Part shown: positions 1 to 64,000 of the stretch, piece after piece | How the letters are laid out: the number at the start of each line of letters is the position of its first letter | Numbering within the stretch: position 1 is the first letter of the stretch | DNA from: Dyella psychrodurans | GTDB lineage: Bacteria; Pseudomonadota; Gammaproteobacteria; Xanthomonadales; Rhodanobacteraceae | Direction: 5' to 3' | Assembly (NCBI RefSeq): GCF_003363265.1 | Contig: NZ_QRBF01000001.1 | Coordinates: 776,451-840,450, forward strand | DNA length: 64,000 nucleotides | Translations under genes and position numbers: made by a program | Notes under the pieces: model-generated | The model's input: the letters and a program-made list of their open reading frames with translations, nothing else | What the model was told of the DNA's origin: nothing | Databases searched by the model: none

Positions 1-199
1 ACTGTCGAAGGATGGACTCATAGGTCTCGGCAGCTTAGCGAAAGTGAAGTCAGCGCTGAAGTGATAAATTCAGCGACGCCACCCACTAAAAGCGGTAGCT
101 CCATTTTATGAGCCAAGGCAACACCTGCCAACACCTGCTCTCAAACAAAAGTTGAAGGTGCCTCATATAAAAAGTTCCGCACCAGACAAAGGATAGTCC
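1..199 (+). other. Upstream region of the reverse transcriptase gene
   Basis: This non-coding stretch leads into the reverse transcriptase gene. It is AT-richer than the rest of the window and contains a short direct repeat, CAACACCTGC twice within positions 119-138. Some defence reverse transcriptases have a structured RNA just upstream of the gene, so an RNA here is possible, but I can define no boundaries or fold. The AAAGGATAG before the ATG at 200 serves as the ribosome binding site. Confidence 0.3.
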
Positions 200-1741
200 A
201 TGGCAATTCTTTCTGAAGCATCCCTAGATTTTGCAAAAGCCCACATTGAAAAGTATTACGACTCAGACTTCTTCCCTAAAGCATTTGAATTTGAAGCACT
301 CTGGCATCACTGGGCTCAAGTAAAGCAAGAACTTCAAAGCAAAAACATCTCAAAATTCTTGGTATCGCTTCCGTATAACGCGACAATAATGAAAGCGCGC
401 GGCGGATACCGAGTCGTGCATCAATTGGAGCCACTGGAGGCCATCGCGTATACCGCGATGGCTTTTGAAATAGGTACTTCTATTGAACTTAAAAGAGCAC
501 CTGTGGCCGACCGTGTTGCGTGTTCTTATAGAATCAACATTGCAAACGGCAGCTTCTTTGATGGCGGATCGGGTTGGAATGACTTTAAGACCAAGAGCCA
601 GGAGTTAGCCAATGTCAATGAATACACTGCTATCACAGATATCTCCGACTATTACAATCAAATTTATTTGCACCGGCTTCAAAATGCCATCGAAGACTCC
701 GACGTCGCACACAAGTCTTTAGCCTCTGACATCGAGGATTTCCTACTGGCGCTGAATAACAAGGCTTCCCAAGGAGTTCCAGTTGGCCCAGCGGCCAGCA
801 TTGTGATGGCAGAGGCCGTGATGATTGATATCGACGCATTTGTTTCACAATGCGGAATTGCGCACACGAGATATGTCGATGATATAAGGATGTTCAGCGA
901 CTCCAAGGAAAAGCTATCCGAAGCACTCGAGAAGCTAACGCTTTACCTATATGAAAATCATCGTCTAACGCTTGCTACGGAGAAAACGAAGATCCTTTCA
1001 TCCGAAGAATTTATTGAAAAGCATCTTCATAACCCATACCTAGATGATAAAGATGAACTCATGGAAGAGCTTGACAATATAAGCCCTTATGGCGGCGAAG
1101 ATGACTTCAATGATGACTTCGTTGACTATCTCGAAGACGACGAACCAGAAGAGGACGACGTAGGAGAAACCCTGGTCAGTGCTTTGGAGAAGATATTAGA
1201 GTTCGACTATATCGACCTAGGGTTAGCGCGAAGCATCATTCGTACTGCGCGTCGAAATGGAATACCGGATCTAATCACACCACTGCTTGATAATTTCCCA
1301 TACTTTGCACCGGTAGCGCCGGACTTATTTTTATATTTAAACGAGGTCATAGACGGCGCAACCGTTTCCGATATCAAATCCGGCCTGGAAATCGCTTGCA
1401 AATTACCCGAAGCGAACTGCACTCTGGTTAGATATTGGATGGAACATTTTATTTCGTCACACCCTGGCTTGTTGGCAAGCAAAAAGCTCAAGAATTTTGT
1501 GATGCTTGGTCAAAATATCGACAACAAAGCGAGAGCCGCTATCACATTACACGATATTGCTTGGGTCAGAACTCACAAGGCACAGATTTACAACGTAGGA
1601 TCACGAGCGCGCCGTGCAATCATAAATTCAGCTCGAGTGCTTCCTAGCGATGAGCGAAACCCTTGGCTCGGCCTAGTCGCACAGAATGCAGCACTACCGC
1701 TAGAGAGATGGTTGGCAACCTGGGTAAAAGCGTCTGCTTGA
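200..1741 (+). CDS. Reverse transcriptase, Abi/DRT (unknown-group) type
   Basis: A 513-residue RNA-directed DNA polymerase. Visible RT blocks are ITDISDYYNQIY near residues 145-156 (first catalytic Asp), QGVPVGPAAS at 191-200 and YVDD at 225-228 (catalytic Asp pair). An acidic Asp/Glu-rich linker (about 281-322) follows, and then a helix-rich C-terminal half of about 190 residues without a recognisable group II intron maturase or X domain. RT plus a long helical tail is the layout of abortive-infection and defence-associated RTs (AbiA, AbiK, other DRT groups), which protect against phages. I cannot assign the subgroup. No integrase, intron or msr/msd pair is visible, so a mobile intron or classical retron is less likely. 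The gene is clearly AT-richer than its neighbours, a sign of transfer. GGATAG lies before the ATG. Confidence 0.85.
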   Translation: MAILSEASLDFAKAHIEKYYDSDFFPKAFEFEALWHHWAQVKQELQSKNISKFLVSLPYNATIMKARGGYRVVHQLEPLEAIAYTAMAFEIGTSIELKRAPVADRVACSYRINIANGSFFDGGSGWNDFKTKSQELANVNEYTAITDISDYYNQIYLHRLQNAIEDSDVAHKSLASDIEDFLLALNNKASQGVPVGPAASIVMAEAVMIDIDAFVSQCGIAHTRYVDDIRMFSDSKEKLSEALEKLTLYLYENHRLTLATEKTKILSSEEFIEKHLHNPYLDDKDELMEELDNISPYGGEDDFNDDFVDYLEDDEPEEDDVGETLVSALEKILEFDYIDLGLARSIIRTARRNGIPDLITPLLDNFPYFAPVAPDLFLYLNEVIDGATVSDIKSGLEIACKLPEANCTLVRYWMEHFISSHPGLLASKKLKNFVMLGQNIDNKARAAITLHDIAWVRTHKAQIYNVGSRARRAIINSARVLPSDERNPWLGLVAQNAALPLERWLATWVKASA

Positions 1742-1823
1742 TATGCGCACCCTGGCTCTGCTGCTCACTTGGTCAGTAACCAACAAGTATCGCGCTCCAA
1801 TTGCGGAAATCGGTGCGGAAATC

Positions 1824-1880
1824 GGGGTCGGAGTGCACTTTTCAGCTTGTGCGCCGACTTGGAAAGTACACTCTGACCCC
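1824..1880. repeat. REP/RAYT-like imperfect inverted repeat
   Basis: GGGGTCGGAGTGCACTTTTC (1824-1843) is mirrored by GGAAAGTACACTCTGACCCC (1861-1880), matching at 17 of 20 positions around a 17-nt loop. Repeats beginning GGGGTCAGAGTG are common intergenic REP-type elements in Xanthomonadales and are linked to tyrosine (RAYT) transposases. No transposase gene is present here. Confidence 0.65.
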
Positions 1881-1959
1881 GGTTTTGCAGGTGGGCATCT
1901 TCGCACCATCGCAAAGATCCCAGGTCCGACTCTGACGAATTGTCAGGCTTTCTCTAGCA

Positions 1960-2271
1960 CTACGGTAGTTTGAACTTGCGAATGGCGCGTAGCGGCCAGA
2001 TTGATGTGAAGCTGTTCCCGCCGACCACGCGGAAGGCGGCTGACATGCCGTTCAGAACGCCCAATTCTTCCAGAACATCTTTTGCGCGCCGAAAGGAAAG
2101 TCGCGGGTCAGACGCGAGCATGAAAAGATTGATCTCTTTTGGACCGACATCGTAGCCCTCCAATTCGACCGCAGCGCCCAATGCCTCCTTCAACTTGCCC
2201 TCAACCGCCGTGAGAAAGACTTCGTCGGCCAGAGACTTGCGCCAGAACTTGATGACAAGTTGATATTCCAT
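1960..2271 (-). CDS. Hypothetical protein, 103 residues
   Basis: I do not recognise the family. It is a compact soluble protein with an N-terminal MEYQLVIKFW strand, a helix rich in Leu, Ala and Glu (VEGKLKEALG), a central segment with GPKEINLFM, and a Lys/Arg tail. The alternating strand-helix look suggests a small alpha/beta fold. It has no signal peptide or membrane segment. It lies on the opposite strand to the reverse transcriptase in the same accessory patch, tail-to-tail with it across the REP-like repeat, so it is unlikely to share its transcript. Coding potential is supported by length and sensible amino-acid composition only. Confidence 0.55.
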   Translation of the reverse strand: MEYQLVIKFWRKSLADEVFLTAVEGKLKEALGAAVELEGYDVGPKEINLFMLASDPRLSFRRAKDVLEELGVLNGMSAAFRVVGGNSFTSIWPLRAIRKFKLP

Positions 2272-2295
2272 TGGGCGATTGTAGGCCCAACTGGC

Positions 2296-2648
2296 CTATT
2301 GGGCGGCCCCGGCGGATGCCGCCCGTATGGTCTGCGGGTAGATATGTAGGTAGGCCCTTGACCCAGCCGGAGGTTCCAGCGTCCGGCTTGCAGTTGCGGG
2401 TATTGCCGTTAGAAAGTAAAGCAAATAAACAACGCCGGTAATCCTGGCCCTGGGACGCGGAAAAGCTTCTGCAATCCGTTCCAACATGTCAGCCATCTTC
2501 GTCTTAGCGTGCTGCCCTTCGGGCTTTGGATTCCTACGATGAGCTGAGTCGCGGCAAACTGATTGGCACGGCTGGGATACTTCTTCCCAAAAAGCTGCCG
2601 CTCAAGCTTCGCGATGTTTTCAGCATCCGTGTCCGGCTTCAGATGCAA
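2296..2648 (-). pseudogene. Gene debris between the two hypothetical genes
   Basis: The 412-bp gap 2272-2684 holds two overlapping minus-strand reading frames that look like pieces of real proteins. The frame at 2409-2648 starts with plausible protein (DAENIAKLERQLFGKKYPS) and turns into basic low-quality sequence. The frame at 2296-2496 begins MADMLERIAEAFPRPRAR and contains ITGVVYLLYFLTAI, which resembles the first membrane helix of small DUF4386-like membrane proteins, but it breaks off into non-protein-like sequence. I read these as truncated remnants, not working genes. Confidence 0.35.
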
Positions 2649-2684
2649 AAGCGGGTGCCTTCCGACACCAAGACAGATGGTCGC

Positions 2685-3164
2685 CTACTTTCGAGTGAGC
2701 ATGATTTCCAACATTCCCACGAGCGTCTCAGTAATTAAGGCGGTGGATACGTCAGTGAGCTGGAGGTTCTTCTTAATTGCCGTTTCGCTAGGCTTTTCAC
2801 GCTGAGGCGCCCACTCCGCTGCAACAACCAATCGGTCTACTAGACACTCAAAAGCCAAGTGTCCCCAGCCGAGATTTGCGTGCTTGCCAATGTCGATTTG
2901 AATACGCGCGTTTTTCAGCATCTCTCGCCGGTCAGCGACCACAGCGTCCTGGGAGTTAATGCCCGCATTGAGGTCATACTTTCGAATCTCATTGGCAAAG
3001 TCTTCAAATGCAGGCTTTATGACCTCAGTGCGCAGCTTCAGAAAGTCCTGAAGGAACCGCGCCCGCTTTTGAGCCTCGCCTTGCTCTTCTAGCTTTTTGC
3101 TCGCATCGGCCCTAGCCGCGCTCTCGATCAGCTCCTTTATGCGATCCGCTGATTGCTTATCCAT
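2685..3164 (-). CDS. Hypothetical protein, helix-rich, 159 residues
   Basis: Family not recognised. The N-terminal 60 residues are strongly charged and helical (DRIKELIESAARADASKK, then EEQGEAQKRARFLQDFLKLR), probably a coiled coil. The rest is mixed, with a LGWGHLAFECLVDRL stretch and a hydrophobic end. No signal peptide or transmembrane segment is evident. I use the ATG at 3164 (MDKQSADR); the frame stays open to 3209. It sits in the accessory patch between gene remnants and the RcnB-like gene, and nothing in the context fixes a role. Confidence 0.55.
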   Translation of the reverse strand: MDKQSADRIKELIESAARADASKKLEEQGEAQKRARFLQDFLKLRTEVIKPAFEDFANEIRKYDLNAGINSQDAVVADRREMLKNARIQIDIGKHANLGWGHLAFECLVDRLVVAAEWAPQREKPSETAIKKNLQLTDVSTALITETLVGMLEIMLTRK

Positions 3165-3227
3165 GGATTGTCGTCCGACTTGGATTCTTTGGAGATTAAC
3201 TCCAGCCAAAATCCCGCGCCAGGGTAG

Positions 3228-3258
3228 CCGCCTTACCTCGGAGCCCGAGGTAAGGCGG
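3228..3258. other. Perfect 14-bp hairpin
   Basis: CCGCCTTACCTCGG (3228-3241) and its exact reverse complement (3245-3258) are separated by three bases. The hairpin lies after the stop of the RcnB-like gene (minus strand) and before the start of the 2685-3164 gene. It could end transcription of the RcnB-like gene, but no T-run follows on either strand, so it may instead be a boundary or processing element. Confidence 0.5.
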
Positions 3259-3317
3259 GACGGACGATCTCTTTATTGCGGGCGGTCTACCCGCATGCGA
3301 TCCGGAACGACGGGAAT

Positions 3318-3653
3318 TCAGTGAACCGCAGCGGCCACGATGCTCGCGATCACACCGGAGGTCACCGCCACCAGCAGGAAATCGCCATTGTCGCTGCGCA
3401 CCCAGTGGTAGCCGCGCGGCGGCTGACGCAAGTGCTCGGCGTGCCAGTTGCTCACAACGTAATCGCCACCGCGATAGTTCTCCGGCACATGACCGCCTTT
3501 CTTGTACCAGCCATCGTGCACGCCTTCGTCATGAAGGCTGTGACGATCCCCCGACTGCGGGCCGTCGTGCCGATGATCGTCCTGGGCAAAGGCCAGCGAC
3601 GAGGAGAGCAACATGGCACTGCAAATAGCAATGACTCCCAACTGTTTCTTCAT
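3318..3653 (-). CDS. RcnB-like periplasmic protein
   Basis: A 111-residue secreted protein. The ATG at 3653 gives a clean signal peptide (MKKQLGVIAICSAMLL, cleavage after FAQ) with a GGAG ahead of it; the longer upstream frame is basic non-coding sequence. The mature part is His- and Asp-rich at first (DDHRHDGP, HDEGVHDGWYKKGGHVPENY), followed by a YVVSNWHAEHLRQPPRGYHWV segment split across two strands and a C-terminal hydrophobic stretch (VAVTSGVIASIVAAAVH). This is the layout of the RcnB family (E. coli RcnB helps nickel/cobalt homeostasis in the periplasm), although most family members have no defined role. Probably monocistronic. Confidence 0.8.
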   Translation of the reverse strand: MKKQLGVIAICSAMLLSSSLAFAQDDHRHDGPQSGDRHSLHDEGVHDGWYKKGGHVPENYRGGDYVVSNWHAEHLRQPPRGYHWVRSDNGDFLLVAVTSGVIASIVAAAVH

Positions 3654-3750
3654 AACAAAGCTCCATGGCTTCATGTGGTGGCGGGATCGCCAAAAACGAC
3701 AAGACCAGCCCCGAAGGGTCGGCCTTCGCAACATCAGCTGACAAAATGGA

Positions 3751-3978
3751 TCAGGACTGCGAATCGTCGGCTTGCGAATCGGCATCGCTTGATTCGGCCT
3801 CGGCCTCCGTCTCTCCCTTCTTTTTTGCGATCGCCGACTCCAGTGCACCTGCACCCTCGAAGCCAGCTACAGAAGCAGCGGCTTCAGTCAGCAGGCCCGC
3901 GTTCGGATCAAGCTTCTTGGCGCCTTCGATTGCGGCCACGGCACCGGCGACTTCACCCAAGGTATCCAGAATTCCCAT
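3751..3978 (-). CDS. Small acidic Ala-rich hypothetical protein
   Basis: A 75-residue protein beginning MGILDTLGEVAGAVAAIEGA and ending in a very acidic Ser/Asp/Glu tail (ETEAEAESSDADSQADD). The ATG at 3978 is preferred over the GTG at 3990 because a strong GGAGGT lies just before it and would be inside the longer version. The N-terminal half is amphipathic and could associate with membranes or self-associate; no family is recognised. It lies 97 bp upstream of the RcnB-like gene on the same strand. Confidence 0.6.
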   Translation of the reverse strand: MGILDTLGEVAGAVAAIEGAKKLDPNAGLLTEAAASVAGFEGAGALESAIAKKKGETEAEAESSDADSQADDSQS

Positions 3979-4147
3979 GACGACCTCCACGTTGTTAGCG
4001 AAACGAGAATGCGGTCCACGCTATCAACAAAAAGTGACAGTGAGAGCCGGAAGATTCCTAAAGAGAACGCGAGAAGTTGTCAGAGTGCTTTTTTGCGAGA
4101 GGCGCCGCGATTTGCGCAAACCTAAACCACCTCACAATTTCAGGCAC

Positions 4148-4178
4148 AAAAAAACCCGCCGATAGGCGGGTTTCTTTT
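4148..4178 (-). terminator. Rho-independent terminator of tRNA-Leu(GAG)
   Basis: AACCCGCC (4153-4160) pairs with GGCGGGTT (4165-4172) around GATA, with an uninterrupted T-run following on the minus strand. It lies 43 nt beyond the 3' end of the tRNA and would end the secG-tRNA transcript. Confidence 0.85.
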
Positions 4179-4220
4179 CCTGCCTCGAGAATCCCTCATG
4201 GGAAATCCGAAGCTTTCGAT

Positions 4221-4306
4221 TGGTGCCCAAGGGGGGACTCGAACCCCCACGACTTGCGTCGCTACCACCTCAAGGTAGTGCGTCTACCAATTCCGCCACC
4301 TGGGCA
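4221..4306 (-). tRNA. tRNA-Leu (GAG)
   Basis: Read on the minus strand it starts TGCCCAGGTGG, has a 5-bp anticodon stem CTACC/GGTAG enclosing TTGAGGT (anticodon GAG), a long class II variable arm, a T-arm with GGTTCGAGTCC and an encoded CCA end at 4221-4223. It lies directly downstream of secG, matching the E. coli secG-leuU arrangement, where leuU is also the GAG isoacceptor. Its 3' end faces the accessory patch at 1-3.3 kb. Confidence 0.95.
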
Positions 4307-4320
4307 GGTGTTCTTTCGTT

Positions 4321-4803
4321 TTAGTGCTTGCTGGTCGATGCCGCCGCCGGAGCCGTGGCCGCCGGGACTTCGCCCTGCTGCGCCTTGGCCGGGGCCGGTT
4401 GCGCGGCCGGCACATCGCCATTGCCCGCAGCGGGAGCGACCGGCGCCGGAACGGCTGCCTGCGGCTGGGCCGGAGCGGCGGGATGCGCATTTTGCGCGGC
4501 GGCAGGCTTGTTGCCAAGACTTGCCATCACGCCCAGATCGTTGTTGGCGGTCTGCTGACGGATCGTGCTGCCGTTGAACTTGAGGTACATGCCCATGCCG
4601 ATGCTGAGCGCGAAGAAGAGCGCAGCCAGCACGGCGGTGGAACGCGACAGGAAGTTGGCCGAACCGCGCGCACCGAAGACCGTCGCCGAGGCGCCGGCGC
4701 CGAAGCCGGAACCTGCGTCAGCGCCTGCACCGCGCTGCATGAGGATCAGCACGATCATGGCCGCAGCGATCAGGATGTAGAACACACTGAAGATGACGAA
4801 CAT
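4321..4803 (-). CDS. secG: Preprotein translocase subunit SecG
   Basis: SecG is the small membrane subunit of the SecYEG export channel and assists SecA-driven translocation. This 160-residue protein has the two expected membrane helices (about residues 3-23 and 54-75) separated by the conserved cytoplasmic loop QRGAGADAGSGFGAGASA and FGARGSANFLSRSTA. Beyond the usual core it carries a long Ala/Pro/Gln tail of roughly 75 residues, as many xanthomonad SecG proteins do. It follows tpiA by 27 bp on the same strand and precedes tRNA-Leu, so the three are probably one transcript. Confidence 0.95.
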   Translation of the reverse strand: MFVIFSVFYILIAAAMIVLILMQRGAGADAGSGFGAGASATVFGARGSANFLSRSTAVLAALFFALSIGMGMYLKFNGSTIRQQTANNDLGVMASLGNKPAAAQNAHPAAPAQPQAAVPAPVAPAAGNGDVPAAQPAPAKAQQGEVPAATAPAAASTSKH

Positions 4804-4830
4804 GGTGTCTCGCGTAGGATTCGGTATGGC

Positions 4831-5580
<750 letters not shown>

Positions 5581-5869
5581 AGCAGCACCCGCCCCTGAGA
5601 AAACGCGCAAGCTTAACTACCCCGGCACCGCGCAGCAACGTTGCTTTTTCCGGGAAATTTGTCGGTATTCAGCCGCTTGGTGGAACAGGTAAAGCACGCC
5701 TGCCCTTGTTAGCGTTAACCATGCGGAACGCATTTTAGGTGCGGCGCGTATACGATCCGCCAAGATGCATGGCCTGCCATCGACACCGAGAACACGGCCA
5801 ACTTGAAGAAATGCGGCGGTCACGTAGTGTGATCACCTCTCACCTTATGCCATTGCGGGAAACCCTTCC

Positions 5870-6676
5870 ATGACCCAAGCCCGTCCGCTCAGCCTGATTA
5901 CCGGCGCTTCCGCAGGCATCGGCTCTGCCTTTGCCCGTGCGCTCGCGGCGCAAGGTCACGATGTCGTGTTGACCGCGCGACGCACCGACCGGCTGGAATC
6001 GCTGGCTGCCGAACTGCGCGCTTCGCACGGCATCCAGGCAACGGTGCTCACCAGCGATCTGGCCGACCCGCATGCCGCCGAGCAGCTTTGCGCGACATTG
6101 GATCAACGCGGATTGAAAGTGGATTGGCTGATCAATAACGCGGGCTACGGCGTGCCTGGACGATTCGAAGCGAGCGACTGGGCGACGCACGCGGATTTCC
6201 TGCGCGTGCTGGTGACCGCCCCCACCGAACTGGCGTGGCGACTGATTGGCAGCATGCGCGAACGCGGCTACGGACGCATCGTGAATGTGGCATCGCTGGC
6301 CGGACATGTGCCAGGTTCGGCGGGACACACGCTGTATGCGGCGAGCAAGGCGTACATGATCAAGTTCTCGCAGTCGCTGGCGCTGGAGAATCAGACGACT
6401 GGCATCCACGTTTGCGCGCTATGTCCCGGCTTCACGCGTTCGGAATTTCACGACGTCACGGGAACGCGTCCGCTGGTGAACAAGATGCCGGGTTTCATGT
6501 GGCAAAGCGCGGAGGATGTCGTGCAGGAAGGCATCAAGGCCGTGGAGCGTGGCGATGCGGTTTATGTGACGGGCCGCTTCAACCGCACCGTCAAGAGCGT
6601 ATTCAAGCTGATGCCGGACAAGATGGCGCTGCGCATGTCGGCAAAGCAATCCCGGCGTTATCGCACGCAGGATTGA
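5870..6676 (+). CDS. SDR family oxidoreductase
   Basis: A 268-residue short-chain dehydrogenase/reductase. It has the nucleotide-binding TGASAGIGSAFA near residue 8, a TARRTDRLE segment that favours NADP(H), the NNAGYG motif, an active-site Ser in NVASLAGH and the YAASKAYM catalytic Tyr-Lys pair. The C-terminal part has NRTVKSVFKLMPDKMALRM, similar to the DltE/YqjQ-like subgroup that acts on lipid or aldehyde substrates. The substrate cannot be named. It is transcribed divergently from tpiA and convergent with the VIT gene, only 25 bp away. Confidence 0.9.
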   Translation: MTQARPLSLITGASAGIGSAFARALAAQGHDVVLTARRTDRLESLAAELRASHGIQATVLTSDLADPHAAEQLCATLDQRGLKVDWLINNAGYGVPGRFEASDWATHADFLRVLVTAPTELAWRLIGSMRERGYGRIVNVASLAGHVPGSAGHTLYAASKAYMIKFSQSLALENQTTGIHVCALCPGFTRSEFHDVTGTRPLVNKMPGFMWQSAEDVVQEGIKAVERGDAVYVTGRFNRTVKSVFKLMPDKMALRMSAKQSRRYRTQD

Positions 6677-6701
6677 TCGTCACACGCCGGGTCGGCGCGA
6701 A

Positions 6702-7406
6702 TCAGCCGCCGATCCAGCGTGCGAGCAGAAACGCCGCAGCCGACGCGAGACCGCCCACCAGCATCGTCTGCACCGCGCCGCGCAACATGCCGATGCCGGT
6801 GAAACGGCTCTTGGCGGCACCGAACAATGCCAATGCGATCAGCGTGCAGATGACGGACATGCGCAACGCCGGCTGCAGACCATTGATCAACATGTACGGC
6901 GCCAACGGCACCAGGCCGCCGACAATGTAAGCACCGCCGATGGTCAATGCACTGCGCAGCGCGCGGCCGGGCTCGGGTTTTTCCAGACCCAGTTCGAAGC
7001 GCATCATGAAATCCACCCAGGCTTCGTGGTCCTGGTGGAAATGCGCCAGCACCGGCTTGCAGGCTTCGCGATCAAGGCCGTATTGGGCGAAGATCTGCAC
7101 GATCTCGCGTTCCTCCTCGCGTGCCAGTTCGCGTACTTCATGCACTTCGCGGCGACGCTCGGCGTCGTAGTGATCGGCATCGCCGCGCGCGGCGAGATAG
7201 CCGCCCAATCCCATGGCGATGGCACCCGCGGCGATCTCCGCCACACCCGCCACCACCACTACGCGGCTGGCAACGGCGGCACCGGAAAGGCCTGCTGCGA
7301 GTGCGAACGGCACGGTGAGACCGTCGGCCATGCCGATGACCAGGTCGCGCACGACGTCGGATGCGGTGAAGTGTCGTTCGGTGTGATGGTGGTGCTTGGT
7401 GGCCAT
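6702..7406 (-). CDS. VIT1/CCC1-family transporter
   Basis: A 234-residue membrane protein of the vacuolar iron transporter family, which moves Fe2+ or Mn2+ out of the cytoplasm. After a His-rich start (MATKHHHHTERHF) comes the family signature DLVIGMADGLTVPFALAAGL, then EIAAGAIAMGLGGYLAARG. A cytoplasmic acidic helical segment follows (REEEREIVQIFAQYGL, HEAWVDFMMRFELGL), which binds metal in the plant homologue, and then three hydrophobic helices. The start at 7406 has AAGGAGTT upstream, which decides against the longer frame to 7442. Confidence 0.92.
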   Translation of the reverse strand: MATKHHHHTERHFTASDVVRDLVIGMADGLTVPFALAAGLSGAAVASRVVVVAGVAEIAAGAIAMGLGGYLAARGDADHYDAERRREVHEVRELAREEEREIVQIFAQYGLDREACKPVLAHFHQDHEAWVDFMMRFELGLEKPEPGRALRSALTIGGAYIVGGLVPLAPYMLINGLQPALRMSVICTLIALALFGAAKSRFTGIGMLRGAVQTMLVGGLASAAAFLLARWIGG

Positions 7407-7544
7407 GGCAACTCCTTGCAATGCGCGCCACTTTAGCGGCAAGTGTCTTGGGATGTTGCAATGAGAAGTACACGCATTGGCTTTTGCAATGTGCGGGGTT
7501 GCGTAACCACGCCTCCGCGTTTACGCAGCTTTCTCGCGAGGCTG

Positions 7545-7640
7545 TCCCCTCACCCCAGCCCTCTCCTCGCTCCTCAAAACCGGGCACATCCATGTGCCCT
7601 CTCCGCGTGCCCCGAAGGGGAGAGGGAGTCGGGGCGCGTT
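7545..7640. repeat. Intergenic GC-rich repeat with internal hairpins
   Basis: The gap between the VIT and oxygenase genes holds CCCCTCACCCCAGCCCTCTCC near 7547, mirrored loosely by GGGGAGAGGGAGTCGGGGCG near 7620, with a perfect small hairpin GGGCACAT/ATGTGCCC between. This is the look of the intergenic CCCTCTCC...GGGAGAGGG elements of xanthomonads. It may also end transcription of the upstream oxygenase gene. Confidence 0.5.
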
Positions 7641-8586
7641 AGATCAGTTTGATCTCGCGCAAGCGCTGCATGAGGTATTCGTGCGAGCTGATCGAGGTGT
7701 CGTAGCGACGGGGATTGTCTGCCGTAATGCATTGCGGCAGCGGATCGAGGATCACGTCGGGGTTGGGGTGCAGGAAGTACGGCACCGAATAGCGCGGCTT
7801 GCGCGCATTGGCATTTTGCGGATTCACCACGCGATGCGTCGTGGACGGGTACACATGGTTGGACAGGCGCTGCAACATGTCGCCGATGTTCACCACGATG
7901 GCGTCGTCTTCGGTCGTGATCGGCAGCCAGTTGCCCTCGCGCGTGAGCACTTCCAGGCCCTCCGCGCTGGCACCGACAAGCAGCGTGATGAAGTTGATGT
8001 CTTCATGCGCACCGGCACGCACGTTCGGAATGTTTTCTTCGACGATCGGCGGGTAATGGATCGGACGCAGGATGGAATTGCCCTGGTCGATCTTGTCGTC
8101 GAAGTAGTCTTCCGGCAGGTCGACATGCAGGGCCAGCGCACGCAGTACGCGATTGCCGAGGAAATCCAGCGCCTGGTAAAGCTCGTAGCCGTACTCGTGG
8201 AAACCGGGTACTTCCGCCGGCCAGATATTCGGCGGCATCTCGTTGGCGAACCGCGAGTCGCGCGAGATCTCGCGGCCGATGTGCCAGAACTCTTTCAAGT
8301 CCGGATAGCGGCTGTCTTTCGCCGTTTCGATCTTGAACGGGGTGTAGCCGCGCGCACCGCCGGTGCCGGGCATGTGGTATTTCATCTTGGTTTCGGTGGG
8401 CAGCGCGAAGAAGCGCTGGAAGGCGTCGTACGCGCCGTCGATCAGTTGCGGCGTGATGCCATGGCCGCTGATGCAGCAGAAACCGAATTCGCGATACGCC
8501 ACGCCGAGTTCGGCGACAAACGCCGCACGGTCGGTGTCGTAACGACGGATATCGAGGGTCGGAACCTTCTTGGCGGATGTGTCCAT
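7639..8586 (-). CDS. 2-oxoglutarate/Fe(II) dioxygenase, isopenicillin N synthase family
   Basis: A 315-residue oxygenase. It has the DIOX_N-type beginning (VPTLDIRRYDTD, then FGFCCISGHGI). The iron site is complete: HED in RAGAHEDINFITLL supplies His and Asp, THRVVNP supplies the distal His, and RYSVPYFLHPN supplies the Arg that holds 2-oxoglutarate. Bacterial members of this group hydroxylate or desaturate small molecules; the substrate is unknown. The ATG at 8586 (MDTSAKKVPTLDI) is chosen; the frame is open upstream to 8631. It sits between glmM and the VIT gene on the same strand. Confidence 0.9.
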   Translation of the reverse strand: MDTSAKKVPTLDIRRYDTDRAAFVAELGVAYREFGFCCISGHGITPQLIDGAYDAFQRFFALPTETKMKYHMPGTGGARGYTPFKIETAKDSRYPDLKEFWHIGREISRDSRFANEMPPNIWPAEVPGFHEYGYELYQALDFLGNRVLRALALHVDLPEDYFDDKIDQGNSILRPIHYPPIVEENIPNVRAGAHEDINFITLLVGASAEGLEVLTREGNWLPITTEDDAIVVNIGDMLQRLSNHVYPSTTHRVVNPQNANARKPRYSVPYFLHPNPDVILDPLPQCITADNPRRYDTSISSHEYLMQRLREIKLI

Positions 8587-8712
8587 GTTTTTTTCCACAG
8601 GTTGGCGTGCGGTCGATTTGTGTCCCGCCACCGCAGGGGCGATGCACGTCGGGCCTGTTCCTTGGCGACCTGGGTGCAGAGCCGAACCTTGTGAAAGGCC
8701 GGCTCCGCTGGT

Positions 8713-10071
8713 TCACGAGCGTTCGGCTGTGGATTTTACGACGTCTGCGAGTCGCTGGGCCAACGCTTTGACTTCGGCCGCATCGGCAGCCTCCACGGTG
8801 ACGCGCACCACCGGTTCGGTGCCCGAGGCGCGCAGCACCACGCGACCTCGGCCATGCAGCGCCTGCTCGGTGTCGGCCAGCGCCTTGCGCACCGCGTCGC
8901 TGTCGAGCGCCTCGCGTGCGCCGTTGGCGCGTACGTTGATCATCACCTGCGGCATCTTGTGCAAGCCCTGGCGTGCGGTGGCCAGATCCTGGCCTGCGAG
9001 CTTCAGGGCTTCGAGCACCGCCAGCGCAGCAACGATGCCATCGCCCGTGGTCGCGCGATCGAGGCAAAGCACGTGTCCGGAGGTTTCTCCGCCCAACACC
9101 CCATCGTGCTCTTTCAGTTTCTGGAGAACGAAGCGGTCGCCCACGTTGGCGCGAATCAGCTCGATCCCCTGGTCGCCCAGCGCCTTCTGCAAGCCGAAGT
9201 TGCTCATCGACGTGCCGACGACGGGCCCTTTGAGCACGCCACGCGCATGCCAGCTGCGGGCCAGCACGTAGAGAATATCGTCGCCGTCACCCAGCTCGCC
9301 GTTGCGATCGACCATCTGCAAGCGATCGCCATCGCCGTCGAAGGCGAAACCGATGTCGGCCTTGTGCTCCAACACGGCACGCTGCAGCGCCTGCGGATGC
9401 ATCGAGCCGATGTTGTGATTGATGTTGAAGCCGTCCGGGCGATCGCCGATGACGTGCATTTCCGCGCCGAGCTCGGCGAACACCTTGGGAGCCGCCTGAT
9501 AGGTGGCGCCGTGCGCGCAGTCCAGCACGATTTTCATGCCTGCGAGGCTGAAATCTTCAGGCACGGTGGATTTGCAGAATTCGGCGTAGCGGGTCACCGC
9601 ATCGGTGACGCGCACCACCTTGCCGAGGTTTTCCGAATCGACGGTGGTGAACTCGGCATCGGTTTCGCGCTCGATGGCCAGTTCGATGTCATCGGAGAGT
9701 TTTTCGCCGTCCGCAGAGAAGAACTTGATGCCGTTGTCGCAATGCGGGTTGTGCGATGCGCTGATCACGATGCCTGCATCCGCGCGCAGGCTGCGCGTGA
9801 GATAGGCGACGGCAGGCGTGGGCATCGGACCGAACAGGCGAACGTCAGCGCCCGCCGCAGCCAGGCCTGCTTCCAGCGCCGATTCGAACATGTAGCCGGA
9901 AACGCGCGTGTCCTTGCCGATCAGCACCAACGGACGGCCCGGCGACTTCTTCTGCTGACGCAATACCACGCCCAATGCGCGTCCGAGACGCAGCATGAAA
10001 TCCGCGCTGATCGGCCACTGCCCCACCCGGCCGCGGATGCCATCGGTACCAAAGTATTTGCGTTGATTCAT
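8713..10071 (-). CDS. glmM: Phosphoglucosamine mutase
   Basis: Converts glucosamine 6-phosphate to glucosamine 1-phosphate, on the way to UDP-GlcNAc for peptidoglycan and LPS. The 452-residue protein has FGTDGIRG near the N-terminus, the phosphoserine loop ISASHNPH (S106), the metal loop DGDGDR and the C-terminal phosphate site [12 protein letters not shown]. Length matches the family. It follows folP on the same strand, as in E. coli, with a 147-bp gap that carries a repeat hairpin. Confidence 0.97.
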
Positions 10072-10165
10072 CGAACATCCTGCTTCAAAACTGTTTTCCT
10101 GCTCCCTGCCCTGTTTACGGGGAGGGTTGGGGTGGGGTCGATCATTCTTGCCGAAAAGCCTGGAC

Positions 10166-10207
10166 AGCTTTACCCCCTCCCGACCTCTCCCTGCAAGCAG
10201 GGAGAGG
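10166..10207. repeat. Dispersed intergenic repeat with 11-bp hairpin
   Basis: AGCTTTACCCCCTCCC (10166-10181) recurs exactly at 59309-59324. It is followed by CCTCTCCCTGC (10184-10194), two bases, and its perfect reverse complement (10197-10207). Lying between folP and glmM, it may act as a processing or attenuation hairpin inside the operon, or simply be a REP-like element. Confidence 0.6.
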
Positions 10208-10218
10208 AGAAAGAGCGC

Positions 10219-11124
10219 TTAATCGTCGTCGGGCCAGCGGGGGACCTTGGGCGTATCGCGTCGTTCCGGCTTGTCGCCCGATTGCACGACATGCCACACC
10301 TTCAAGGCGTCCACGGTGGCGGCGACATCATGGGCGCGCACCATGCGCGCGCCACGCTGAACCGCGATTAGCGCGGCTGCCACCGAACCGGCGGCGCGAT
10401 CGGCGGGATGCGTGTGCCCGGTGATCGTGCCGATCATCGATTTGCGCGAGAGCCCGACATAGACGCCACTGCCAAGATCGGCGAAGCGTTCCACGCGTCG
10501 CAAAAGCGCGAGGTTGTGTTCCAGGTCCTTGCCGAAGCCGAAACCGGGGTCGACCATCACCTTGCGCCGGTCGATGCCCGCCAGTTCGCACGCGAACAGG
10601 CGATCGGTGAGAAAACGATGCACTTCGCCGACCACATCGTCGTAGTGCGGCGCATCCTGCATGCCGCGCGGTTCGCCCTGCATGTGCATCAGGCAGATCG
10701 GCACGCGCAGTTCCGCTGCCGCATCCATCGCGCCTTCGCGGCGCAGCGCATAGACGTCGTTGATCATGCCCGCGCCGGCAGCCACCGCCGCGCGCATCAC
10801 TTCCGGCTTCGACGTATCCACGGCGACGGGAAGCGACGTGCGCGCAACCAGTTGCTCGATGACCGGCAACACACGGCGCAGTTCTTCTTCGGCGGAAACA
10901 TCCTCGGCGCCCGGCCGCGTGGATTCGCCGCCGATATCGAGCATGTCCGCGCCTTCTTCCACCAGGCGCAGCCCATGCGCCACGGCGGCATCGACATTCG
11001 CGAACTGGCCGCCGTCGGAAAACGAATCGGGCGTGACGTTGACGATGCCGACGACGCGCGGACGATCCAGCGTCAACGGACGGCCGTTGCAATCGAGCAC
11101 GGTAGCGAACAGATCCGTCGACAT
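10219..11124 (-). CDS. folP: Dihydropteroate synthase
   Basis: Joins p-aminobenzoate to hydroxymethyl-dihydropterin pyrophosphate in folate synthesis and is the sulfonamide target. The 301-residue protein has VGIVNVTPDSFSDGG (pterin site), DIGGESTRPGAE, VDTSKPEV, MINDVYALR, LMHMQGEP, DPGFGFGKDLEHN and SRKSMIG, all in order. GGAGTAAGCAGC precedes the ATG. It starts 5 bp after the orn stop, so orn and folP are co-transcribed, with glmM next. Confidence 0.97.
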   Translation of the reverse strand: MSTDLFATVLDCNGRPLTLDRPRVVGIVNVTPDSFSDGGQFANVDAAVAHGLRLVEEGADMLDIGGESTRPGAEDVSAEEELRRVLPVIEQLVARTSLPVAVDTSKPEVMRAAVAAGAGMINDVYALRREGAMDAAAELRVPICLMHMQGEPRGMQDAPHYDDVVGEVHRFLTDRLFACELAGIDRRKVMVDPGFGFGKDLEHNLALLRRVERFADLGSGVYVGLSRKSMIGTITGHTHPADRAAGSVAAALIAVQRGARMVRAHDVAATVDALKVWHVVQSGDKPERRDTPKVPRWPDDD

Positions 11125-11129
11125 GCTGC

Positions 11130-11690
11130 TTACTCCGCGCCGCCCAGCGGCCCCATATAGCGGCGGTAATAGCGCAATTCGTCGATGGAGTCACGAATAT
11201 CCGACAACGCGGTATGCGCCGACTCCTTGTTGAAACCGCGACCGATCATAGGGGCCCAACGCCGCGCCAGCTCCTTGAGCGTGGACACGTCGAGGTTGCG
11301 GTAGTGGAAAAACCGCTCCAGCTGCGGCATCTGCCGATGCAGGAAGCGACGGTCCTGGCAGATGGAGTTGCCGCACATGGGCGATTTGCTGGGAACCACC
11401 CAGGGCTTGAGGAATTCCAGCGTGGCCCGTTCCGCTGCGGCGTGGTCCACGGTGGAGTTGATCACCTGGTCCCACAAACCCGAACGACGGTGCTGGTTGC
11501 GGTTCCAGGTGTCCATGGTCTCCAGCCGTTCCGCGTCGTGGCGGATGGCGAAGACAGGCCCCTCGGCCAGAATGGTGAGGTCCTTGTCGGTGACGATGGT
11601 GGCTATTTCGAGGACCGAATCGTTGTCGGTATCCAGACCCGTCATTTCGAGGTCGATCCAGATGAGATTGTCTTCGTTGACTTGGCTCAT
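11130..11690 (-). CDS. orn: Oligoribonuclease
   Basis: A 3'-5' exoribonuclease of the DEDDh family that degrades 2-5 nt RNAs and linear pGpG from c-di-GMP turnover. The 186-residue protein has [10 protein letters not shown] (first Asp-Glu), the [13 protein letters not shown] block with the second Asp, and [11 protein letters not shown] (His and Asp). GGAGGG before the ATG at 11690 fixes the start over the longer frame to 11720. It is divergent from sbcB, with 49 bp between starts. Confidence 0.97.
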
Positions 11691-11739
11691 GCGCCCTCCG
11701 TCCGACCAGTCTACCAGCACATCATGCGATGATCCGGTG

Positions 11740-13185
11740 ATGCAGACCCTTCTCTGGCACGACTACGAAACCTTCGGTACCGACTCCCGCCGCGACCGAC
11801 CGATCCAGTTCGCCGGCATCCGCACCAACATGGAGCTGGAAATCGTCGACGAGCCGGTGATGTTCTTCGCCAAGCCCCCGCGCGACATGCCCCCGTCGCC
11901 GGAGTCCTGCCTGATCACCGGGATCACCCCGCAACAGGCCGAACGGGATGGTGTCAGCGAAGCCGATTTTGCGGCCCGCGTGCACGAGCAACTGGCCGCC
12001 CCGGGCACCTGCAGCGTGGGCTACAACTCCTTGCGCTTCGACGACGAATTTACGCGCCAGCTGCTCTACCGCAACTTCTATGAGCCGTATGCGCGCGAAT
12101 GGGAAAACGGCAATTCACGCTGGGACCTGATCGACCTGGTGCGCATGTGCGCGGCGCTGCGCCCCGAAGTCATCGTGTGGCCGACGCGCGACGACGGCAT
12201 GCCCAGCTTCAAGCTGGAACATCTGGCCAGCGCCAATCATCTGCAACAGGAGCGTGCGCACGATGCCTTGTCGGACGTGCATGCGCTGATCGACCTGGCC
12301 CGCCTGATTCGGGTGCGCCAGCCGCGCCTGTGGGACTGGCATTACGGGCTGAGGCGCAAACAGCGCGTGTTCGAATTGCTCGACGTGACCAACATGACGC
12401 CGCTGGTGCATGTCTCTTCGCGCTATCCCGCGAGCCGTCATTGCCTGGCGGTGATCATTCCGCTGGCCGTGCATCCGAATCGGGCCGGCGAAATCATCGT
12501 GTACGACCTCGCGCAGGATCCGGCGGATCTTCTGGCGCTCGATGCCGGCGACATTGCCGATCGCATGTTCACGGCACGCGCCGATCTGCCCGAGGACGTT
12601 GCGCGCATTCCCTTGCGTACCGTTCACGCCAATCGCTCGCCGGCGCTGGCGCCTTTGTCGGTGCTCAAGGGCGCGGATATGCAGCGCCTTCAGCTGGATC
12701 TGGATCGCTGTCTTGCGCATGCCGAGCAACTGCGTGCTGCGACAGGATTGCGCGACAAATTGCGCGAGGTATTCCAGCAAGCCAGCGATTTGCCACCACC
12801 GGAAGATCCGGAATTGGCCTTGTACAGCGGCTTTCTGCCGGACTCCGACAAGCGACTGCTGCGCGACGTACGCACCACCCCGCCAGATCAGCTTGGACGG
12901 CGCGCCTTCGATTTTCGCGACGCACGCTATCCGGAACTGCTGTTCCGCTACCGCGCGCGGAACTGGCCCGAGACGCTGAGTACGGAAGAACGAGAACGTT
13001 GGGAAACCTTCCGGCTCCATCGACTCACCCGACCGACCGCTCTGACGTTGCTGACGCTTTCCGATTACTTCGCCCAATTGTCCGTCTTGCGCAGTAACTC
13101 GGCAGACGCCGAAAAATCCGCAATACTTGATCAGTTGCAAGCCTGGGGCGAGCAACTTGCCATCGAAGCCGGCATCACAGCCTGA
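11740..13185 (+). CDS. sbcB: Exodeoxyribonuclease I
   Basis: Degrades single-stranded DNA 3'-5' and works in recombination and mismatch repair. The 481-residue protein has the DEDDh signature: [10 protein letters not shown] (residues 6-15), [13 protein letters not shown], and the late [10 protein letters not shown]. The C-terminal exonuclease-I extension has [14 protein letters not shown] and the [12 protein letters not shown] helix. The ATG at 11740 gives the family length. It is divergent from orn and followed 19 bp later by the DUF2461 gene. Confidence 0.95.
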
Positions 13186-13204
13186 CCCTCGGAACTCCGA
13201 CACC

Positions 13205-13891
13205 ATGCCACGCGCTTATTTCACGCCAGCCACCTTCAAGTTTCTTCGCGCACTGAGCCGCAACAACCATCGCGAATGGTTCCTTGCGCACAAGGCCGAT
13301 TACGAAAAAGACGTGCGCGATCCGTTTCTGGCATTGATTACCGATCTGCAGGCGCCGCTGGCCAAGATCAGCGGACACTTTCGCGCCGATCCGCGCAAGA
13401 ACGGCGGTTCTTTGTTTCGCATTTATCGCGACACGCGCTTCTCGGGCGACAAGGAACCGTACAAGCCTTGGGCAAGCGCTCGTTTCTTCCATGAGCGGCG
13501 CCATGAAATTCCCGCGCCATCGTTCTACCTGCACATTCAGCCAGGCGACTGCTTTATCGGCGGTGGCATGTGGCATCCGGAAGCGGATGCCTTGAAGCGG
13601 CTTCGTGCCTTTATTGCCGACAATCCGGCGGCGTGGAAGCGTGCCACGCAAAGCAAGACTTTCAGTGATCACTTCACGTTCTGGGGCGAATCGTTGACGC
13701 GGCCGCCGCGTGGTTTCGATCCGGAGCATGAGCTGATCGAGGATCTGAAGCGAAAGGATTTTGCTGCGGGTGAAAACTTTGAAGAGTCGCTCGCCTGCTC
13801 GTCGGAGCTGCTGCCTTATATGGTGGCAAGCTACAAACGGATCGCGCCGATGATTGATTATTTGTGCGCTTCGCAAGAGCTGGATTTCTAG
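13205..13891 (+). CDS. DUF2461 family protein
   Basis: A 228-residue protein with the DUF2461 pattern: FTPATFKFLRALSRNNHREW at the start, SLFRIYRDTRFSGDKEPYK in the centre, FYLHIQPGDCFIGGGMWHP, and a C-terminal LACSSELLPYMVASYKR. The family (TIGR02453) is widespread but has no established function. The ATG at 13205 gives the conserved N-terminus; the frame extends upstream into sbcB. It is probably co-transcribed with sbcB. Confidence 0.9.
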   Translation: MPRAYFTPATFKFLRALSRNNHREWFLAHKADYEKDVRDPFLALITDLQAPLAKISGHFRADPRKNGGSLFRIYRDTRFSGDKEPYKPWASARFFHERRHEIPAPSFYLHIQPGDCFIGGGMWHPEADALKRLRAFIADNPAAWKRATQSKTFSDHFTFWGESLTRPPRGFDPEHELIEDLKRKDFAAGENFEESLACSSELLPYMVASYKRIAPMIDYLCASQELDF

Positions 13892-13915
13892 CCCATTCGC
13901 GTCACTACCCTCTCG

Positions 13916-14065
13916 TCATTGACCAGCTTCGCTGTTGAAAAGCACTTCGGCGCAGGCCGGAATCCAGTGTCGGAAAGCCATGATTGTGCGATGACTGACA
14001 TGTTCTCTCGTCACTGGATTCCGGCCTGCGCCGAAGTGCTTTTCAACAGCGAAGCTGGTCAATGA
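13916..14065. repeat. Perfect 54-bp inverted repeat
   Basis: Positions 13916-13969 and 14012-14065 are exact reverse complements over 54 bp, with a 42-bp spacer. The element lies between the 3' ends of the DUF2461 gene (+) and lysS (-), so RNA from either side would fold into a very long hairpin. No T-runs follow, no ORF lies in the spacer, and arms this long and this perfect exceed ordinary terminators. Confidence 0.95.
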
Positions 14066-14089
14066 CGGCCATATAGGTGCTTGTTTGAC

Positions 14090-15610
<1,521 letters not shown>

Positions 15611-15719
15611 GGATGGTCCGTTTTGTGCCGACGCTCGCTCAGGGCGTCGAATGTTTCTTTATATATCGTTTGATGACCCGGCAACGCGGCTCGGCTTTCT
15701 TGCGGTACAAGACTGGCCG

Positions 15720-16028
15720 TCAATCGCCTTTGTGAAACACCTGCTTGACCGCGTGCTTGGTCGCATCCCAACCCTCACGCGTGCCATGCGCAATGCCGCG
15801 CCCCGCATCCGCCGCGCCATGCCCGATCGACTTCGCCACATGGGCCGTCCCGTGTCCGACGGTCTTGGCGACATGCGCGGTGCCGTGCCCAATGTCGCGG
15901 GCACCGTTGCCGATGCCGTGTCCGACCGTCTTCGCATCCTGCTTGAAGCCTTGGCCGAAGGCACTCGTCGTGCCGGCCGCCAACAGCGCACAGGCGAGCA
16001 GTATTCCGGAGATCTTCCTGCCGTTCAT
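15720..16028 (-). CDS. Small secreted Gly/His/Ala repeat protein
   Basis: A 102-residue protein with a signal peptide (MNGRKISGILLACALLA, likely cleavage after AFG) from the ATG at 16028. The mature part consists of 11-residue units with the pattern xVGHGTAHVAK, seen in four or five copies: KTVGHGIGNGARD, IGHGTAHVAKT, VGHGTAHVAKS, IGHGAADAGRG, IAHGTREGWD. It ends in KHAVKQVFHKGD. Eleven-residue helical repeats recall LEA-like or apolipoprotein-like amphipathic helices, and the many His could bind metal. No family is recognised. It sits between prfB and lysS on their strand. Confidence 0.75.
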   Translation of the reverse strand: MNGRKISGILLACALLAAGTTSAFGQGFKQDAKTVGHGIGNGARDIGHGTAHVAKTVGHGTAHVAKSIGHGAADAGRGIAHGTREGWDATKHAVKQVFHKGD

Positions 16029-16067
16029 GCGGTGACTCCGTATTCGGTGATCAGGCACTTTCGTATA

Positions 16068-17193
16068 TCACGCATCGAGGCGCTTGGCGCCGGCGTCCAG
16101 GCCGGATTTCAAGCTGGCTTCCACGAATTCGTCGAGATCGCCGTCGAGCACTTTCTGCGTATCGGTGCGTTCGATGCCGGTACGCAGGTCCTTGATGCGG
16201 CTCTGGTCCAGCACATAGTTGCGAATCTGGCTGCCCCAGCCGATGTCCGATTTGGAAGCCTCCAACGCGTTCTTTTCCGCGTTACGCTTCTGGATCTCGA
16301 TCTCGTACAGCTTCGCGGCCAGCATCTTCATGGCGCGATCGCGGTTGGCGTGCTGGCTGCGCTCGGTCTGGCACGCCACCACGACACCGCTGGGTACGTG
16401 CGTGATACGCACGGCCGATTCGGTCTTGTTGACGTGCTGGCCGCCGGCGCCGGACGAACGATACACGTCGGTCTTCAAATCGGCCGGATTGATCTCGATG
16501 TCGATGTCGTCGTCGACTTCGGGCGAGACGAACACCGAGGTGAAGCTGGTGTGGCGTCGGTTGTCGGAATCGAACGGGCTTTTGCGCACCAGGCGATGCA
16601 CGCCGATTTCGGTTTTCAGCCAGCCATAGGCGTAATCGCCTTCCACGCGGAAGGTGGCGGATTTGATGCCGGCGACTTCGCCCGCGCTCACTTCCATCAA
16701 TTCGGTTTTCCAGCCGCGCCACTCGCACCAGCGCAGGTACATGCGCAGCAGCATTTCGGCCCAGTCCTGCGCCTCGGTGCCGCCGGCACCGGCCTGGATA
16801 TCGACGAAGGCATTGGCCGAATCCATCTTGCCGGAGAACATGCGCTGGAATTCCAGCTTGCCGACCTGGCCTTCGAGCTGGCCGACGTCGGTGACCACGG
16901 ATTGCACCGTGGCCTCGTCGCCGTCGGCAGCGGCCATTTCCAGCAATTCGCCGGCGTCGGCGAGACCGGAGGTAATGCGGTCGATGCCGCTGACGATGGT
17001 GTCGAGACGGGCGCGTTCGCGGCCCAGTTCCTGCGCGCGCGGCGGATCGTCCCAGACGTTGGGGCTTTCCAGTTCGCGGCTTACTTCTTCGAGACGTTCA
17101 CGCTTGGTGTCGTAGTCAAAGATACCCCCTAAGCGATTCGATGCGGCCCTTGAGGTCCGCGATCTGCGCGAGGATCGGATTGGTTTCGATCAT
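16068..17193 (-). CDS. prfB: Peptide chain release factor 2 (programmed frameshift)
   Basis: RF2 recognises UGA and UAA stop codons. The gene is in two frames: 25 codons from the ATG at 17193 ([20 protein letters not shown]), then an in-frame UGA at 17118-17116 that must be passed by a +1 shift. Reading continues from the GAC at 17117 to the stop at 16068, giving about 374 residues. The body has [20 protein letters not shown] (catalytic GGQ) and [12 protein letters not shown] plain ORF reading would wrongly start the gene near 16946. SPF-type specificity loop coding is within the [13 protein letters not shown] segment. Confidence 0.97.
17115..17130 (-). promoter_or_regulatory. prfB +1 programmed frameshift site
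   Basis: On the minus strand AGGGGG (17130-17125) lies just before CTTTGAC (17121-17115). The purine block acts as an internal Shine-Dalgarno and CTT slips one base so that GAC is read instead of UGA. This is the classical autoregulatory site: scarce RF2 promotes the shift and more RF2 is made. Confidence 0.95.
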
Positions 17194-17287
17194 GTCGGAT
17201 TGAACCTGATGTGGCGGCGCCATTAGGGCGCGAATCAAACGGTTATCGTAGCAAACCGGGCGCGAATGCGCCTAGCGCTCCGCCCTG

Positions 17288-17329
17288 GAGCGCCGGCCGG
17301 GACCGGCGCTATCGCGGTTTTCAACCGCG
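17288..17329 (-). terminator. Hairpins downstream of asnB
   Basis: Two GC-rich hairpins lie 60-100 nt past the asnB stop: CGCGGTT/AACCGCG (17313-17329) and AGCGCCGG/CCGGCGCT (17289-17310). They may end or stabilise the asnB transcript, but there is no T-run. Confidence 0.35.
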
Positions 17330-17390
17330 TCCCAGCGCTGCGAGGCCGCCCCGGTCGAAGTCGGCCATCGCTTCAACCGTCGCGCGGCAT

Positions 17391-19067
17391 TCAACTCAAG
17401 GTATCGAGCGCGTGACTGTGTACGCCCTTCACGGCACGCCCTGACGGATCGGCCATGTTGGCAAATGTCGGGTCCCATGCGAGTGCCGCGGGCGACGAGC
17501 ACGCAATCGATTTGCCGCCCGGCACCGTCGCCGCGCAGGCTTCGCCCGGAAAGTGCTTCTCGAAAATGCGGCGGTAGAGATAGGCCTCTTTGGTCGCCGG
17601 CGTGTTGAACGGATAGCGCGACGCGGCGGCCGCAAATTCACGATCGCTGATCGCCTGCTCGGCGTGGGCTTTCAGTCCATCGATCCAGCCATAGCCGACG
17701 CCATCGCTGAACTGTTCTTTCTGCCGCCACAGGATCGACTCGGGCAACGCGCCCTGGAACGCCTCGCGCAGCACGGCTTTTTCGATGCGTCCCTTGCCCG
17801 CCATCTTGCGCGCCGCATCCATGCCCATGGCCACTTCCATGAATTCCAGATCGAGGAACGGCACGCGCGCTTCCACGCCCCAGGCCATCATCGATTTGTT
17901 GGCGCGCAGACAGTCGTAACTGTGCAGCGCATCGATCTTGCGCACGGTTTCTTCATGGAAGGCTTCCGCGGACGGTGCTTTGTGGAAGTAGAGATAGCCG
18001 CCGAAAATTTCATCCGCGCCTTCGCCCGACAGCACCATCTTCACGCCCATCGCCTTGATGCGTCGTGCGAGCAGATACATCGGCGTGGATGCGCGAATGG
18101 TCGTGACGTCGTAGGTCTCGATATGGCGGATCACTTCCGGCAATGCATCCAGGCCTTCCCAGAAGGTGTAGACGAATCCGTGATGCACCGTGCCCAGGGC
18201 ATCGGCCACGACTTTCGCTGCCGCCAGATCGGGCGAGCCCGTCAGGCCGATCGCGAAGGAGTGCAGTCGCGGCCACCAGGCTTCGCTGCGATCGTCGTCC
18301 TCGATGCGTTCGCGTGCGTAGCGGGCGGCGCACGCTGCAACCAGCGACGAATCCAGTCCGCCTGACAACAGCACGCCATAGGGCACGTCCGTCATCAACT
18401 GGCGATGCACCGCCTGTTCGAAAGCTTGCCGCAGCTTGGCCGGCGTGGGCGATTTGTCTTTCGTCTCGGCGTAATCGCGCCACGGGCGATGGTAGTAACG
18501 CTGCAACGCGCCGGTCGTGCTGTCGTAGACATGTCCCGGCGGAAACGGTGCCACATCGGCACACACGCCTACCAAGGCTTTCATTTCCGAGGCCACGCAC
18601 AGCCTGCCGTGCGAATCGTGGCCCCAGTAGAGAGGACATACACCGATTGGATCGCGTGCAATCAGATAGCGCTGCGCATCGCCATCCCAAAGGGCGAACG
18701 CGAAAATGCCGTTGAGCTTGCCGAGAAAATCGGCACCGTGTTCCAGGTAGAGCGCATTGATCACTTCGCAATCCGACCCGGTCGTGAAGTCGTAATCGCT
18801 CTTGGCGCGCAGCTCGCGGTGGTTGTAGATCTCGCCGTTCACCGCCAAGGCCAGCTTTCCATCACGCGAGCGCAGCGGCTGCGCGCCGCTGGCCGGGTCG
18901 ACGATGGCCAGGCGCTCGTGCACCAGGATCACCCCGGCGTCCACGAACACCCCGCTCCAGTCCGGCCCGCGATGGCGCTGACGCTGCGACAGCTCCAGGG
19001 CCGACAGGCGTAATGCAGCGAGGTCGTCGCCGGGCTGCAGGTCGAACATTCCGAAAATGGCACACAT
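17391..19067 (-). CDS. asnB: Asparagine synthase (glutamine-hydrolysing)
   Basis: Makes asparagine from aspartate with glutamine as nitrogen donor and ATP. The 558-residue protein begins MCAIFGMF, so Cys2 is the N-terminal nucleophile of the glutaminase domain, followed by RHRGPDWSG, NGEIYNH and GSDCEVI. The synthetase domain has the PP-loop LLSGGLDSSLVAA, LSGEGADEIFGGYLYFHKAP and the VEARVPFLDLEFM block. Length matches E. coli AsnB (554). It is preceded by an Asn-rich leader peptide and a strong terminator between leader and start codon, arranged as a transcription attenuator. Regulation by asparagine supply is therefore likely. Confidence 0.96.
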   Translation of the reverse strand: MCAIFGMFDLQPGDDLAALRLSALELSQRQRHRGPDWSGVFVDAGVILVHERLAIVDPASGAQPLRSRDGKLALAVNGEIYNHRELRAKSDYDFTTGSDCEVINALYLEHGADFLGKLNGIFAFALWDGDAQRYLIARDPIGVCPLYWGHDSHGRLCVASEMKALVGVCADVAPFPPGHVYDSTTGALQRYYHRPWRDYAETKDKSPTPAKLRQAFEQAVHRQLMTDVPYGVLLSGGLDSSLVAACAARYARERIEDDDRSEAWWPRLHSFAIGLTGSPDLAAAKVVADALGTVHHGFVYTFWEGLDALPEVIRHIETYDVTTIRASTPMYLLARRIKAMGVKMVLSGEGADEIFGGYLYFHKAPSAEAFHEETVRKIDALHSYDCLRANKSMMAWGVEARVPFLDLEFMEVAMGMDAARKMAGKGRIEKAVLREAFQGALPESILWRQKEQFSDGVGYGWIDGLKAHAEQAISDREFAAAASRYPFNTPATKEAYLYRRIFEKHFPGEACAATVPGGKSIACSSPAALAWDPTFANMADPSGRAVKGVHSHALDTLS

Positions 19068-19099
19068 GACAGTTTTCCCTTTGCTCGGTGGTGAAGCGT

Positions 19100-19134
19100 A
19101 AAAACAAAAGGGCCCGCACTTGGCGGGCCCTTTT
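19100..19134 (-). terminator. Intrinsic terminator between asnB leader and asnB
   Basis: On the minus strand the 12-nt arm AAAAGGGCCCGC (19134-19123) pairs perfectly with GCGGGCCCTTTT (19117-19106) over a 5-nt loop, and a T-rich tail (TTTTGTTTTT) follows. It ends 33 nt before the asnB start codon, so it would block asnB unless prevented from folding. This is the position of an attenuator terminator (3:4 stem). Confidence 0.9.
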
Positions 19135-19187
19135 GCGTGTGTAGGTTGGTTGCTTCGTCTACACGCCGGCCCGCCCGTGATTACGGG
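19122..19187 (-). promoter_or_regulatory. Putative antiterminator and pause stems of the asnB attenuator
   Basis: GGCGGGCC (19175-19168, codons 39-41 of the leader peptide) is exactly complementary to GGCCCGCC (19129-19122), the upstream arm of the terminator, giving an 8-bp all-GC antiterminator. A competing 5-bp hairpin CCCGT-AATC-ACGGG (19187-19174) overlaps the same arm and the last Asn codon. The three mutually exclusive stems follow the 1:2, 2:3, 3:4 logic of his and trp attenuators. Confidence 0.7.
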
Positions 19188-19290
19188 TATTGTTATTGGC
19201 GTTATTATTCAGGCCGTTCGCAGCCACGACCGCGTTCGCCGGCAGAATGGCGGCGGTAAAGGCGATGTGGCGGACGACGAAAGCGTTCAT
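19159..19290 (-). CDS. Asn-rich leader peptide of asnB
   Basis: A 43-codon reading frame from the ATG at 19290 to the UAG at 19161-19159. Ten of 43 residues are Asn, and the core is GLNNNANNNTRN (residues 26-37), where seven of ten positions 28-37 are Asn. A ribosome stalled at the Asn codons 28-34 would stay upstream of the antiterminator arm at 19175-19168. A ribosome reaching the stop codon would cover that arm. This geometry favours asnB expression when charged tRNA-Asn is scarce. The ribosome binding site is weak (GTGG only), and GTG or TTG starts upstream in the same frame are possible. I see no convincing promoter. It lies divergent from the porin gene. Confidence 0.75.
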   Translation of the reverse strand: MNAFVVRHIAFTAAILPANAVVAANGLNNNANNNTRNHGRAGV

Positions 19291-19538
19291 GGCCACGACT
19301 ACATCACAAGGCGTAGCGGCGCGCAAGCTGTAACACGCCCGATACAACCACCCGGCGGAACCCCTTCACACGGGCTTATCGTCCATGTTGCTCATACTTC
19401 TCCCAAACGGCCTGCTCCAGGCTGATGCCCTGTCCAAGGGCCTTCGGGGACAACGCAAGTCATCGCGCCATATCGCACTTTGCATCGTCTGACGATTCGT
19501 CTTTCGGATCTTCCGCTCATTCGAATAAGGAGCGAACG

Positions 19539-21038
19539 ATGGAACGGCTAAAAGGCATGACCGGTTTGCTGATGTTGATCGCCCTCTCGCCAGCGTTCGC
19601 GCAGGACGATACCCACAAGCTGCAAAAGGAAGTGGACGACCTGCAGGCCACCGTGAAAGAGCTGCAGGCGGAAGTAAAGGAACTGAAAGCCGAACAGGCG
19701 AAACCAGCACAAGCGGCCACACCGCCATCGGCAACTTACACATCAGCGCCACCCGCGACGGCGACACCTGCCGCCGCGCTGACCCAGGTGCCGGGTAACC
19801 AAGTGGATGTCATTCAACTTGGGGAGGCGGCACACACGCCGCTGCCCGCCCAGCAAAGCGTTTCGGAAAACGCGGATTCGGCCTCGCGCATCGACAACGA
19901 GGCACCGCCCACCGACCCCGGTCTCAAAGGATTCGTGCAGATTCCCGGCACCGAAACAGTCATAAAGCTGGACGGCTACGCCAAGCTCGACACGATCTAC
20001 GACATCCACAGCATCGGCACGCCGGATTTCTTCGCCACCTCGGCGATCCCCGTTCCGGCGCCGCACGACAACAACGGCAACTTCAACATGCAGGCGCGCC
20101 AGACCCGTTTCAGCCTGGATATACGGCGCCCAGCGGTTTTCGATGAAAGCATGCGCTTTTACGTCGAAACCGACCTCTATGGCGGTGGCAACGGCAGCTA
20201 CGGATTCAGGTTGCGCCAGGCCTACGGTCAGCTCGGCAATACCTATGCGGGTTTTGGCTGGTCGGCGTATACGGACACCGACGCCCTGCCCGACACGTTG
20301 GACTTCGCCGGCCCCGGCGGTGCGATTGCGCCGCGACAGGCGGGCATCCACCAATTTTTCCGCCTGGGTGAAACAAGCAGCCTGACCCTTGCCGCCGAAC
20401 AGCCTTCATCGGAAGTCAGTGTGTACCCGCAGGTCGCACCCGATATCGTCGTCAACAACCTGCATGGCACGCAACACGCACCCGACGTCATCGTCGCGGT
20501 CCGCACCGAGCACAACTGGGGTCATCTGCAGTTGGGCGGCGTAGTGCGACAGCTGGGTTATACCGACGGCGAACAAAGCAGGCGTGTGATCGCAGGCGGC
20601 GCGTCATTGACCGGTTCGTTCAAGGTGGGAACGTTCGCCGCCTACAGCGACCTGCTGATGTTCGGCAGCAACTGGGGCAAAGGCATTGCACGCTACATCG
20701 CCGATACCGGGGGGCTCGGCCTCGATGCCGTGGTCGGTCCCGATGGCAAGCTGTACACACTCACGGGTTGGGGTGCCTATGCCGCCTATACGCACTACTG
20801 GAGCAGCAACTGGCGCAGCAATCTGGTCTACGGCGTTGCGCGCATCCAGCACTCGCCCTGGCTGGCGCCCAACGACTATCACGATACCAACTATGGCGCC
20901 GCCAATCTGATCTGGACGCCGGCGCCCATGCTTACCGTGGGCCTTGAAGTGCTGCATGGCCGACTGTTGGAGCAGGACACCCGCTACAACGATGACACGC
21001 GCATCCAGGGTTCGCTGCAATACAGCTTCATCAAATAA
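19539..21038 (+). CDS. DcaP-like outer-membrane porin
   Basis: A 499-residue outer-membrane protein. The start at 19539 follows AAGGAGCGAACG. It has a signal peptide (ending AFAQ) and then an N-terminal coiled coil (LQKEVDDLQATVKELQAEVK, continuing to residue about 55), as in trimeric DcaP porins. A Pro/Ala/Thr linker and a barrel follow, starting at IKLDGYAKLDTIYDI and ending in the typical aromatic-rich strand RIQGSLQYSFIK. DcaP-type porins import dicarboxylates and other small anions; the substrate here is unknown. It is divergent from the asnB leader. Confidence 0.88.
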   Translation: MERLKGMTGLLMLIALSPAFAQDDTHKLQKEVDDLQATVKELQAEVKELKAEQAKPAQAATPPSATYTSAPPATATPAAALTQVPGNQVDVIQLGEAAHTPLPAQQSVSENADSASRIDNEAPPTDPGLKGFVQIPGTETVIKLDGYAKLDTIYDIHSIGTPDFFATSAIPVPAPHDNNGNFNMQARQTRFSLDIRRPAVFDESMRFYVETDLYGGGNGSYGFRLRQAYGQLGNTYAGFGWSAYTDTDALPDTLDFAGPGGAIAPRQAGIHQFFRLGETSSLTLAAEQPSSEVSVYPQVAPDIVVNNLHGTQHAPDVIVAVRTEHNWGHLQLGGVVRQLGYTDGEQSRRVIAGGASLTGSFKVGTFAAYSDLLMFGSNWGKGIARYIADTGGLGLDAVVGPDGKLYTLTGWGAYAAYTHYWSSNWRSNLVYGVARIQHSPWLAPNDYHDTNYGAANLIWTPAPMLTVGLEVLHGRLLEQDTRYNDDTRIQGSLQYSFIK

Positions 21039-21108
21039 CGCTACGCAGTCGTTAACTCAAACCGTGCGCGACATGGACGCCGCTCTATGCGTCCCTTGGA
21101 TGCCCTGA

Positions 21109-21474
21109 TTAAATCTGTGCAACCCAGTGCAGTGCGTCATCGAGTTCGTCATTCGTGAACAGCCGGAACTGGGTAGGCATGGCGAAACCGAACATGCTGG
21201 ACATCACGCGCACCCAACCCACATCGGTGACCAGTCCGGTGCGCTCCCAACCGGAGATGTGGCGAAAACCGAGCTTGACGTCGTCCCACATCGCGCCCGG
21301 CGCGAAGCCGGTGAAGTCGTCGCCGATATGGATCAACAGGCGCAGCTTGCGGTTGAGCGCGAAGGCTGCCTCGATATCGGGAACCATCACGCTTTCATAG
21401 TCGTTGGCGGTGACGAGGCCGCTCATCCGAAAACCGAGTATGCCGGCGGGAAGGCTGGGGATCTGCTCGATCAT
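21109..21474 (-). CDS. SpoIIAA-like STAS-domain protein (DUF3478)
   Basis: A 121-residue cytosolic protein with the STAS/SpoIIAA-like pattern: LPAGILGFRMSGLVTANDY, LRLLIHIGDDFTGFAPGAM, then GWVRVMSSMFGFAMPTQFR. Family members bind hydrophobic ligands or act in regulatory switches, but none is well defined. AAGGAGCG precedes the ATG. It lies convergent with the porin gene and 103 bp downstream of recJ on the same strand as recJ. Confidence 0.85.
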   Translation of the reverse strand: MIEQIPSLPAGILGFRMSGLVTANDYESVMVPDIEAAFALNRKLRLLIHIGDDFTGFAPGAMWDDVKLGFRHISGWERTGLVTDVGWVRVMSSMFGFAMPTQFRLFTNDELDDALHWVAQI

Positions 21475-21577
21475 GGCTGCGCTCCTTCATGCTCGCTCCC
21501 CTACTATCCAAGCGCTATTTGCGCCGGCGCACAAGCGCCGGAGTGTGAACGAACGAAAGTGCGTCGAGGATTCGCGG

Positions 21578-23299
21578 CTAGGCAGGCTCGATATGCCGTA
21601 GCAGCAAACGCGGCGATTCCCGACCCTGCCAGTCATTGATGGTCAGCTCGTAGGCCGCGCGCAGCATGGTCGGTGGCGGCTGGCCGTCGTAGGCGTTGAA
21701 CATCACGGCATCGTAGAGCGCATCGTCGCGTGGGTCGCGCAAACTCAAGCGCAGATGACGTTCGCCCATCTGGCGCCAGTTGAAGCATTCGAAGCGATTG
21801 TCGAACAAAGGCTCGGGGAACGCCTGCCCCCAGGGGCCTGCGAAACGCAGCATGCGTGCCATATCCAGGGTGAACATGCCGGCGGGCAGCTCGCCATCCG
21901 TATAGAGCACGGCCTGTAGCTGCTCTTCGTTCAACCATTCGCGGGCCACGGCATCGAACGCTGCGGCAAAACGCGAATAGTCCTGAGCGCGGAGACTGAG
22001 TCCAGCGGCCATCGCGTGGCCACCGAAGCGTTCGATCAGGCCGGGATGACGCGCATCGACGGCCGCCAGCGCATCGCGGATATGGAATCCGGAAATAGAA
22101 CGCGCCGAACCACGCAATAGCTCGGGCGCATCCTCCCCTGCGGGAGCGAAGGCGATCACTGGACGATGCAGACGCTCTTTCAACTTGGATGCAACCAGAC
22201 CCACCACGCCAGCGTGCCAGCTCGGTTCGAACAAGGTCACGCCGACGGACTGCGTGTCGATGCCGGCAGCGCTGGCCACCATCGCTTCGGCTTCGGCCAC
22301 CATCGCCGCTTGCAGATCGCGACGCTCCTGATTGATCGAACTCAACAACTCGGCGTAACGGCGCGCCTGCACTGGATCGTCGGTAAGCAAACTCTCCACG
22401 CCAAGCCGCATGTCTTCCAGGCGGCCGGCAGCATTCAAACGCGGCCCGACGGCATAACCCAGGTCGCTGGTGCATAAAGTCGAAACGCTACGCTGGCTGG
22501 CTTCGATCAACGCGGTGATGCCTGCACAGGCGCGATGGCTGCGTATGCGCTTCATCCCCGCTTCGACCAGCACGCGGTTGTTGAAATCCAGCGGCACCAG
22601 GTCGGCGACGGTGCCGAGCGCCACCAGATCCAGCAGCGTGGACAGGTCCGGCTCCGCGTTCGCGGCGAAACGGCCCAGCTCTCTCAAGTGCGCACGCAAG
22701 GCGAGCAGCACGTAGAACATCACGCCCACACCAGCCAGCGACTTGCTGGGAAAGTCATCGCCATGCACGTTGGGATTGACGATGGCGTCGGCGGCAGGCA
22801 GGCGCTCACCGGGCAAGTGATGGTCGGTCACGATCACGCGAATGCCTCGCGCCTGCGCCGCCGCGACACCTGCCAGACTCGCAATGCCGTTGTCCACGGT
22901 GACGACGAGTTGCGCATGCGTCGGCAGCGAAGCAACAAGTTCAGGCGTGAGGCCGTAACCATGCACAAAGCGGTTCGGCACGACGTAATCCACGCGACGC
23001 GCACCCAGCATGCGCAACCCGCGAACGGCGACGGCAGTACCTGTCGCGCCGTCGCAGTCGTAATCGCCGGCGATGATGATCGACGCGTCGTCGTGGATCG
23101 CCTGCGCAAGCAGCGCCACCACCTCGGACATACCGCCGAGCTGCTGCGGCGACAGCAGGCGCGTCAGGCGATGCTCGGCCTGTTCGGGCCCGAACACGCC
23201 GCGCGCCGCGTAGATGCGCTGCAAAATGATCGGTACCGCATCACTCCAGCCGGTGGGTTCGCCCAGCAAAGGGCGCCGTTCCAGTTTGACGCGACTCAT
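21578..23299 (-). CDS. recJ: Single-stranded-DNA exonuclease RecJ
   Basis: A 5'-3' ssDNA exonuclease of the DHH family used in recombination and repair. The 573-residue protein has IIAGDYDCDGATGTA (motif I), VTVDNGIAS, VTDHHLPGE (DHH), LVALGTVADLVPL, RLNAAGRLEDM and, in the DHHA1 domain, GSARSISGFHIRDAL and ERFGGHAMAAGLSL. The start at 23299 overlaps the stop of the upstream gene (ATGA), so translation is coupled. The upstream frame to 23350 lies inside that gene. Confidence 0.97.
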   Translation of the reverse strand: MSRVKLERRPLLGEPTGWSDAVPIILQRIYAARGVFGPEQAEHRLTRLLSPQQLGGMSEVVALLAQAIHDDASIIIAGDYDCDGATGTAVAVRGLRMLGARRVDYVVPNRFVHGYGLTPELVASLPTHAQLVVTVDNGIASLAGVAAAQARGIRVIVTDHHLPGERLPAADAIVNPNVHGDDFPSKSLAGVGVMFYVLLALRAHLRELGRFAANAEPDLSTLLDLVALGTVADLVPLDFNNRVLVEAGMKRIRSHRACAGITALIEASQRSVSTLCTSDLGYAVGPRLNAAGRLEDMRLGVESLLTDDPVQARRYAELLSSINQERRDLQAAMVAEAEAMVASAAGIDTQSVGVTLFEPSWHAGVVGLVASKLKERLHRPVIAFAPAGEDAPELLRGSARSISGFHIRDALAAVDARHPGLIERFGGHAMAAGLSLRAQDYSRFAAAFDAVAREWLNEEQLQAVLYTDGELPAGMFTLDMARMLRFAGPWGQAFPEPLFDNRFECFNWRQMGERHLRLSLRDPRDDALYDAVMFNAYDGQPPPTMLRAAYELTINDWQGRESPRLLLRHIEPA

Positions 23300-24219
23300 G
23301 AGGCGTTTCGTCGCCAGAAGCGCATGCGGTGCCATGGTCGATGCAGCCATCGTTCGCCGCTGGCAAACGCGAGCACTAACGCTTCGCGCTTTGACAACGC
23401 CTGCAGCGAAGGCACCCAGGCTTTCGCAATGTCGTCGACGTTTTGATCCTGCAAGTCGATCAGCCAGCCGACCTTGGCCGCCGTCATCGATGATTCACTG
23501 CGATGCTGCGTCGTTATGCCTGCATGCTGCGCCAGCGCGAGCAGAAGCAAGTCTTCGCCGATGACACCTTTGAGCGTAGTCGACACGTGCGAAGGCAACG
23601 CTCCGCCACCCCACAGCCACACGCTGTTGACCGGCGGTAACCCGCGCGCGCGGCGTTGCGCGTTGGCCGGATGCTGGTGCAGCATGACCTGCACTTCGTT
23701 GAATAACACGCGCCAGCGCCGCCCTTCCGGTCCGTGAGGAAGGTGGTTGTACAGATCCTCCCCCAGCGCCTGCTCCGGCGCCGCGAACTCCGGTAGTTCG
23801 TTTTGCGATGGAAGACGAACGTGCCAGCGATCCGGCGACGAAACTTCCAGGCTCATGCCGGCATCGGCAAATATCGGCTTCAACGGCTCGGCAAGCGATC
23901 GAGCTTCATCCATGCTCAGCTGCATTTGACCGCATGCCAGCAGTCGCGCGCCGCTGAGATCGGGCTGCACCCAGGCCGGATCGGCACTGAGCCATGCGGG
24001 CGCCTCCGCGGCATCACCCGCGAGATGGTCGCGCGTCAGTGCCGCCGCGGGCATGCCGTCACCACATTGAAAATACGCGGCGAGGCCATTCAGATAACCT
24101 TGCGCGCCGTTATCCAGGCGATCGGCCTTGGCCAGCAACCTGCGCAAGGGATGCGCCGGCTCGAAGCGCTCCAGGTTGGGCAACCAGCACTCGACGGCGT
24201 GAAAAGAAGTATCCGTCAT
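23296..24219 (-). CDS. RpfE-like / phosphoglycerate mutase-like protein
   Basis: A 307-residue protein directly upstream of recJ and overlapping it by 4 bp. The pattern CGQMQLSMDEARSL, the central LFNEVQVMLHQHPANAQRRA and the VNSVWLWGGGALP motif match the cofactor-independent phosphoglycerate mutase-like family that includes RpfE of Xanthomonas, which also lies next to recJ in the rpf region. The function is not established; the VWLWGGG motif suggests a small-molecule or phosphate-binding fold. I am fairly sure of the family and not of any enzymatic role. Confidence 0.7.
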   Translation of the reverse strand: MTDTSFHAVECWLPNLERFEPAHPLRRLLAKADRLDNGAQGYLNGLAAYFQCGDGMPAAALTRDHLAGDAAEAPAWLSADPAWVQPDLSGARLLACGQMQLSMDEARSLAEPLKPIFADAGMSLEVSSPDRWHVRLPSQNELPEFAAPEQALGEDLYNHLPHGPEGRRWRVLFNEVQVMLHQHPANAQRRARGLPPVNSVWLWGGGALPSHVSTTLKGVIGEDLLLLALAQHAGITTQHRSESSMTAAKVGWLIDLQDQNVDDIAKAWVPSLQALSKREALVLAFASGERWLHRPWHRMRFWRRNAS

Positions 24220-24223
24220 GGGA

Positions 24224-26119
<1,896 letters not shown>

Positions 26120-26297
26120 GAATACTCAACAAAAAAGGGGGCGGCCAGCGCCCGCAACGGTGCATGATAGCGGTCGGGGGCGCCTACGCCGAATGGATCA
26201 GAGCGTCTCTGCGTCACATCTGCCTATTTTGCTCATGGCATGGCGCAAACAGTTCTGCTACAACGACGCGGCAACGCTTCACGCGGAGAGGGGACCC

Positions 26298-26642
26298 ATG
26301 TTCAAGCACCGTACCAACCTGCCCTTGCTGGCGGCCATCGTCATCGGCGCAGGCCTTGTCGTAGCGCAGACGGCCCACGCCCAGCAAACGCTGACCCAGC
26401 GCGTGCAGGAAGAGAAAAGCATGAATCTGCCTGCGCGGGGCTTGTCCATGGCCCAGGTGGAGAAGCAATACGGCCAGCCCCTGCACAAGCTTTCCCCGCG
26501 CGGTGGCGATTCGGCCAAGCATCCGACGATCAATCGTTGGGAGTATTCCAACTTCATCGTCTATTTCGAAAACAGCCGGGTGATTCACTCGGTGCTCAAT
26601 ACGCCGGCGGGCAACAATCAGAATCCTGGCGCGGTGAACTGA
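26298..26642 (+). CDS. Periplasmic hypothetical protein
   Basis: A 114-residue secreted protein. The ATG at 26298 follows GAGAGGGG and gives a signal peptide ending TAHAQQ. The mature part has SMAQVEKQYGQPLHKLSPRG, then INRWEYSNFIVYFENSRVIH, a pattern that resembles small SmpA/BamE-like or similar domains in which a YGxP turn is followed by a beta hairpin describing a lipoprotein helper. I do not assign a function. It is upstream of aguA by 80 bp on the same strand. Confidence 0.75.
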   Translation: MFKHRTNLPLLAAIVIGAGLVVAQTAHAQQTLTQRVQEEKSMNLPARGLSMAQVEKQYGQPLHKLSPRGGDSAKHPTINRWEYSNFIVYFENSRVIHSVLNTPAGNNQNPGAVN

Positions 26643-26722
26643 TTCGTCAGAGCCTGTAAACTTGTGCACTTGCCGCGCCCGGCCATGTTCCGGGCGCTTT
26701 CCTATGCGCGAGTGCCGTCCCC

Positions 26723-27754
26723 ATGACCGATTCCAACTTGCGCCTGCCGGCCGAATGGGAGCCGCAGGCCGCCGTCCTGATTGCCTGGCCGCATGCCGGC
26801 ACCGACTGGGCCGAACGGCTCGATGCGGTGGAGTCCACCTACGTGGCGCTCGCAGCGGCGGTCACGCGCTTTCAGGCGCTGATCATCGTCGTGGCCGACG
26901 GAGCGCTTCAGCAACACGTTGTTTCGAAGCTGCAGGATGCCGGCGCCGATCTCGCGCGGATTCGTTTCGTGCAACTGCCCTATGACGACACATGGCTGCG
27001 CGATTCCGGCCCGATCACCTTGCGTGATGGCAACCGTTTCCAGCTCACCGATTTCCGCTTCACAGGCTGGGGCGGCAAGTTCGGTGCGGAGCAAGACGAT
27101 GCCTTGATTCGTGGATTGGTCGACGCGGGCGTGTTCGGCTCGGCGGTGCACAAGCGCATCGATTGGGCGCTCGAAGGCGGCGGCATCGAGAGCGACGGCC
27201 ACGGCACGATCCTTACCACCTGGCGATGCCTGGTACAGCGTCATCCCGAACAATCGCGCGAGGAGATGAGCGCGATCCTGCGCGACAGTCTGCATGCCGA
27301 ACGCGTGCTGTGGCTCGACTACGGCTACCTCGAAGGCGACGACACCGACGCGCATATCGATACGCTGGCGCGTTTTGCGCCCGGCGATCGCATCGTCTTC
27401 CAGGCCTGCAGCGACGCGGCAGACGTGCACCATGACGAACTGCAGCGCATGGGCGACGAACTGGCCGCGCTGCGCACCGTGGATGGCAAGCCGTACACGC
27501 TGCATCCGCTGCCCTGGGCAGAACCGGTCATCGACGAAGGTCGTCGCCTCGCGGCGTCCTATGCGAACTATCTGATCGTGAACGGCGCGGTGCTGGTTCC
27601 GGCATATGGCGATGCGGTGGATGACCATGCCGCTCGTGTCATCGGCGAGGCACATCCGGGGCGTACGGTGGTGCAGGTGCCATGCCGTCCGCTGATCTGG
27701 CAGAACGGCAGCCTGCACTGCATCACCATGCAGCTTCCGGCCGGCCTCATCTAA
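26723..27754 (+). CDS. aguA: Agmatine deiminase
   Basis: Hydrolyses agmatine to N-carbamoylputrescine and ammonia, a step of putrescine synthesis from arginine. The 343-residue protein belongs to the peptidyl-arginine deiminase family: PAEWEPQAAVLIAWPHAGTD, YDDTWLRDSGPI, ALEGGGIESDG with the catalytic Glu/His area, and NGSLHCITMQ with the catalytic Cys near residue 333. The next gene on the strand is the second enzyme of the pathway, which supports agmatine rather than peptidyl-arginine as substrate. Confidence 0.92.
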   Translation: MTDSNLRLPAEWEPQAAVLIAWPHAGTDWAERLDAVESTYVALAAAVTRFQALIIVVADGALQQHVVSKLQDAGADLARIRFVQLPYDDTWLRDSGPITLRDGNRFQLTDFRFTGWGGKFGAEQDDALIRGLVDAGVFGSAVHKRIDWALEGGGIESDGHGTILTTWRCLVQRHPEQSREEMSAILRDSLHAERVLWLDYGYLEGDDTDAHIDTLARFAPGDRIVFQACSDAADVHHDELQRMGDELAALRTVDGKPYTLHPLPWAEPVIDEGRRLAASYANYLIVNGAVLVPAYGDAVDDHAARVIGEAHPGRTVVQVPCRPLIWQNGSLHCITMQLPAGLI

Positions 27755-27817
27755 CCATCCGTTCAAAACCCGTCCATTAGAATGGTACGGTTTTGTAGTC
27801 GTCGTCAGGACATGCCC

Positions 27818-28708
27818 ATGACCCGCAAGCTTCTTAAAGTTGCCCTGCTGCAGGAAACCCACCGCGGTAGCCGCGATGCGAATCTCGATGCCATCGAGAC
27901 CGGTTTGCGCGAAGCGGCCGCGGCGGGCGCCGAACTGGTGCTGCTGCAGGAGCTGCACAACGGGCCGTATTTCTGCCAGCACGAGTCGGTGAACGAGTTC
28001 GACCTCGCCGAGAGCATTCCCGGCCACAGCACGGCGCGCATCGGCAAGCTCGCCGAAGAGATGAAACTGGTGGTGGTCGCCTCCTTGTTCGAGAAGCGCG
28101 CGGCGGGTCTGTATCACAACACCGCGGTCGTGTTCGATCGCTCCACCAACATCGCCGGCAAGTATCGAAAGATGCATATCCCCGACGATCCGGCGTTCTA
28201 CGAGAAATTCTATTTCACGCCCGGTGACCTGGGTTTCGATCCCATCGACACGTCGGTAGGCCGCCTGGGCGTGCTGGTGTGCTGGGACCAGTGGTATCCC
28301 GAGGCGGCGCGACTGATGGCGCTGGCGGGCGCGGAACTGCTGCTCTATCCCACCGCCATCGGCTGGGATCCGAACGACGGACAGGCCGAGAAGGATCGCC
28401 AGCGCGACGCATGGATCACCGTGCAGCGCGGCCATGCGGTGGCGAACGGCGTGCCTTTGCTCTCCTGCAACCGTACCGGCTTCGAGGCCGATCCCTCGGG
28501 CGTGGGCGCCGGCATTCAATTCTGGGGCAGCAGCTTTGTGGCGGGTCCGCAAGGCGAGTTCCTGGGTCAGGCGGGCACTGACGGACGCCAGTTGCTGGTG
28601 GTCGAGATCGACATGGCGCGCAGCGAGCATGTGCGGCGCATATGGCCGTTCCTGCGCGATCGCCGTATCGACGCTTATGGCGATCTTTTGCGCCGTTTTC
28701 GAGATTGA
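27818..28708 (+). CDS. aguB: N-carbamoylputrescine amidase
   Basis: A nitrilase-family amidase that converts N-carbamoylputrescine to putrescine, CO2 and ammonia. The 296-residue protein has the Glu-Lys-Cys triad in LLQELHNGPYFC, YRKMHIPDDPAFYEKFYF and VLVCWDQWYPEAARL. The start at 27818 (MTRKLLKVALLQ) is 7 nt after AGGA; the MPM start at 27812 would be too close. It follows aguA by 63 bp. Confidence 0.94.
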   Translation: MTRKLLKVALLQETHRGSRDANLDAIETGLREAAAAGAELVLLQELHNGPYFCQHESVNEFDLAESIPGHSTARIGKLAEEMKLVVVASLFEKRAAGLYHNTAVVFDRSTNIAGKYRKMHIPDDPAFYEKFYFTPGDLGFDPIDTSVGRLGVLVCWDQWYPEAARLMALAGAELLLYPTAIGWDPNDGQAEKDRQRDAWITVQRGHAVANGVPLLSCNRTGFEADPSGVGAGIQFWGSSFVAGPQGEFLGQAGTDGRQLLVVEIDMARSEHVRRIWPFLRDRRIDAYGDLLRRFRD

Positions 28709-28813
28709 TCGACACCTGGGACTCGCGGCTAGTCCCTGTTCACGCTCCAGCTTGCACTGTTCGCACCAAGTCCCCATGCTGGGCATCGTCCTCCCCCTCC
28801 CTGCATCCATGGC

Positions 28814-30046
28814 ATGAGCGTTACCGAAACCGATTTTCTCGCCCCGATGGATCTGCACGACCAGCCGATTGAACGCGTGCAACGCGATGGCGTGGAATAC
28901 GTGGCACTGGGTACCGCGCACGTATCGCGCAGCAGTGTCGAGGCCGTGCAAACGTTGCTGGCGAGCGAATCGTTTGACGCCGTGGCGGTGGAACTGTGCG
29001 AAAGCCGCGCGCAGGGCATGCGCGATCCGGAAGCGTTCAAGCAGATGGATCTGTTCCGGGTGATTCGCCAGGGCAAGGCCGGCATGGTCGCGGCGAGCCT
29101 GGTGCTCTCCACCTTCCAGAAGCGATTGGCCGATCAATATGGCATCCAGCCCGGCGCCGAGATGAAGGCCGCGATGGACGGTGCCGACGAACGGCATGTT
29201 CCCGTGTGGCTGGTCGATCGCGAAGTGGGCACCACGCTCAAGCGCGCCTGGCACAGCGTCGGTTTCTGGCAGCGCTTCGGCCTGCTCGGCGGACTGCTCG
29301 CCAGCGTGTTCGAGCGCGAAACGATCGACGAGAAGGAAATCGAGAAGCTCAAGCAGGGCGACATGCTCGAGAGCGCGTTCAGCGAATTCGCCAACGAATC
29401 GGAACCGCTCTTTCGCAGCCTGATCGCCGAGCGCGATGCTTTCATGGCGGCGCGCCTGCGCGAAGAAGCCGCCAAGTCGGCTACCACCGAACCACGCAAA
29501 GTGCTCGTCGTGATCGGTGCCGGACATCTCAAAGGCATGTGCGAGAACTTGCGCACGCAGCAGACGAATCCCGCCGCAACCGCGTCCGAGCTCTCGCAAA
29601 CGCCACCCAAGGCGCAATGGCCGAAGTGGCTGGCGATCGGCCTGGTGCTGCTGGTGTTCGTCGCGATCGGCTACGCCTTCCATCGCAACGCCGCGCTGGG
29701 CGCGCAGGCACTGCGCGACTGGGTGCTGTTCACCGGCGGTTTCTCGGTGCTCGGTGCGCTGATTGCGCGCGCGCATCCGCTAAGCGTTCTGGCCGCTTTC
29801 ATAGCGGCGCCGATCAAACCGTTTCGTCCTGGCATTCCTTCCGGCGGGATCAGCGCGATGGTCGAGGCGTGGGTGCGGCGTCCGCGCGTGGCGGATTTCG
29901 AAAGCCTGCGCGACGACATCGTGCACTGGAGCGGCTGGTGGACCAACCGCGTCGCGCGCACGCTGCTCAACTTTTTCCTCGTCAGTCTCGGCACCATCGT
30001 CGGCGAATACGCCGCCGGCATCCACATCCTCAAGAGCCTGTTCTGA
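28814..30046 (+). CDS. TraB/PrgY-domain membrane protein
   Basis: A 410-residue protein with the TraB/GumN fold at the N-terminus: YVALGTAHVSRSSVEAV, AVAVELCESRAQGM, VWLVDREVGTTLKRAW and VVIGAGHLKGM with the conserved His-Gly elements. Then come two or three membrane helices (WLAIGLVLLVFVAIGYAF, FTGGFSVLGALIARAHPLS) and a soluble tail with a further hydrophobic stretch (LLNFFLVSLGTIVGEYAAG). TraB-like proteins are proposed metal-dependent proteases or signal inhibitors; no role is established in this group. No good ribosome binding site is visible before the ATG. Confidence 0.85.
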   Translation: MSVTETDFLAPMDLHDQPIERVQRDGVEYVALGTAHVSRSSVEAVQTLLASESFDAVAVELCESRAQGMRDPEAFKQMDLFRVIRQGKAGMVAASLVLSTFQKRLADQYGIQPGAEMKAAMDGADERHVPVWLVDREVGTTLKRAWHSVGFWQRFGLLGGLLASVFERETIDEKEIEKLKQGDMLESAFSEFANESEPLFRSLIAERDAFMAARLREEAAKSATTEPRKVLVVIGAGHLKGMCENLRTQQTNPAATASELSQTPPKAQWPKWLAIGLVLLVFVAIGYAFHRNAALGAQALRDWVLFTGGFSVLGALIARAHPLSVLAAFIAAPIKPFRPGIPSGGISAMVEAWVRRPRVADFESLRDDIVHWSGWWTNRVARTLLNFFLVSLGTIVGEYAAGIHILKSLF

Positions 30047-30206
30047 CGCTGGAGCGAATCGGATCACGGAATCCGGACTCGTTATGGGGAGCGGCTTTTT
30101 GTCGCTCCCCCCACCCCTTCCCCGCCCATTGTGACGTCTCCCGAGCAACCTCTATACTCGGGCGAATACGTTGCATGCGTCCGCTGGAACCGTGGGGATC
30201 CTCTTG

Positions 30207-30533
30207 ATGACTCGATTGCAATTGTTTGGCCTGGCTGCTGCTACCGCTGTGCTTTTCTCGGGCTCCGCCCATGCCACTGGCGACAAAGCCAGTGGCCGCA
30301 CTCTCGTCTATACCTGCAATGGCTGCCACGGCGTCCCTGGCACCAACAACGCGTATCCGCAGTATCCGGTGCCGAAGATCGCCGGTCAGAACGCGCAGTA
30401 CATCATCGCCGCGTTGCACGAATACAAATCAGGCGATCGTACTCATCCGACGATGATGGCCCAGGCGCAAAGCCTCTCCGACCAGGAGATCGAGGACATC
30501 GCCGCCTATCTTTCCAGCATCGCTGCGAAGTAA
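30207..30533 (+). CDS. Class I c-type cytochrome
   Basis: A 108-residue periplasmic monohaem cytochrome. It has a signal peptide (MTRLQLFGLAAATAVLF, ending AHA), the haem site CNGCH with the His ligand, PKIAGQNAQYI, and a distal Met in HPTMMAQ. It is similar to half of a cytochrome c4 or to c553-type carriers. It is followed 21 bp later by a second cytochrome of the same type, so the pair resembles a split c4. It likely carries electrons to a terminal oxidase. Confidence 0.9.
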   Translation: MTRLQLFGLAAATAVLFSGSAHATGDKASGRTLVYTCNGCHGVPGTNNAYPQYPVPKIAGQNAQYIIAALHEYKSGDRTHPTMMAQAQSLSDQEIEDIAAYLSSIAAK

Positions 30534-30554
30534 TCAGCTGAGGATTCCACCTGC

Positions 30555-30905
30555 ATGAAACGTGCGCTTACGCTGCTTTCGTTCGGTATTGCCCTTGCGT
30601 TTGCTTCGGCCCCGCTGCTGGCCAGCGGCAATAGCGAAAACGGCAAGACCAAGGCCGCTGCCTGTGTCGCCTGCCACGGTGCCGACGGCAATGCGGTTGA
30701 TCCGCAATATCCCCGCCTTGCCGGTCAGTACAACGAGTACATCCAGGAGGCGCTGCACGAATACAAGGACGGCCGCCGCAACAATCCGATCATGAAGGGT
30801 TTTGCAGGTACGCTTTCCGATCAGGACATCCAGGATATCGCTGCCTATTTCTCCTCGATGCCGACCAAGATGGATACGCTGAAAGGCCATGTCCAGGGCG
30901 ACTGA
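30555..30905 (+). CDS. Class I c-type cytochrome (second of tandem pair)
   Basis: A 116-residue periplasmic cytochrome with a signal peptide (ending LLAS), haem site CVACHGADGNAVD, PRLAGQYNEYI, NPIMKGFA carrying the Met ligand, and LSDQDIQDIAAYFSS. The segment QYNEYIQEALHEYKDG is close to the corresponding QYIIAALHEYKSG of the preceding gene, so this is a tandem duplication. GAGGATTCCACC precedes the ATG. A terminator follows at 30929. Confidence 0.92.
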   Translation: MKRALTLLSFGIALAFASAPLLASGNSENGKTKAAACVACHGADGNAVDPQYPRLAGQYNEYIQEALHEYKDGRRNNPIMKGFAGTLSDQDIQDIAAYFSSMPTKMDTLKGHVQGD

Positions 30906-30928
30906 GCCTAACCAAGCGACATACGCAG

Positions 30929-30960
30929 AAAAGCCCGCAACTCACGTTGCGGGCTTTTTG
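30929..30960. terminator. Bidirectional terminator
   Basis: AAAAGCCCGCAAC and GTTGCGGGCTTTTT form a strong hairpin with a T-run on both strands. It separates the cytochrome genes (+) from nfuA (-), which are convergent. Confidence 0.9.
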
Positions 30961-30974
30961 GTATCCGTGCCGGA

Positions 30975-31583
30975 TCAACCCATCGCGGATTGCCCTTCCT
31001 TCTTGCGATAGTACGGATTGTTGCCGCCCGAGTGATCCGTCGCGTCGCGCACTTCGGTAATTTCCGGCACGCGCTCGCGCAAGGTTTTTTCCACGCCGTG
31101 CTTGAGCGTGACATCCACCATGCCGCAACCGTGGCAACCGCCGCCGAATTGCAGCAACACTACGCCGTTGGCGTCGATCTCAAGCAAGCTCACACGTCCG
31201 CCGTGCGCGGCGATGCGCGGATTCACTTCGGCGTCGAGCACATAGCGAACCCGCTCGACCAGTCCGGCTTCCATGCCCGGCAGTTCGCCCTTGATCTTCG
31301 GGGCGCGGATATTCAACTGCCCGCCCGTCTGATTGGGTTCGAAGTCGATGTTGGCGCCTTCCAGCCATGGTGCGCTATCGCCTTCGATATGGAAGTCGAA
31401 GCCCTTGCATTCGATCGTCCATTCGTTGCCGGTAAGCTCCTGCGGCTCGCAGAACTCGAGTTCGCAGTCGGCCGCGGGTGTGCCGGGTGAGGTGACGCGC
31501 AGGCGAATGCCCGCCCCTTCGATGCCCTGCTGGGAAAGAAGGCGCAGGAAGTGCTGCTGCGCGCGTTCGGAAATCTCGATCAT
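30975..31583 (-). CDS. nfuA: Fe-S biogenesis protein NfuA
   Basis: Carries and delivers iron-sulfur clusters to target enzymes. The 202-residue protein has an N-terminal degenerate A-type domain (MIEISERAQQHFLRLLSQQG) and a C-terminal Nfu domain whose cluster motif is GGGCHGCGMVDVTLKHG (CxxC). The ATG at 31583 with CCGGAGC ahead is preferred over the longer frame to 31637. Length matches E. coli NfuA (191). Confidence 0.95.
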   Translation of the reverse strand: MIEISERAQQHFLRLLSQQGIEGAGIRLRVTSPGTPAADCELEFCEPQELTGNEWTIECKGFDFHIEGDSAPWLEGANIDFEPNQTGGQLNIRAPKIKGELPGMEAGLVERVRYVLDAEVNPRIAAHGGRVSLLEIDANGVVLLQFGGGCHGCGMVDVTLKHGVEKTLRERVPEITEVRDATDHSGGNNPYYRKKEGQSAMG

Positions 31584-31724
31584 GCCTGCTCCGGAACTAC
31601 CATCGGCGCCCGCCATGGACGGGCCATACCGCACCATTTTAGTCCTGTTTCATCCGAAAATGCCCGGCTGGCGTTTTTTCGCGTACAGTTTCGGCGCTTT
31701 AGTGTTTGAACCCTGGAGATCGCC

Positions 31725-32066
31725 ATGACCACCCCTCCGCTTTCCGCCCAACACTGCCAGCCCCGCAAGGGCAAGGAACACGCGCTGGACGAAGCGGCCA
31801 TCTCCGCGCTGCTGCCGCTGGTGCATGGCTGGAAACTCGCGGAGCAAGGCGACGCGCTGGTGAAGGACTATCGTTTCGAAAACTTCCATCACACGCTTGG
31901 CTTTATCAACGCCGTCGGCTTCATGGCCAATCAAGAAGACCATCATCCCGATATCGAGGCAGGCTACGGCCATTGCAAGCTGCGCTGGTCCACGCACGAT
32001 GTGGGCGGCCTGTCGCTGAACGATTTCATCTGCGCCGCGCGCGCCGACGCCCTGCTCGCCCGTTGA
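31725..32066 (+). CDS. phhB: Pterin-4a-carbinolamine dehydratase
   Basis: Recycles 4a-hydroxytetrahydrobiopterin after phenylalanine hydroxylation. The 113-residue protein has the family pattern WKLAEQGDALVKDYRF, FINAVGFMANQEDHHPDIE (active-site His pair) and LRWSTHDVGGLSLNDF. GGAG precedes the ATG. Its stop overlaps the TTG start of the next gene (TTGA at 32063-32066), so that gene is probably translationally coupled. Confidence 0.94.
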   Translation: MTTPPLSAQHCQPRKGKEHALDEAAISALLPLVHGWKLAEQGDALVKDYRFENFHHTLGFINAVGFMANQEDHHPDIEAGYGHCKLRWSTHDVGGLSLNDFICAARADALLAR

Positions 32067-33574
32067 ACGAAACAAGGCACCCTCGCGCAACGTGGGCCTA
32101 TGCAGGATATCTGTTGGCTGCGGTCGTCATTTACGTTGCGCTGGGTTGGCTGGCGGCGCGGATCACTGGCGCACATTTGCTCGATCAGGCGCAGTCGCAA
32201 CTGGCCCGTGTCGAAAACCACGAACCGCTTTGGGAATGGCGCTTGCGCAAACCGCGCGATCTGATCGCAAGCCGCGCTTTCGGAAACGCCAAAGTGGTGA
32301 GCGATGACGATGCGCTGCGCATCGCCAGCGTCGATGGCACGCCGTTTGAACTCGGCTTGCCGATTGCGTGGTCGCTGGACCTGGCGCATTGGCCAGTTCT
32401 TCAATTGGAGTTGCAAAGCAGCGCTCCCGGTACGCTCGGACTTGTTTGGCAAGGCCCTGACAACTCGCCTGCATGCCTGGCGCTCGCGGCCAGTCCGCTG
32501 ACGCCGGACACCCGAGCCCTGCGTATCGATTTGCGCGATCTTGTGTGGCACGCGGCAGACGATGGCCGTTGTCCGGCACCCGGCATTGCGCAGTTGTTAC
32601 GGCTGCGCGTGCAGATTCCCCGCGACGCCACGCTGCGCGTGAGTTCGGCTTCCTTGGCAACGACTCAGGCATTGCCGCCTCTCCAAGACACCAGCATCGA
32701 TCTGCCGGCGCACGCGACCGGGGGTGAACTGGAGCGCGCCGTAACCCCCGCTCAAAACTGGGCGATGCCCCTGTTCCGCCTGCCTGACGGCATCCGTGCC
32801 GAAACGATGCTTAAGTGGCGCGATCAATTGCGTCAGCGTTGGCCAGCGGCATTGATCGTGCCTTTCGGCGCCACGCCACAGCCCGTACCCGACCATTCGT
32901 ATCGCGCGCTGGCATGGCTTGCCTGCGTCCTTTATCTCGTGGCGCTGACATGGCTGGTGCTGAAACCGGTCAAAGGCCGGCTGCGGCCCTGGCTCGACAT
33001 CGTCGGTTGCCTGCTTGGGCCGCTTTGGTTGGTGGCAGGCCTGCATTGGGGCTTGTATCCAACTCCCTTGGGGGTGACGGCGTTCGCCGGCGGGCTCCTC
33101 TTCGCGTTGGTCGTCGAGCGCCACCATCTGCCGCGCCTCTGGCGCTGGCCTGAAACCCGACATGCGTGGCTATGGCCCTTGGCGCCGGTGCCGGTTGCGC
33201 TGCTGTTGATCGTTCTTTTCGGCCATACGCCTCATGCATTGCTGCTCGGACACGTGGTCACGTATTTCGGCTGGGCCTGGCTGCAGCAGTGGTTGATGCT
33301 GGTAGTGCTTCTGCGACGCTTCGAGCAGGTTATGCCGAGACCTGGATGGGCCATGCTGGCCGTCGCCACGCTATTTGGACTGTTCCACACACCCAACGGG
33401 CTGGTGATGCAAGTGTGCTTCGCGGCTGAACTCTGGTGGGTGTGGTGCTTCCGGCGTTCACATAGCGTGCTGCCCATTGGCGTGGCGCACGCGGTGTGCG
33501 CCCTGCTGGTCGAGGCGAGCTTGAGCGGCGGCTGGATGCGTTCGCTCGAAGTCAGCGGCCGCTTCTTCCTCTAG
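32063..33574 (+). CDS. Integral membrane protein, degenerate CPBP-like
   Basis: A 503-residue protein. No ATG or GTG precedes the first membrane helix (WAYAGYLLAAVVIYVALGWL), so the TTG at 32063 that overlaps the phhB stop is the best start. A long periplasmic domain (about residues 35-270) of beta character (IASVDGTPFELGL, WPVLQLELQSSAPG) follows, and then seven or eight membrane helices. The last helices resemble a CPBP/Rce1-type intramembrane protease: FGLFHTPNGLVMQ and GVAHAVCALLVEA supply the later His motifs. The first motif, normally EExxxR, reads LQQWLMLVVLLRR, without the Glu pair. It may be a non-enzymatic relative. The 3' end overlaps rluC by 23 bp, convergent. Confidence 0.7.
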   Translation: MNETRHPRATWAYAGYLLAAVVIYVALGWLAARITGAHLLDQAQSQLARVENHEPLWEWRLRKPRDLIASRAFGNAKVVSDDDALRIASVDGTPFELGLPIAWSLDLAHWPVLQLELQSSAPGTLGLVWQGPDNSPACLALAASPLTPDTRALRIDLRDLVWHAADDGRCPAPGIAQLLRLRVQIPRDATLRVSSASLATTQALPPLQDTSIDLPAHATGGELERAVTPAQNWAMPLFRLPDGIRAETMLKWRDQLRQRWPAALIVPFGATPQPVPDHSYRALAWLACVLYLVALTWLVLKPVKGRLRPWLDIVGCLLGPLWLVAGLHWGLYPTPLGVTAFAGGLLFALVVERHHLPRLWRWPETRHAWLWPLAPVPVALLLIVLFGHTPHALLLGHVVTYFGWAWLQQWLMLVVLLRRFEQVMPRPGWAMLAVATLFGLFHTPNGLVMQVCFAAELWWVWCFRRSHSVLPIGVAHAVCALLVEASLSGGWMRSLEVSGRFFL

Positions 33575-34523
33575 TCGCCGCAAGCGCATCGAGGAAACTT
33601 TTGAGGTCCCCGGGCAGCGGGGCCGAGAATCCGTAGGCGCGCCCGTCCAACTCGAACGACATGTGCGAAGCGTGCAAGAAAAGGCGGCTGAGGCCTAGGT
33701 CTCGAAACCGCTTGTTGGCCTCACGATCGCCGTACTTGGTATCGCCGGCAAGCGGATGGCCGATGTGGGCGGCATGCACGCGGATCTGGTGCGTGCGGCC
33801 CGTGCCCAGCGTGGCCTGCATGAGTCGCGCACCCGGGTACTGTTCCATCTCCCGGAAGAAGGTGAGCGAGGGCTTGCCACCTTCCGATACCCGGACCATG
33901 CGCTCGCCACCCTGGAGAATGGACTTCTGCAAGGGCGCGTTCACGTCAAAACGGGCCTTGGACGGGTGACCCACCATCAGGCACAGGTACTGCTTCGTCA
34001 CCTCGCCCGCGCGGATGGCCGCCTGAAGTCCCGTCAAGCCGGCGCGCGTACGGGCGAAGACGAGCACGCCGCTGGTGTCGCGGTCCAGGCGATGAACCAG
34101 TTCCAGGTGTTCTTTGGGGCGGGCCTGCCTCAGCAGCTCGATCGCCCCGTGGCTGACCCCGCTCCCGCCGTGACTGGCCATGCCGGAGGGCTTGTCGATG
34201 ACCAGGAAGTGCTTGTCCTCGAAGATCACCGCCTCGGCAGCCGCCGCGATGGCCCCCTGGGAAGCGCCCTGCTCGGCAGGCCGTTCAGCCACCCTCACAG
34301 GCGGGATGCGCAGCATATCGCCCTGGCTGAGACGGGTATCCGGCTTGGCGCGCTTGCCGTTCACACGCACCTGTCCGGTGCGCAACAGCCGGTAAATCAT
34401 GCTCTTTGGCACCCCCTTGAGCAGGGTCATCAGCGCGTTGTCGATGCGCTGGCCGTCCCGCTCCGGACCGACCTCGACTTGACGCACCCCGTGAGGAAGA
34501 TCGGGGGAAGTTACCGTCTGCAT
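33552..34523 (-). CDS. rluC: 23S rRNA pseudouridine synthase RluC
   Basis: Modifies U955, U2504 and U2580 (E. coli numbering) in 23S rRNA. The 323-residue protein has an N-terminal S4 domain (IDNALMTLLKGVPKSMIY, RVNGKRAKPDTRLSQGD) and the RluA catalytic loop HRLDRDTSGVLVFART with the essential Asp. GTGRTHQIRVHAAHIGHPL completes the core. The start at 34523 (MQTVTSPDL) fits the family length. It is divergent from rne, a conserved arrangement in gammaproteobacteria, and overlaps the 3' end of the preceding membrane-protein gene by 23 bp. Confidence 0.94.
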   Translation of the reverse strand: MQTVTSPDLPHGVRQVEVGPERDGQRIDNALMTLLKGVPKSMIYRLLRTGQVRVNGKRAKPDTRLSQGDMLRIPPVRVAERPAEQGASQGAIAAAAEAVIFEDKHFLVIDKPSGMASHGGSGVSHGAIELLRQARPKEHLELVHRLDRDTSGVLVFARTRAGLTGLQAAIRAGEVTKQYLCLMVGHPSKARFDVNAPLQKSILQGGERMVRVSEGGKPSLTFFREMEQYPGARLMQATLGTGRTHQIRVHAAHIGHPLAGDTKYGDREANKRFRDLGLSRLFLHASHMSFELDGRAYGFSAPLPGDLKSFLDALAATRGRSGR

Positions 34524-34863
34524 TGAAAAAAACCCGGGTAGAGAGGATACTCGCACAGCGCTTAGCCCGGTCCACCGATACAGTTAGTAAGGACCAGGCG
34601 CCCGCCTGTTACGTAGGCGAGGTTTGAGTCGGCCACCCTCGTGGTGACCGGTTGCAAACACCCTTTCATCGTAACGGTTCGGGTAGCCGCTTGTCCGGTC
34701 TCAATGTGCAGACAGACAAGTCGGCGTGCGTGCCACGAATCACCCCGGTATCGGGAACGTTACCGTTTATTTGCCGCTTTACCGCAGCGGCGCGATCCCC
34801 GGACAGGCCGCCACACCAGGCGCCACCGCGGCGCGCGACGCGCGGCCAAGCCGAGGAATTACA
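34524..34863 (+). promoter_or_regulatory. rluC-rne divergent promoter region and rne leader
   Basis: 340 bp without a gene. By analogy with E. coli, a long rne 5' leader allows RNase E to cut its own mRNA. I see only a modest hairpin (GGCCAC/GTGGTGACC near 34632-34650) and no clear -35/-10 pair. CGAGGAATTACA before 34864 contains the rne ribosome binding site. Confidence 0.4.
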
Positions 34864-37800
34864 ATGAAAAGAATGTTGATTAACGCAACTCAGCGTGAAG
34901 AGTTGCGTGTGGCCATCGTAGATGGTCAGGCTCTTTACGATCTCGATATCGAAATCCCCTCTCGCGAGCAGAAAAAAGCCAATATCTACAAAGGCCGCAT
35001 CACTCGCGTCGAACAATCCCTCGAAGCCTGCTTTGTCGATTACGGCGCCGAACGCCACGGCTTTCTGCCGCTGAAGGAAATCGCGCGCGAGTACTTCACT
35101 CAGGGTCTCGATCCCTACAAGTCGAACATCCGCGAACTGATCAAGGAAGGTCAGGAAATCGTCGTCCAGGTCGAGAAGGAAGAGCGTGGCAACAAGGGCG
35201 CGGCCCTTACCACCTTCATCAGCCTCGCCGGCCGCTACATGGTGCTGATGCCGAACAACCCGAAGGCTGGCGGCGTCTCCCGTCGCATCGAAGGTGAAGA
35301 TCGGCAGGCGCTCAAGGAAGCACTGGAGCATCTCACCGTTCCGGACGACATGGGTCTCATCGTGCGTACCGCCGGCATGGGCCGTGACGCCGAAGAACTG
35401 CAGTGGGACCTCGATTACCTCCTCCAGCTCTGGAAAGCGATCTCCGGCGCCGCCCAGGCGCAGAAGGCGCCGTTCCTGATCTACCAGGAATCGAAGCTGT
35501 TCATCCGCGCCTTGCGCGACTACCTGCGCAACGACATCGGCGAGATCCTGATCGACGAGGAGTCGCTGTATCAGGACGCGCGCGACTTCATGCAGCAGGT
35601 GATGCCCAACGCCCTGCGCAAGCTCAAGCTCTACAAGGACGACACCCCGCTGTTCTCGCGCTACCAGATCGAAACGCAGATCGAGAGCGCGTTCGACCGC
35701 AGCGTGCGCCTGCCTTCCGGCGGTTCGATCGTGATCGACCAGACCGAGGCGCTCACCGCCATCGACATCAACTCCTCCAAGGCCACCAAGGGTGGCGACA
35801 TCGAGGAGACCGCGTTCAATACCAATCTGGAAGCGGCCAGCGAGATCGCCCGCCAGCTGCGTATTCGCGACGCCGGCGGCCTGATCGTGATCGACTTCAT
35901 CGACATGGACAGTCCCAAGCACCAGCGCGAGGTCGAGGAACGCCTCAAGGAAGCGCTGAAGCTGGATCGCGCCCGCGTGCAGATCGCCCGCATCTCGCGC
36001 TTCGGCCTGCTGGAAATGTCGCGTCAACGCCTGCGCCCGTCGCTGGGCGAAGCCACGCAGGTCGTCTGCCCGCGTTGCGAGGGGCACGGCCACATCCGCG
36101 GTGTCGAATCGCTGTCGCTGTCGACGTTGCGATTGATCGAAGAGCACGCCATGAAGGACAACACCGGCCAGGTGCTAGTGCAGGCGCCGCCGAGCGTGGC
36201 CAACTTCATGCTCAACGAAAAGCGCGCCAGCGTGGTCGATATCGAACTGCGCAACAAGGTGCACGTGGTCATCGTGGCGGACGACAAGCTCGAAACGCCG
36301 CATATCGAAATCCAACGCATCCGCGAGGCGGACATGGGCGAGCACAGCAAGCCCAGCTACGAGCGCCTCACTGCACAGGAAGAGACGCCGACGCCGAAGA
36401 TGGGCCAAATGCTAGGCAGCAGCGAGCAGCCGGCGGTTAGCGGCATCATGCCGTCGAGCCCCGCTCCCGTGCGCGAGGAAGAGCCCGTTGCCCCGGCACC
36501 CGCACCTGCTGCAGCGGCGGCAACGAAGCGCCCATCCACCCCCGCCGCTCATCCGGCTGCGAAGGCGAATGGCGGTTTCTTCTCCCGCTTGTTCGGCTGG
36601 TTCGGCAGCAATGGCTCCGCCGCTGCAGCTCCCGCCCCTGCTCCCGCACCGGCTTCCTCGCGCCAGGAGTCGTCTCGCGGCAAGCCGCAAGACAATCGTC
36701 GCAATGACCGCGCGCGCGCGGACGGCCAGGCACAGCGCCAGGGCCAACAGCGCGGCGAAGCGCAGCAGGGTGGTGCACGCGGCGGCGCGCAGCAGCAGAG
36801 CAAGAATCCGAATCAAAACCAGAATCAGCGCCAGCGCGGCAACGAACAACAGCAGGCACCGGCGCGTCAGCAGCAAGGCGGCAAGCAGCAGCAAGAACAG
36901 CGTCAGCAGAAGCCGGCACAGCCGAACGACGCCGCAGCGGCCGAGCGCAACAAGCAAAACGCTCCTGCCGCCAAGCAGCAGGAACGCCAGCAACGTGCCC
37001 CGCAGGGTGAACGGCCGCCGCAGAGCAACGTCGCCGCAGTCGTGCCCAAGCCTGCCGAACCCGCAAAACCTGTTGCCGAGGCATCGACTGTCACCGCCGC
37101 CGTCAACATTGCACCCGAGGTGGCTGCCGAATCCGCAGACGCCGCAGGTCAGTCGCGCCGCCGCCGTGGCCGGCGCGGCGGTCGCCGCCGTCGTCGCCAC
37201 GAAGGTGCGGTGGCCGGCGCGGCGCCGAACGAACAAATCACGGCCTTGGACGACGAGGATCGGGACGAAGACGCCGCAACCGACGTCGAACACGCTTCAG
37301 CGCAAGCCGAGCGCGAGCCGGTGACTGTACATGCCGCACCGACAGTGGAGGCCGCAACATTGACACCCGCGCCGGAAACCTCCGAGCCTGTGGTGTCGAC
37401 GTCGTTCGACAGGGCATGGGAACACCAGCCTGCCGAATCACTGGCAGAAACCAAACCCATCGTCGTTACCGTGGATCACCACGTCGAGATCGTAAACACC
37501 ACCACCGAGGAAATCGTGGCGCCGCTAATCGTCGCGCCTGCCCCCGTGACTGCATCATTCAATTTGCCGGTGCTGCCGCCGATCCCCGTTCGTAACGAAA
37601 TCGAAGAAGTGCGGGACGAAGCAGCAGCCGAGATGCACGCGGAAACGGTGACAGTCACGGTGCCTCACGACGCCGCACCTGCGGCAAACGAAGCACATCT
37701 GACGGCCCCGCTCGAATCGTTCGTAGTAACGCCTGAACCGGCCGCGCCAACCGTTGAATTGACGAGTGGGCCAGTCGCTCCGGAACCTGTGGTGGTTTCG

Positions 37801-37965
37801 CCCACACCCCTGTTCCACCAGCCGGAACAGGGCGACCTGTTGTCCGCGCCGCTGCGCCAGCATGCTTCGTCGACGTCGGTCGACCATGCATCGGACGAGA
37901 CGAATGCGCCCTCGTCCGAAGAGGACGAAACTCATGCAGGACAGCGAGACAACAAGCTCTCCTGA
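34864..37965 (+). CDS. rne: Ribonuclease E
   Basis: The main endoribonuclease for mRNA decay and rRNA/tRNA processing, scaffold of the degradosome. The 1033-residue protein starts [20 protein letters not shown], then the S1 domain ([20 protein letters not shown]) and the catalytic core with [11 protein letters not shown] and LIVIDFIDM holding the Mg-binding Asp residues. The zinc-link is [10 protein letters not shown]. The C-terminal half (from about 510) is low complexity: Pro/Ala-rich, a short amphipathic [11 protein letters not shown] segment that could touch the membrane, a Gln/Arg-rich stretch, an Arg-rich block ([15 protein letters not shown]), then an acidic tail. This is the usual layout of a degradosome scaffold. 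The start at 34864 gives the conserved N-terminus. Confidence 0.96.
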
Positions 37966-37996
37966 CAGGCGAAATGCTCAGCCACCTGAGTCAAAG

Positions 37997-38026
37997 AAAA
38001 AGGCCGGACGATGTCCGGCCTTTTTT
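37997..38026 (+). terminator. rne terminator
   Basis: AAAAAGGCCGGAC and GTCCGGCCTTTTTT pair around GAT with T-runs on both strands, 35 bp past the rne stop and 20 bp before the stop of the convergent regulator gene. Confidence 0.9.
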
Positions 38027-38046
38027 CATGCATGTTCCGCGGAAAC

Positions 38047-38697
38047 TCAGTTGCCAACTTGATTGTTGTGCGTATCCAGCAAGCCATGCACCGTCATCAG
38101 ATGCGCAAGGCTGATGACATGGTCCACCTGCAGCTTTTCCATCAGACGTTGCTTGTAGGTAGAAACCGTCTTGGGGCTCAGATTCAGCTGCTCGCCGATG
38201 GCTGTCAGCGCCTTGCCGCGCACCAGCATCATGGCCACTTCAAGCTCACGGCTGGAAAGCACATCGAAGGGCGAACCCTCCCCATCCAGCGTGGCCAATG
38301 CCAGCTGCTGGGCTACGGCGGGCGCCAGATACCGACGCCCAGTTGCCACCTGGCGCACGGCATTGAGCAATTCGTCGGCCGCGCAGCTCTTGGTCAAATA
38401 GCCATGCGCGCCGGCATCCAATAAACGCTTGGGAAAACGGGCATCGTCCACCACGGTCACGACGATCACACGCGTGGGCAGGTTCGCGCGCGCTACGCGC
38501 TCCGTCAGCTCGATGCCACTCATGCCAGGCATATGGACATCGACCAGCGCAATATGCGGCTTGGTCGCCCGGATCAGGCGCAGCCCCTCCTCGGCCGTGC
38601 CCGCTTCACCGCAGATACGTATGTCCGGCTGTTGCAGGATCATCCTGAAGCCGGTTCGAACCAGCTCGTGATCATCCACGAGTACAACGTCAATCAT
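38047..38697 (-). CDS. NarL/LuxR-family response regulator (UvrY/GacA-like)
   Basis: A 216-residue two-component regulator. The receiver domain has VVLVDDHELVRTGF with the acidic pair, IALVDVHMPGM with the phosphorylated Asp, and TKSCA for the Lys switch. The C-terminal HTH domain is LSSRELEVAMMLVRGKAL then LNLSPKTVSTYKQRLMEK. Length and arrangement match UvrY/GacA/SirA, which in gammaproteobacteria activates Csr small RNAs. GGGAGG is just before the ATG at 38697. No sensor kinase gene is adjacent. The longer frame to 38805 is not conserved-looking. Confidence 0.9.
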   Translation of the reverse strand: MIDVVLVDDHELVRTGFRMILQQPDIRICGEAGTAEEGLRLIRATKPHIALVDVHMPGMSGIELTERVARANLPTRVIVVTVVDDARFPKRLLDAGAHGYLTKSCAADELLNAVRQVATGRRYLAPAVAQQLALATLDGEGSPFDVLSSRELEVAMMLVRGKALTAIGEQLNLSPKTVSTYKQRLMEKLQVDHVISLAHLMTVHGLLDTHNNQVGN

Positions 38698-38943
38698 CGT
38701 CTGCCCTCCCTGGATAGGAATCGTGCTTAGGCAAAGTAGGCGCCTCACTGACACATTGCAAGCCCGTAACCCCTCGTCCGGAAAGGATTTTCCATATAGC
38801 TCCAATACCCACTGAATAAATAGGAAATCACCTACATACTCGTCCTAAAATCAGTGTCATTATTCGTTTTGTAGGACCTGCACGTAGTTCGTATCGCACA
38901 CCCCAGCAAGGCTAGTCAGCACTAACCCGAATGGAGCGTAACG

Positions 38944-39183
38944 ATGGTGATCTACTCGCTCAGACAATCCCCTGACGGGGATTGGAGCATCCGCCGCGAC
39001 TCGGCAACGTTATTCAGCCAACTTAGGCTAGGCCCAGCCATCCAACTGGCGCGCGAAGCCGCTCGCGACGAACACAACCGTTCCGGTCGTAGCACCTGCG
39101 TCGAAATGCCGGGACCGGCATCCACCATTCGCCTGGCGCAATACGCAAAGCCCGGCATGCCGATTGAAAGCGCCGTGGCCTGA
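38944..39183 (+). CDS. Small conserved-looking hypothetical protein
   Basis: A 79-residue protein (MVIYSLRQSPDGDWSIRRDS, then TLFSQLRLGPAIQLAREAAR, RTCVEMPG-like core and a polar end). A DUF2188-like compact alpha/beta fold is possible but I cannot confirm it. GGAGCGTAACG precedes the ATG. It sits between the regulator gene and tRNA-Leu(UAA). The upstream region 38800-38900 is AT-rich and includes GTCCTAAAA and TTTTGTAGGAC about 20 bp apart, an imperfect inverted repeat that could be an operator. Confidence 0.65.
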   Translation: MVIYSLRQSPDGDWSIRRDSATLFSQLRLGPAIQLAREAARDEHNRSGRSTCVEMPGPASTIRLAQYAKPGMPIESAVA

Positions 39184-39273
39184 TTCGCGTCTCACATTGG
39201 CGCTCCCCTCGGTTCCCGAGCGCCCCCATGTTACGATCGCGCGCCTGCAGCCGGTCGCCCGGCAGCTGTCCCC

Positions 39274-39360
39274 GCCCGGATGGCGAAACAGGTAGACGCA
39301 AGAGACTTAAAATCTCTCGACCGCAAGGTCATGCCGGTTCGATTCCGGCTCCGGGCACCA
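39274..39360 (+). tRNA. tRNA-Leu (UAA)
   Basis: Starts GCCCGGATGGCGAAACAGG and ends TCCGGGCACCA with encoded CCA. The anticodon stem AGAGA/TCTCT encloses CTTAAAA (anticodon TAA). A class II variable arm follows. The 7-bp acceptor stem GCCCGGA/TCCGGGC is intact. No terminator follows directly; the nearest suitable one is 1.9 kb away at 41284-41309. Confidence 0.95.
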
Positions 39361-39361
39361 A
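39345..39361 (+). repeat. Left 17-bp direct repeat (tRNA 3' end)
   Basis: CCGGCTCCGGGCACCAA, the last 16 bases of tRNA-Leu(UAA) plus one, recurs exactly at 41241-41257. Duplication of a tRNA 3' end is typical of integration at an attB site. Confidence 0.85.
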
Positions 39362-39634
39362 ATAATTATCAAAGCGCCTTGATTGTTCGAAGCTTTTCTA
39401 CAAAGCGAACTCGAACTATCCGAACTTCTACCCACAGCAAATCGCGCGACGAAGTTTCGTGTGGGTAATGCGTATCCATGATTCAACGCAGAGCACGCTC
39501 GGCCTACGATAACGACCGATAACAAACGCTATCAGGCGTTTTCAACGTGTCGCCCTTTCATCAAGGGACGCGCGCATGAACTTTGAATCGCAGCAGGGCA
39601 CGCTGGAAAACACCGCCAATCTCGACCTGCTCGG

Positions 39635-39937
39635 ATCTCCATTCGCTGGGAACGCGCTGGCGACAGCGCCAACTATTCGGTGATCGACACCGGCTACTGC
39701 ATCCCCGCCGATCATCTGGCGCGCCTCACCGAGCGCTTCTACCACGTGTCGTCCAGTGGCTCGCGCGACAGCGGCGGCACCGGCCTGGGGCTTTCCATCG
39801 TCAAGCACGTGCTGGGTCTGCATCAGGCGCGGCTGGATATTCGCAGCACGCCCGCCCAGGGCTCCACCTTCACCTGCGGCTTCGGACACGAACGCTTGCT
39901 GGCGCCGGAAACGCACGATACCCACGCCGCCGGATAA
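39635..39937 (+). pseudogene. Fragment of PhoR histidine kinase (ATPase domain end)
   Basis: About 100 codons read ISIRWERAGDSANYSVIDTG, then IPADHLARLTERFYHVSS, GGTGLGLSIVKHVLGLHQ and STFTCGFGHERLL. These are the G1/F/G2 boxes and C-terminus of a PhoR-type sensor kinase. The N-terminal sensor, HisKA and N-box parts are missing. An ATG at 39576 after AAGGGACG opens another frame (MNFESQQGTLENTANL) that runs out at the junction. A stem of 11 bp (39921-39931 with 39938-39948) spans the stop codon. Confidence 0.75.
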
Positions 39938-39988
39938 GGCGGCGTGGGCTGATTGCAAATCGCGGCCTGAGGCCTAGCACTCGTGTTG

Positions 39989-40888
39989 CTACGGCGTCCG
40001 CACGAATCCGTTCACGACACCCGCGGAGTTAACATAGAGTCCCACGATGACACCGCTAGGGTTGATCCCTGTTGCCTCAGTGAACGAGGCTCCGGGGTAA
40101 TCGAACGACGTGTAAGCGCCATTGAACAGAAAACCGTGGCTGACGCCCGAAGCATCGGTGTAAACCCCCACCACGTCACCTGGAGCGTTGGCGCCGCCAG
40201 CAAACGTAAACGAGGCGCCTGGATAGTTGATGGTGGCATACGATCCGTGGAACAGCAGGTACCCTTGGCACTGTGTGGAACATGTCGTTCCACTTAGGTG
40301 CGTGTAAGCACCAACGACTGCGCCAGATGGGATCACCACACTGCTGGTACTACTGGCCGCACCCGGTGGGTCGAAGGTCGCCGAGAAGTCGCCCTTCTTG
40401 GACACCAGGAAACTGTGGGTAACGTTGGTGTTGCCTGTGACGCCGCAGGCAGCGTCGGAACAAGTAGCGCCTGACAATTCGCCTGAAGGGTTAATGCTAC
40501 TGAGCTCTGTACCAGCCGCACCTGGGTAGTCAACCGTTGTGTAAGACCCATCGCTTAAAATGAAACCGTGGCTGACGCCAGCGACGTCGACGTAGGCGCC
40601 AACAATATCTCCCCGCGGATTGATAAAGTTGGCAGTCGTAAACGTGGAGCCCGGGGGGTCGAACGGCGTAAATTCCCCTCCCGTCAGCGTAAAACCGTGC
40701 AAGGCTCCACCCGCCGTGAGGGTGTAACCGCCGACGCTCGTACCCTGGGGATTGGGGCCGCCAACAAGTTCAGTGAGTACTGCGCCCGGATAATGGACCG
40801 ACGTATAGGTCTGCGCCAACGCGAACGACGGCACTGCAATGGCCGCACCGATCGTACACATTGCGATGAACCGAGATACCTTAGTCAT
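39989..40888 (-). CDS. Secreted HAF-type repeat protein
   Basis: A 299-residue secreted protein with a signal peptide (MTKVSRFIAMCTIGAAIAV, ending ALAQ) from the ATG at 40888, which has GGAGAAG ahead. The mature part is six repeats of about 40-50 residues with the pattern YPGAxxTxxxGINPSGxIVG, a short strand, GVSHGF and GxYTxxD. This is the extracellular repeat pattern annotated as the HAF family and is likely a beta-propeller-like fold. Repeats 3 and 4 carry insertions with paired Cys (CSDAAC, CSTQC) that may form disulfides. Function unknown. It lies inside the tRNA-Leu insertion and opposite to the fragments around it. Confidence 0.85.
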   Translation of the reverse strand: MTKVSRFIAMCTIGAAIAVPSFALAQTYTSVHYPGAVLTELVGGPNPQGTSVGGYTLTAGGALHGFTLTGGEFTPFDPPGSTFTTANFINPRGDIVGAYVDVAGVSHGFILSDGSYTTVDYPGAAGTELSSINPSGELSGATCSDAACGVTGNTNVTHSFLVSKKGDFSATFDPPGAASSTSSVVIPSGAVVGAYTHLSGTTCSTQCQGYLLFHGSYATINYPGASFTFAGGANAPGDVVGVYTDASGVSHGFLFNGAYTSFDYPGASFTEATGINPSGVIVGLYVNSAGVVNGFVRTP

Positions 40889-41080
40889 AAGATCTTCTCC
40901 TGATTCTCGTGTGAAGTTACGGGCCAAAGGACTGATGGAGCCTAGGGCTCCATCCACGTATCCCACAAAGGAGATTGCGCGCTGAACGATTCCTTACGAA
41001 CGCATAGGCGTAGCGGTCGCTTATGAGTAAAAATGAACGGATGCCTTCCCAAATTTACCAAATCTGTTGTTATCGAAACG

Positions 41081-41249
41081 TCCCTGCCCGAGCTATTTCT
41101 GAGCCGGGAGCTGGCGACCCTCGAATTCAATTTCCGCGTACTGGCGCATGCGCGCGACACCAGCATTCCGCTGCTCGAACGCCTGCGTTATCTGAGCATC
41201 GTCGCCAACAACCTCGACGAGTTCTTCGAGGTGCGCGTGGCCGGCTCCG
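41081..41249 (+). pseudogene. Fragment of polyphosphate kinase ppk1 (N-terminus)
   Basis: The reading frame gives [20 protein letters not shown], then [20 protein letters not shown] and [11 protein letters not shown], the conserved N-terminal segment of PPK1. Immediately after VAG the sequence becomes the tRNA-Leu 3'-end repeat, so the remaining roughly 630 codons are absent. phoR and ppk1 are neighbours in many xanthomonads, so the two fragments likely come from one locus. Confidence 0.75.
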
Positions 41250-41257
41250 GGCACCAA
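41241..41257 (+). repeat. Right 17-bp direct repeat
   Basis: Exact copy of the tRNA-Leu(UAA) 3' end, fused to the truncated ppk1 sequence. The five bases CCGGC are also what intact ppk1 would be expected to have here (Ala-Gly codons). Confidence 0.85.
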
Positions 41258-41283
41258 GCACTTACGCTACTTCCTGGTTCCCA

Positions 41284-41309
41284 GATTTTTTCCGCAATCG
41301 CGGAATTTT
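41284..41309 (+). terminator. Probable displaced tRNA-Leu terminator
   Basis: TTCCGC (41290-41295) and GCGGAA (41300-41305) pair over AATC, with T-runs on both sides. It lies 27 bp after the right copy of the tRNA end, the distance expected for the original tRNA terminator. Confidence 0.75.
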
Positions 41310-41467
41310 CCTGTATTCCTGAGGTTGAGCTTGCAAAGCAGCCATCGAATCGGTACCCCCAAGGCCATCAAGCCTGCAACGGCAATCGCCGTATCGCCGG
41401 CGTCGATCTAAGCCAGCGATAAGTGAGCGCAGGCAAGCTTGGAGCACTTCATCCACGAGACTCTCCC

Positions 41468-42499
41468 ATGCGTCGATCTCTGACAATCGTCCTGCTCGCT
41501 TCTCTGGCCGGTGCCGCTGCCATGCCTGGCGTGGCGGCGGATACGGCTCCGACTGCCGTCAAAGTGATCAACCAGCTGAAACTGGGTGGCACCGGCGGCT
41601 GGGATTACCTCAGCTTCGACGCGCAGCGTCGGCACCTGTTCGTCAGCCGCGGCGATCGTGTGCTGGTGATCGATGTGGATAGCGACAAGCAAATCGGCAC
41701 GATCCCCAATACCAACGGTGTTCACGGCATTGCCGTTGCACAGGATCTGCACCGCGGATTCACCAGCAACGGCAAAAGCAATTCGGTGACGGTGTTCGAT
41801 CTGGATACGCTCAAAACCGTTTCCACCATCGCCGGCACGGGAGAGAAGCCGGACGCCATTCTTTACGATAGCGCGTCGCACCACGTTTTCACTTTCAACG
41901 GCAAGAGCGGCACGGCCAGCGTCATCGATCCGGCGAAGAATGCCGTGGCAGCTACGATCGCCCTGCCTGGCAAACCCGAATTCTCCGCAACGGATGACAG
42001 CGGCCATGTCTTCGTCAACATTGAAGACAAATCGGAATTGGCGGAAATCGACAGCAGCACCAACAAGGTATTGCACGTCTGGTCACTGGCACCTTGCGAG
42101 TCGCCGAGCGGTCTTGCGATGGACGTTGCGCACAAGCGCCTGTTCTCGGTCTGCGACAATCGCACGATGACCGTTCTGGATGCGAACAATGGCCACCGTG
42201 TTGCCACCGTAGCCATCGGCGATGGTCCGGATGCGGTGACGTTCGATGCAGGCGATAACACGGTGTACAGCTCCAATGGCGAGAGCGGCACGCTCACCGT
42301 TGTGCACGAAGATGATCCCGATCACTACACCGTAGTGGCCAACGTGCCCACGCTGGTCAGCGCTCGCACGCAAGCGCTGGATCCGCAAAAGCATCGCATC
42401 TATCTGTCGTCGGCGCAGATCGGCACCGGCAAGGAAGCGAATGGCCGGCCCAAGTACGTGCCGGACAGCTTTGCCATCCTGACAGTCGGCAAACCCTGA
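41468..42499 (+). CDS. YncE-like periplasmic beta-propeller protein
   Basis: A 343-residue secreted protein with a signal peptide (MRRSLTIVLLASLAGAAAM, ending VAA). The rest is YVTN-type beta-propeller repeats: GGWDYLSFDAQRRHLFVSRG, VLVIDVDSDKQIGTI, VHGIAVAQDLHRGFTSNG, SVTVFDLDTLKTVSTI, then similar blades to the end. E. coli YncE binds DNA in vitro, and other members carry ligands; the role here is unknown. The ATG at 41468 is used. A hairpin after the stop separates it from the convergent kinase gene. Confidence 0.88.
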   Translation: MRRSLTIVLLASLAGAAAMPGVAADTAPTAVKVINQLKLGGTGGWDYLSFDAQRRHLFVSRGDRVLVIDVDSDKQIGTIPNTNGVHGIAVAQDLHRGFTSNGKSNSVTVFDLDTLKTVSTIAGTGEKPDAILYDSASHHVFTFNGKSGTASVIDPAKNAVAATIALPGKPEFSATDDSGHVFVNIEDKSELAEIDSSTNKVLHVWSLAPCESPSGLAMDVAHKRLFSVCDNRTMTVLDANNGHRVATVAIGDGPDAVTFDAGDNTVYSSNGESGTLTVVHEDDPDHYTVVANVPTLVSARTQALDPQKHRIYLSSAQIGTGKEANGRPKYVPDSFAILTVGKP

Positions 42500-42516
42500 A
42501 ATCTGACGCTGCCTGT

Positions 42517-42543
42517 GTCCTCTCCCTCCTGTGGGGAGAGGAC
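42517..42543. terminator. Hairpin between convergent genes
   Basis: GTCCTCTCCC (42517-42526) and GGGAGAGGAC (42534-42543) pair perfectly over seven bases. It lies between the YncE-like gene and the sensor kinase gene and also resembles the dispersed CTCTCCC...GGGAGAG repeats of this window. No T-run. Confidence 0.55.
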
Positions 42544-42554
42544 AAAGCGGCGCT

Positions 42555-43961
42555 TTATGTCGACGTAGTTTCTGTGACGGGCATCGTTACGCGAACGCGC
42601 AATCCTTTGCCCAAAGGCGAATCGAGCAATTCGATCGATGCGCCATGCAGCTCTGCCGCACGCTGCACGATGGAGAGGCCCAGACCATAGCCGTCGCCAC
42701 TGCTGCTGGCCTCACGGTGGAAACGCGCAAATACACTGGCGCGCCGCTCGGCAGGAATACCGGGACCGTTGTCGATCACATCGATCACGGTTGCCTTCAC
42801 GGTTCGGCTCATCGACAACTGCACCTGCCCACCCGACGGCACGTGATGCATGGCATTCTCGATCAGGTTGCGCAGCAGCGCCGCAAGTGCGGCTTCATAA
42901 CCGAGCACCTTCAAGCTTTCGTCATGTTCGATGAATGCGAACTCGACACCGCTTTCGCCGAGCAAAGGTGCTAATTCGTCGATGACATTCATGGCGACCG
43001 ACACCAGGTCGATTTCGTGTCGCTGCCCCGCCGCCACGCCAGCCTCCAAACGTGCCAAGGCCAGCAGTTGTTCAATGCGTCGAGCCAGTCGCGCAAGACC
43101 TGATTGGGCACTGGACAGCGCAACCTTGGTATCGGGAAGAATCTGCGTGGATAGCGCGTTATCGAGATGAATCATGGTGGAAGCAAGCGGTGTTCGCAGT
43201 TCGTGAGCGACGTCTGCACTGAAACGGCGTTCGCGCTCCAGCGCGTCCTCCAATCGTTCCAACTGAGCGTTAAGTGCGCCTACGACGGGCTGCAGCTCCT
43301 GTGGCGCACGTTCCAGTTTGATCGGCTGACGACTTCCTGGGGCGCGCGATCCCAATGCCTCAGTCAGTCGCTGCAACGGGAGCAGTCCGCGTTTTACCGC
43401 CCATCCCACCAATAAGGCCAGCAGCGGCAAGCCGAGCAGCGTCGGCAGGCCGAGGTCGAGCCACATGGCGTGCGTGATATCGCGTCGACTGTCATCACGT
43501 TCGCCCATGCGGATCAGTACGCCGCCGGCATCGTCGACCAGCGTAAACACACGCCATCCAAAACCATCGAAGTAATAATTTTTGAAACCGGATTCCGGTG
43601 CGGCCGGCAACGGCAGCTGCGCAAAATTGGCCGTCGTCAGGCGCAGGCGACGATGCATGTCAAACACCTGGTAGCCCACCTCCGTTTCATACGTGCGCCC
43701 GTGCATCAGTTGCTCTTCAGCCTTGCGCTCGAGGATCGGCACGACCAGCAATCCCTCTTCCGGCTTGTGCAAGGCGTCGATGCTTGCGCGTTGAATCAAC
43801 ACGTCCAGCGTGCGCGCCGACTGCGCCAGACGACCGTCCAGCAATTCGTGGGTTTCCTTCAACGTGCGCCAGTAGCTGTACAGGCCCAGTGGCAAAAGCA
43901 CAGCCACCATTACCACGACGATCATCCAGCGCAGACGTCCGCTTAGACTCAACGGCCTCAC
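42555..43961 (-). CDS. Sensor histidine kinase (QseC/PmrB-like)
   Basis: A 468-residue inner-membrane kinase. It has two membrane helices (MIVVVMVAVLLPLGLYSYW and LGLPTLLGLPLLALLVGWAV) around a periplasmic sensor of about 140 residues. Then come a HAMP-like linker, H-box FSADVAHELRTPLAS, N-box LLRNLIENAMHHVPSG, G1 VIDNGPGIP and G2 GDGYGLGLSI. The sensor has the 2CSK_N look of QseC/TctE kinases. It starts with GTG at 43961, overlapping the stop of the regulator gene (GTGA), so the two are coupled. Confidence 0.93.
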   Translation of the reverse strand: MRPLSLSGRLRWMIVVVMVAVLLPLGLYSYWRTLKETHELLDGRLAQSARTLDVLIQRASIDALHKPEEGLLVVPILERKAEEQLMHGRTYETEVGYQVFDMHRRLRLTTANFAQLPLPAAPESGFKNYYFDGFGWRVFTLVDDAGGVLIRMGERDDSRRDITHAMWLDLGLPTLLGLPLLALLVGWAVKRGLLPLQRLTEALGSRAPGSRQPIKLERAPQELQPVVGALNAQLERLEDALERERRFSADVAHELRTPLASTMIHLDNALSTQILPDTKVALSSAQSGLARLARRIEQLLALARLEAGVAAGQRHEIDLVSVAMNVIDELAPLLGESGVEFAFIEHDESLKVLGYEAALAALLRNLIENAMHHVPSGGQVQLSMSRTVKATVIDVIDNGPGIPAERRASVFARFHREASSSGDGYGLGLSIVQRAAELHGASIELLDSPLGKGLRVRVTMPVTETTST

Positions 43962-44623
43962 GTTGGATCCCTGGGAATCATGTAGCCCACGCCACGGATG
44001 GTTCGGATCGCATCAAAGCTCAGTTTTCGACGCAATGCGTGGATTTGTACTTCCAGTGCGCTGCTGCCGACGGAGTTGTCCAGGCCGTAAAGGGAGTTCT
44101 CCAGATGCTCGCGACGCACGATGCGACCGGCACGCTCCATCAGGATGCGCAGCAGCGAAAATTCGCGGCGCGTGAGCTCGACCCGCATTCCGCGGTATTC
44201 GGCCTCGGAGGTTCCGATGTCCAGGCTTAGCACGCCCACGTCGATACGGTTTGCAGCAAGCCCCTGGGCACGACGCGTCAGCGAACGGATGCGCGCGCTG
44301 AGCTCTTCGACGTGAAATGGCTTGACCAGATAGTCGTCGGCCCCCGCATCCAGGCCACGTACGCGCGCCTCCAGGGCATCGCGCGCCGTCATGACGATCA
44401 CCGGCGTGTTCACGTGGGCACGGCGGGCTTCCGCAAGCACCTCCAGACCATCCTTGTTGGGAAGCCCCAGGTCGAGCAGAACCAGATCAGCAGTCTGGTC
44501 GCGCAGCGCGGCCAATGCCTCACGCCCATCGCGCAACCATGTCACCGCGTAGGAGAGCTTTTCCAGCGCGTGCTGGATGGCCGTCCCCAATTGCAGGTCG
44601 TCTTCGACAAGGATGATATGCAT
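43958..44623 (-). CDS. OmpR-family response regulator (QseB/PmrA-like)
   Basis: A 221-residue regulator paired with the kinase downstream. Receiver: IILVEDDLQLGTAIQHALE, LVLLDLGLPNKDGLEV with the phosphorylated Asp, DDYLVKPFH. DNA-binding winged helix: VELTRREFSLLRILMERAG and LEVQIHALRRKLS, ending IRTIRGVGYMI. The ATG at 44623 follows AGGTAGG and is preferred to the frame opening at 44659. A direct-repeat operator candidate lies 67-83 nt upstream, suggesting autoregulation. The signal may be iron, metals or cationic peptides as in PmrAB/QseBC, but that is inference. Confidence 0.94.
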   Translation of the reverse strand: MHIILVEDDLQLGTAIQHALEKLSYAVTWLRDGREALAALRDQTADLVLLDLGLPNKDGLEVLAEARRAHVNTPVIVMTARDALEARVRGLDAGADDYLVKPFHVEELSARIRSLTRRAQGLAANRIDVGVLSLDIGTSEAEYRGMRVELTRREFSLLRILMERAGRIVRREHLENSLYGLDNSVGSSALEVQIHALRRKLSFDAIRTIRGVGYMIPRDPT

Positions 44624-44689
44624 ACGGCCTACCTTTCGCCCGGCCGCACCCGAACCCACGGCCTCAATGTCTCATTATGCAGAGATTAG

Positions 44690-44706
44690 CTTAGGACGGT
44701 CTTATC
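44690..44706 (+). promoter_or_regulatory. Candidate PmrA/QseB-type direct-repeat operator
   Basis: CTTAGG (44690-44695), five bases, CTTATC (44701-44706): two hexamers in direct repeat with a 5-nt spacer, matching the PmrA-box spacing (CTTAAG-N5-CTTAAG). A possible -10 CATAAT for the regulator gene lies at 44679-44674 on the minus strand. The rest of the 397-bp gap 44624-45020 shows no gene that I trust. Confidence 0.45.
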
Positions 44707-45020
44707 CTGACCATCACGCCAGGTAAACGCTTTTTTTGGCCGTTTTCCTGTCATCCGCTTGCCGCACAGCTCGGCGCTGCACGGATACGTGTCGTGGCGC
44801 ACACAACGGAAAAGATGAAGCTCGCTTGCAGATCCGGTTCACGCACGTTGCACGGCTGCGTCGAGACATTACGCCGGCTTTGAACGTCAAAGCACGAGCC
44901 ATGGAGACTTGGCCGGGGAGTCGCCTTTCATCGGGTTATGTTTTCGCTGCGCTTTGAGGGGTAACGCCCTTCGTTTGCGATGGACCGCTTTGTCATCACT
45001 TTGATAGGAGTGCGCGATCT

Positions 45021-46040
45021 ATGAAACCGTTTGCCATCAAGCGTGCATCGCGGTTGGGTACGTGGGTGCTCGCCGCGTTATCGCTGGCAGGTCTGGTCAG
45101 CATTGCACACGCTGCGGATGATGCGAAACCACAACCTGCCCCCACCGCCGTCAGTTCGCTCTCGCCGGACATGCGACCGCAAAACGTTCCCTTGGACTAT
45201 GTCATTACGCCCAACGGCTATTTCGCCGTGTCCTGCGTACAAGCTGTGCGCGAGGGTGAAAAAGTCCATGCCGATGGCAGCATCGAAGCTCGGGACGGCA
45301 CGATGCGCAAACCTGCCGCTTGTACACAGCCGCACTACACGCAGAGCGGCATGCGGATCGATCCGAACGGCGCAACGTCGCAGCCCGCCAGCAACAAGCG
45401 ACCGGCATCGGGCTATAGCGGCTGGTTCCTCACGGCGTACTACACCACCTCCACGGGCGTCGGCAGCATTTCCGCCAATTGGGTGGTGCCTTCCTCGCCC
45501 AGCAGGACGACTGACCAGGTCGACTATTTCTTCCCGGGCCTTGAGCAATCGGAATCCAATGCAGAATCCATTCTGCAGCCGGTACTGGGCTACAACGCGT
45601 TCAGCGGCTCAGGCGTGAGTTTGTGGACGTTGTCCAGCTGGAACTGTTGCGTCAGCGGCACGACGTATTACAGCGGACCAGTGAACACGGCTGCCGGCGA
45701 CCAGATCCAAGGCATCGTCACGTCGACCTGCAACGGTGGAAGCGATTGCGCGACCATTACCTCCACCGACGAGACCAACGGCCACTCCACGACGCTGCAA
45801 ACCAATCCCTATGCAGCACTGACGTGGGTGTTCGGCGGGACACTGGAGGCATACAACATCTCCAGCTGCAGCCTGCTTCCCGCAAGCAAATCCGTGGTCT
45901 ATACCGGCATCCAGGTCAAAGACATGAGTGGCAACACGATCAGCCAGTCGTGGACGCCATGGAACATCATTGGCTCATCGAGCCCGCAATGTAACTACGG
46001 CATTTCCACCACCACGAGCAGTGTCACGCTGGATTATTGA
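45021..46040 (+). CDS. Secreted protein, possibly G1-peptidase (eqolisin)-like
   Basis: A 339-residue exported protein. AGGAG precedes the ATG; the signal peptide ends AHAADD. After an N-terminal proregion-like part comes a Ser/Thr/Gly-rich beta domain: GYSGWFLTAYYTTSTGVGS, ISANWVVPS, DYFFPGLEQSESN, SILQPVLGYN, AGDQIQGIVTSTCNGG, LTWVFGGTLEAYN. The order (W-VP block, a Gln in a LQP/G strand, then a PGD/AGD turn) recalls the concanavalin-like eqolisin fold, whose catalytic pair is Gln and Glu. I cannot prove the catalytic residues, so peptidase activity is a guess. Six or more Cys suggest disulfides. It is divergent from the two-component genes. Confidence 0.7.
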   Translation: MKPFAIKRASRLGTWVLAALSLAGLVSIAHAADDAKPQPAPTAVSSLSPDMRPQNVPLDYVITPNGYFAVSCVQAVREGEKVHADGSIEARDGTMRKPAACTQPHYTQSGMRIDPNGATSQPASNKRPASGYSGWFLTAYYTTSTGVGSISANWVVPSSPSRTTDQVDYFFPGLEQSESNAESILQPVLGYNAFSGSGVSLWTLSSWNCCVSGTTYYSGPVNTAAGDQIQGIVTSTCNGGSDCATITSTDETNGHSTTLQTNPYAALTWVFGGTLEAYNISSCSLLPASKSVVYTGIQVKDMSGNTISQSWTPWNIIGSSSPQCNYGISTTTSSVTLDY

Positions 46041-46081
46041 AGCAACGCTTGAACCGCAGCAGATTGATACCTCACCCAACG

Positions 46082-46112
46082 CCAGGCACCTTGCAACAAC
46101 GAGGGTGCCTGG
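46082..46112 (+). terminator. Hairpin after the secreted-protein gene
   Basis: CCAGGCACC (46082-46090) pairs with GGTGCCTGG (46104-46112) over 13 bases, 42 bp past the stop; a short T-containing tail (TCTTC) follows. Confidence 0.5.
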
Positions 46113-46283
46113 TCTTCGCAAGGCAACGACGGCGGTCATCCCGCCTGCCATGGCGATAAGCTATCCAGCCATGACACGCGCCACACCGCCACGCCTCGAT
46201 GTTCGAATGCCTTTGGCCGTGTCTCGCCTCATCGGTCTCCTAAACTAGCCACGGGCCAACCTCATCATCTTGGGCGAGATTCC

Positions 46284-47252
46284 ATGAAAGCTCTGCAATT
46301 CTCACGCCATGGCAAGCCGGACGTTCTGGAATATACCGACGTCGCCACACCCGATATCGACAACGGCACGGCGCTGGTAAAGATCCACGCCGCGTCCGTC
46401 AACCCCAGCGACGTGAAAAATGTCGCCGGCGCTTTTTCGCACACGGTGTTGCCCCGTATTCCCGGACGCGACTTCAGCGGTGTAGTGGAGCAAGGCCCCG
46501 CTGACTGGCTGGGAGCGGAAGTTTGGGGTACGGGTGGCGATGTCGGCTTTTCGCGCGATGGCACGCATGCCGAATACATCAAGGTGCCCATCGCAGCCCT
46601 GGCGCGCAAACCCGCTGCGCTCAGCCACGAGCAGGCGTCGGCGATCGGCGTCAATTTCGTTGTGGCATGGCTTGGCACCATGGATTACGCGCAACTGCGC
46701 GAAGGCGAAACCATCGCCGTGATCGGTGCGGGTGGTGGCGTTGGCGGCGCAGTGACGCAGATTGCCAAGTCGCTGGGCTGTCGTGTCATCGGCATCAATG
46801 AGAAACCGGTCGACCCTCAATCGCCCGCTGGCAGACGGATCGATGCTTTTGTGACGTTCGACGAGCACACCATTGCCAACGTGCGCGATATCGATGGGCT
46901 GGGCAACGGTGTCGACGTCGTTTATGACTGCGTGGGCGGCATCGCCTTCGAAACAGCCCTGGGCCTGGCAAAAAGGCGGGGACGGGTCGTGGAAATCAGC
47001 GCAGTCGGCCATCGTCGCGTGGAATTCGACCTTATCGACTTCTATCACAACGAAACCCAGTTGCTCGGTGCCGACAGTGCAAAGCTTGGCGTCGCGGAAT
47101 CCGCGCCGCTGATGCAGGCCATTACGCAGAGTTTCGATCGCGGTTACTTCGAGGCGCCTGTCATCGCGCATCGCTATACGCTGGCGCAGGGCCAGGCGGC
47201 TTACGAGGCAGTGGCCCGAGGCACTTCCGGCCGTGTCGTCATCGTGCCCTGA
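46284..47252 (+). CDS. Zinc-independent alcohol dehydrogenase / quinone oxidoreductase
   Basis: A 322-residue medium-chain dehydrogenase. It has the GroES-like start (MKALQFSRHGKPDVLEYTDV, ASVNPSDVKN, PGRDFSGVVEQG) and a Rossmann nucleotide site IGAGGGVGGAVTQIA. There are no structural-zinc Cys clusters, so it belongs to the quinone-reductase-like branch that uses NADPH. Substrate unknown. XapX follows 29 bp downstream on the same strand. Confidence 0.92.
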   Translation: MKALQFSRHGKPDVLEYTDVATPDIDNGTALVKIHAASVNPSDVKNVAGAFSHTVLPRIPGRDFSGVVEQGPADWLGAEVWGTGGDVGFSRDGTHAEYIKVPIAALARKPAALSHEQASAIGVNFVVAWLGTMDYAQLREGETIAVIGAGGGVGGAVTQIAKSLGCRVIGINEKPVDPQSPAGRRIDAFVTFDEHTIANVRDIDGLGNGVDVVYDCVGGIAFETALGLAKRRGRVVEISAVGHRRVEFDLIDFYHNETQLLGADSAKLGVAESAPLMQAITQSFDRGYFEAPVIAHRYTLAQGQAAYEAVARGTSGRVVIVP

Positions 47253-47281
47253 CCTCTTCTCTTCAAATCCAAGGAATCGCC

Positions 47282-47530
47282 GTGAAGGCTTATCGCGTAT
47301 CCCTGGCCGTCGGGGCCATCGTTGGCGTGATTTATGGCTTGTTGCGCGTCAAATCGCCCGCACCGCCAACGGTCGCCCTGGTCGGGCTATTCGGGATGCT
47401 TGCGGGCGAGCAGCTTATCGCCTTGATTCGCAATTTGTTGCGCCAGCTCCCGCGAGGCTACTTATCCGCCTTGGGTTTGCGTCCGCGGCGCGGCTTGGCT
47501 TCTGCCTGCGCAATCAGCCCCTGCAGGTAG
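47282..47530 (+). CDS. XapX-domain small membrane protein
   Basis: An 82-residue protein from the GTG at 47282, which has AAGGAATC before it. The first 55 residues form two membrane helices (AYRVSLAVGAIVGVIYGLLR and ALVGLFGMLAGEQLIALI) with the PAPPTVALVG turn that defines XapX proteins. Their function is unknown. The last 24 residues are antisense to the 3' end of the H-NS-like gene and look arbitrary, as though the original stop was lost and the frame now runs 73 bp into its convergent neighbour. Confidence 0.75.
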   Translation: MKAYRVSLAVGAIVGVIYGLLRVKSPAPPTVALVGLFGMLAGEQLIALIRNLLRQLPRGYLSALGLRPRRGLASACAISPCR

Positions 47531-47745
47531 GCAATCCCCTCCTCTTCCGGAAAGAACGACACCACGTCGGCAATGGACAGCTTGTAGTGCGCCTGGAGCG
47601 CCAGAAATTCCTGACGCGCTCTCTCCATGGCAGACATAGCGGCCTGCTTTGCCGTTTTTTTCTTTGTCGATCGATCTTCGATTTGCTTGTCTAGAGCCGC
47701 GAGTTCTTCCTGAAAGCGGCGGAAGGCATCTTTGGGGAGGGTCAT
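47458..47745 (-). CDS. H-NS-like DNA-binding protein with AT-hook tail
   Basis: A 95-residue nucleoid-type protein. The N-terminal coiled coil (FRRFQEELAALDKQIEDR, then KQAAMSAMERARQEFLAL) is the dimerisation part. HYKLSIADVVSFFPEEEGIA follows, and the end KPRRGRKPKAD is AT-hook-like. The normal H-NS DNA loop (TWTGQGRTP) is absent, so it is a divergent member. Such proteins often silence AT-rich transferred genes. The 3' end overlaps the XapX gene on the other strand. No strong ribosome binding site is visible. Confidence 0.75.
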   Translation of the reverse strand: MTLPKDAFRRFQEELAALDKQIEDRSTKKKTAKQAAMSAMERARQEFLALQAHYKLSIADVVSFFPEEEGIAYLQGLIAQAEAKPRRGRKPKADK

Positions 47746-48100
47746 GGTGACTTGGGGTATTGCGGGGGCGTCGATTATCTCACATCAAAGCAAGGCGCCC
47801 GGAACCGGATTCGCCTATCGCCAATGCGCCAAATGACGACCTGAACACGTAACGGCAACGCCAGATCAACCGCCTACGGACGGAATCGCCTTATTCCTTC
47901 TCCCGGGGCTACAGCCTTCACGTTTTGAAGTACGCCGATGCGTATCATGGCTACCTCATATGGCCCACAGACCCATCGGTGCTTGCAAGAGGTCAAAACC
48001 GGTGAAGGTGGCACACTTTAAGCTTTGTGCGTAGCGTCATTGGAATAAAGCGCCCAGGGAAGACATCAAACGCGGTTATCTCGAGTCAGGGGTGGCATAG
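47746..48100. other. Gene-free stretch upstream of the H-NS-like and MASE1 genes
   Basis: 355 bp between two divergent genes. It must hold promoters in both directions, but I cannot name a convincing -35/-10 pair. AGGGGTGGCATAG just before 48101 is the ribosome binding site of the MASE1 gene. Confidence 0.4.
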
Positions 48101-49750
48101 ATGCTGAAATCACTAGCCGATAACAAATGGCTGCGGCAGCTAGCTGTCATCGTCGGCTATGCGGTTGCCTACGAATTGATACGGCCGTATTCGGATGCCA
48201 TCTGGGCGGTCACGGCCGGTTTGCGCCTGGGCTGTTTGCTGTTGTTGCCCTATCGCTACTGGCCCGCCATGGTCGTGGGTGAGCTCATTCCTCTCACTCA
48301 TGACAATTATCTGTGCCTCAGCCAATTCGGCCCTGCCTGGGTCGTCATCAATTCCGTACCGCCCATCCTTTTGGCCATGCCCATCGTCTGGTGGGGCCGG
48401 CGCGAGCTTTCGTTGTTTCCATCCAAGCGACTCGTGAAAGTCAACGCACTTCTCGCGTGCATCGTGCTCGTCTCGGCGGTCTGGACGATCGTGAACGTCA
48501 TCGCGCTGATGTCCATCGTCGAACCATCCACCGTGGCGAACCCGTACCATTTCCACAAATTGCAAACGGTGCAGCTGTTCCTGGGTAAATACGCGGGAAT
48601 TTTGACGCTGGTACCGATCGCGCTCGCCATCAAACTGCACAAACCGGCACCCTGGCGGGTGTATGCGACCAACTGGGCCAAGAGCCGGCTTACGTTGGAA
48701 ACCGCCGTACTGCTGCTTCCAACGCTGGCAGTGCTCGTGTGGATGAATCACCGCGCATCCGCCGATGCGCAGCAGGTCATTCGCATGGCAATGTTCCTGC
48801 CTGTCGCGTGGCTCACCATGAAACACGGGTGGCGCGCCGCTGCCGTGGGCACGGCTGCCGTGATGGTGTGCATTTTCATCAGCATGGAATCGCGTCCGGA
48901 CGCCCTGGATATCGCAGGCGCACAAGCGTTCATAACGTTCTCGGCCACATGCCTGTTCGTGCTCGGCGCGCGTATCACCGCGCAAAATGCCACCGAAGAA
49001 CAAGAACGGCTCGATGCCAAGGCCGCCGTAAAGCTCGCTCAGCAGGGTCTGTACCTGTGCGAGATACGCATGCGCCAAACTGCGCAGGCGCTCGAACAGG
49101 TGGGCGGCACGTTGCAGTTGACGCACACCCGTCTGCTCAACCGCTTCAAGCACATGCTGCCGATGGGCGAGGGTCAGACCTATTACAAGCAAGCTGCCGC
49201 AACGCAAAGCCAGGTCTACCGCCTCGCAGAATCCATGCACCCTACGGCCTGGCGCGAACGCGGGTTGCCAGCCGCTCTTCGCGAAACCATCGCCCGCACG
49301 CTGGATGAAGCAGGCCTGGCTTATCGCTTCGAATTGAAAGGCCGTGGATTGAGCCAACTGTCGCTCGGCGTCCACGCGGCCATTTATCGCCTGGCCTGCG
49401 AAGCAGTGGTCTACATCTGCGAACAACAGGCATGGTCGACCGTCTCGATATCGCTACGCGGCGGTTTGACCCATGGTCAGCGGTGGGCTGTCTTGCGCGT
49501 GGAAGGTCTCGCGAACCATGACGGCATCAACGACCCCGTTTACAAGAAATACGAAAGCCAGCAACTGGCATCGAAGCTTGGTGCGAATGGGCTCGGCATC
49601 AGCGCCATGAGGGATCATGTTCGCCTTTACGACGGCGAACTTCATGTCCGCACGTCGCAGGACAAACTTCAGATCACCGCATTGATGCAGGATGCGAACA
49701 AAAAACTGCGGGAATCGCCCGTGGCCACTCCCGCAGCCTATATCCGCTGA
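48101..49750 (+). CDS. MASE1-type membrane protein with degenerate kinase domain
   Basis: A 549-residue protein. The N-terminal half has seven or eight membrane helices of the MASE1 sensor type (VGYAVAYELIRPYSDAIWAV, GLRLGCLLLLPYRYWPAM, then further hydrophobic segments to about residue 290). The C-terminal half resembles NarX-type kinases: ESMHPTAWRERGLPAALRE and AIYRLACEAVVYICEQ at the N-box, GANGLGISAMRDHVRLYDGE at the G2 box. The phospho-acceptor HDxLG motif is missing, the N-box lacks its Asn, and the G1 DxGxG is gone. It therefore probably senses or binds rather than phosphorylates. No response regulator gene is adjacent. Confidence 0.8.
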   Translation: MLKSLADNKWLRQLAVIVGYAVAYELIRPYSDAIWAVTAGLRLGCLLLLPYRYWPAMVVGELIPLTHDNYLCLSQFGPAWVVINSVPPILLAMPIVWWGRRELSLFPSKRLVKVNALLACIVLVSAVWTIVNVIALMSIVEPSTVANPYHFHKLQTVQLFLGKYAGILTLVPIALAIKLHKPAPWRVYATNWAKSRLTLETAVLLLPTLAVLVWMNHRASADAQQVIRMAMFLPVAWLTMKHGWRAAAVGTAAVMVCIFISMESRPDALDIAGAQAFITFSATCLFVLGARITAQNATEEQERLDAKAAVKLAQQGLYLCEIRMRQTAQALEQVGGTLQLTHTRLLNRFKHMLPMGEGQTYYKQAAATQSQVYRLAESMHPTAWRERGLPAALRETIARTLDEAGLAYRFELKGRGLSQLSLGVHAAIYRLACEAVVYICEQQAWSTVSISLRGGLTHGQRWAVLRVEGLANHDGINDPVYKKYESQQLASKLGANGLGISAMRDHVRLYDGELHVRTSQDKLQITALMQDANKKLRESPVATPAAYIR

Positions 49751-49767
49751 TCAACGACAGACGCCGA

Positions 49768-50265
49768 TCAATGCACCGGAGAAGCGGTCACGCTGCCGCC
49801 TGTGCAATTGAAAGCCGTACATGTATTGCTGCTATCCATCGGCGTGACAAGCAGCTGAACGGCGCCGGTGCTTTGAGGTGTCGCGTCGATCTGTATGGAA
49901 CTGTCGTGGTAAACCGTTTCGCCAGTGGATACGCTAGGAACCTGGGTATTAGTTTGCGAAGCTGAGGTCACCACTGACGATGCATCCACACCCACCGGCA
50001 ATACCAGAACGACATGATCCGCCACCGCGATAGCACCGCGTACCGTGCCGTTCAAATCATTGACCTGGATGTAACGAATGCCATCACGTACAAAAATGTA
50101 GACGTGATAGTGCGGACTGACACTGACATCCGTCGCGTTCGGCCACGCTTGCCCTAAACCCGTAGCAGGAGGCTGGCTTGCAAATGCCGAAGCGGATAGA
50201 ACCATAGCAAGCAGGGTCGAAAAAACAGCATTACGCGAAGCGAACCTGAGTGATTCACGGAACAT
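49768..50265 (-). CDS. Secreted hypothetical protein
   Basis: A 165-residue protein with a signal peptide (VFSTLLAMVLSASAFAS). The mature part is beta-rich and polar: VSPHYHVYIFVRDGIRYIQV, a VVLVLPVGVDASSV strand and a Ser/Thr-rich C-terminus with CTAFNC. No family is recognised. It is convergent with the MASE1 gene (17 bp apart). GGGGGTTTT precedes the ATG. Confidence 0.7.
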   Translation of the reverse strand: MFRESLRFASRNAVFSTLLAMVLSASAFASQPPATGLGQAWPNATDVSVSPHYHVYIFVRDGIRYIQVNDLNGTVRGAIAVADHVVLVLPVGVDASSVVTSASQTNTQVPSVSTGETVYHDSSIQIDATPQSTGAVQLLVTPMDSSNTCTAFNCTGGSVTASPVH

Positions 50266-50570
50266 AAAACCCCCTATCTCTTGACTGCGGCACCAGTTGC
50301 CCTGTCTGAATGTAACATCGGGAAGTGTTTACAAAATGCAAAAATACCCAAGCATCATCGCGCCAATGAAGCGATCGATTAAGGGTATGTTCGCTCTTTA
50401 AGGGGTCACGAACTCATTCCATCGAAAGAGTCCGGCTCCAGGCTTTGTGCTGCCGAAATTCGGAAACCAACGCCGACTTTGACTGACGCGATGATGTAAT
50501 GATTGCTGCGTTAGGTAGATCAGCAAGATATCAAGGCCGCTTAAAACTCGACCGCCCTGTTCCGGCCCAT

Positions 50571-50598
50571 AAAAAAACGCCCCAAGGGGCGCTCTTTT
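50571..50598 (-). terminator. Terminator of tRNA-Ser(UGA)
   Basis: On the minus strand CGCCCC and GGGGCG pair with a short loop, followed by a run of seven T residues, five bases past the tRNA 3' end. The 305 bp from 50266 to here (between the secreted protein gene and the tRNA) hold no gene that I can support. Confidence 0.85.
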
Positions 50599-50602
50599 AT
50601 TC

Positions 50603-50692
50603 TGGCGGAGAGAGTGGGATTCGAACCCACGGTAGGCTTACACCTACGGCAGTTTTCAAGACTGCTGCCTTAAACCACTCGGCCATCTCTCC
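50603..50692 (-). tRNA. tRNA-Ser (UGA)
   Basis: On the minus strand it begins GGAGAGATGGCCGAGTGG, has an anticodon stem GCAGT/ACTGC enclosing CTTGAAA (anticodon TGA), a long class II variable arm and ends CTCTCTCCGCCA with encoded CCA at 50605-50603. It lies downstream of the serS operon on the same strand. Confidence 0.95.
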
Positions 50693-50753
50693 GATTCAAG
50701 TTTGCCTGCGTCCCGGTGTGTCGGTTTGCTTATCGGCAAGGGTGGCAATCGTA

Positions 50754-52441
<1,688 letters not shown>

Positions 52442-52507
52442 TTATCGCTGCGGGGCCGGCGCTGCCGCAACGCGGCGGCGCCCCGCGTATCAGGCCCGGG
52501 GAAGTTC

Positions 52508-53086
52508 TCAGCCGGTGGCTTTGCGCTCCCCTCGCCCCAGCCACCATGCCATGACCGCGCCAGCCAGCAACCATCCGATCACCTGCTCCACCAGCGCCGC
52601 CAGCGCCAGCGCTTCCGGAAAGCGGTACCAGTTCCAGTAAGGCACCAGCACACTGAGCCAGGCGAACAGAGACGCCGCCAGGGCGATGGCGATGCGCTTG
52701 GTGAAGCCGAAGGCGGCCAAGCCCATCAACGCCGCCAGCATCAGCGCAGAAAGGGTGTCCGACGCCCACTCCCGCGGCAACTGGCGGTTCATGTTGGTCA
52801 TGTCCTGGCCCTGGGGCATGTAGACCACCCAGGCGTACGGCGAGGTCGAGGATTTCTGTGCATAGGCAGCCCGGGCCGCCTTGTCGTTCCACATGTTCGG
52901 GTCGAACGAGGGCAGGATGTAGACGCCCGATTGTGTGCCAAGCCCTTCATGCAAGCTGCTGATGACTACGTCTTCGTGTGCAGGCTGGTAAATGCCCGGG
53001 TTGCCCAGTCCCAGCACCATGTGGGCCACGAAACCCCACAGAAACATGACGATGCCGCCGAATATCGCTGCAACCAATACGCGCAT
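52508..53086 (-). CDS. Integral membrane hypothetical protein
   Basis: A 192-residue protein starting MRVLVAAIFGGIVMFLWGF with GGGAGG before the ATG. It has an N-terminal membrane helix, a periplasmic loop (SFDPNMWNDKAARAAYAQ, PYAWVVYMPQGQDM) and three C-terminal helices (SALMLAALMGLAAFGF, IALAASLFAWLSVLVPYW, VEQVIGWLLAGAVMAWW). Similar four-helix proteins are common in Xanthomonadales and have no defined role. It lies between serS and rarA on the same strand. Confidence 0.8.
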   Translation of the reverse strand: MRVLVAAIFGGIVMFLWGFVAHMVLGLGNPGIYQPAHEDVVISSLHEGLGTQSGVYILPSFDPNMWNDKAARAAYAQKSSTSPYAWVVYMPQGQDMTNMNRQLPREWASDTLSALMLAALMGLAAFGFTKRIAIALAASLFAWLSVLVPYWNWYRFPEALALAALVEQVIGWLLAGAVMAWWLGRGERKATG

Positions 53087-53168
53087 GGATCCGCCCTCCC
53101 CGGCTGGATGGTGGATCGCAATCTAGGCTGGCGCGATGGCCGCCGCAAGGGTATGCGGCCTGCCTCGC

Positions 53169-54509
53169 TTACTTCTTTCGGGCTTGCCGGCGCATATCGC
53201 GCAACGACTGCAGCTTCTCGCGCAATTTCACTTCCAGGCCACGGTCCACCGGCTGATAGAACTCCGTGCCTTCCAACGCATCGGGCAGGCACTGCTGGCT
53301 GAGTGCGATACCGCCTTCGGTGTCGTGATCGTATTGATAGCCCTTGCCGTAACCGAGGCCCTTCATGAGCTTGGTCGGCGCATTGCGCAGATGCATGGGC
53401 ACTTCCAGCGTTCCCGTTTCGCTTACGACACCGCGCGCCTGGTTGTAGGCCATATAGGCCGCATTGCTCTTCGGCGCGATGGCGAGCCAGATGGCCAATT
53501 GCGCCAACCCCAGCTCGCCCTCCGGGCTGCCAAGGCGTTCATAGGTATCCCAGGCATCCAATGCCATGCGCCACGCGCGCGGTTCGGCCAGACCGACATC
53601 TTCCACCGCCATGCGCGTCATGCGACGCGCGAGATAAAGCGGATCGCAGCCGCCGTCCAGCATGCGAACCAGCCAATACACCGCAGCGTCGGGATCGGAG
53701 GAGCGCACCGATTTATGCAACGCGGAGATCTGGTCGTAGAACTGCTCGCCGCCCTTGTCGAAACGACGCGTGCGATCGGCGAGCACTTGTTCGAGCGTGG
53801 CGCTCTCGATGACCTGGCCATCCGCCACCTCGGCGGCGATTTCCAGCAAAGTGAGCGCACGTCGCACATCACCGTCGGCGGCCTGTGCGATCAAGCGCAA
53901 AGCGTCGTCGCCAACCTGCAGTTTCAAGGCACCCAGCCCGCGTTCTTCGTCGACGAGTGCACGACGCAAGGCGGCAACGATATCGTCGGCGGAGACGGCG
54001 TCGAGCACGTGCACGCGACAACGCGACAACAACGCCGAGTTCAGTTCGAACGAAGGGTTTTCGGTCGTGGCGCCAATGAAGATGATCACGCCACGTTCGA
54101 TATGCGGCAAGAAAGCATCCTGCTGCGCCTTGTTGAAGCGATGCACCTCATCGACGAACAACACGGTGCGTCGGCCTTGCGCAAAGTTGGCTTCCGCTTC
54201 GGCCAATGCCTTGCGCACATCCGGCAACCCGGAAAGCACGGCGGAAATGGCTCGAAAATCCGCATCGGCGTAGCGTGCCACCAGCAACGCCAGCGTGGTC
54301 TTGCCGCAGCCGGGCGGCCCCCAAAGCACCATCGAGTGCACACGACCGGCTTCGAGGGCGCGCCGCAGCGCCTTGCCTGAAGCCATAAGCCGATGCTGCC
54401 CCACGATCTCGTCGAGGCTTTGCGGGCGCATGCGCTCGGCGAGCGGCTTGAGTTCTTCCGAATCAGTCGCAAACAATTCCGGGGCGTGGTGCATGTCGCG
54501 TCGTTCCAT
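53169..54509 (-). CDS. rarA: Replication-associated recombination protein A
   Basis: An AAA+ ATPase that acts at stalled forks and displaces SSB. The 446-residue protein (from MERRDMHHAPELF) has the P-loop WGPPGCGKTTLALL, Walker B VLFVDEVHRFNKAQQD, sensor 1 IGATTENPSFELNSALLSR and sensor 2 DGDVRRALTLLEIA. The C-terminal tetramer part has YLARRMTRMAVEDVGLA and the PKSNAAYMAYNQA motif. The start could be the ATG at 54509 or 54527; neither has a strong ribosome binding site. It follows lolA and ftsK genes in many relatives; here the TonB receptor genes intervene. Confidence 0.95.
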   Translation of the reverse strand: MERRDMHHAPELFATDSEELKPLAERMRPQSLDEIVGQHRLMASGKALRRALEAGRVHSMVLWGPPGCGKTTLALLVARYADADFRAISAVLSGLPDVRKALAEAEANFAQGRRTVLFVDEVHRFNKAQQDAFLPHIERGVIIFIGATTENPSFELNSALLSRCRVHVLDAVSADDIVAALRRALVDEERGLGALKLQVGDDALRLIAQAADGDVRRALTLLEIAAEVADGQVIESATLEQVLADRTRRFDKGGEQFYDQISALHKSVRSSDPDAAVYWLVRMLDGGCDPLYLARRMTRMAVEDVGLAEPRAWRMALDAWDTYERLGSPEGELGLAQLAIWLAIAPKSNAAYMAYNQARGVVSETGTLEVPMHLRNAPTKLMKGLGYGKGYQYDHDTEGGIALSQQCLPDALEGTEFYQPVDRGLEVKLREKLQSLRDMRRQARKK

Positions 54510-54566
54510 CCGGCGATGATAGGACATCCCAGGCAAAGCCCCATCGCGACCATGCACGTCGCTCAA

Positions 54567-54827
54567 GCTTCCTGCCTTTCGAAAATGCCTGCCGCCTTGA
54601 AAAGAAACGATTATTGCGGCAATCGTTCATTGCTTAGGTTATGCTTAATGAATCCATTAATTCGTGCATTTATATATTTCACTTCTCATTCAATTCTTAG
54701 ATAAGCCTTAGCGCATTTTCTTTCGTGTCAAAAGGAATATCGATTTAATATATTTGTTATGTAAGTGTCATGTGGCATCTCTACGGTGTCGGCCTTTCTA
54801 CAACCCTGCCGATACCGGAAAAAAACA
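54567..54827 (+). promoter_or_regulatory. AT-rich promoter region of the TonB receptor gene
   Basis: From about 54600 to 54770 the sequence is notably AT-rich (ATTTATATATTTCAC, TTTAATATATTTG) and directly precedes the receptor gene. It likely holds the promoter and may be a target for a nucleoid or phosphate/iron regulator. I see no clean Pho box or Fur box. Confidence 0.4.
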
Positions 54828-57083
54828 ATGACGCCATCGACACATGCGCTGTACCGCCGCTCGCCGGTTTATCTTGCTCTGTGCCTTGCATTGACCAGCG
54901 CTCTGCCGATTCACGCCCAGGACACCGCCCAAAGCGGCAACACTGCGGCAGCGGGTCCCAATTCAACCAATAACACCGACAGCAGCACGTCATCGAAAAA
55001 TGCGAAAACCCTCGCTGGCATGCAGGTGACGGCCAATTCCAGCGCAGTAAGCGCCGTGGCCCCCACGCAAGGCTCGATGGTTGCCACGCAGCCGCAATCG
55101 ATCATCGGCAGCAAGTACATCCAGGAAAACGTTCCGCCCACCGGCGACTACACCGACATCGCCTCCATCGCACCGAGCGTGTACACCGTGACGCCGAACG
55201 GCTCCGGCTTGATGGAAGCGCCGGTCGTTTCCATTCGCGGCTTCCAGGACGGTCAGTACAACGTGACCTTCGATGGCATTCCGTGGATGGACTCCAACGA
55301 CTTCACGCACCACTCCACTTCGTACTTCACCAATCAGGAAACCAGCAGCGTTGTGGTCGATCGCGGCCCGGGTACGGCCAGCACGCTGGGTAATGCCACC
55401 TTCGGCGGCACCATTTCGGTGGATTCCATCAGCCCGAAGAACGAGTTCAACGTCAACCCGTATGTCAGCCTCGGCAGCTGGGACACCGCCGTGGAAGGTG
55501 CCCGCATCGACACCGGCCGCTTCACCAGCAGCGGCACCAGCGCCGTGATCAACCTGCAGAACAGCACTTCGGACGGCTACCTCAGCTACGCCGGTCAGCG
55601 CCGCCAGAGCGTGTTCGCCAAGGTCGTGCAGCCCGTGGGCGAAAACACCACGCTGACCTTCGCCGCCATGTGGAACAACCTCGACCAGTACGTGCCGTTC
55701 GGCGCCACCAAGGCGCAGATCGCACAGTACGGCGTGAACTATGCGCTGAACAACGATTCGGCCAGCCAAGCCTACTACCGTTACAACCAGGATCAGATCA
55801 ACACCAACTTTGCCTATATCGGTGTGCAATCGGAATTCGCCGGTTGGACGATCGACAACAAGACGTACACCTACGGCTACAACCACTTCGGCTTCAACGG
55901 CGAAGATCCGAACGGCGAAACTCCGAACGGCACCGCCTATAGCCCCACCGACGTGCCCGGCCAGCACATGCGCAACACGAACCGTTCGTGGGGCGACATC
56001 TTCCGTTTAGCCAAGGAAATCGGCCCGGGTGAAGCGCGCACCGGCGTGTGGTACGACCATCAGGACGACATCCGCTGGCTCTACGAATTCGACGACACGA
56101 CCAACCAGCTCAATCCCGTGATCAATCCCGGTGCACCGACGCTGCAGTTGGCTGCGGCCGATCGCCGAATGAACGACTCGCTGGTCACGATCCAGCCGTT
56201 TATCGAATACCAGTGGAACATCACCGACAACGCCTACTTCGTCGGCGGCGTGAAGTACAACTACTTCAAGCGCGACATCGACGCCCCGGTGAACCAGAAG
56301 ACGGAACTCCCGCTGACCTATTCCAAGGACTGGAACGCCACCCTGCCATCGGCCGCGTTCCACTATACGTTCACCTCGAACTGGACGGCCTATGCGCAGT
56401 GGGCCAAGGGCTACCTGGCACCCAACCTCAACCTGCTCTACGTGCCCAATCCGGCGGTTTCCGATAGCGCCGTGGCGCCGGAAAAGACCACCAACATCCA
56501 GCTCGGCACAACCTGGACCAACGACCGCCTGACGCTGTCCGGCGACGTCTACAAGATCAACTTCAACAACTTCGTGCAAAGCCAAAAGGTCGGCGGCATC
56601 ACCGAGTTCTACAACGGCGGCGGCGTGCATTACAAAGGCGTCGAGCTGGAAGGCGCCTATCTGCTGGGTGCAGGTTTCAGCGTTTACGCCAACGGCTCGA
56701 TCAACCGTGCCATCCAGACCAGCGACAACACGTGGAATCCGAACACCCCGCACAAGACCGCTGCGCTGGGCTTCATTTTCAACAACGGCCCCGTTTACGC
56801 ATCGCTGGTCGAAAAGTTTGTGGGCAAGACGTATTACACCGCCAATGCCAACGACGACACGCCGATCGGCGGCTATGCGGTGACCAACTTCGCCGCCAGC
56901 TACACGTTCGATCCGCACATCACCGACGTGAAGGACTTCAAGATCGGTTTCCAGATCAACAACCTGTTCAACAACACGACCATCAACGCCCTGGCCGGCA
57001 CCACGGCCGCGGATAGCACGCCGCTGTTCTTCACCATCCCGGCGCGCAACTTCAACTTCACCATTTCGGCAGATCTGTTCTGA
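54828..57083 (+). CDS. TonB-dependent outer-membrane receptor
   Basis: A 751-residue receptor that imports a substrate with TonB energy. The ATG at 54828 (GGAAAAAAAC ahead) gives a signal peptide (YLALCLALTSALPIHAQ). The plug has YTVTPNGSGLMEAPVVSIRG, IRGFQDGQYNVTFDGIPW, DRGPGTASTLGNATFGGT. Barrel strands follow, with typical alternating aromatic residues and the C-terminal NFNFTISADLF. Its stop overlaps the start of an acid phosphatase gene (TGATG), so receptor and phosphatase are translated together. Substrates may be phosphomonoesters or phytate breakdown products, which is inferred from this pairing. Confidence 0.93.
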   Translation: MTPSTHALYRRSPVYLALCLALTSALPIHAQDTAQSGNTAAAGPNSTNNTDSSTSSKNAKTLAGMQVTANSSAVSAVAPTQGSMVATQPQSIIGSKYIQENVPPTGDYTDIASIAPSVYTVTPNGSGLMEAPVVSIRGFQDGQYNVTFDGIPWMDSNDFTHHSTSYFTNQETSSVVVDRGPGTASTLGNATFGGTISVDSISPKNEFNVNPYVSLGSWDTAVEGARIDTGRFTSSGTSAVINLQNSTSDGYLSYAGQRRQSVFAKVVQPVGENTTLTFAAMWNNLDQYVPFGATKAQIAQYGVNYALNNDSASQAYYRYNQDQINTNFAYIGVQSEFAGWTIDNKTYTYGYNHFGFNGEDPNGETPNGTAYSPTDVPGQHMRNTNRSWGDIFRLAKEIGPGEARTGVWYDHQDDIRWLYEFDDTTNQLNPVINPGAPTLQLAAADRRMNDSLVTIQPFIEYQWNITDNAYFVGGVKYNYFKRDIDAPVNQKTELPLTYSKDWNATLPSAAFHYTFTSNWTAYAQWAKGYLAPNLNLLYVPNPAVSDSAVAPEKTTNIQLGTTWTNDRLTLSGDVYKINFNNFVQSQKVGGITEFYNGGGVHYKGVELEGAYLLGAGFSVYANGSINRAIQTSDNTWNPNTPHKTAALGFIFNNGPVYASLVEKFVGKTYYTANANDDTPIGGYAVTNFAASYTFDPHITDVKDFKIGFQINNLFNNTTINALAGTTAADSTPLFFTIPARNFNFTISADLF

Positions 57084-57826
57084 TGAAACGCAGTGCACTG
57101 CTGTTGTCCTTGCTTCTGATCGGCCAGCCCGCACTGGCCGACGGTGGTGGCATTCATCCGGCCACCATCGAACTGTCGAACCTGTTGCCGCCTCCGCCGG
57201 CAGCAGGTTCGGCTGCGGCCCAGCACGATCTTCAGGTCGTTCTGGAAACGCAAAAGACGCGTACGGACACCGACATGGCGGCCGCGAAAGCGGACACGGA
57301 TCGCTCCGTGTTTCGCTTCGCCGACGCATTGGGTTTGTCCGTGCAGGCTTCCGCACTACCGAAGACGGCCGCGTTCTTCACACGCACCGCCGAGCTCGAC
57401 AAGCAGCTCGTGAAAGATGCGAAAAACTACTGGCAGCATCCTCGCCCCGCCGTGGTTTCCAGTGAGGTGCATCCATTGGCCAAGGAAAAGCCGAACGACT
57501 GGAGCTATCCCAGCGGCCATTCGACCTTCGGCTACACCACGGCGGTGCTGCTGGCCAACATGGTGCCGGAAAAGCGAGCGGCCATCTTTGCGCGCGCCGA
57601 TGTGTATGCAGAGCATCGCATCGTGATGGGGGCTCACTTTCCGAGCGACGTGGAAGCCGGCCATCTCGCCGGTACCGTCATCGCCACCGAAATCATGCAG
57701 GACCCGAGCTGGCAGCAGGATTACGCGGCAGCGCGCGTGGAATTGCGCAAGGCGTTGGGGCTACCAGCTGTTTCGTCGATGATCGTGTCAGATCAGAAGA
57801 AGGCCACGGCTTCATCGCAGCACTAA
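57083..57826 (+). CDS. Class A non-specific acid phosphatase (PAP2 family)
   Basis: A 247-residue periplasmic phosphatase with a signal peptide (ending ALADGG). It has the three PAP2/PhoN motifs: KNYWQHPRP (KxxxxxxRP), WSYPSGHSTFG (PSGH), and EHRIVMGAHFPSDVEAGH (RxxxxxHxxxD). Class A enzymes release phosphate from many organic monoesters. The overlap with the upstream receptor gene indicates a joint job in phosphate scavenging. It is convergent with the DUF1275 gene. Confidence 0.94.
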   Translation: MKRSALLLSLLLIGQPALADGGGIHPATIELSNLLPPPPAAGSAAAQHDLQVVLETQKTRTDTDMAAAKADTDRSVFRFADALGLSVQASALPKTAAFFTRTAELDKQLVKDAKNYWQHPRPAVVSSEVHPLAKEKPNDWSYPSGHSTFGYTTAVLLANMVPEKRAAIFARADVYAEHRIVMGAHFPSDVEAGHLAGTVIATEIMQDPSWQQDYAAARVELRKALGLPAVSSMIVSDQKKATASSQH

Positions 57827-57890
57827 AGCAGTCGTCCGAGAACCATCGGCGCATGGCACCCGTCACGGGGCCATGCGCCGACAGCGTCAC

Positions 57891-58565
57891 TCATATCTGC
57901 TGCTTACGCAGAAAAAGCTGGCGGTAAACGGCGTAACCAAGCCCCACCGCGCCCACGAGCGCAGCCGGGATCATCAGCACACGCTCCTGCAGATGCGCGT
58001 AACCGATGGCTCCGAGCGTTGCGCCAAGAATGAAGTGTCCGGCCACCAACAGGCAGACGTGGATGCGCAACATGTCCACCTCGAGCCCACGCAAACGCTG
58101 GCCCAGATAAATACCCAGATCGGTGAAGATACCCGAGAGATGGGTCGTGCGCAGTGTCGCACCGCTGTAGGTGCTGACCATCGCGTTCTGCAGACCGCAC
58201 GCGGCGGAGGCGACATACAATCCGAGATCGTTCGCGTCGTGGATCATCGGCGCAGCCATGAACAGAAGCACCGATTCGAGCATCAACACGAAGCCATAGC
58301 GGCGACCGAGCTGAAGCGACCCCTGCTTGACGATGAACCCACTGACCATGGCGCCGACGACGAAGGAGACGATCGTCAGTCCCCAATGCAGGTCGCCTGC
58401 GATGTCTCCGTCCGCAAGCGCGATACCGAACTGCGTACTGGTGCCGGTGAGATGCGTGATCGGCTGATGCCGAAAGCACAAATAGCCTACGGCATTGATG
58501 CAACCGGCCACCAACGCCAACAATCCAGCACCGATCCATGCCCAACGCGGCAGCCGGCGGATCAT
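57891..58565 (-). CDS. DUF1275 (YoaK-like) membrane protein
   Basis: A 224-residue protein with six membrane helices, matching the DUF1275 pattern: LLALVAGCINAVGYLCFRHQ, then ITHLTGTSTQFGIALADGD, LMLESVLLFMAAPMIHDAN, SAACGLQNAMVSTYSGATLR with the conserved TTHLSG, and a hydrophobic end. E. coli YoaK is a small membrane protein of unknown role; this larger family is also uncharacterised. It lies 10 bp downstream of lolA on the same strand. Confidence 0.88.
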   Translation of the reverse strand: MIRRLPRWAWIGAGLLALVAGCINAVGYLCFRHQPITHLTGTSTQFGIALADGDIAGDLHWGLTIVSFVVGAMVSGFIVKQGSLQLGRRYGFVLMLESVLLFMAAPMIHDANDLGLYVASAACGLQNAMVSTYSGATLRTTHLSGIFTDLGIYLGQRLRGLEVDMLRIHVCLLVAGHFILGATLGAIGYAHLQERVLMIPAALVGAVGLGYAVYRQLFLRKQQI

Positions 58566-58575
58566 CGCGCGCCGA

Positions 58576-59238
58576 TCAGTTCTTCAGCGGCTGCGTGGTG
58601 ATGACCGGCAGATCGCCGATCACGTCCGCACCTTTCGGCGGCGTGAAATTGAAATCCCGCGGTGGAATGTCCGGATTGCGCTGCCAGTTCGAAAAGCGGA
58701 TGTCGGTGGTGGAACCGAGCTGATCCTTGAACTGCATGCGCGCAAGACCGTTGGCATCGAAACCAAGATCCGCATATTCGAATTGCGGGTCTTTCGACGT
58801 GGACGTAAGCCGCAGCCAGACCAGGCCGTCGCGCTCGCCCTGCTCGGTGACTTTGAAGTCATTGTCCAACTGCTTGAGATCGGTCAGCACGGTGAGCGGG
58901 CTATGCGCTTCTTCCGTGTCCTGCTTGCGCACGGTGACCTGCTCAAGCTCGGGGTCGTACATCCACACGCGGCTGCCGTCGGCGACGATGGTCTGTTTGT
59001 AGGGTGCCAACGTATCCCAGCGGAATTGACGAGGCGCCTCCAGCACCAGGGTGCCATGGCTGGTTTGTCCCGGTTGGCCGTCCGCGTTGGTGAGCGTCTG
59101 GGTGAAGTTTCCGGAGATCGCATGCAGCCCTTGGGCGAAAGCGTCGAGCCGCGTGCGGGCCGGGCCGGCAGCCTGCACCACGTTGCACACCAGCAGCGCC
59201 AGCGAGGCGACAAGAGCAGCGAAGCGGAAGCGTTTCAT
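58576..59238 (-). CDS. lolA: Outer-membrane lipoprotein carrier protein LolA
   Basis: Periplasmic chaperone that takes lipoproteins from LolCDE to LolB. The 220-residue protein has a signal peptide (ending VVQA), then LDAFAQGLHAISGNFTQTL, GTLVLEAPRQFRWDTLAPYK and QTIVADGSRVWMYDPELEQV, the beta sheet that carries the acyl groups. It ends FSNWQRNPDIPPRDFNFTPP. AGGAACAGGACCC precedes the ATG at 59238; the longer frame to 59358 runs through a repeat. It is downstream of ftsK, the usual order. Confidence 0.96.
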   Translation of the reverse strand: MKRFRFAALVASLALLVCNVVQAAGPARTRLDAFAQGLHAISGNFTQTLTNADGQPGQTSHGTLVLEAPRQFRWDTLAPYKQTIVADGSRVWMYDPELEQVTVRKQDTEEAHSPLTVLTDLKQLDNDFKVTEQGERDGLVWLRLTSTSKDPQFEYADLGFDANGLARMQFKDQLGSTTDIRFSNWQRNPDIPPRDFNFTPPKGADVIGDLPVITTQPLKN

Positions 59239-59308
59239 GGGTCCTGTTCCTGATGAGCCGAATGTGCCAAGTGTGCGGCGGGGATGCTTAATGGTGGGTG
59301 CTTTGAAG

Positions 59309-59340
59309 AGCTTTACCCCCTCCCCCGCTTGCAGGGGAGG
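59309..59340. repeat. Second copy of the dispersed intergenic repeat
   Basis: AGCTTTACCCCCTCCC (59309-59324) is identical to 10166-10181 and is followed by GCAGGGGAGG. It sits between ftsK and lolA, again inside an operon. Confidence 0.6.
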
Positions 59341-59354
59341 AATGCCCTTCCACA

Positions 59355-61709
59355 TCAATGCTTCGGGGGCGGTGGCGCCAGCACTTCGCGGTTGCCATTG
59401 TGCTGCGGGGCACTGACGACCCCCTCCTGCTCCATCTGTTCGATCAAGCGTGCGGCACGGTTGTAACCAATGCGCAGGTGTCGCTGCACACCGGAGATCG
59501 ACGCACGCCGCGTCTCGGTCACGATGCGGACGGCGCGGTCGTACAACTGCGCATCGGCATCGCCGCCTTCTTCGCCATCCTGCGGAAGGCCCGCGTCGTT
59601 GATGAACTTGCCGTCGCTGGTCGCCTGCACTTCTTCCAGCACGCCCTCGATGTATTGCGGCGAGCCTTGTGCCCTCAGCCAGTTCACCACGTTATGCACT
59701 TCGTGATCGTCGACGAAGGCTCCGTGCACACGATCCGGCGTGGCGGTGCCGGGCGGCAGATAAAGCATGTCGCCATGGCCGAGCAGGGTTTCGGCACCGG
59801 ACTGATCCAGGATCGTGCGCGAGTCGATCTTGCTGGACACCTGGAACGCAATGCGCGTCGGGATGTTCGCCTTGATCAAGCCGGTGATCACATCGACCGA
59901 CGGACGCTGCGTGGCCAGCACCAGGTGCACGCCGGCGGCACGCGCTTTTTGCGCCAGGCGCGCAATGAGTTCTTCCACCTTCTTGCCGACGATCATCATC
60001 ATGTCGGCGAATTCGTCGATGATGACGACGATGTACGGCAACGGCTCCAGCGGCTCCGCGGCCAGGTTCGGCATCTCGGGATTCGGCCGGAACAACGGAT
60101 CCAGCAACGGCTGGCCGGCATTCTCGGCGTCCCTCACTTTCTTGTTGAAGCCGGCGAGATTGCGCACGCCCACCGCCGCCATCACCTTGTAGCGGCGTTC
60201 CATCTCGGCCACGCACCAGCGCAGCGCGTTGGCGGCCTCCTTCATGTCGGTGACGACCGGCGCCAGCAGATGCGGAATGCCCTCGTAGACCGAGAGCTCC
60301 AGCATCTTCGGGTCGATCATGATCATGCGTACGTCTTTCGCGCTGGCCTTGTACAACAAGCTCAGCACCATCGCGTTCACGGCGACGGACTTGCCCGAAC
60401 CGGTGGTACCGGCCACCAGCAGATGCGGCATCTTGGCGAGGTCGGCCACCATCGCCCGGCCGCCGATGTCCTTGCCCAGCGCCAGCGTCAACGGCGATTT
60501 CTGCTGGTCGTACTTGTCGGAGCGCAGAATTTCCGAGAGATAGACGATCTGTTTCTTGGCGTTCGGAATTTCCAGGCCGATCACGTTCTTGCCCGGAATC
60601 ACGTCGACCACGCGCACGCTGACCACCGAAAGGCCGCGCGCGATGTCCTTGTCCAGGCTCGACACCTGGCTGCCGCGCACGCCTGCAGCCGGCTCCAGCT
60701 CGAAACGAGTGATCACCGGGCCGGGATAGACGCCGACGACTTTCGCTTCGATGCGGAAATCCTTGAGCTTGAGCTCGACCTGGCGCGAGAGCACTTCCAG
60801 CGTCTCTTCCGAGTAGCCGGGCCCCTGCTCCGGCGCTTCGTCGAGCAGCGACAACGGCGGCAATTCGCCCGGCTGCGCGGCGCCGACGAACAGCGGAATC
60901 TGCGTCTCCACCCGCGCACGTTCGCTCTTCACCACCGGCGCCGGCGCCGCTTCGATACGAACGGGTTCGCGCTTGGCCTGCTTGATCGCTTCGGTCTTCT
61001 TCACGACCTCGCGCTCGGCGCGCGCCTGATGCGCCGCAATCACCTCCGGCGCTTCACGCAGCTTGTTGCCGAACCAGCCGAAAAGCCTCATCACGCCCTG
61101 CCCGGTCAGGTCCATCACCTTGAACCAGGACAAACCCGTCGCCAGCGTCACCGCGATCAAAAAGATCGCCAGCAGCAACAGCGGCGCGCCTTTCTCGCCG
61201 AACGCGCGTACCAGACCGTGGCCGACGGCACGGCCGATCACGCCGCCAGCACCTTCCGGCCCCATCGTGCTGTCAGGGAAATTCAGCCAGCACAGGCCCG
61301 GCGCGGTGATGAAGAAAAACACCGACCCGATCAGGCGCAGCGAGGGTTCCCACGGTTGCACGCTACGCATGCCATGGTTGCGCAGCACCTGCACGCCAAG
61401 GAACAGCAACAGCAGCGGGAAGAAGTAAGCCACGCCGCCGAACAAATAACGCAACAAATCAGCGATGTAGGCGCCAACGGTTCCACCCAGGTTGTGCACG
61501 TGCCCGCTGGTGTCGGCATGCGACCAGCCTGGGTCGGAGGCGTCGTAGCTGAACAGGCAGACCAGCAGATACAGGGCCAATGGCAACAGCAGCAAGGCGC
61601 CGGCCTCGCGCAGGCGGCGCTTGAGCTCTTCGCTCAGGCCGGCCTTTTCCTTTTCTTTTCGAACATTCGCGCTACGCGCCACCGGGATAGTTTTCCTTGC
61701 AGTTTTCAT
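59355..61709 (-). CDS. ftsK: DNA translocase FtsK
   Basis: Pumps chromosomal DNA at the division septum and activates XerCD at dif. The 784-residue protein has four membrane helices in its first 200 residues ([17 protein letters not shown] onward). A short charged linker follows, much shorter than in E. coli FtsK (1329 residues). Then the motor: alpha domain [20 protein letters not shown], Walker [17 protein letters not shown], Walker [35 protein letters not shown]. The C-terminal gamma domain ([18 protein letters not shown]) reads KOPS. The ATG at 61709 is the first sensible start; the frame continues upstream into repeat sequence. Confidence 0.96.
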
Positions 61710-61769
61710 GAAATCCCGGGAGCGCCGGGTTGCGCGAGGCAGTTTAACAAGGGGCAGCCTTTTGGTGAG

Positions 61770-62032
61770 GGCCTGCTCGCACTCTTCGCGTAGCCCGGGT
61801 TGTCGTTGAGTGGTCGTCAGGTGGTAGTGCGTGGCGCAGGCTTGGCTGGCTGCCAAGTCAAGCCGCGCGCTGCCGCATGGCGACCACTCAACGGCAACCC
61901 GAAGGGCCGGGTCTGTTTGCCCGCCATCCGGCGTCATCGCTCAGTCGTGTACGGACGTACACTCCCTCACTCTTCCTTGGCTGGCGCGCAAACAGCTCCC
62001 GGCGCGAGCCACGCGAAGAGTGCGAGCAGGCC
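61770..62032. repeat. Nested inverted repeats between ftsK and trxB
   Basis: The outer pair is a perfect 22-bp inverted repeat, GGCCTGCTCGCACTCTTCGCGT (61770-61791) against 62011-62032. Inside it, 61797-61816 and 61881-61900 pair at 19 of 20 positions (GGGTTGTCGTTGAGTGGTCG). A small CTTGGC/GCCAAG hairpin (61841-61857) sits within that. The 607-bp gap 61710-62316 separates two divergent genes and contains no protein-coding gene that I can support. Confidence 0.8.
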
Positions 62033-62088
62033 CCAGGGTACAGGTTCAAAAACTTGCGTAAACCCCGATTCGGCAATGATTTTGCTGA

Positions 62089-63279
<1,191 letters not shown>

Positions 63280-63340
63280 ACTCGCATCAGTGTCGTTCTG
63301 GCCCGGTCCGGAACGGCACTTCTGATGGCATCATGCGCTT

Positions 63341-64000
63341 GTGATTGAGGCACGTTTCCACGACAGCATCGACGACATGGCAAGCGCGGACTGGGACGCG
63401 CTGCGTGCGGATGACAATCCGTTCCTCTCGCACGCTTTCCTCGCCGGCCTCGAACGCACCGGCTGTATCCGGCACGACTGGGGCTGGCAGGCGCATCACC
63501 TGGGTTTGTATCGCAACGGCGCGCTGATCGCCGCGGCGCCGCTGTACCTCAAGGGCAATTCGCACGGCGAATTCGTGTTCGACTGGAGCTGGGCCAGCGC
63601 GTGGGAACGCGCAGGCGGCGAGTACTATCCGAAACTTCTCAACGCCGTGCCCTACTCCCCGGTGCCGGGTACGCGCCTGCTCGCGGGCCGCGATCCGGTC
63701 CGCGCAGGCGAACTGAAAAAGCTGCTGGTGCAGGCGATGCAGCAGCAAGCTGAGCGCCTGCAGCTTTCTTCCATCCACGCCAACTTTCTCGATCAGGCAG
63801 ACCTTTCCGCATTCGACGACGAATGGGTGGCGCGAAGCGACGTGCAGTTTCATTGGCACAATCGCGGCTACGCCGATTTCAATGCATTTCTCGCCGCGCT
63901 GAATCACAAGAAGCGAAAGAACATCCGGCACGAGCGTCAACGTGTCGCGGAACACGGCCTGCGCATTGGCATGTTTGGCGGCACCCAGCTGGATTCCAAA
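63341..64000 (+). CDS. GNAT/FemAB-like acyltransferase (DUF482), 3' end outside window
   Basis: An open frame from the GTG at 63341 to the end of the window (220 codons, no stop). The start is the first possible one after an in-frame TGA. Sequence reads DADDNPFLSHAFLAGLERTG-like early, then HDWGWQAHHLGLYRNG, GEFVFDWSWASAWERAGG, YPKLLNAVPYSPVPGTRLL and HKKRKNIRHERQRVAEHG. This is the pattern of the peptidogalycan-biosynthesis/DUF482 acyltransferases, related to FemAB amino-acid transferases. Function not established. It follows trxB by 61 bp. Confidence 0.85.
   Translation, partial: MIEARFHDSIDDMASADWDALRADDNPFLSHAFLAGLERTGCIRHDWGWQAHHLGLYRNGALIAAAPLYLKGNSHGEFVFDWSWASAWERAGGEYYPKLLNAVPYSPVPGTRLLAGRDPVRAGELKKLLVQAMQQQAERLQLSSIHANFLDQADLSAFDDEWVARSDVQFHWHNRGYADFNAFLAALNHKKRKNIRHERQRVAEHGLRIGMFGGTQLDSK

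Follow-up and report, generated by a model that had tools for sequence, protein, structure and literature searches.

A predicted asparagine-responsive attenuator leader upstream of asnB in Dyella psychrodurans and its relatives

We analysed a stretch of 64,000 nucleotides from the genome of Dyella psychrodurans (hereafter the window, meaning the whole stretch), in which asnB lies on the minus strand and encodes a glutamine-hydrolysing asparagine synthase B. The product matches the models NF006949 (868.4 bits) and TIGR01536 (443.3 bits) as well as the Pfam families Asn_synthase and GATase_7. Among the 80 named loci, the best of 437, the closest AsnB proteins are those of Dyella, with up to 93% identity, and those of two differently labelled MAGs, with 94%. 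Between asnB and its putative promoter lie a short Asn-rich reading frame and a predicted intrinsic terminator. The features are listed below in the direction of transcription.

19321-19326, minus strand: putative -35 element TTGCGC, 36 nt 5' of the leader AUG; its TTGC is conserved in position
19298-19303, minus strand: putative -10 element TGTAGT, 17 nt past the -35 element and 7 nt before the AUG, from sequence
19159-19290, minus strand: leader reading frame of 43 codons with 10 Asn, stop codon TAG at 19161-19159, from sequence and conservation in relatives
19189-19209, minus strand: predicted sensing codons 28-34 (NNN A NNN), from Asn codon usage in 135 leader tails and the stall model
19174-19187, minus strand: hairpin 1:2, CCCGT-AATC-ACGGG, overlapping the antiterminator arm by 2 nt
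19161-19175, minus strand: antiterminator arm 2, comprising GGCGGGCC (19175-19168) and GCGTGT (19166-19161), up to the first base of the stop codon
19135-19140, minus strand: ACACGC, predicted antiterminator partner of GCGTGT (helix 77% paired over 56 aligned rows)
19122-19136, minus strand: arm 3, the 5' arm of the terminator, including GGCCCGCC (19129-19122), which also pairs with arm 2
19100-19117, minus strand: arm 4 and T-tract of the predicted intrinsic terminator
17391-19067, minus strand: asnB, 558 amino acids

The initial annotation had reported a 43-codon leader with 10 Asn, seven of them within residues 28-37, and the re-read translation is the same, with Asn at positions 2, 19, 25, 28-30, 32-34 and 37. 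The pattern of the Asn run, AAYAAYAAYNNNAAYAAYAAY, has a single match in the 4.54-Mb genome, which is this leader, and the reversed-pattern control has 0. A His-run pattern was set aside as too common to be useful (101 places). Three leaders were tried against NCBIfam and gave no match, and the leader of the window has no match in Pfam. A divergent gene on the plus strand (19425-21038), with a weak match to DcaP / Porin_2 outer-membrane proteins, adjoins the asnB leader.

The 12-bp GC-rich terminator annotated before asnB is present: the stem AAAAGGGCCCGC / GCGGGCCCTTTT is followed by GTTTTT, and it reaches 14 bp when one extra C-G and one G-T pair are counted. The T-tract had been placed 33 nt before asnB, and this needs a small correction, as we measured 32 nt from its end to the asnB ATG. 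The segment GGCGGGCC is, as claimed, the exact reverse complement of GGCCCGCC, the last C of which sits in the terminator loop. With a second helix, GCGTGT:ACACGC, the predicted antiterminator is longer than the 8 bp first noted. The small competing hairpin proposed over the last Asn codon is real as well; it starts just past the Asn run and carries Asn-37 in its loop. Neither the promoter nor the terminator was picked up by a simple promoter/terminator scan, whose two terminator matches equal the shuffle mean.

One script was applied to 161 asnB upstream regions (the window, L031-L110, L111-L150 and L152-L191). Of all frames it selects the one whose last 22 codons are richest in Asn, requires at least 3 Asn there, and seeks a stem of at least 6 bp with a T-tract within 110 nt past the leader. 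For the named loci the top 80 of 437 were used, with L001-L030 uncounted except for the window itself, and a further 20 f1 genomes and 60 genomes of the order were hand-picked for spread. Group 1 comprises AsnB proteins at least 71% identical, in families f1-f3 (a grouping by identity, not by a tree, with the named loci taken as f1), and the 21 remaining loci form group 2, a negative control. From the titles of the named loci, we take f1 to be Rhodanobacteraceae and f2 to be probably Xanthomonadaceae.

Conserved Asn runs upstream of asnB in relatives had been proposed as a check, and they are found: an Asn-rich leader with a terminator precedes asnB at 135 of the 140 group 1 loci, the window included, and at 1 of the 21 group 2 loci, these locus counts not being independent because of kinship among the genomes. 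In f1 the proportion is 91 of 94, and the three misses (L054, L070 and L105) are on contigs with just 60, 123 and 250 nt upstream. In f2 and f3 together it is 44 of 46; one miss, L175, has no Asn leader upstream of asnB, and the other, L177, has a leader with 7 Asn and a hairpin that looks interrupted, so that no terminator was scored. An additional f2 locus outside the 161, L194, also has the Asn leader. In group 2, none of the three f10 loci (AsnB identity 69-72%) has leader and terminator, and among the 18 loci with AsnB identity of at most 67% the only positive is L181, a candidate; all the others in group 2 have at most 3 Asn per frame. The frames at two loci outside both the order and the 161 (L192 and L193, f132) contain 3 and 4 Asn and do not resemble this leader. 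Class-wide, such an AsnB (E <= 1e-100) was found in 6 of 370 genomes; this order accounts for four, among them the genome of the window.

At the L181 locus (f8, AsnB identity 66%), a frame of 22 codons carries 4 Asn and a strong terminator stands 27 nt before asnB; this locus is possibly a distant or independent case of the Asn leader. Counting it with the 135 group 1 positives, 136 loci have a predicted T-tracted intrinsic terminator 19-34 nt past the leader stop. Leader length varies from 20 to 48 codons, and some f1 loci have just 3-4 Asn in the last 22 codons (e.g. L101, L111-L114 and L128). As a sign of failure, the initial annotation had named relatives keeping the terminator without the Asn codons or the complementary arm; what we found is that all three are kept together and the rest of the leader drifts. 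The gap from terminator to asnB is about 30-60 nt in most Dyella loci and 100 to 384 nt in many Rhodanobacter-type loci (L042, L043, L045-L048, L057, L072, L074, L082, L088 and L090), and the long gaps often hold repeated inverted elements (GGCCATCCATGGCC-like).

The Asn codons are confined to one frame. In the last 22 codons of 135 leaders there are on average 6.24 Asn codons in frame vs 0.01-0.33 in the five other frames, the choice of the best frame by Asn inflating the Asn counts somewhat, for which group 2 is the control. They are concentrated between 9 and 17 codons ahead of the stop, and 48 more stand at 7. Since AAT (388) and AAC (454) are both used in these tails and AAA (2) and AAG (5) are nearly absent, it is the amino acid that is under selection, not A-rich RNA.

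A TTGC lies 35-38 nt before the leader ATG in 123 of 135 loci (113 of these at 35 or 36), compared with 1-5 loci in background windows of equal width; where there were several candidate ATGs, the choice was made by a position matrix, a possible bias on this spacing. Among loci with a single candidate ATG, 75 of 80 also have TTGC at 35-38 nt. When hexamers starting 11-15 nt before the ATG are ranked by their match to a -10 element (3 of 6 positions or more), the top one begins 12 or 13 nt before the ATG in 111 of 135 loci. From the position of this promoter, the transcript would start at the AUG or a few nucleotides from it. The lack of a good ribosome binding site, which had been regarded as a weak point of the leader, is general, as an SD-like motif precedes 12 of 135 leaders vs 111 of 136 asnB genes, and it fits a probable leaderless start.

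A similar layout is predicted elsewhere in the same genome, before a Thr-rich leader (L240 747-896), where TTGACA, 18 nt, TATCTT and 7 nt precede the ATG; its frame is rich in Thr and Ile, whereas that of the asnB leader is rich in Asn. This leader, at positions 160546-160695 of contig C10, precedes a gene whose match in PRK09436 is to the C-terminal half of the model, taken to be the homoserine dehydrogenase part, and it is a probable leaderless thr attenuator. A hairpin scan found no T-tracted terminator there, and the search for an ilv comparator found nothing.

The duplex of a leader with its own terminator arm averages -20.9 kcal/mol vs -14.3 for codon-shuffled leaders, with p<0.05 at 89 of 136 loci. 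There are two large arm classes, GGCGGGCC:GGCCCGCC with 95 loci and CCGATGCGGG:CCCGCATCGG with 18, and when arms are exchanged between them (at most 15 partners were sampled for each locus) the duplex weakens from -21.7 to -13.8 and from -22.5 to -17.3. Leaders of the CGCGC class (10 loci) pair at -16.3 with their own arms and more strongly, at -18.2, with GGCCCGC arms, so that the exchange test fails there. In the YGCACT class (13 loci) the effect is weak, with -16.5 for own arms vs -15.3 for GGCCCGC arms, and YGCACT arms with leaders of other classes give -16.9 to -18.2.

Between the two largest classes, arm 2 and the terminator arm change jointly, the bases of the terminator loop included. 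These loop bases are unconstrained by the terminator stem, yet they vary with arm 2. In the CGCATC class, arm 2 retains GATGCGG at 12 of 18 loci, to which this comparison applies (arm 2 is changed at the remaining six, which were not fitted): where the loop has GC, GC precedes GATG at 4 of 4 loci, where it has GG, CC or TC does so at 6 of 7, and there is one other (L150). In an alignment of the 18 CGCATC loci (A3, with L138 left out), the covariation score is 0.055 vs 0.022, and 0 of 500 shuffles reach it.

A second alignment (A1) holds 56 of the 91 f1 loci, near-duplicates removed. Pairing in it reaches 95% for antiterminator helix 1 and 77% for helix 2 (GCGTGT:ACACGC), and the covariation of the antiterminator is not clearly above shuffles (score reached in 38 of 500, other measures in 64-193 of 500) because the core hardly varies. 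For the terminator and hairpin 1:2 taken together, the covariation score exceeds all 500 shuffles in both f1 and f2, and it exceeds slid controls too. Seven core pairs of the terminator are invariant over the 56 rows of A1 and its outer pairs vary with compensation, and in hairpin 1:2 of f1 four of five pairs have changes on both sides and 62.5% of cells are paired. The initial annotation had proposed to look for co-varying 2:3 and 3:4 stems: the 3:4 stem co-varies as part of the terminator and 1:2 set, and the 2:3 stem co-varies between the two largest arm classes and within the CGCATC class, its covariation not clearly exceeding shuffles in f1 alone. In f2 the counterpart of hairpin 1:2 has Asn codons in its stem and loop, so that a ribosome on these codons would have to open the hairpin.

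We then folded the leader with a modelled ribosome whose footprint was assumed to extend 13 nt downstream. With the ribosome stalled at N29, N33 or N34 of the window leader, the full antiterminator is predicted to form in the RNA up to arm 3, with a folding energy of -25.6 to -24.8 kcal/mol. A ribosome at N37 reduces this to -9.6 and one at the stop codon to -1.3, so that the terminator remains; given this drop Asn-37 is too close to the arm, and in the model it is not a sensing codon. Across loci, with the stall placed at the final Asn codon that lies 9 or more codons ahead of the stop, at least 75% of the arm-3 core is paired at 119 of 136 with a stalled ribosome vs 3 of 136 with a ribosome at the stop; at 17 of 136 loci the stall model left the core below 75%. 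The claim that the spacing suits attenuation, with a stall at codons 28-34 freeing arm 2 and a ribosome at the UAG covering it, therefore agrees with the model at most loci.

When arm 4 is included, all modelled ribosome states and the full leader fold with the terminator. The switch would therefore have to be kinetic, as it is in other attenuators. Without a ribosome, the window RNA up to arm 3 takes the antiterminator fold, and hairpin 1:2 does not outcompete it, so that, by the model, this hairpin would not ensure that an untranslated leader terminates here. In this the predicted fold differs from the textbook attenuator, in which the 1:2 hairpin enforces termination without translation.

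Taken together, the asnB leader is very probably a ribosome-dependent transcription attenuator that responds to charged tRNA-Asn. Sequence comparison establishes the parts, their conservation, their covariation and their spacing; the transcription start, leaderless initiation, stalling, termination and response to asparagine we infer as follows. RNA polymerase would start at the leader AUG or a few bases from it, and ribosomes would begin directly on the leaderless RNA end. When asparagine is scarce, the ribosome would halt on codons 28-34 and leave arm 2 free, and arm 2 with the bases up to the stop codon could then pair with ACACGC and arm 3 as the antiterminator, allowing transcription into asnB. 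When asparagine is ample, a ribosome at the UAG would cover arm 2, and the terminator of arms 3 and 4 would halt transcription. An asparaginyl-tRNA synthetase (AsnRS) is encoded in 46 of 46 genomes tested, leader-bearing or not, so that tRNA-Asn charging can depend on free Asn, the product of AsnB; its presence does not tell the loci with the Asn leader from those lacking it.

Other explanations of the same parts were weighed against attenuation. The frame might encode a functional Asn-rich microprotein, with a terminator that merely ends its own transcript. The frame is indeed kept at most loci behind a promoter of conserved position, but what is kept is mainly the Asn run and the last codons, with an N-terminal part that drifts and a length that ranges over 20-48 codons; pairing with the terminator at the RNA level constrains those last codons, and neither the three leaders tried in NCBIfam nor the window leader in Pfam had a match, which leaves this explanation a very slim chance. 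That the Asn frame is an accident, with asnB under a constitutive or protein-regulated terminator or promoter, has a vanishingly small one. Terminator-like GGCCCGC hairpins are common in these genomes, as such an accident would need, but the Asn run is single in the genome and recurs at 135 of 140 comparable loci, its codons conserved together with the arms. Moreover, an RNA model of the leader scores 121.6 bits at this site vs 27.8 for the next best site in the genome, and among the ten model matches inspected in other genomes none exceeds 3 Asn codons in 11.

It might also be that the same parts exert their control chiefly through a different route, such as translational coupling, Rho or RNA decay, or that translation of the leader begins further upstream, at a start codon preceded by an SD, and is not leaderless. 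Some loci do have in-frame upstream ATGs, but loci with a single candidate ATG share the TTGC spacing in 75 of 80 cases, and the T-tracted intrinsic terminator stands 19-34 nt past the leader stop at each of the 136 loci scored; we give this set of alternatives a slim chance.

The remaining matches of the RNA model, whose search scored part of the first-look candidates (150 per genome), were set aside. In the window's own genome there were 18 others up to E = 10, and the three that were read (L199-L201) look like ordinary terminators with no Asn run. In 22 genomes with no leader seen, there were 30 matches (E up to 0.1) in 11 genomes, and the ten that were read (L223-L232) look like ordinary terminators too.

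No Rfam family accounts for the leader. In Rfam scans at the curators' thresholds, the matches in the window are three tRNAs elsewhere, with none at the leader, and 20 f2 loci have none. Lax scans gave nothing above threshold at the leader in the window and six relatives: in the window, Thr_leader scores 22.9 of 55 bits and Trp_leader 14.8 of 41, and the best scores among the relatives are 28.3 of 55 for Thr_leader (L094) and 24.3 of 41 for Trp_leader (L044). A weak asX2 hit at the window (13.1 of 70 bits) was dropped, as no family reached its cut-off in the 20 f2 loci. Judged by titles and the starts of abstracts, no Asn attenuator came up among the open-licence papers searched, a scope that excludes the main 2004 survey of proteobacterial attenuators and does not prove absence; the terms asparagine, Asn and asnB are absent from the main text of a study of Actinobacteria (PMC1262725).

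If the proposed attenuation is true, asparagine would join the amino acids sensed by classical attenuation, and the control of asnB would be explained in three families of one order. The loci, with stems that differ and a logic that does not, would also be a natural series in which to study attenuation by leaders of the leaderless type, an arrangement also predicted for the Thr-rich leader of the same genome. Another RNA-based response of Asn genes to uncharged tRNA-Asn is that of the Asn-specific T-box riboswitches of Firmicutes. These bind tRNA directly and have no leader peptide, whereas the asnB leader is predicted to exert its Asn control, likewise at the RNA level, through the translation of a leader peptide. 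The Rfam scans of the window found no T-box match.

For the leaderless start there is a precedent in the trpL RNA of Sinorhizobium meliloti (rnTrpL), which, according to PMC7298713, begins with the leader ATG and may act as a leaderless mRNA. The same paper describes bacterial leader peptides as usually shorter than 20 amino acids. The S. meliloti leader differs from that of asnB in its 14 amino acids and its response to Trp, with rnTrpL and the peptide peTrpL acting in trans. Modelled on these two, a broader idea would be that leaderless long-leader attenuators occur throughout the order, and that their terminated RNA of about 190 nt and their Asn-rich peptide of 20-48 residues act in trans elsewhere; we hold this to be unlikely.

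The closest likeness of the predicted asnB attenuator is to the classical his, trp, leu, ilv, thr and phe leaders of Proteobacteria. In both, a leader rich in the product amino acid is combined with predicted 1:2, 2:3 and 3:4 hairpins, a stop codon near arm 2 and an intrinsic terminator before the biosynthetic gene. The asnB leader differs from them in its Asn codons, its length of 20-48 codons, its probably leaderless start and, in the window, its weak 1:2 hairpin. On the present comparison we file it as an attenuator of the classical kind with a new amino-acid specificity, in which the leaderless start and the long leader would be a minor variation.
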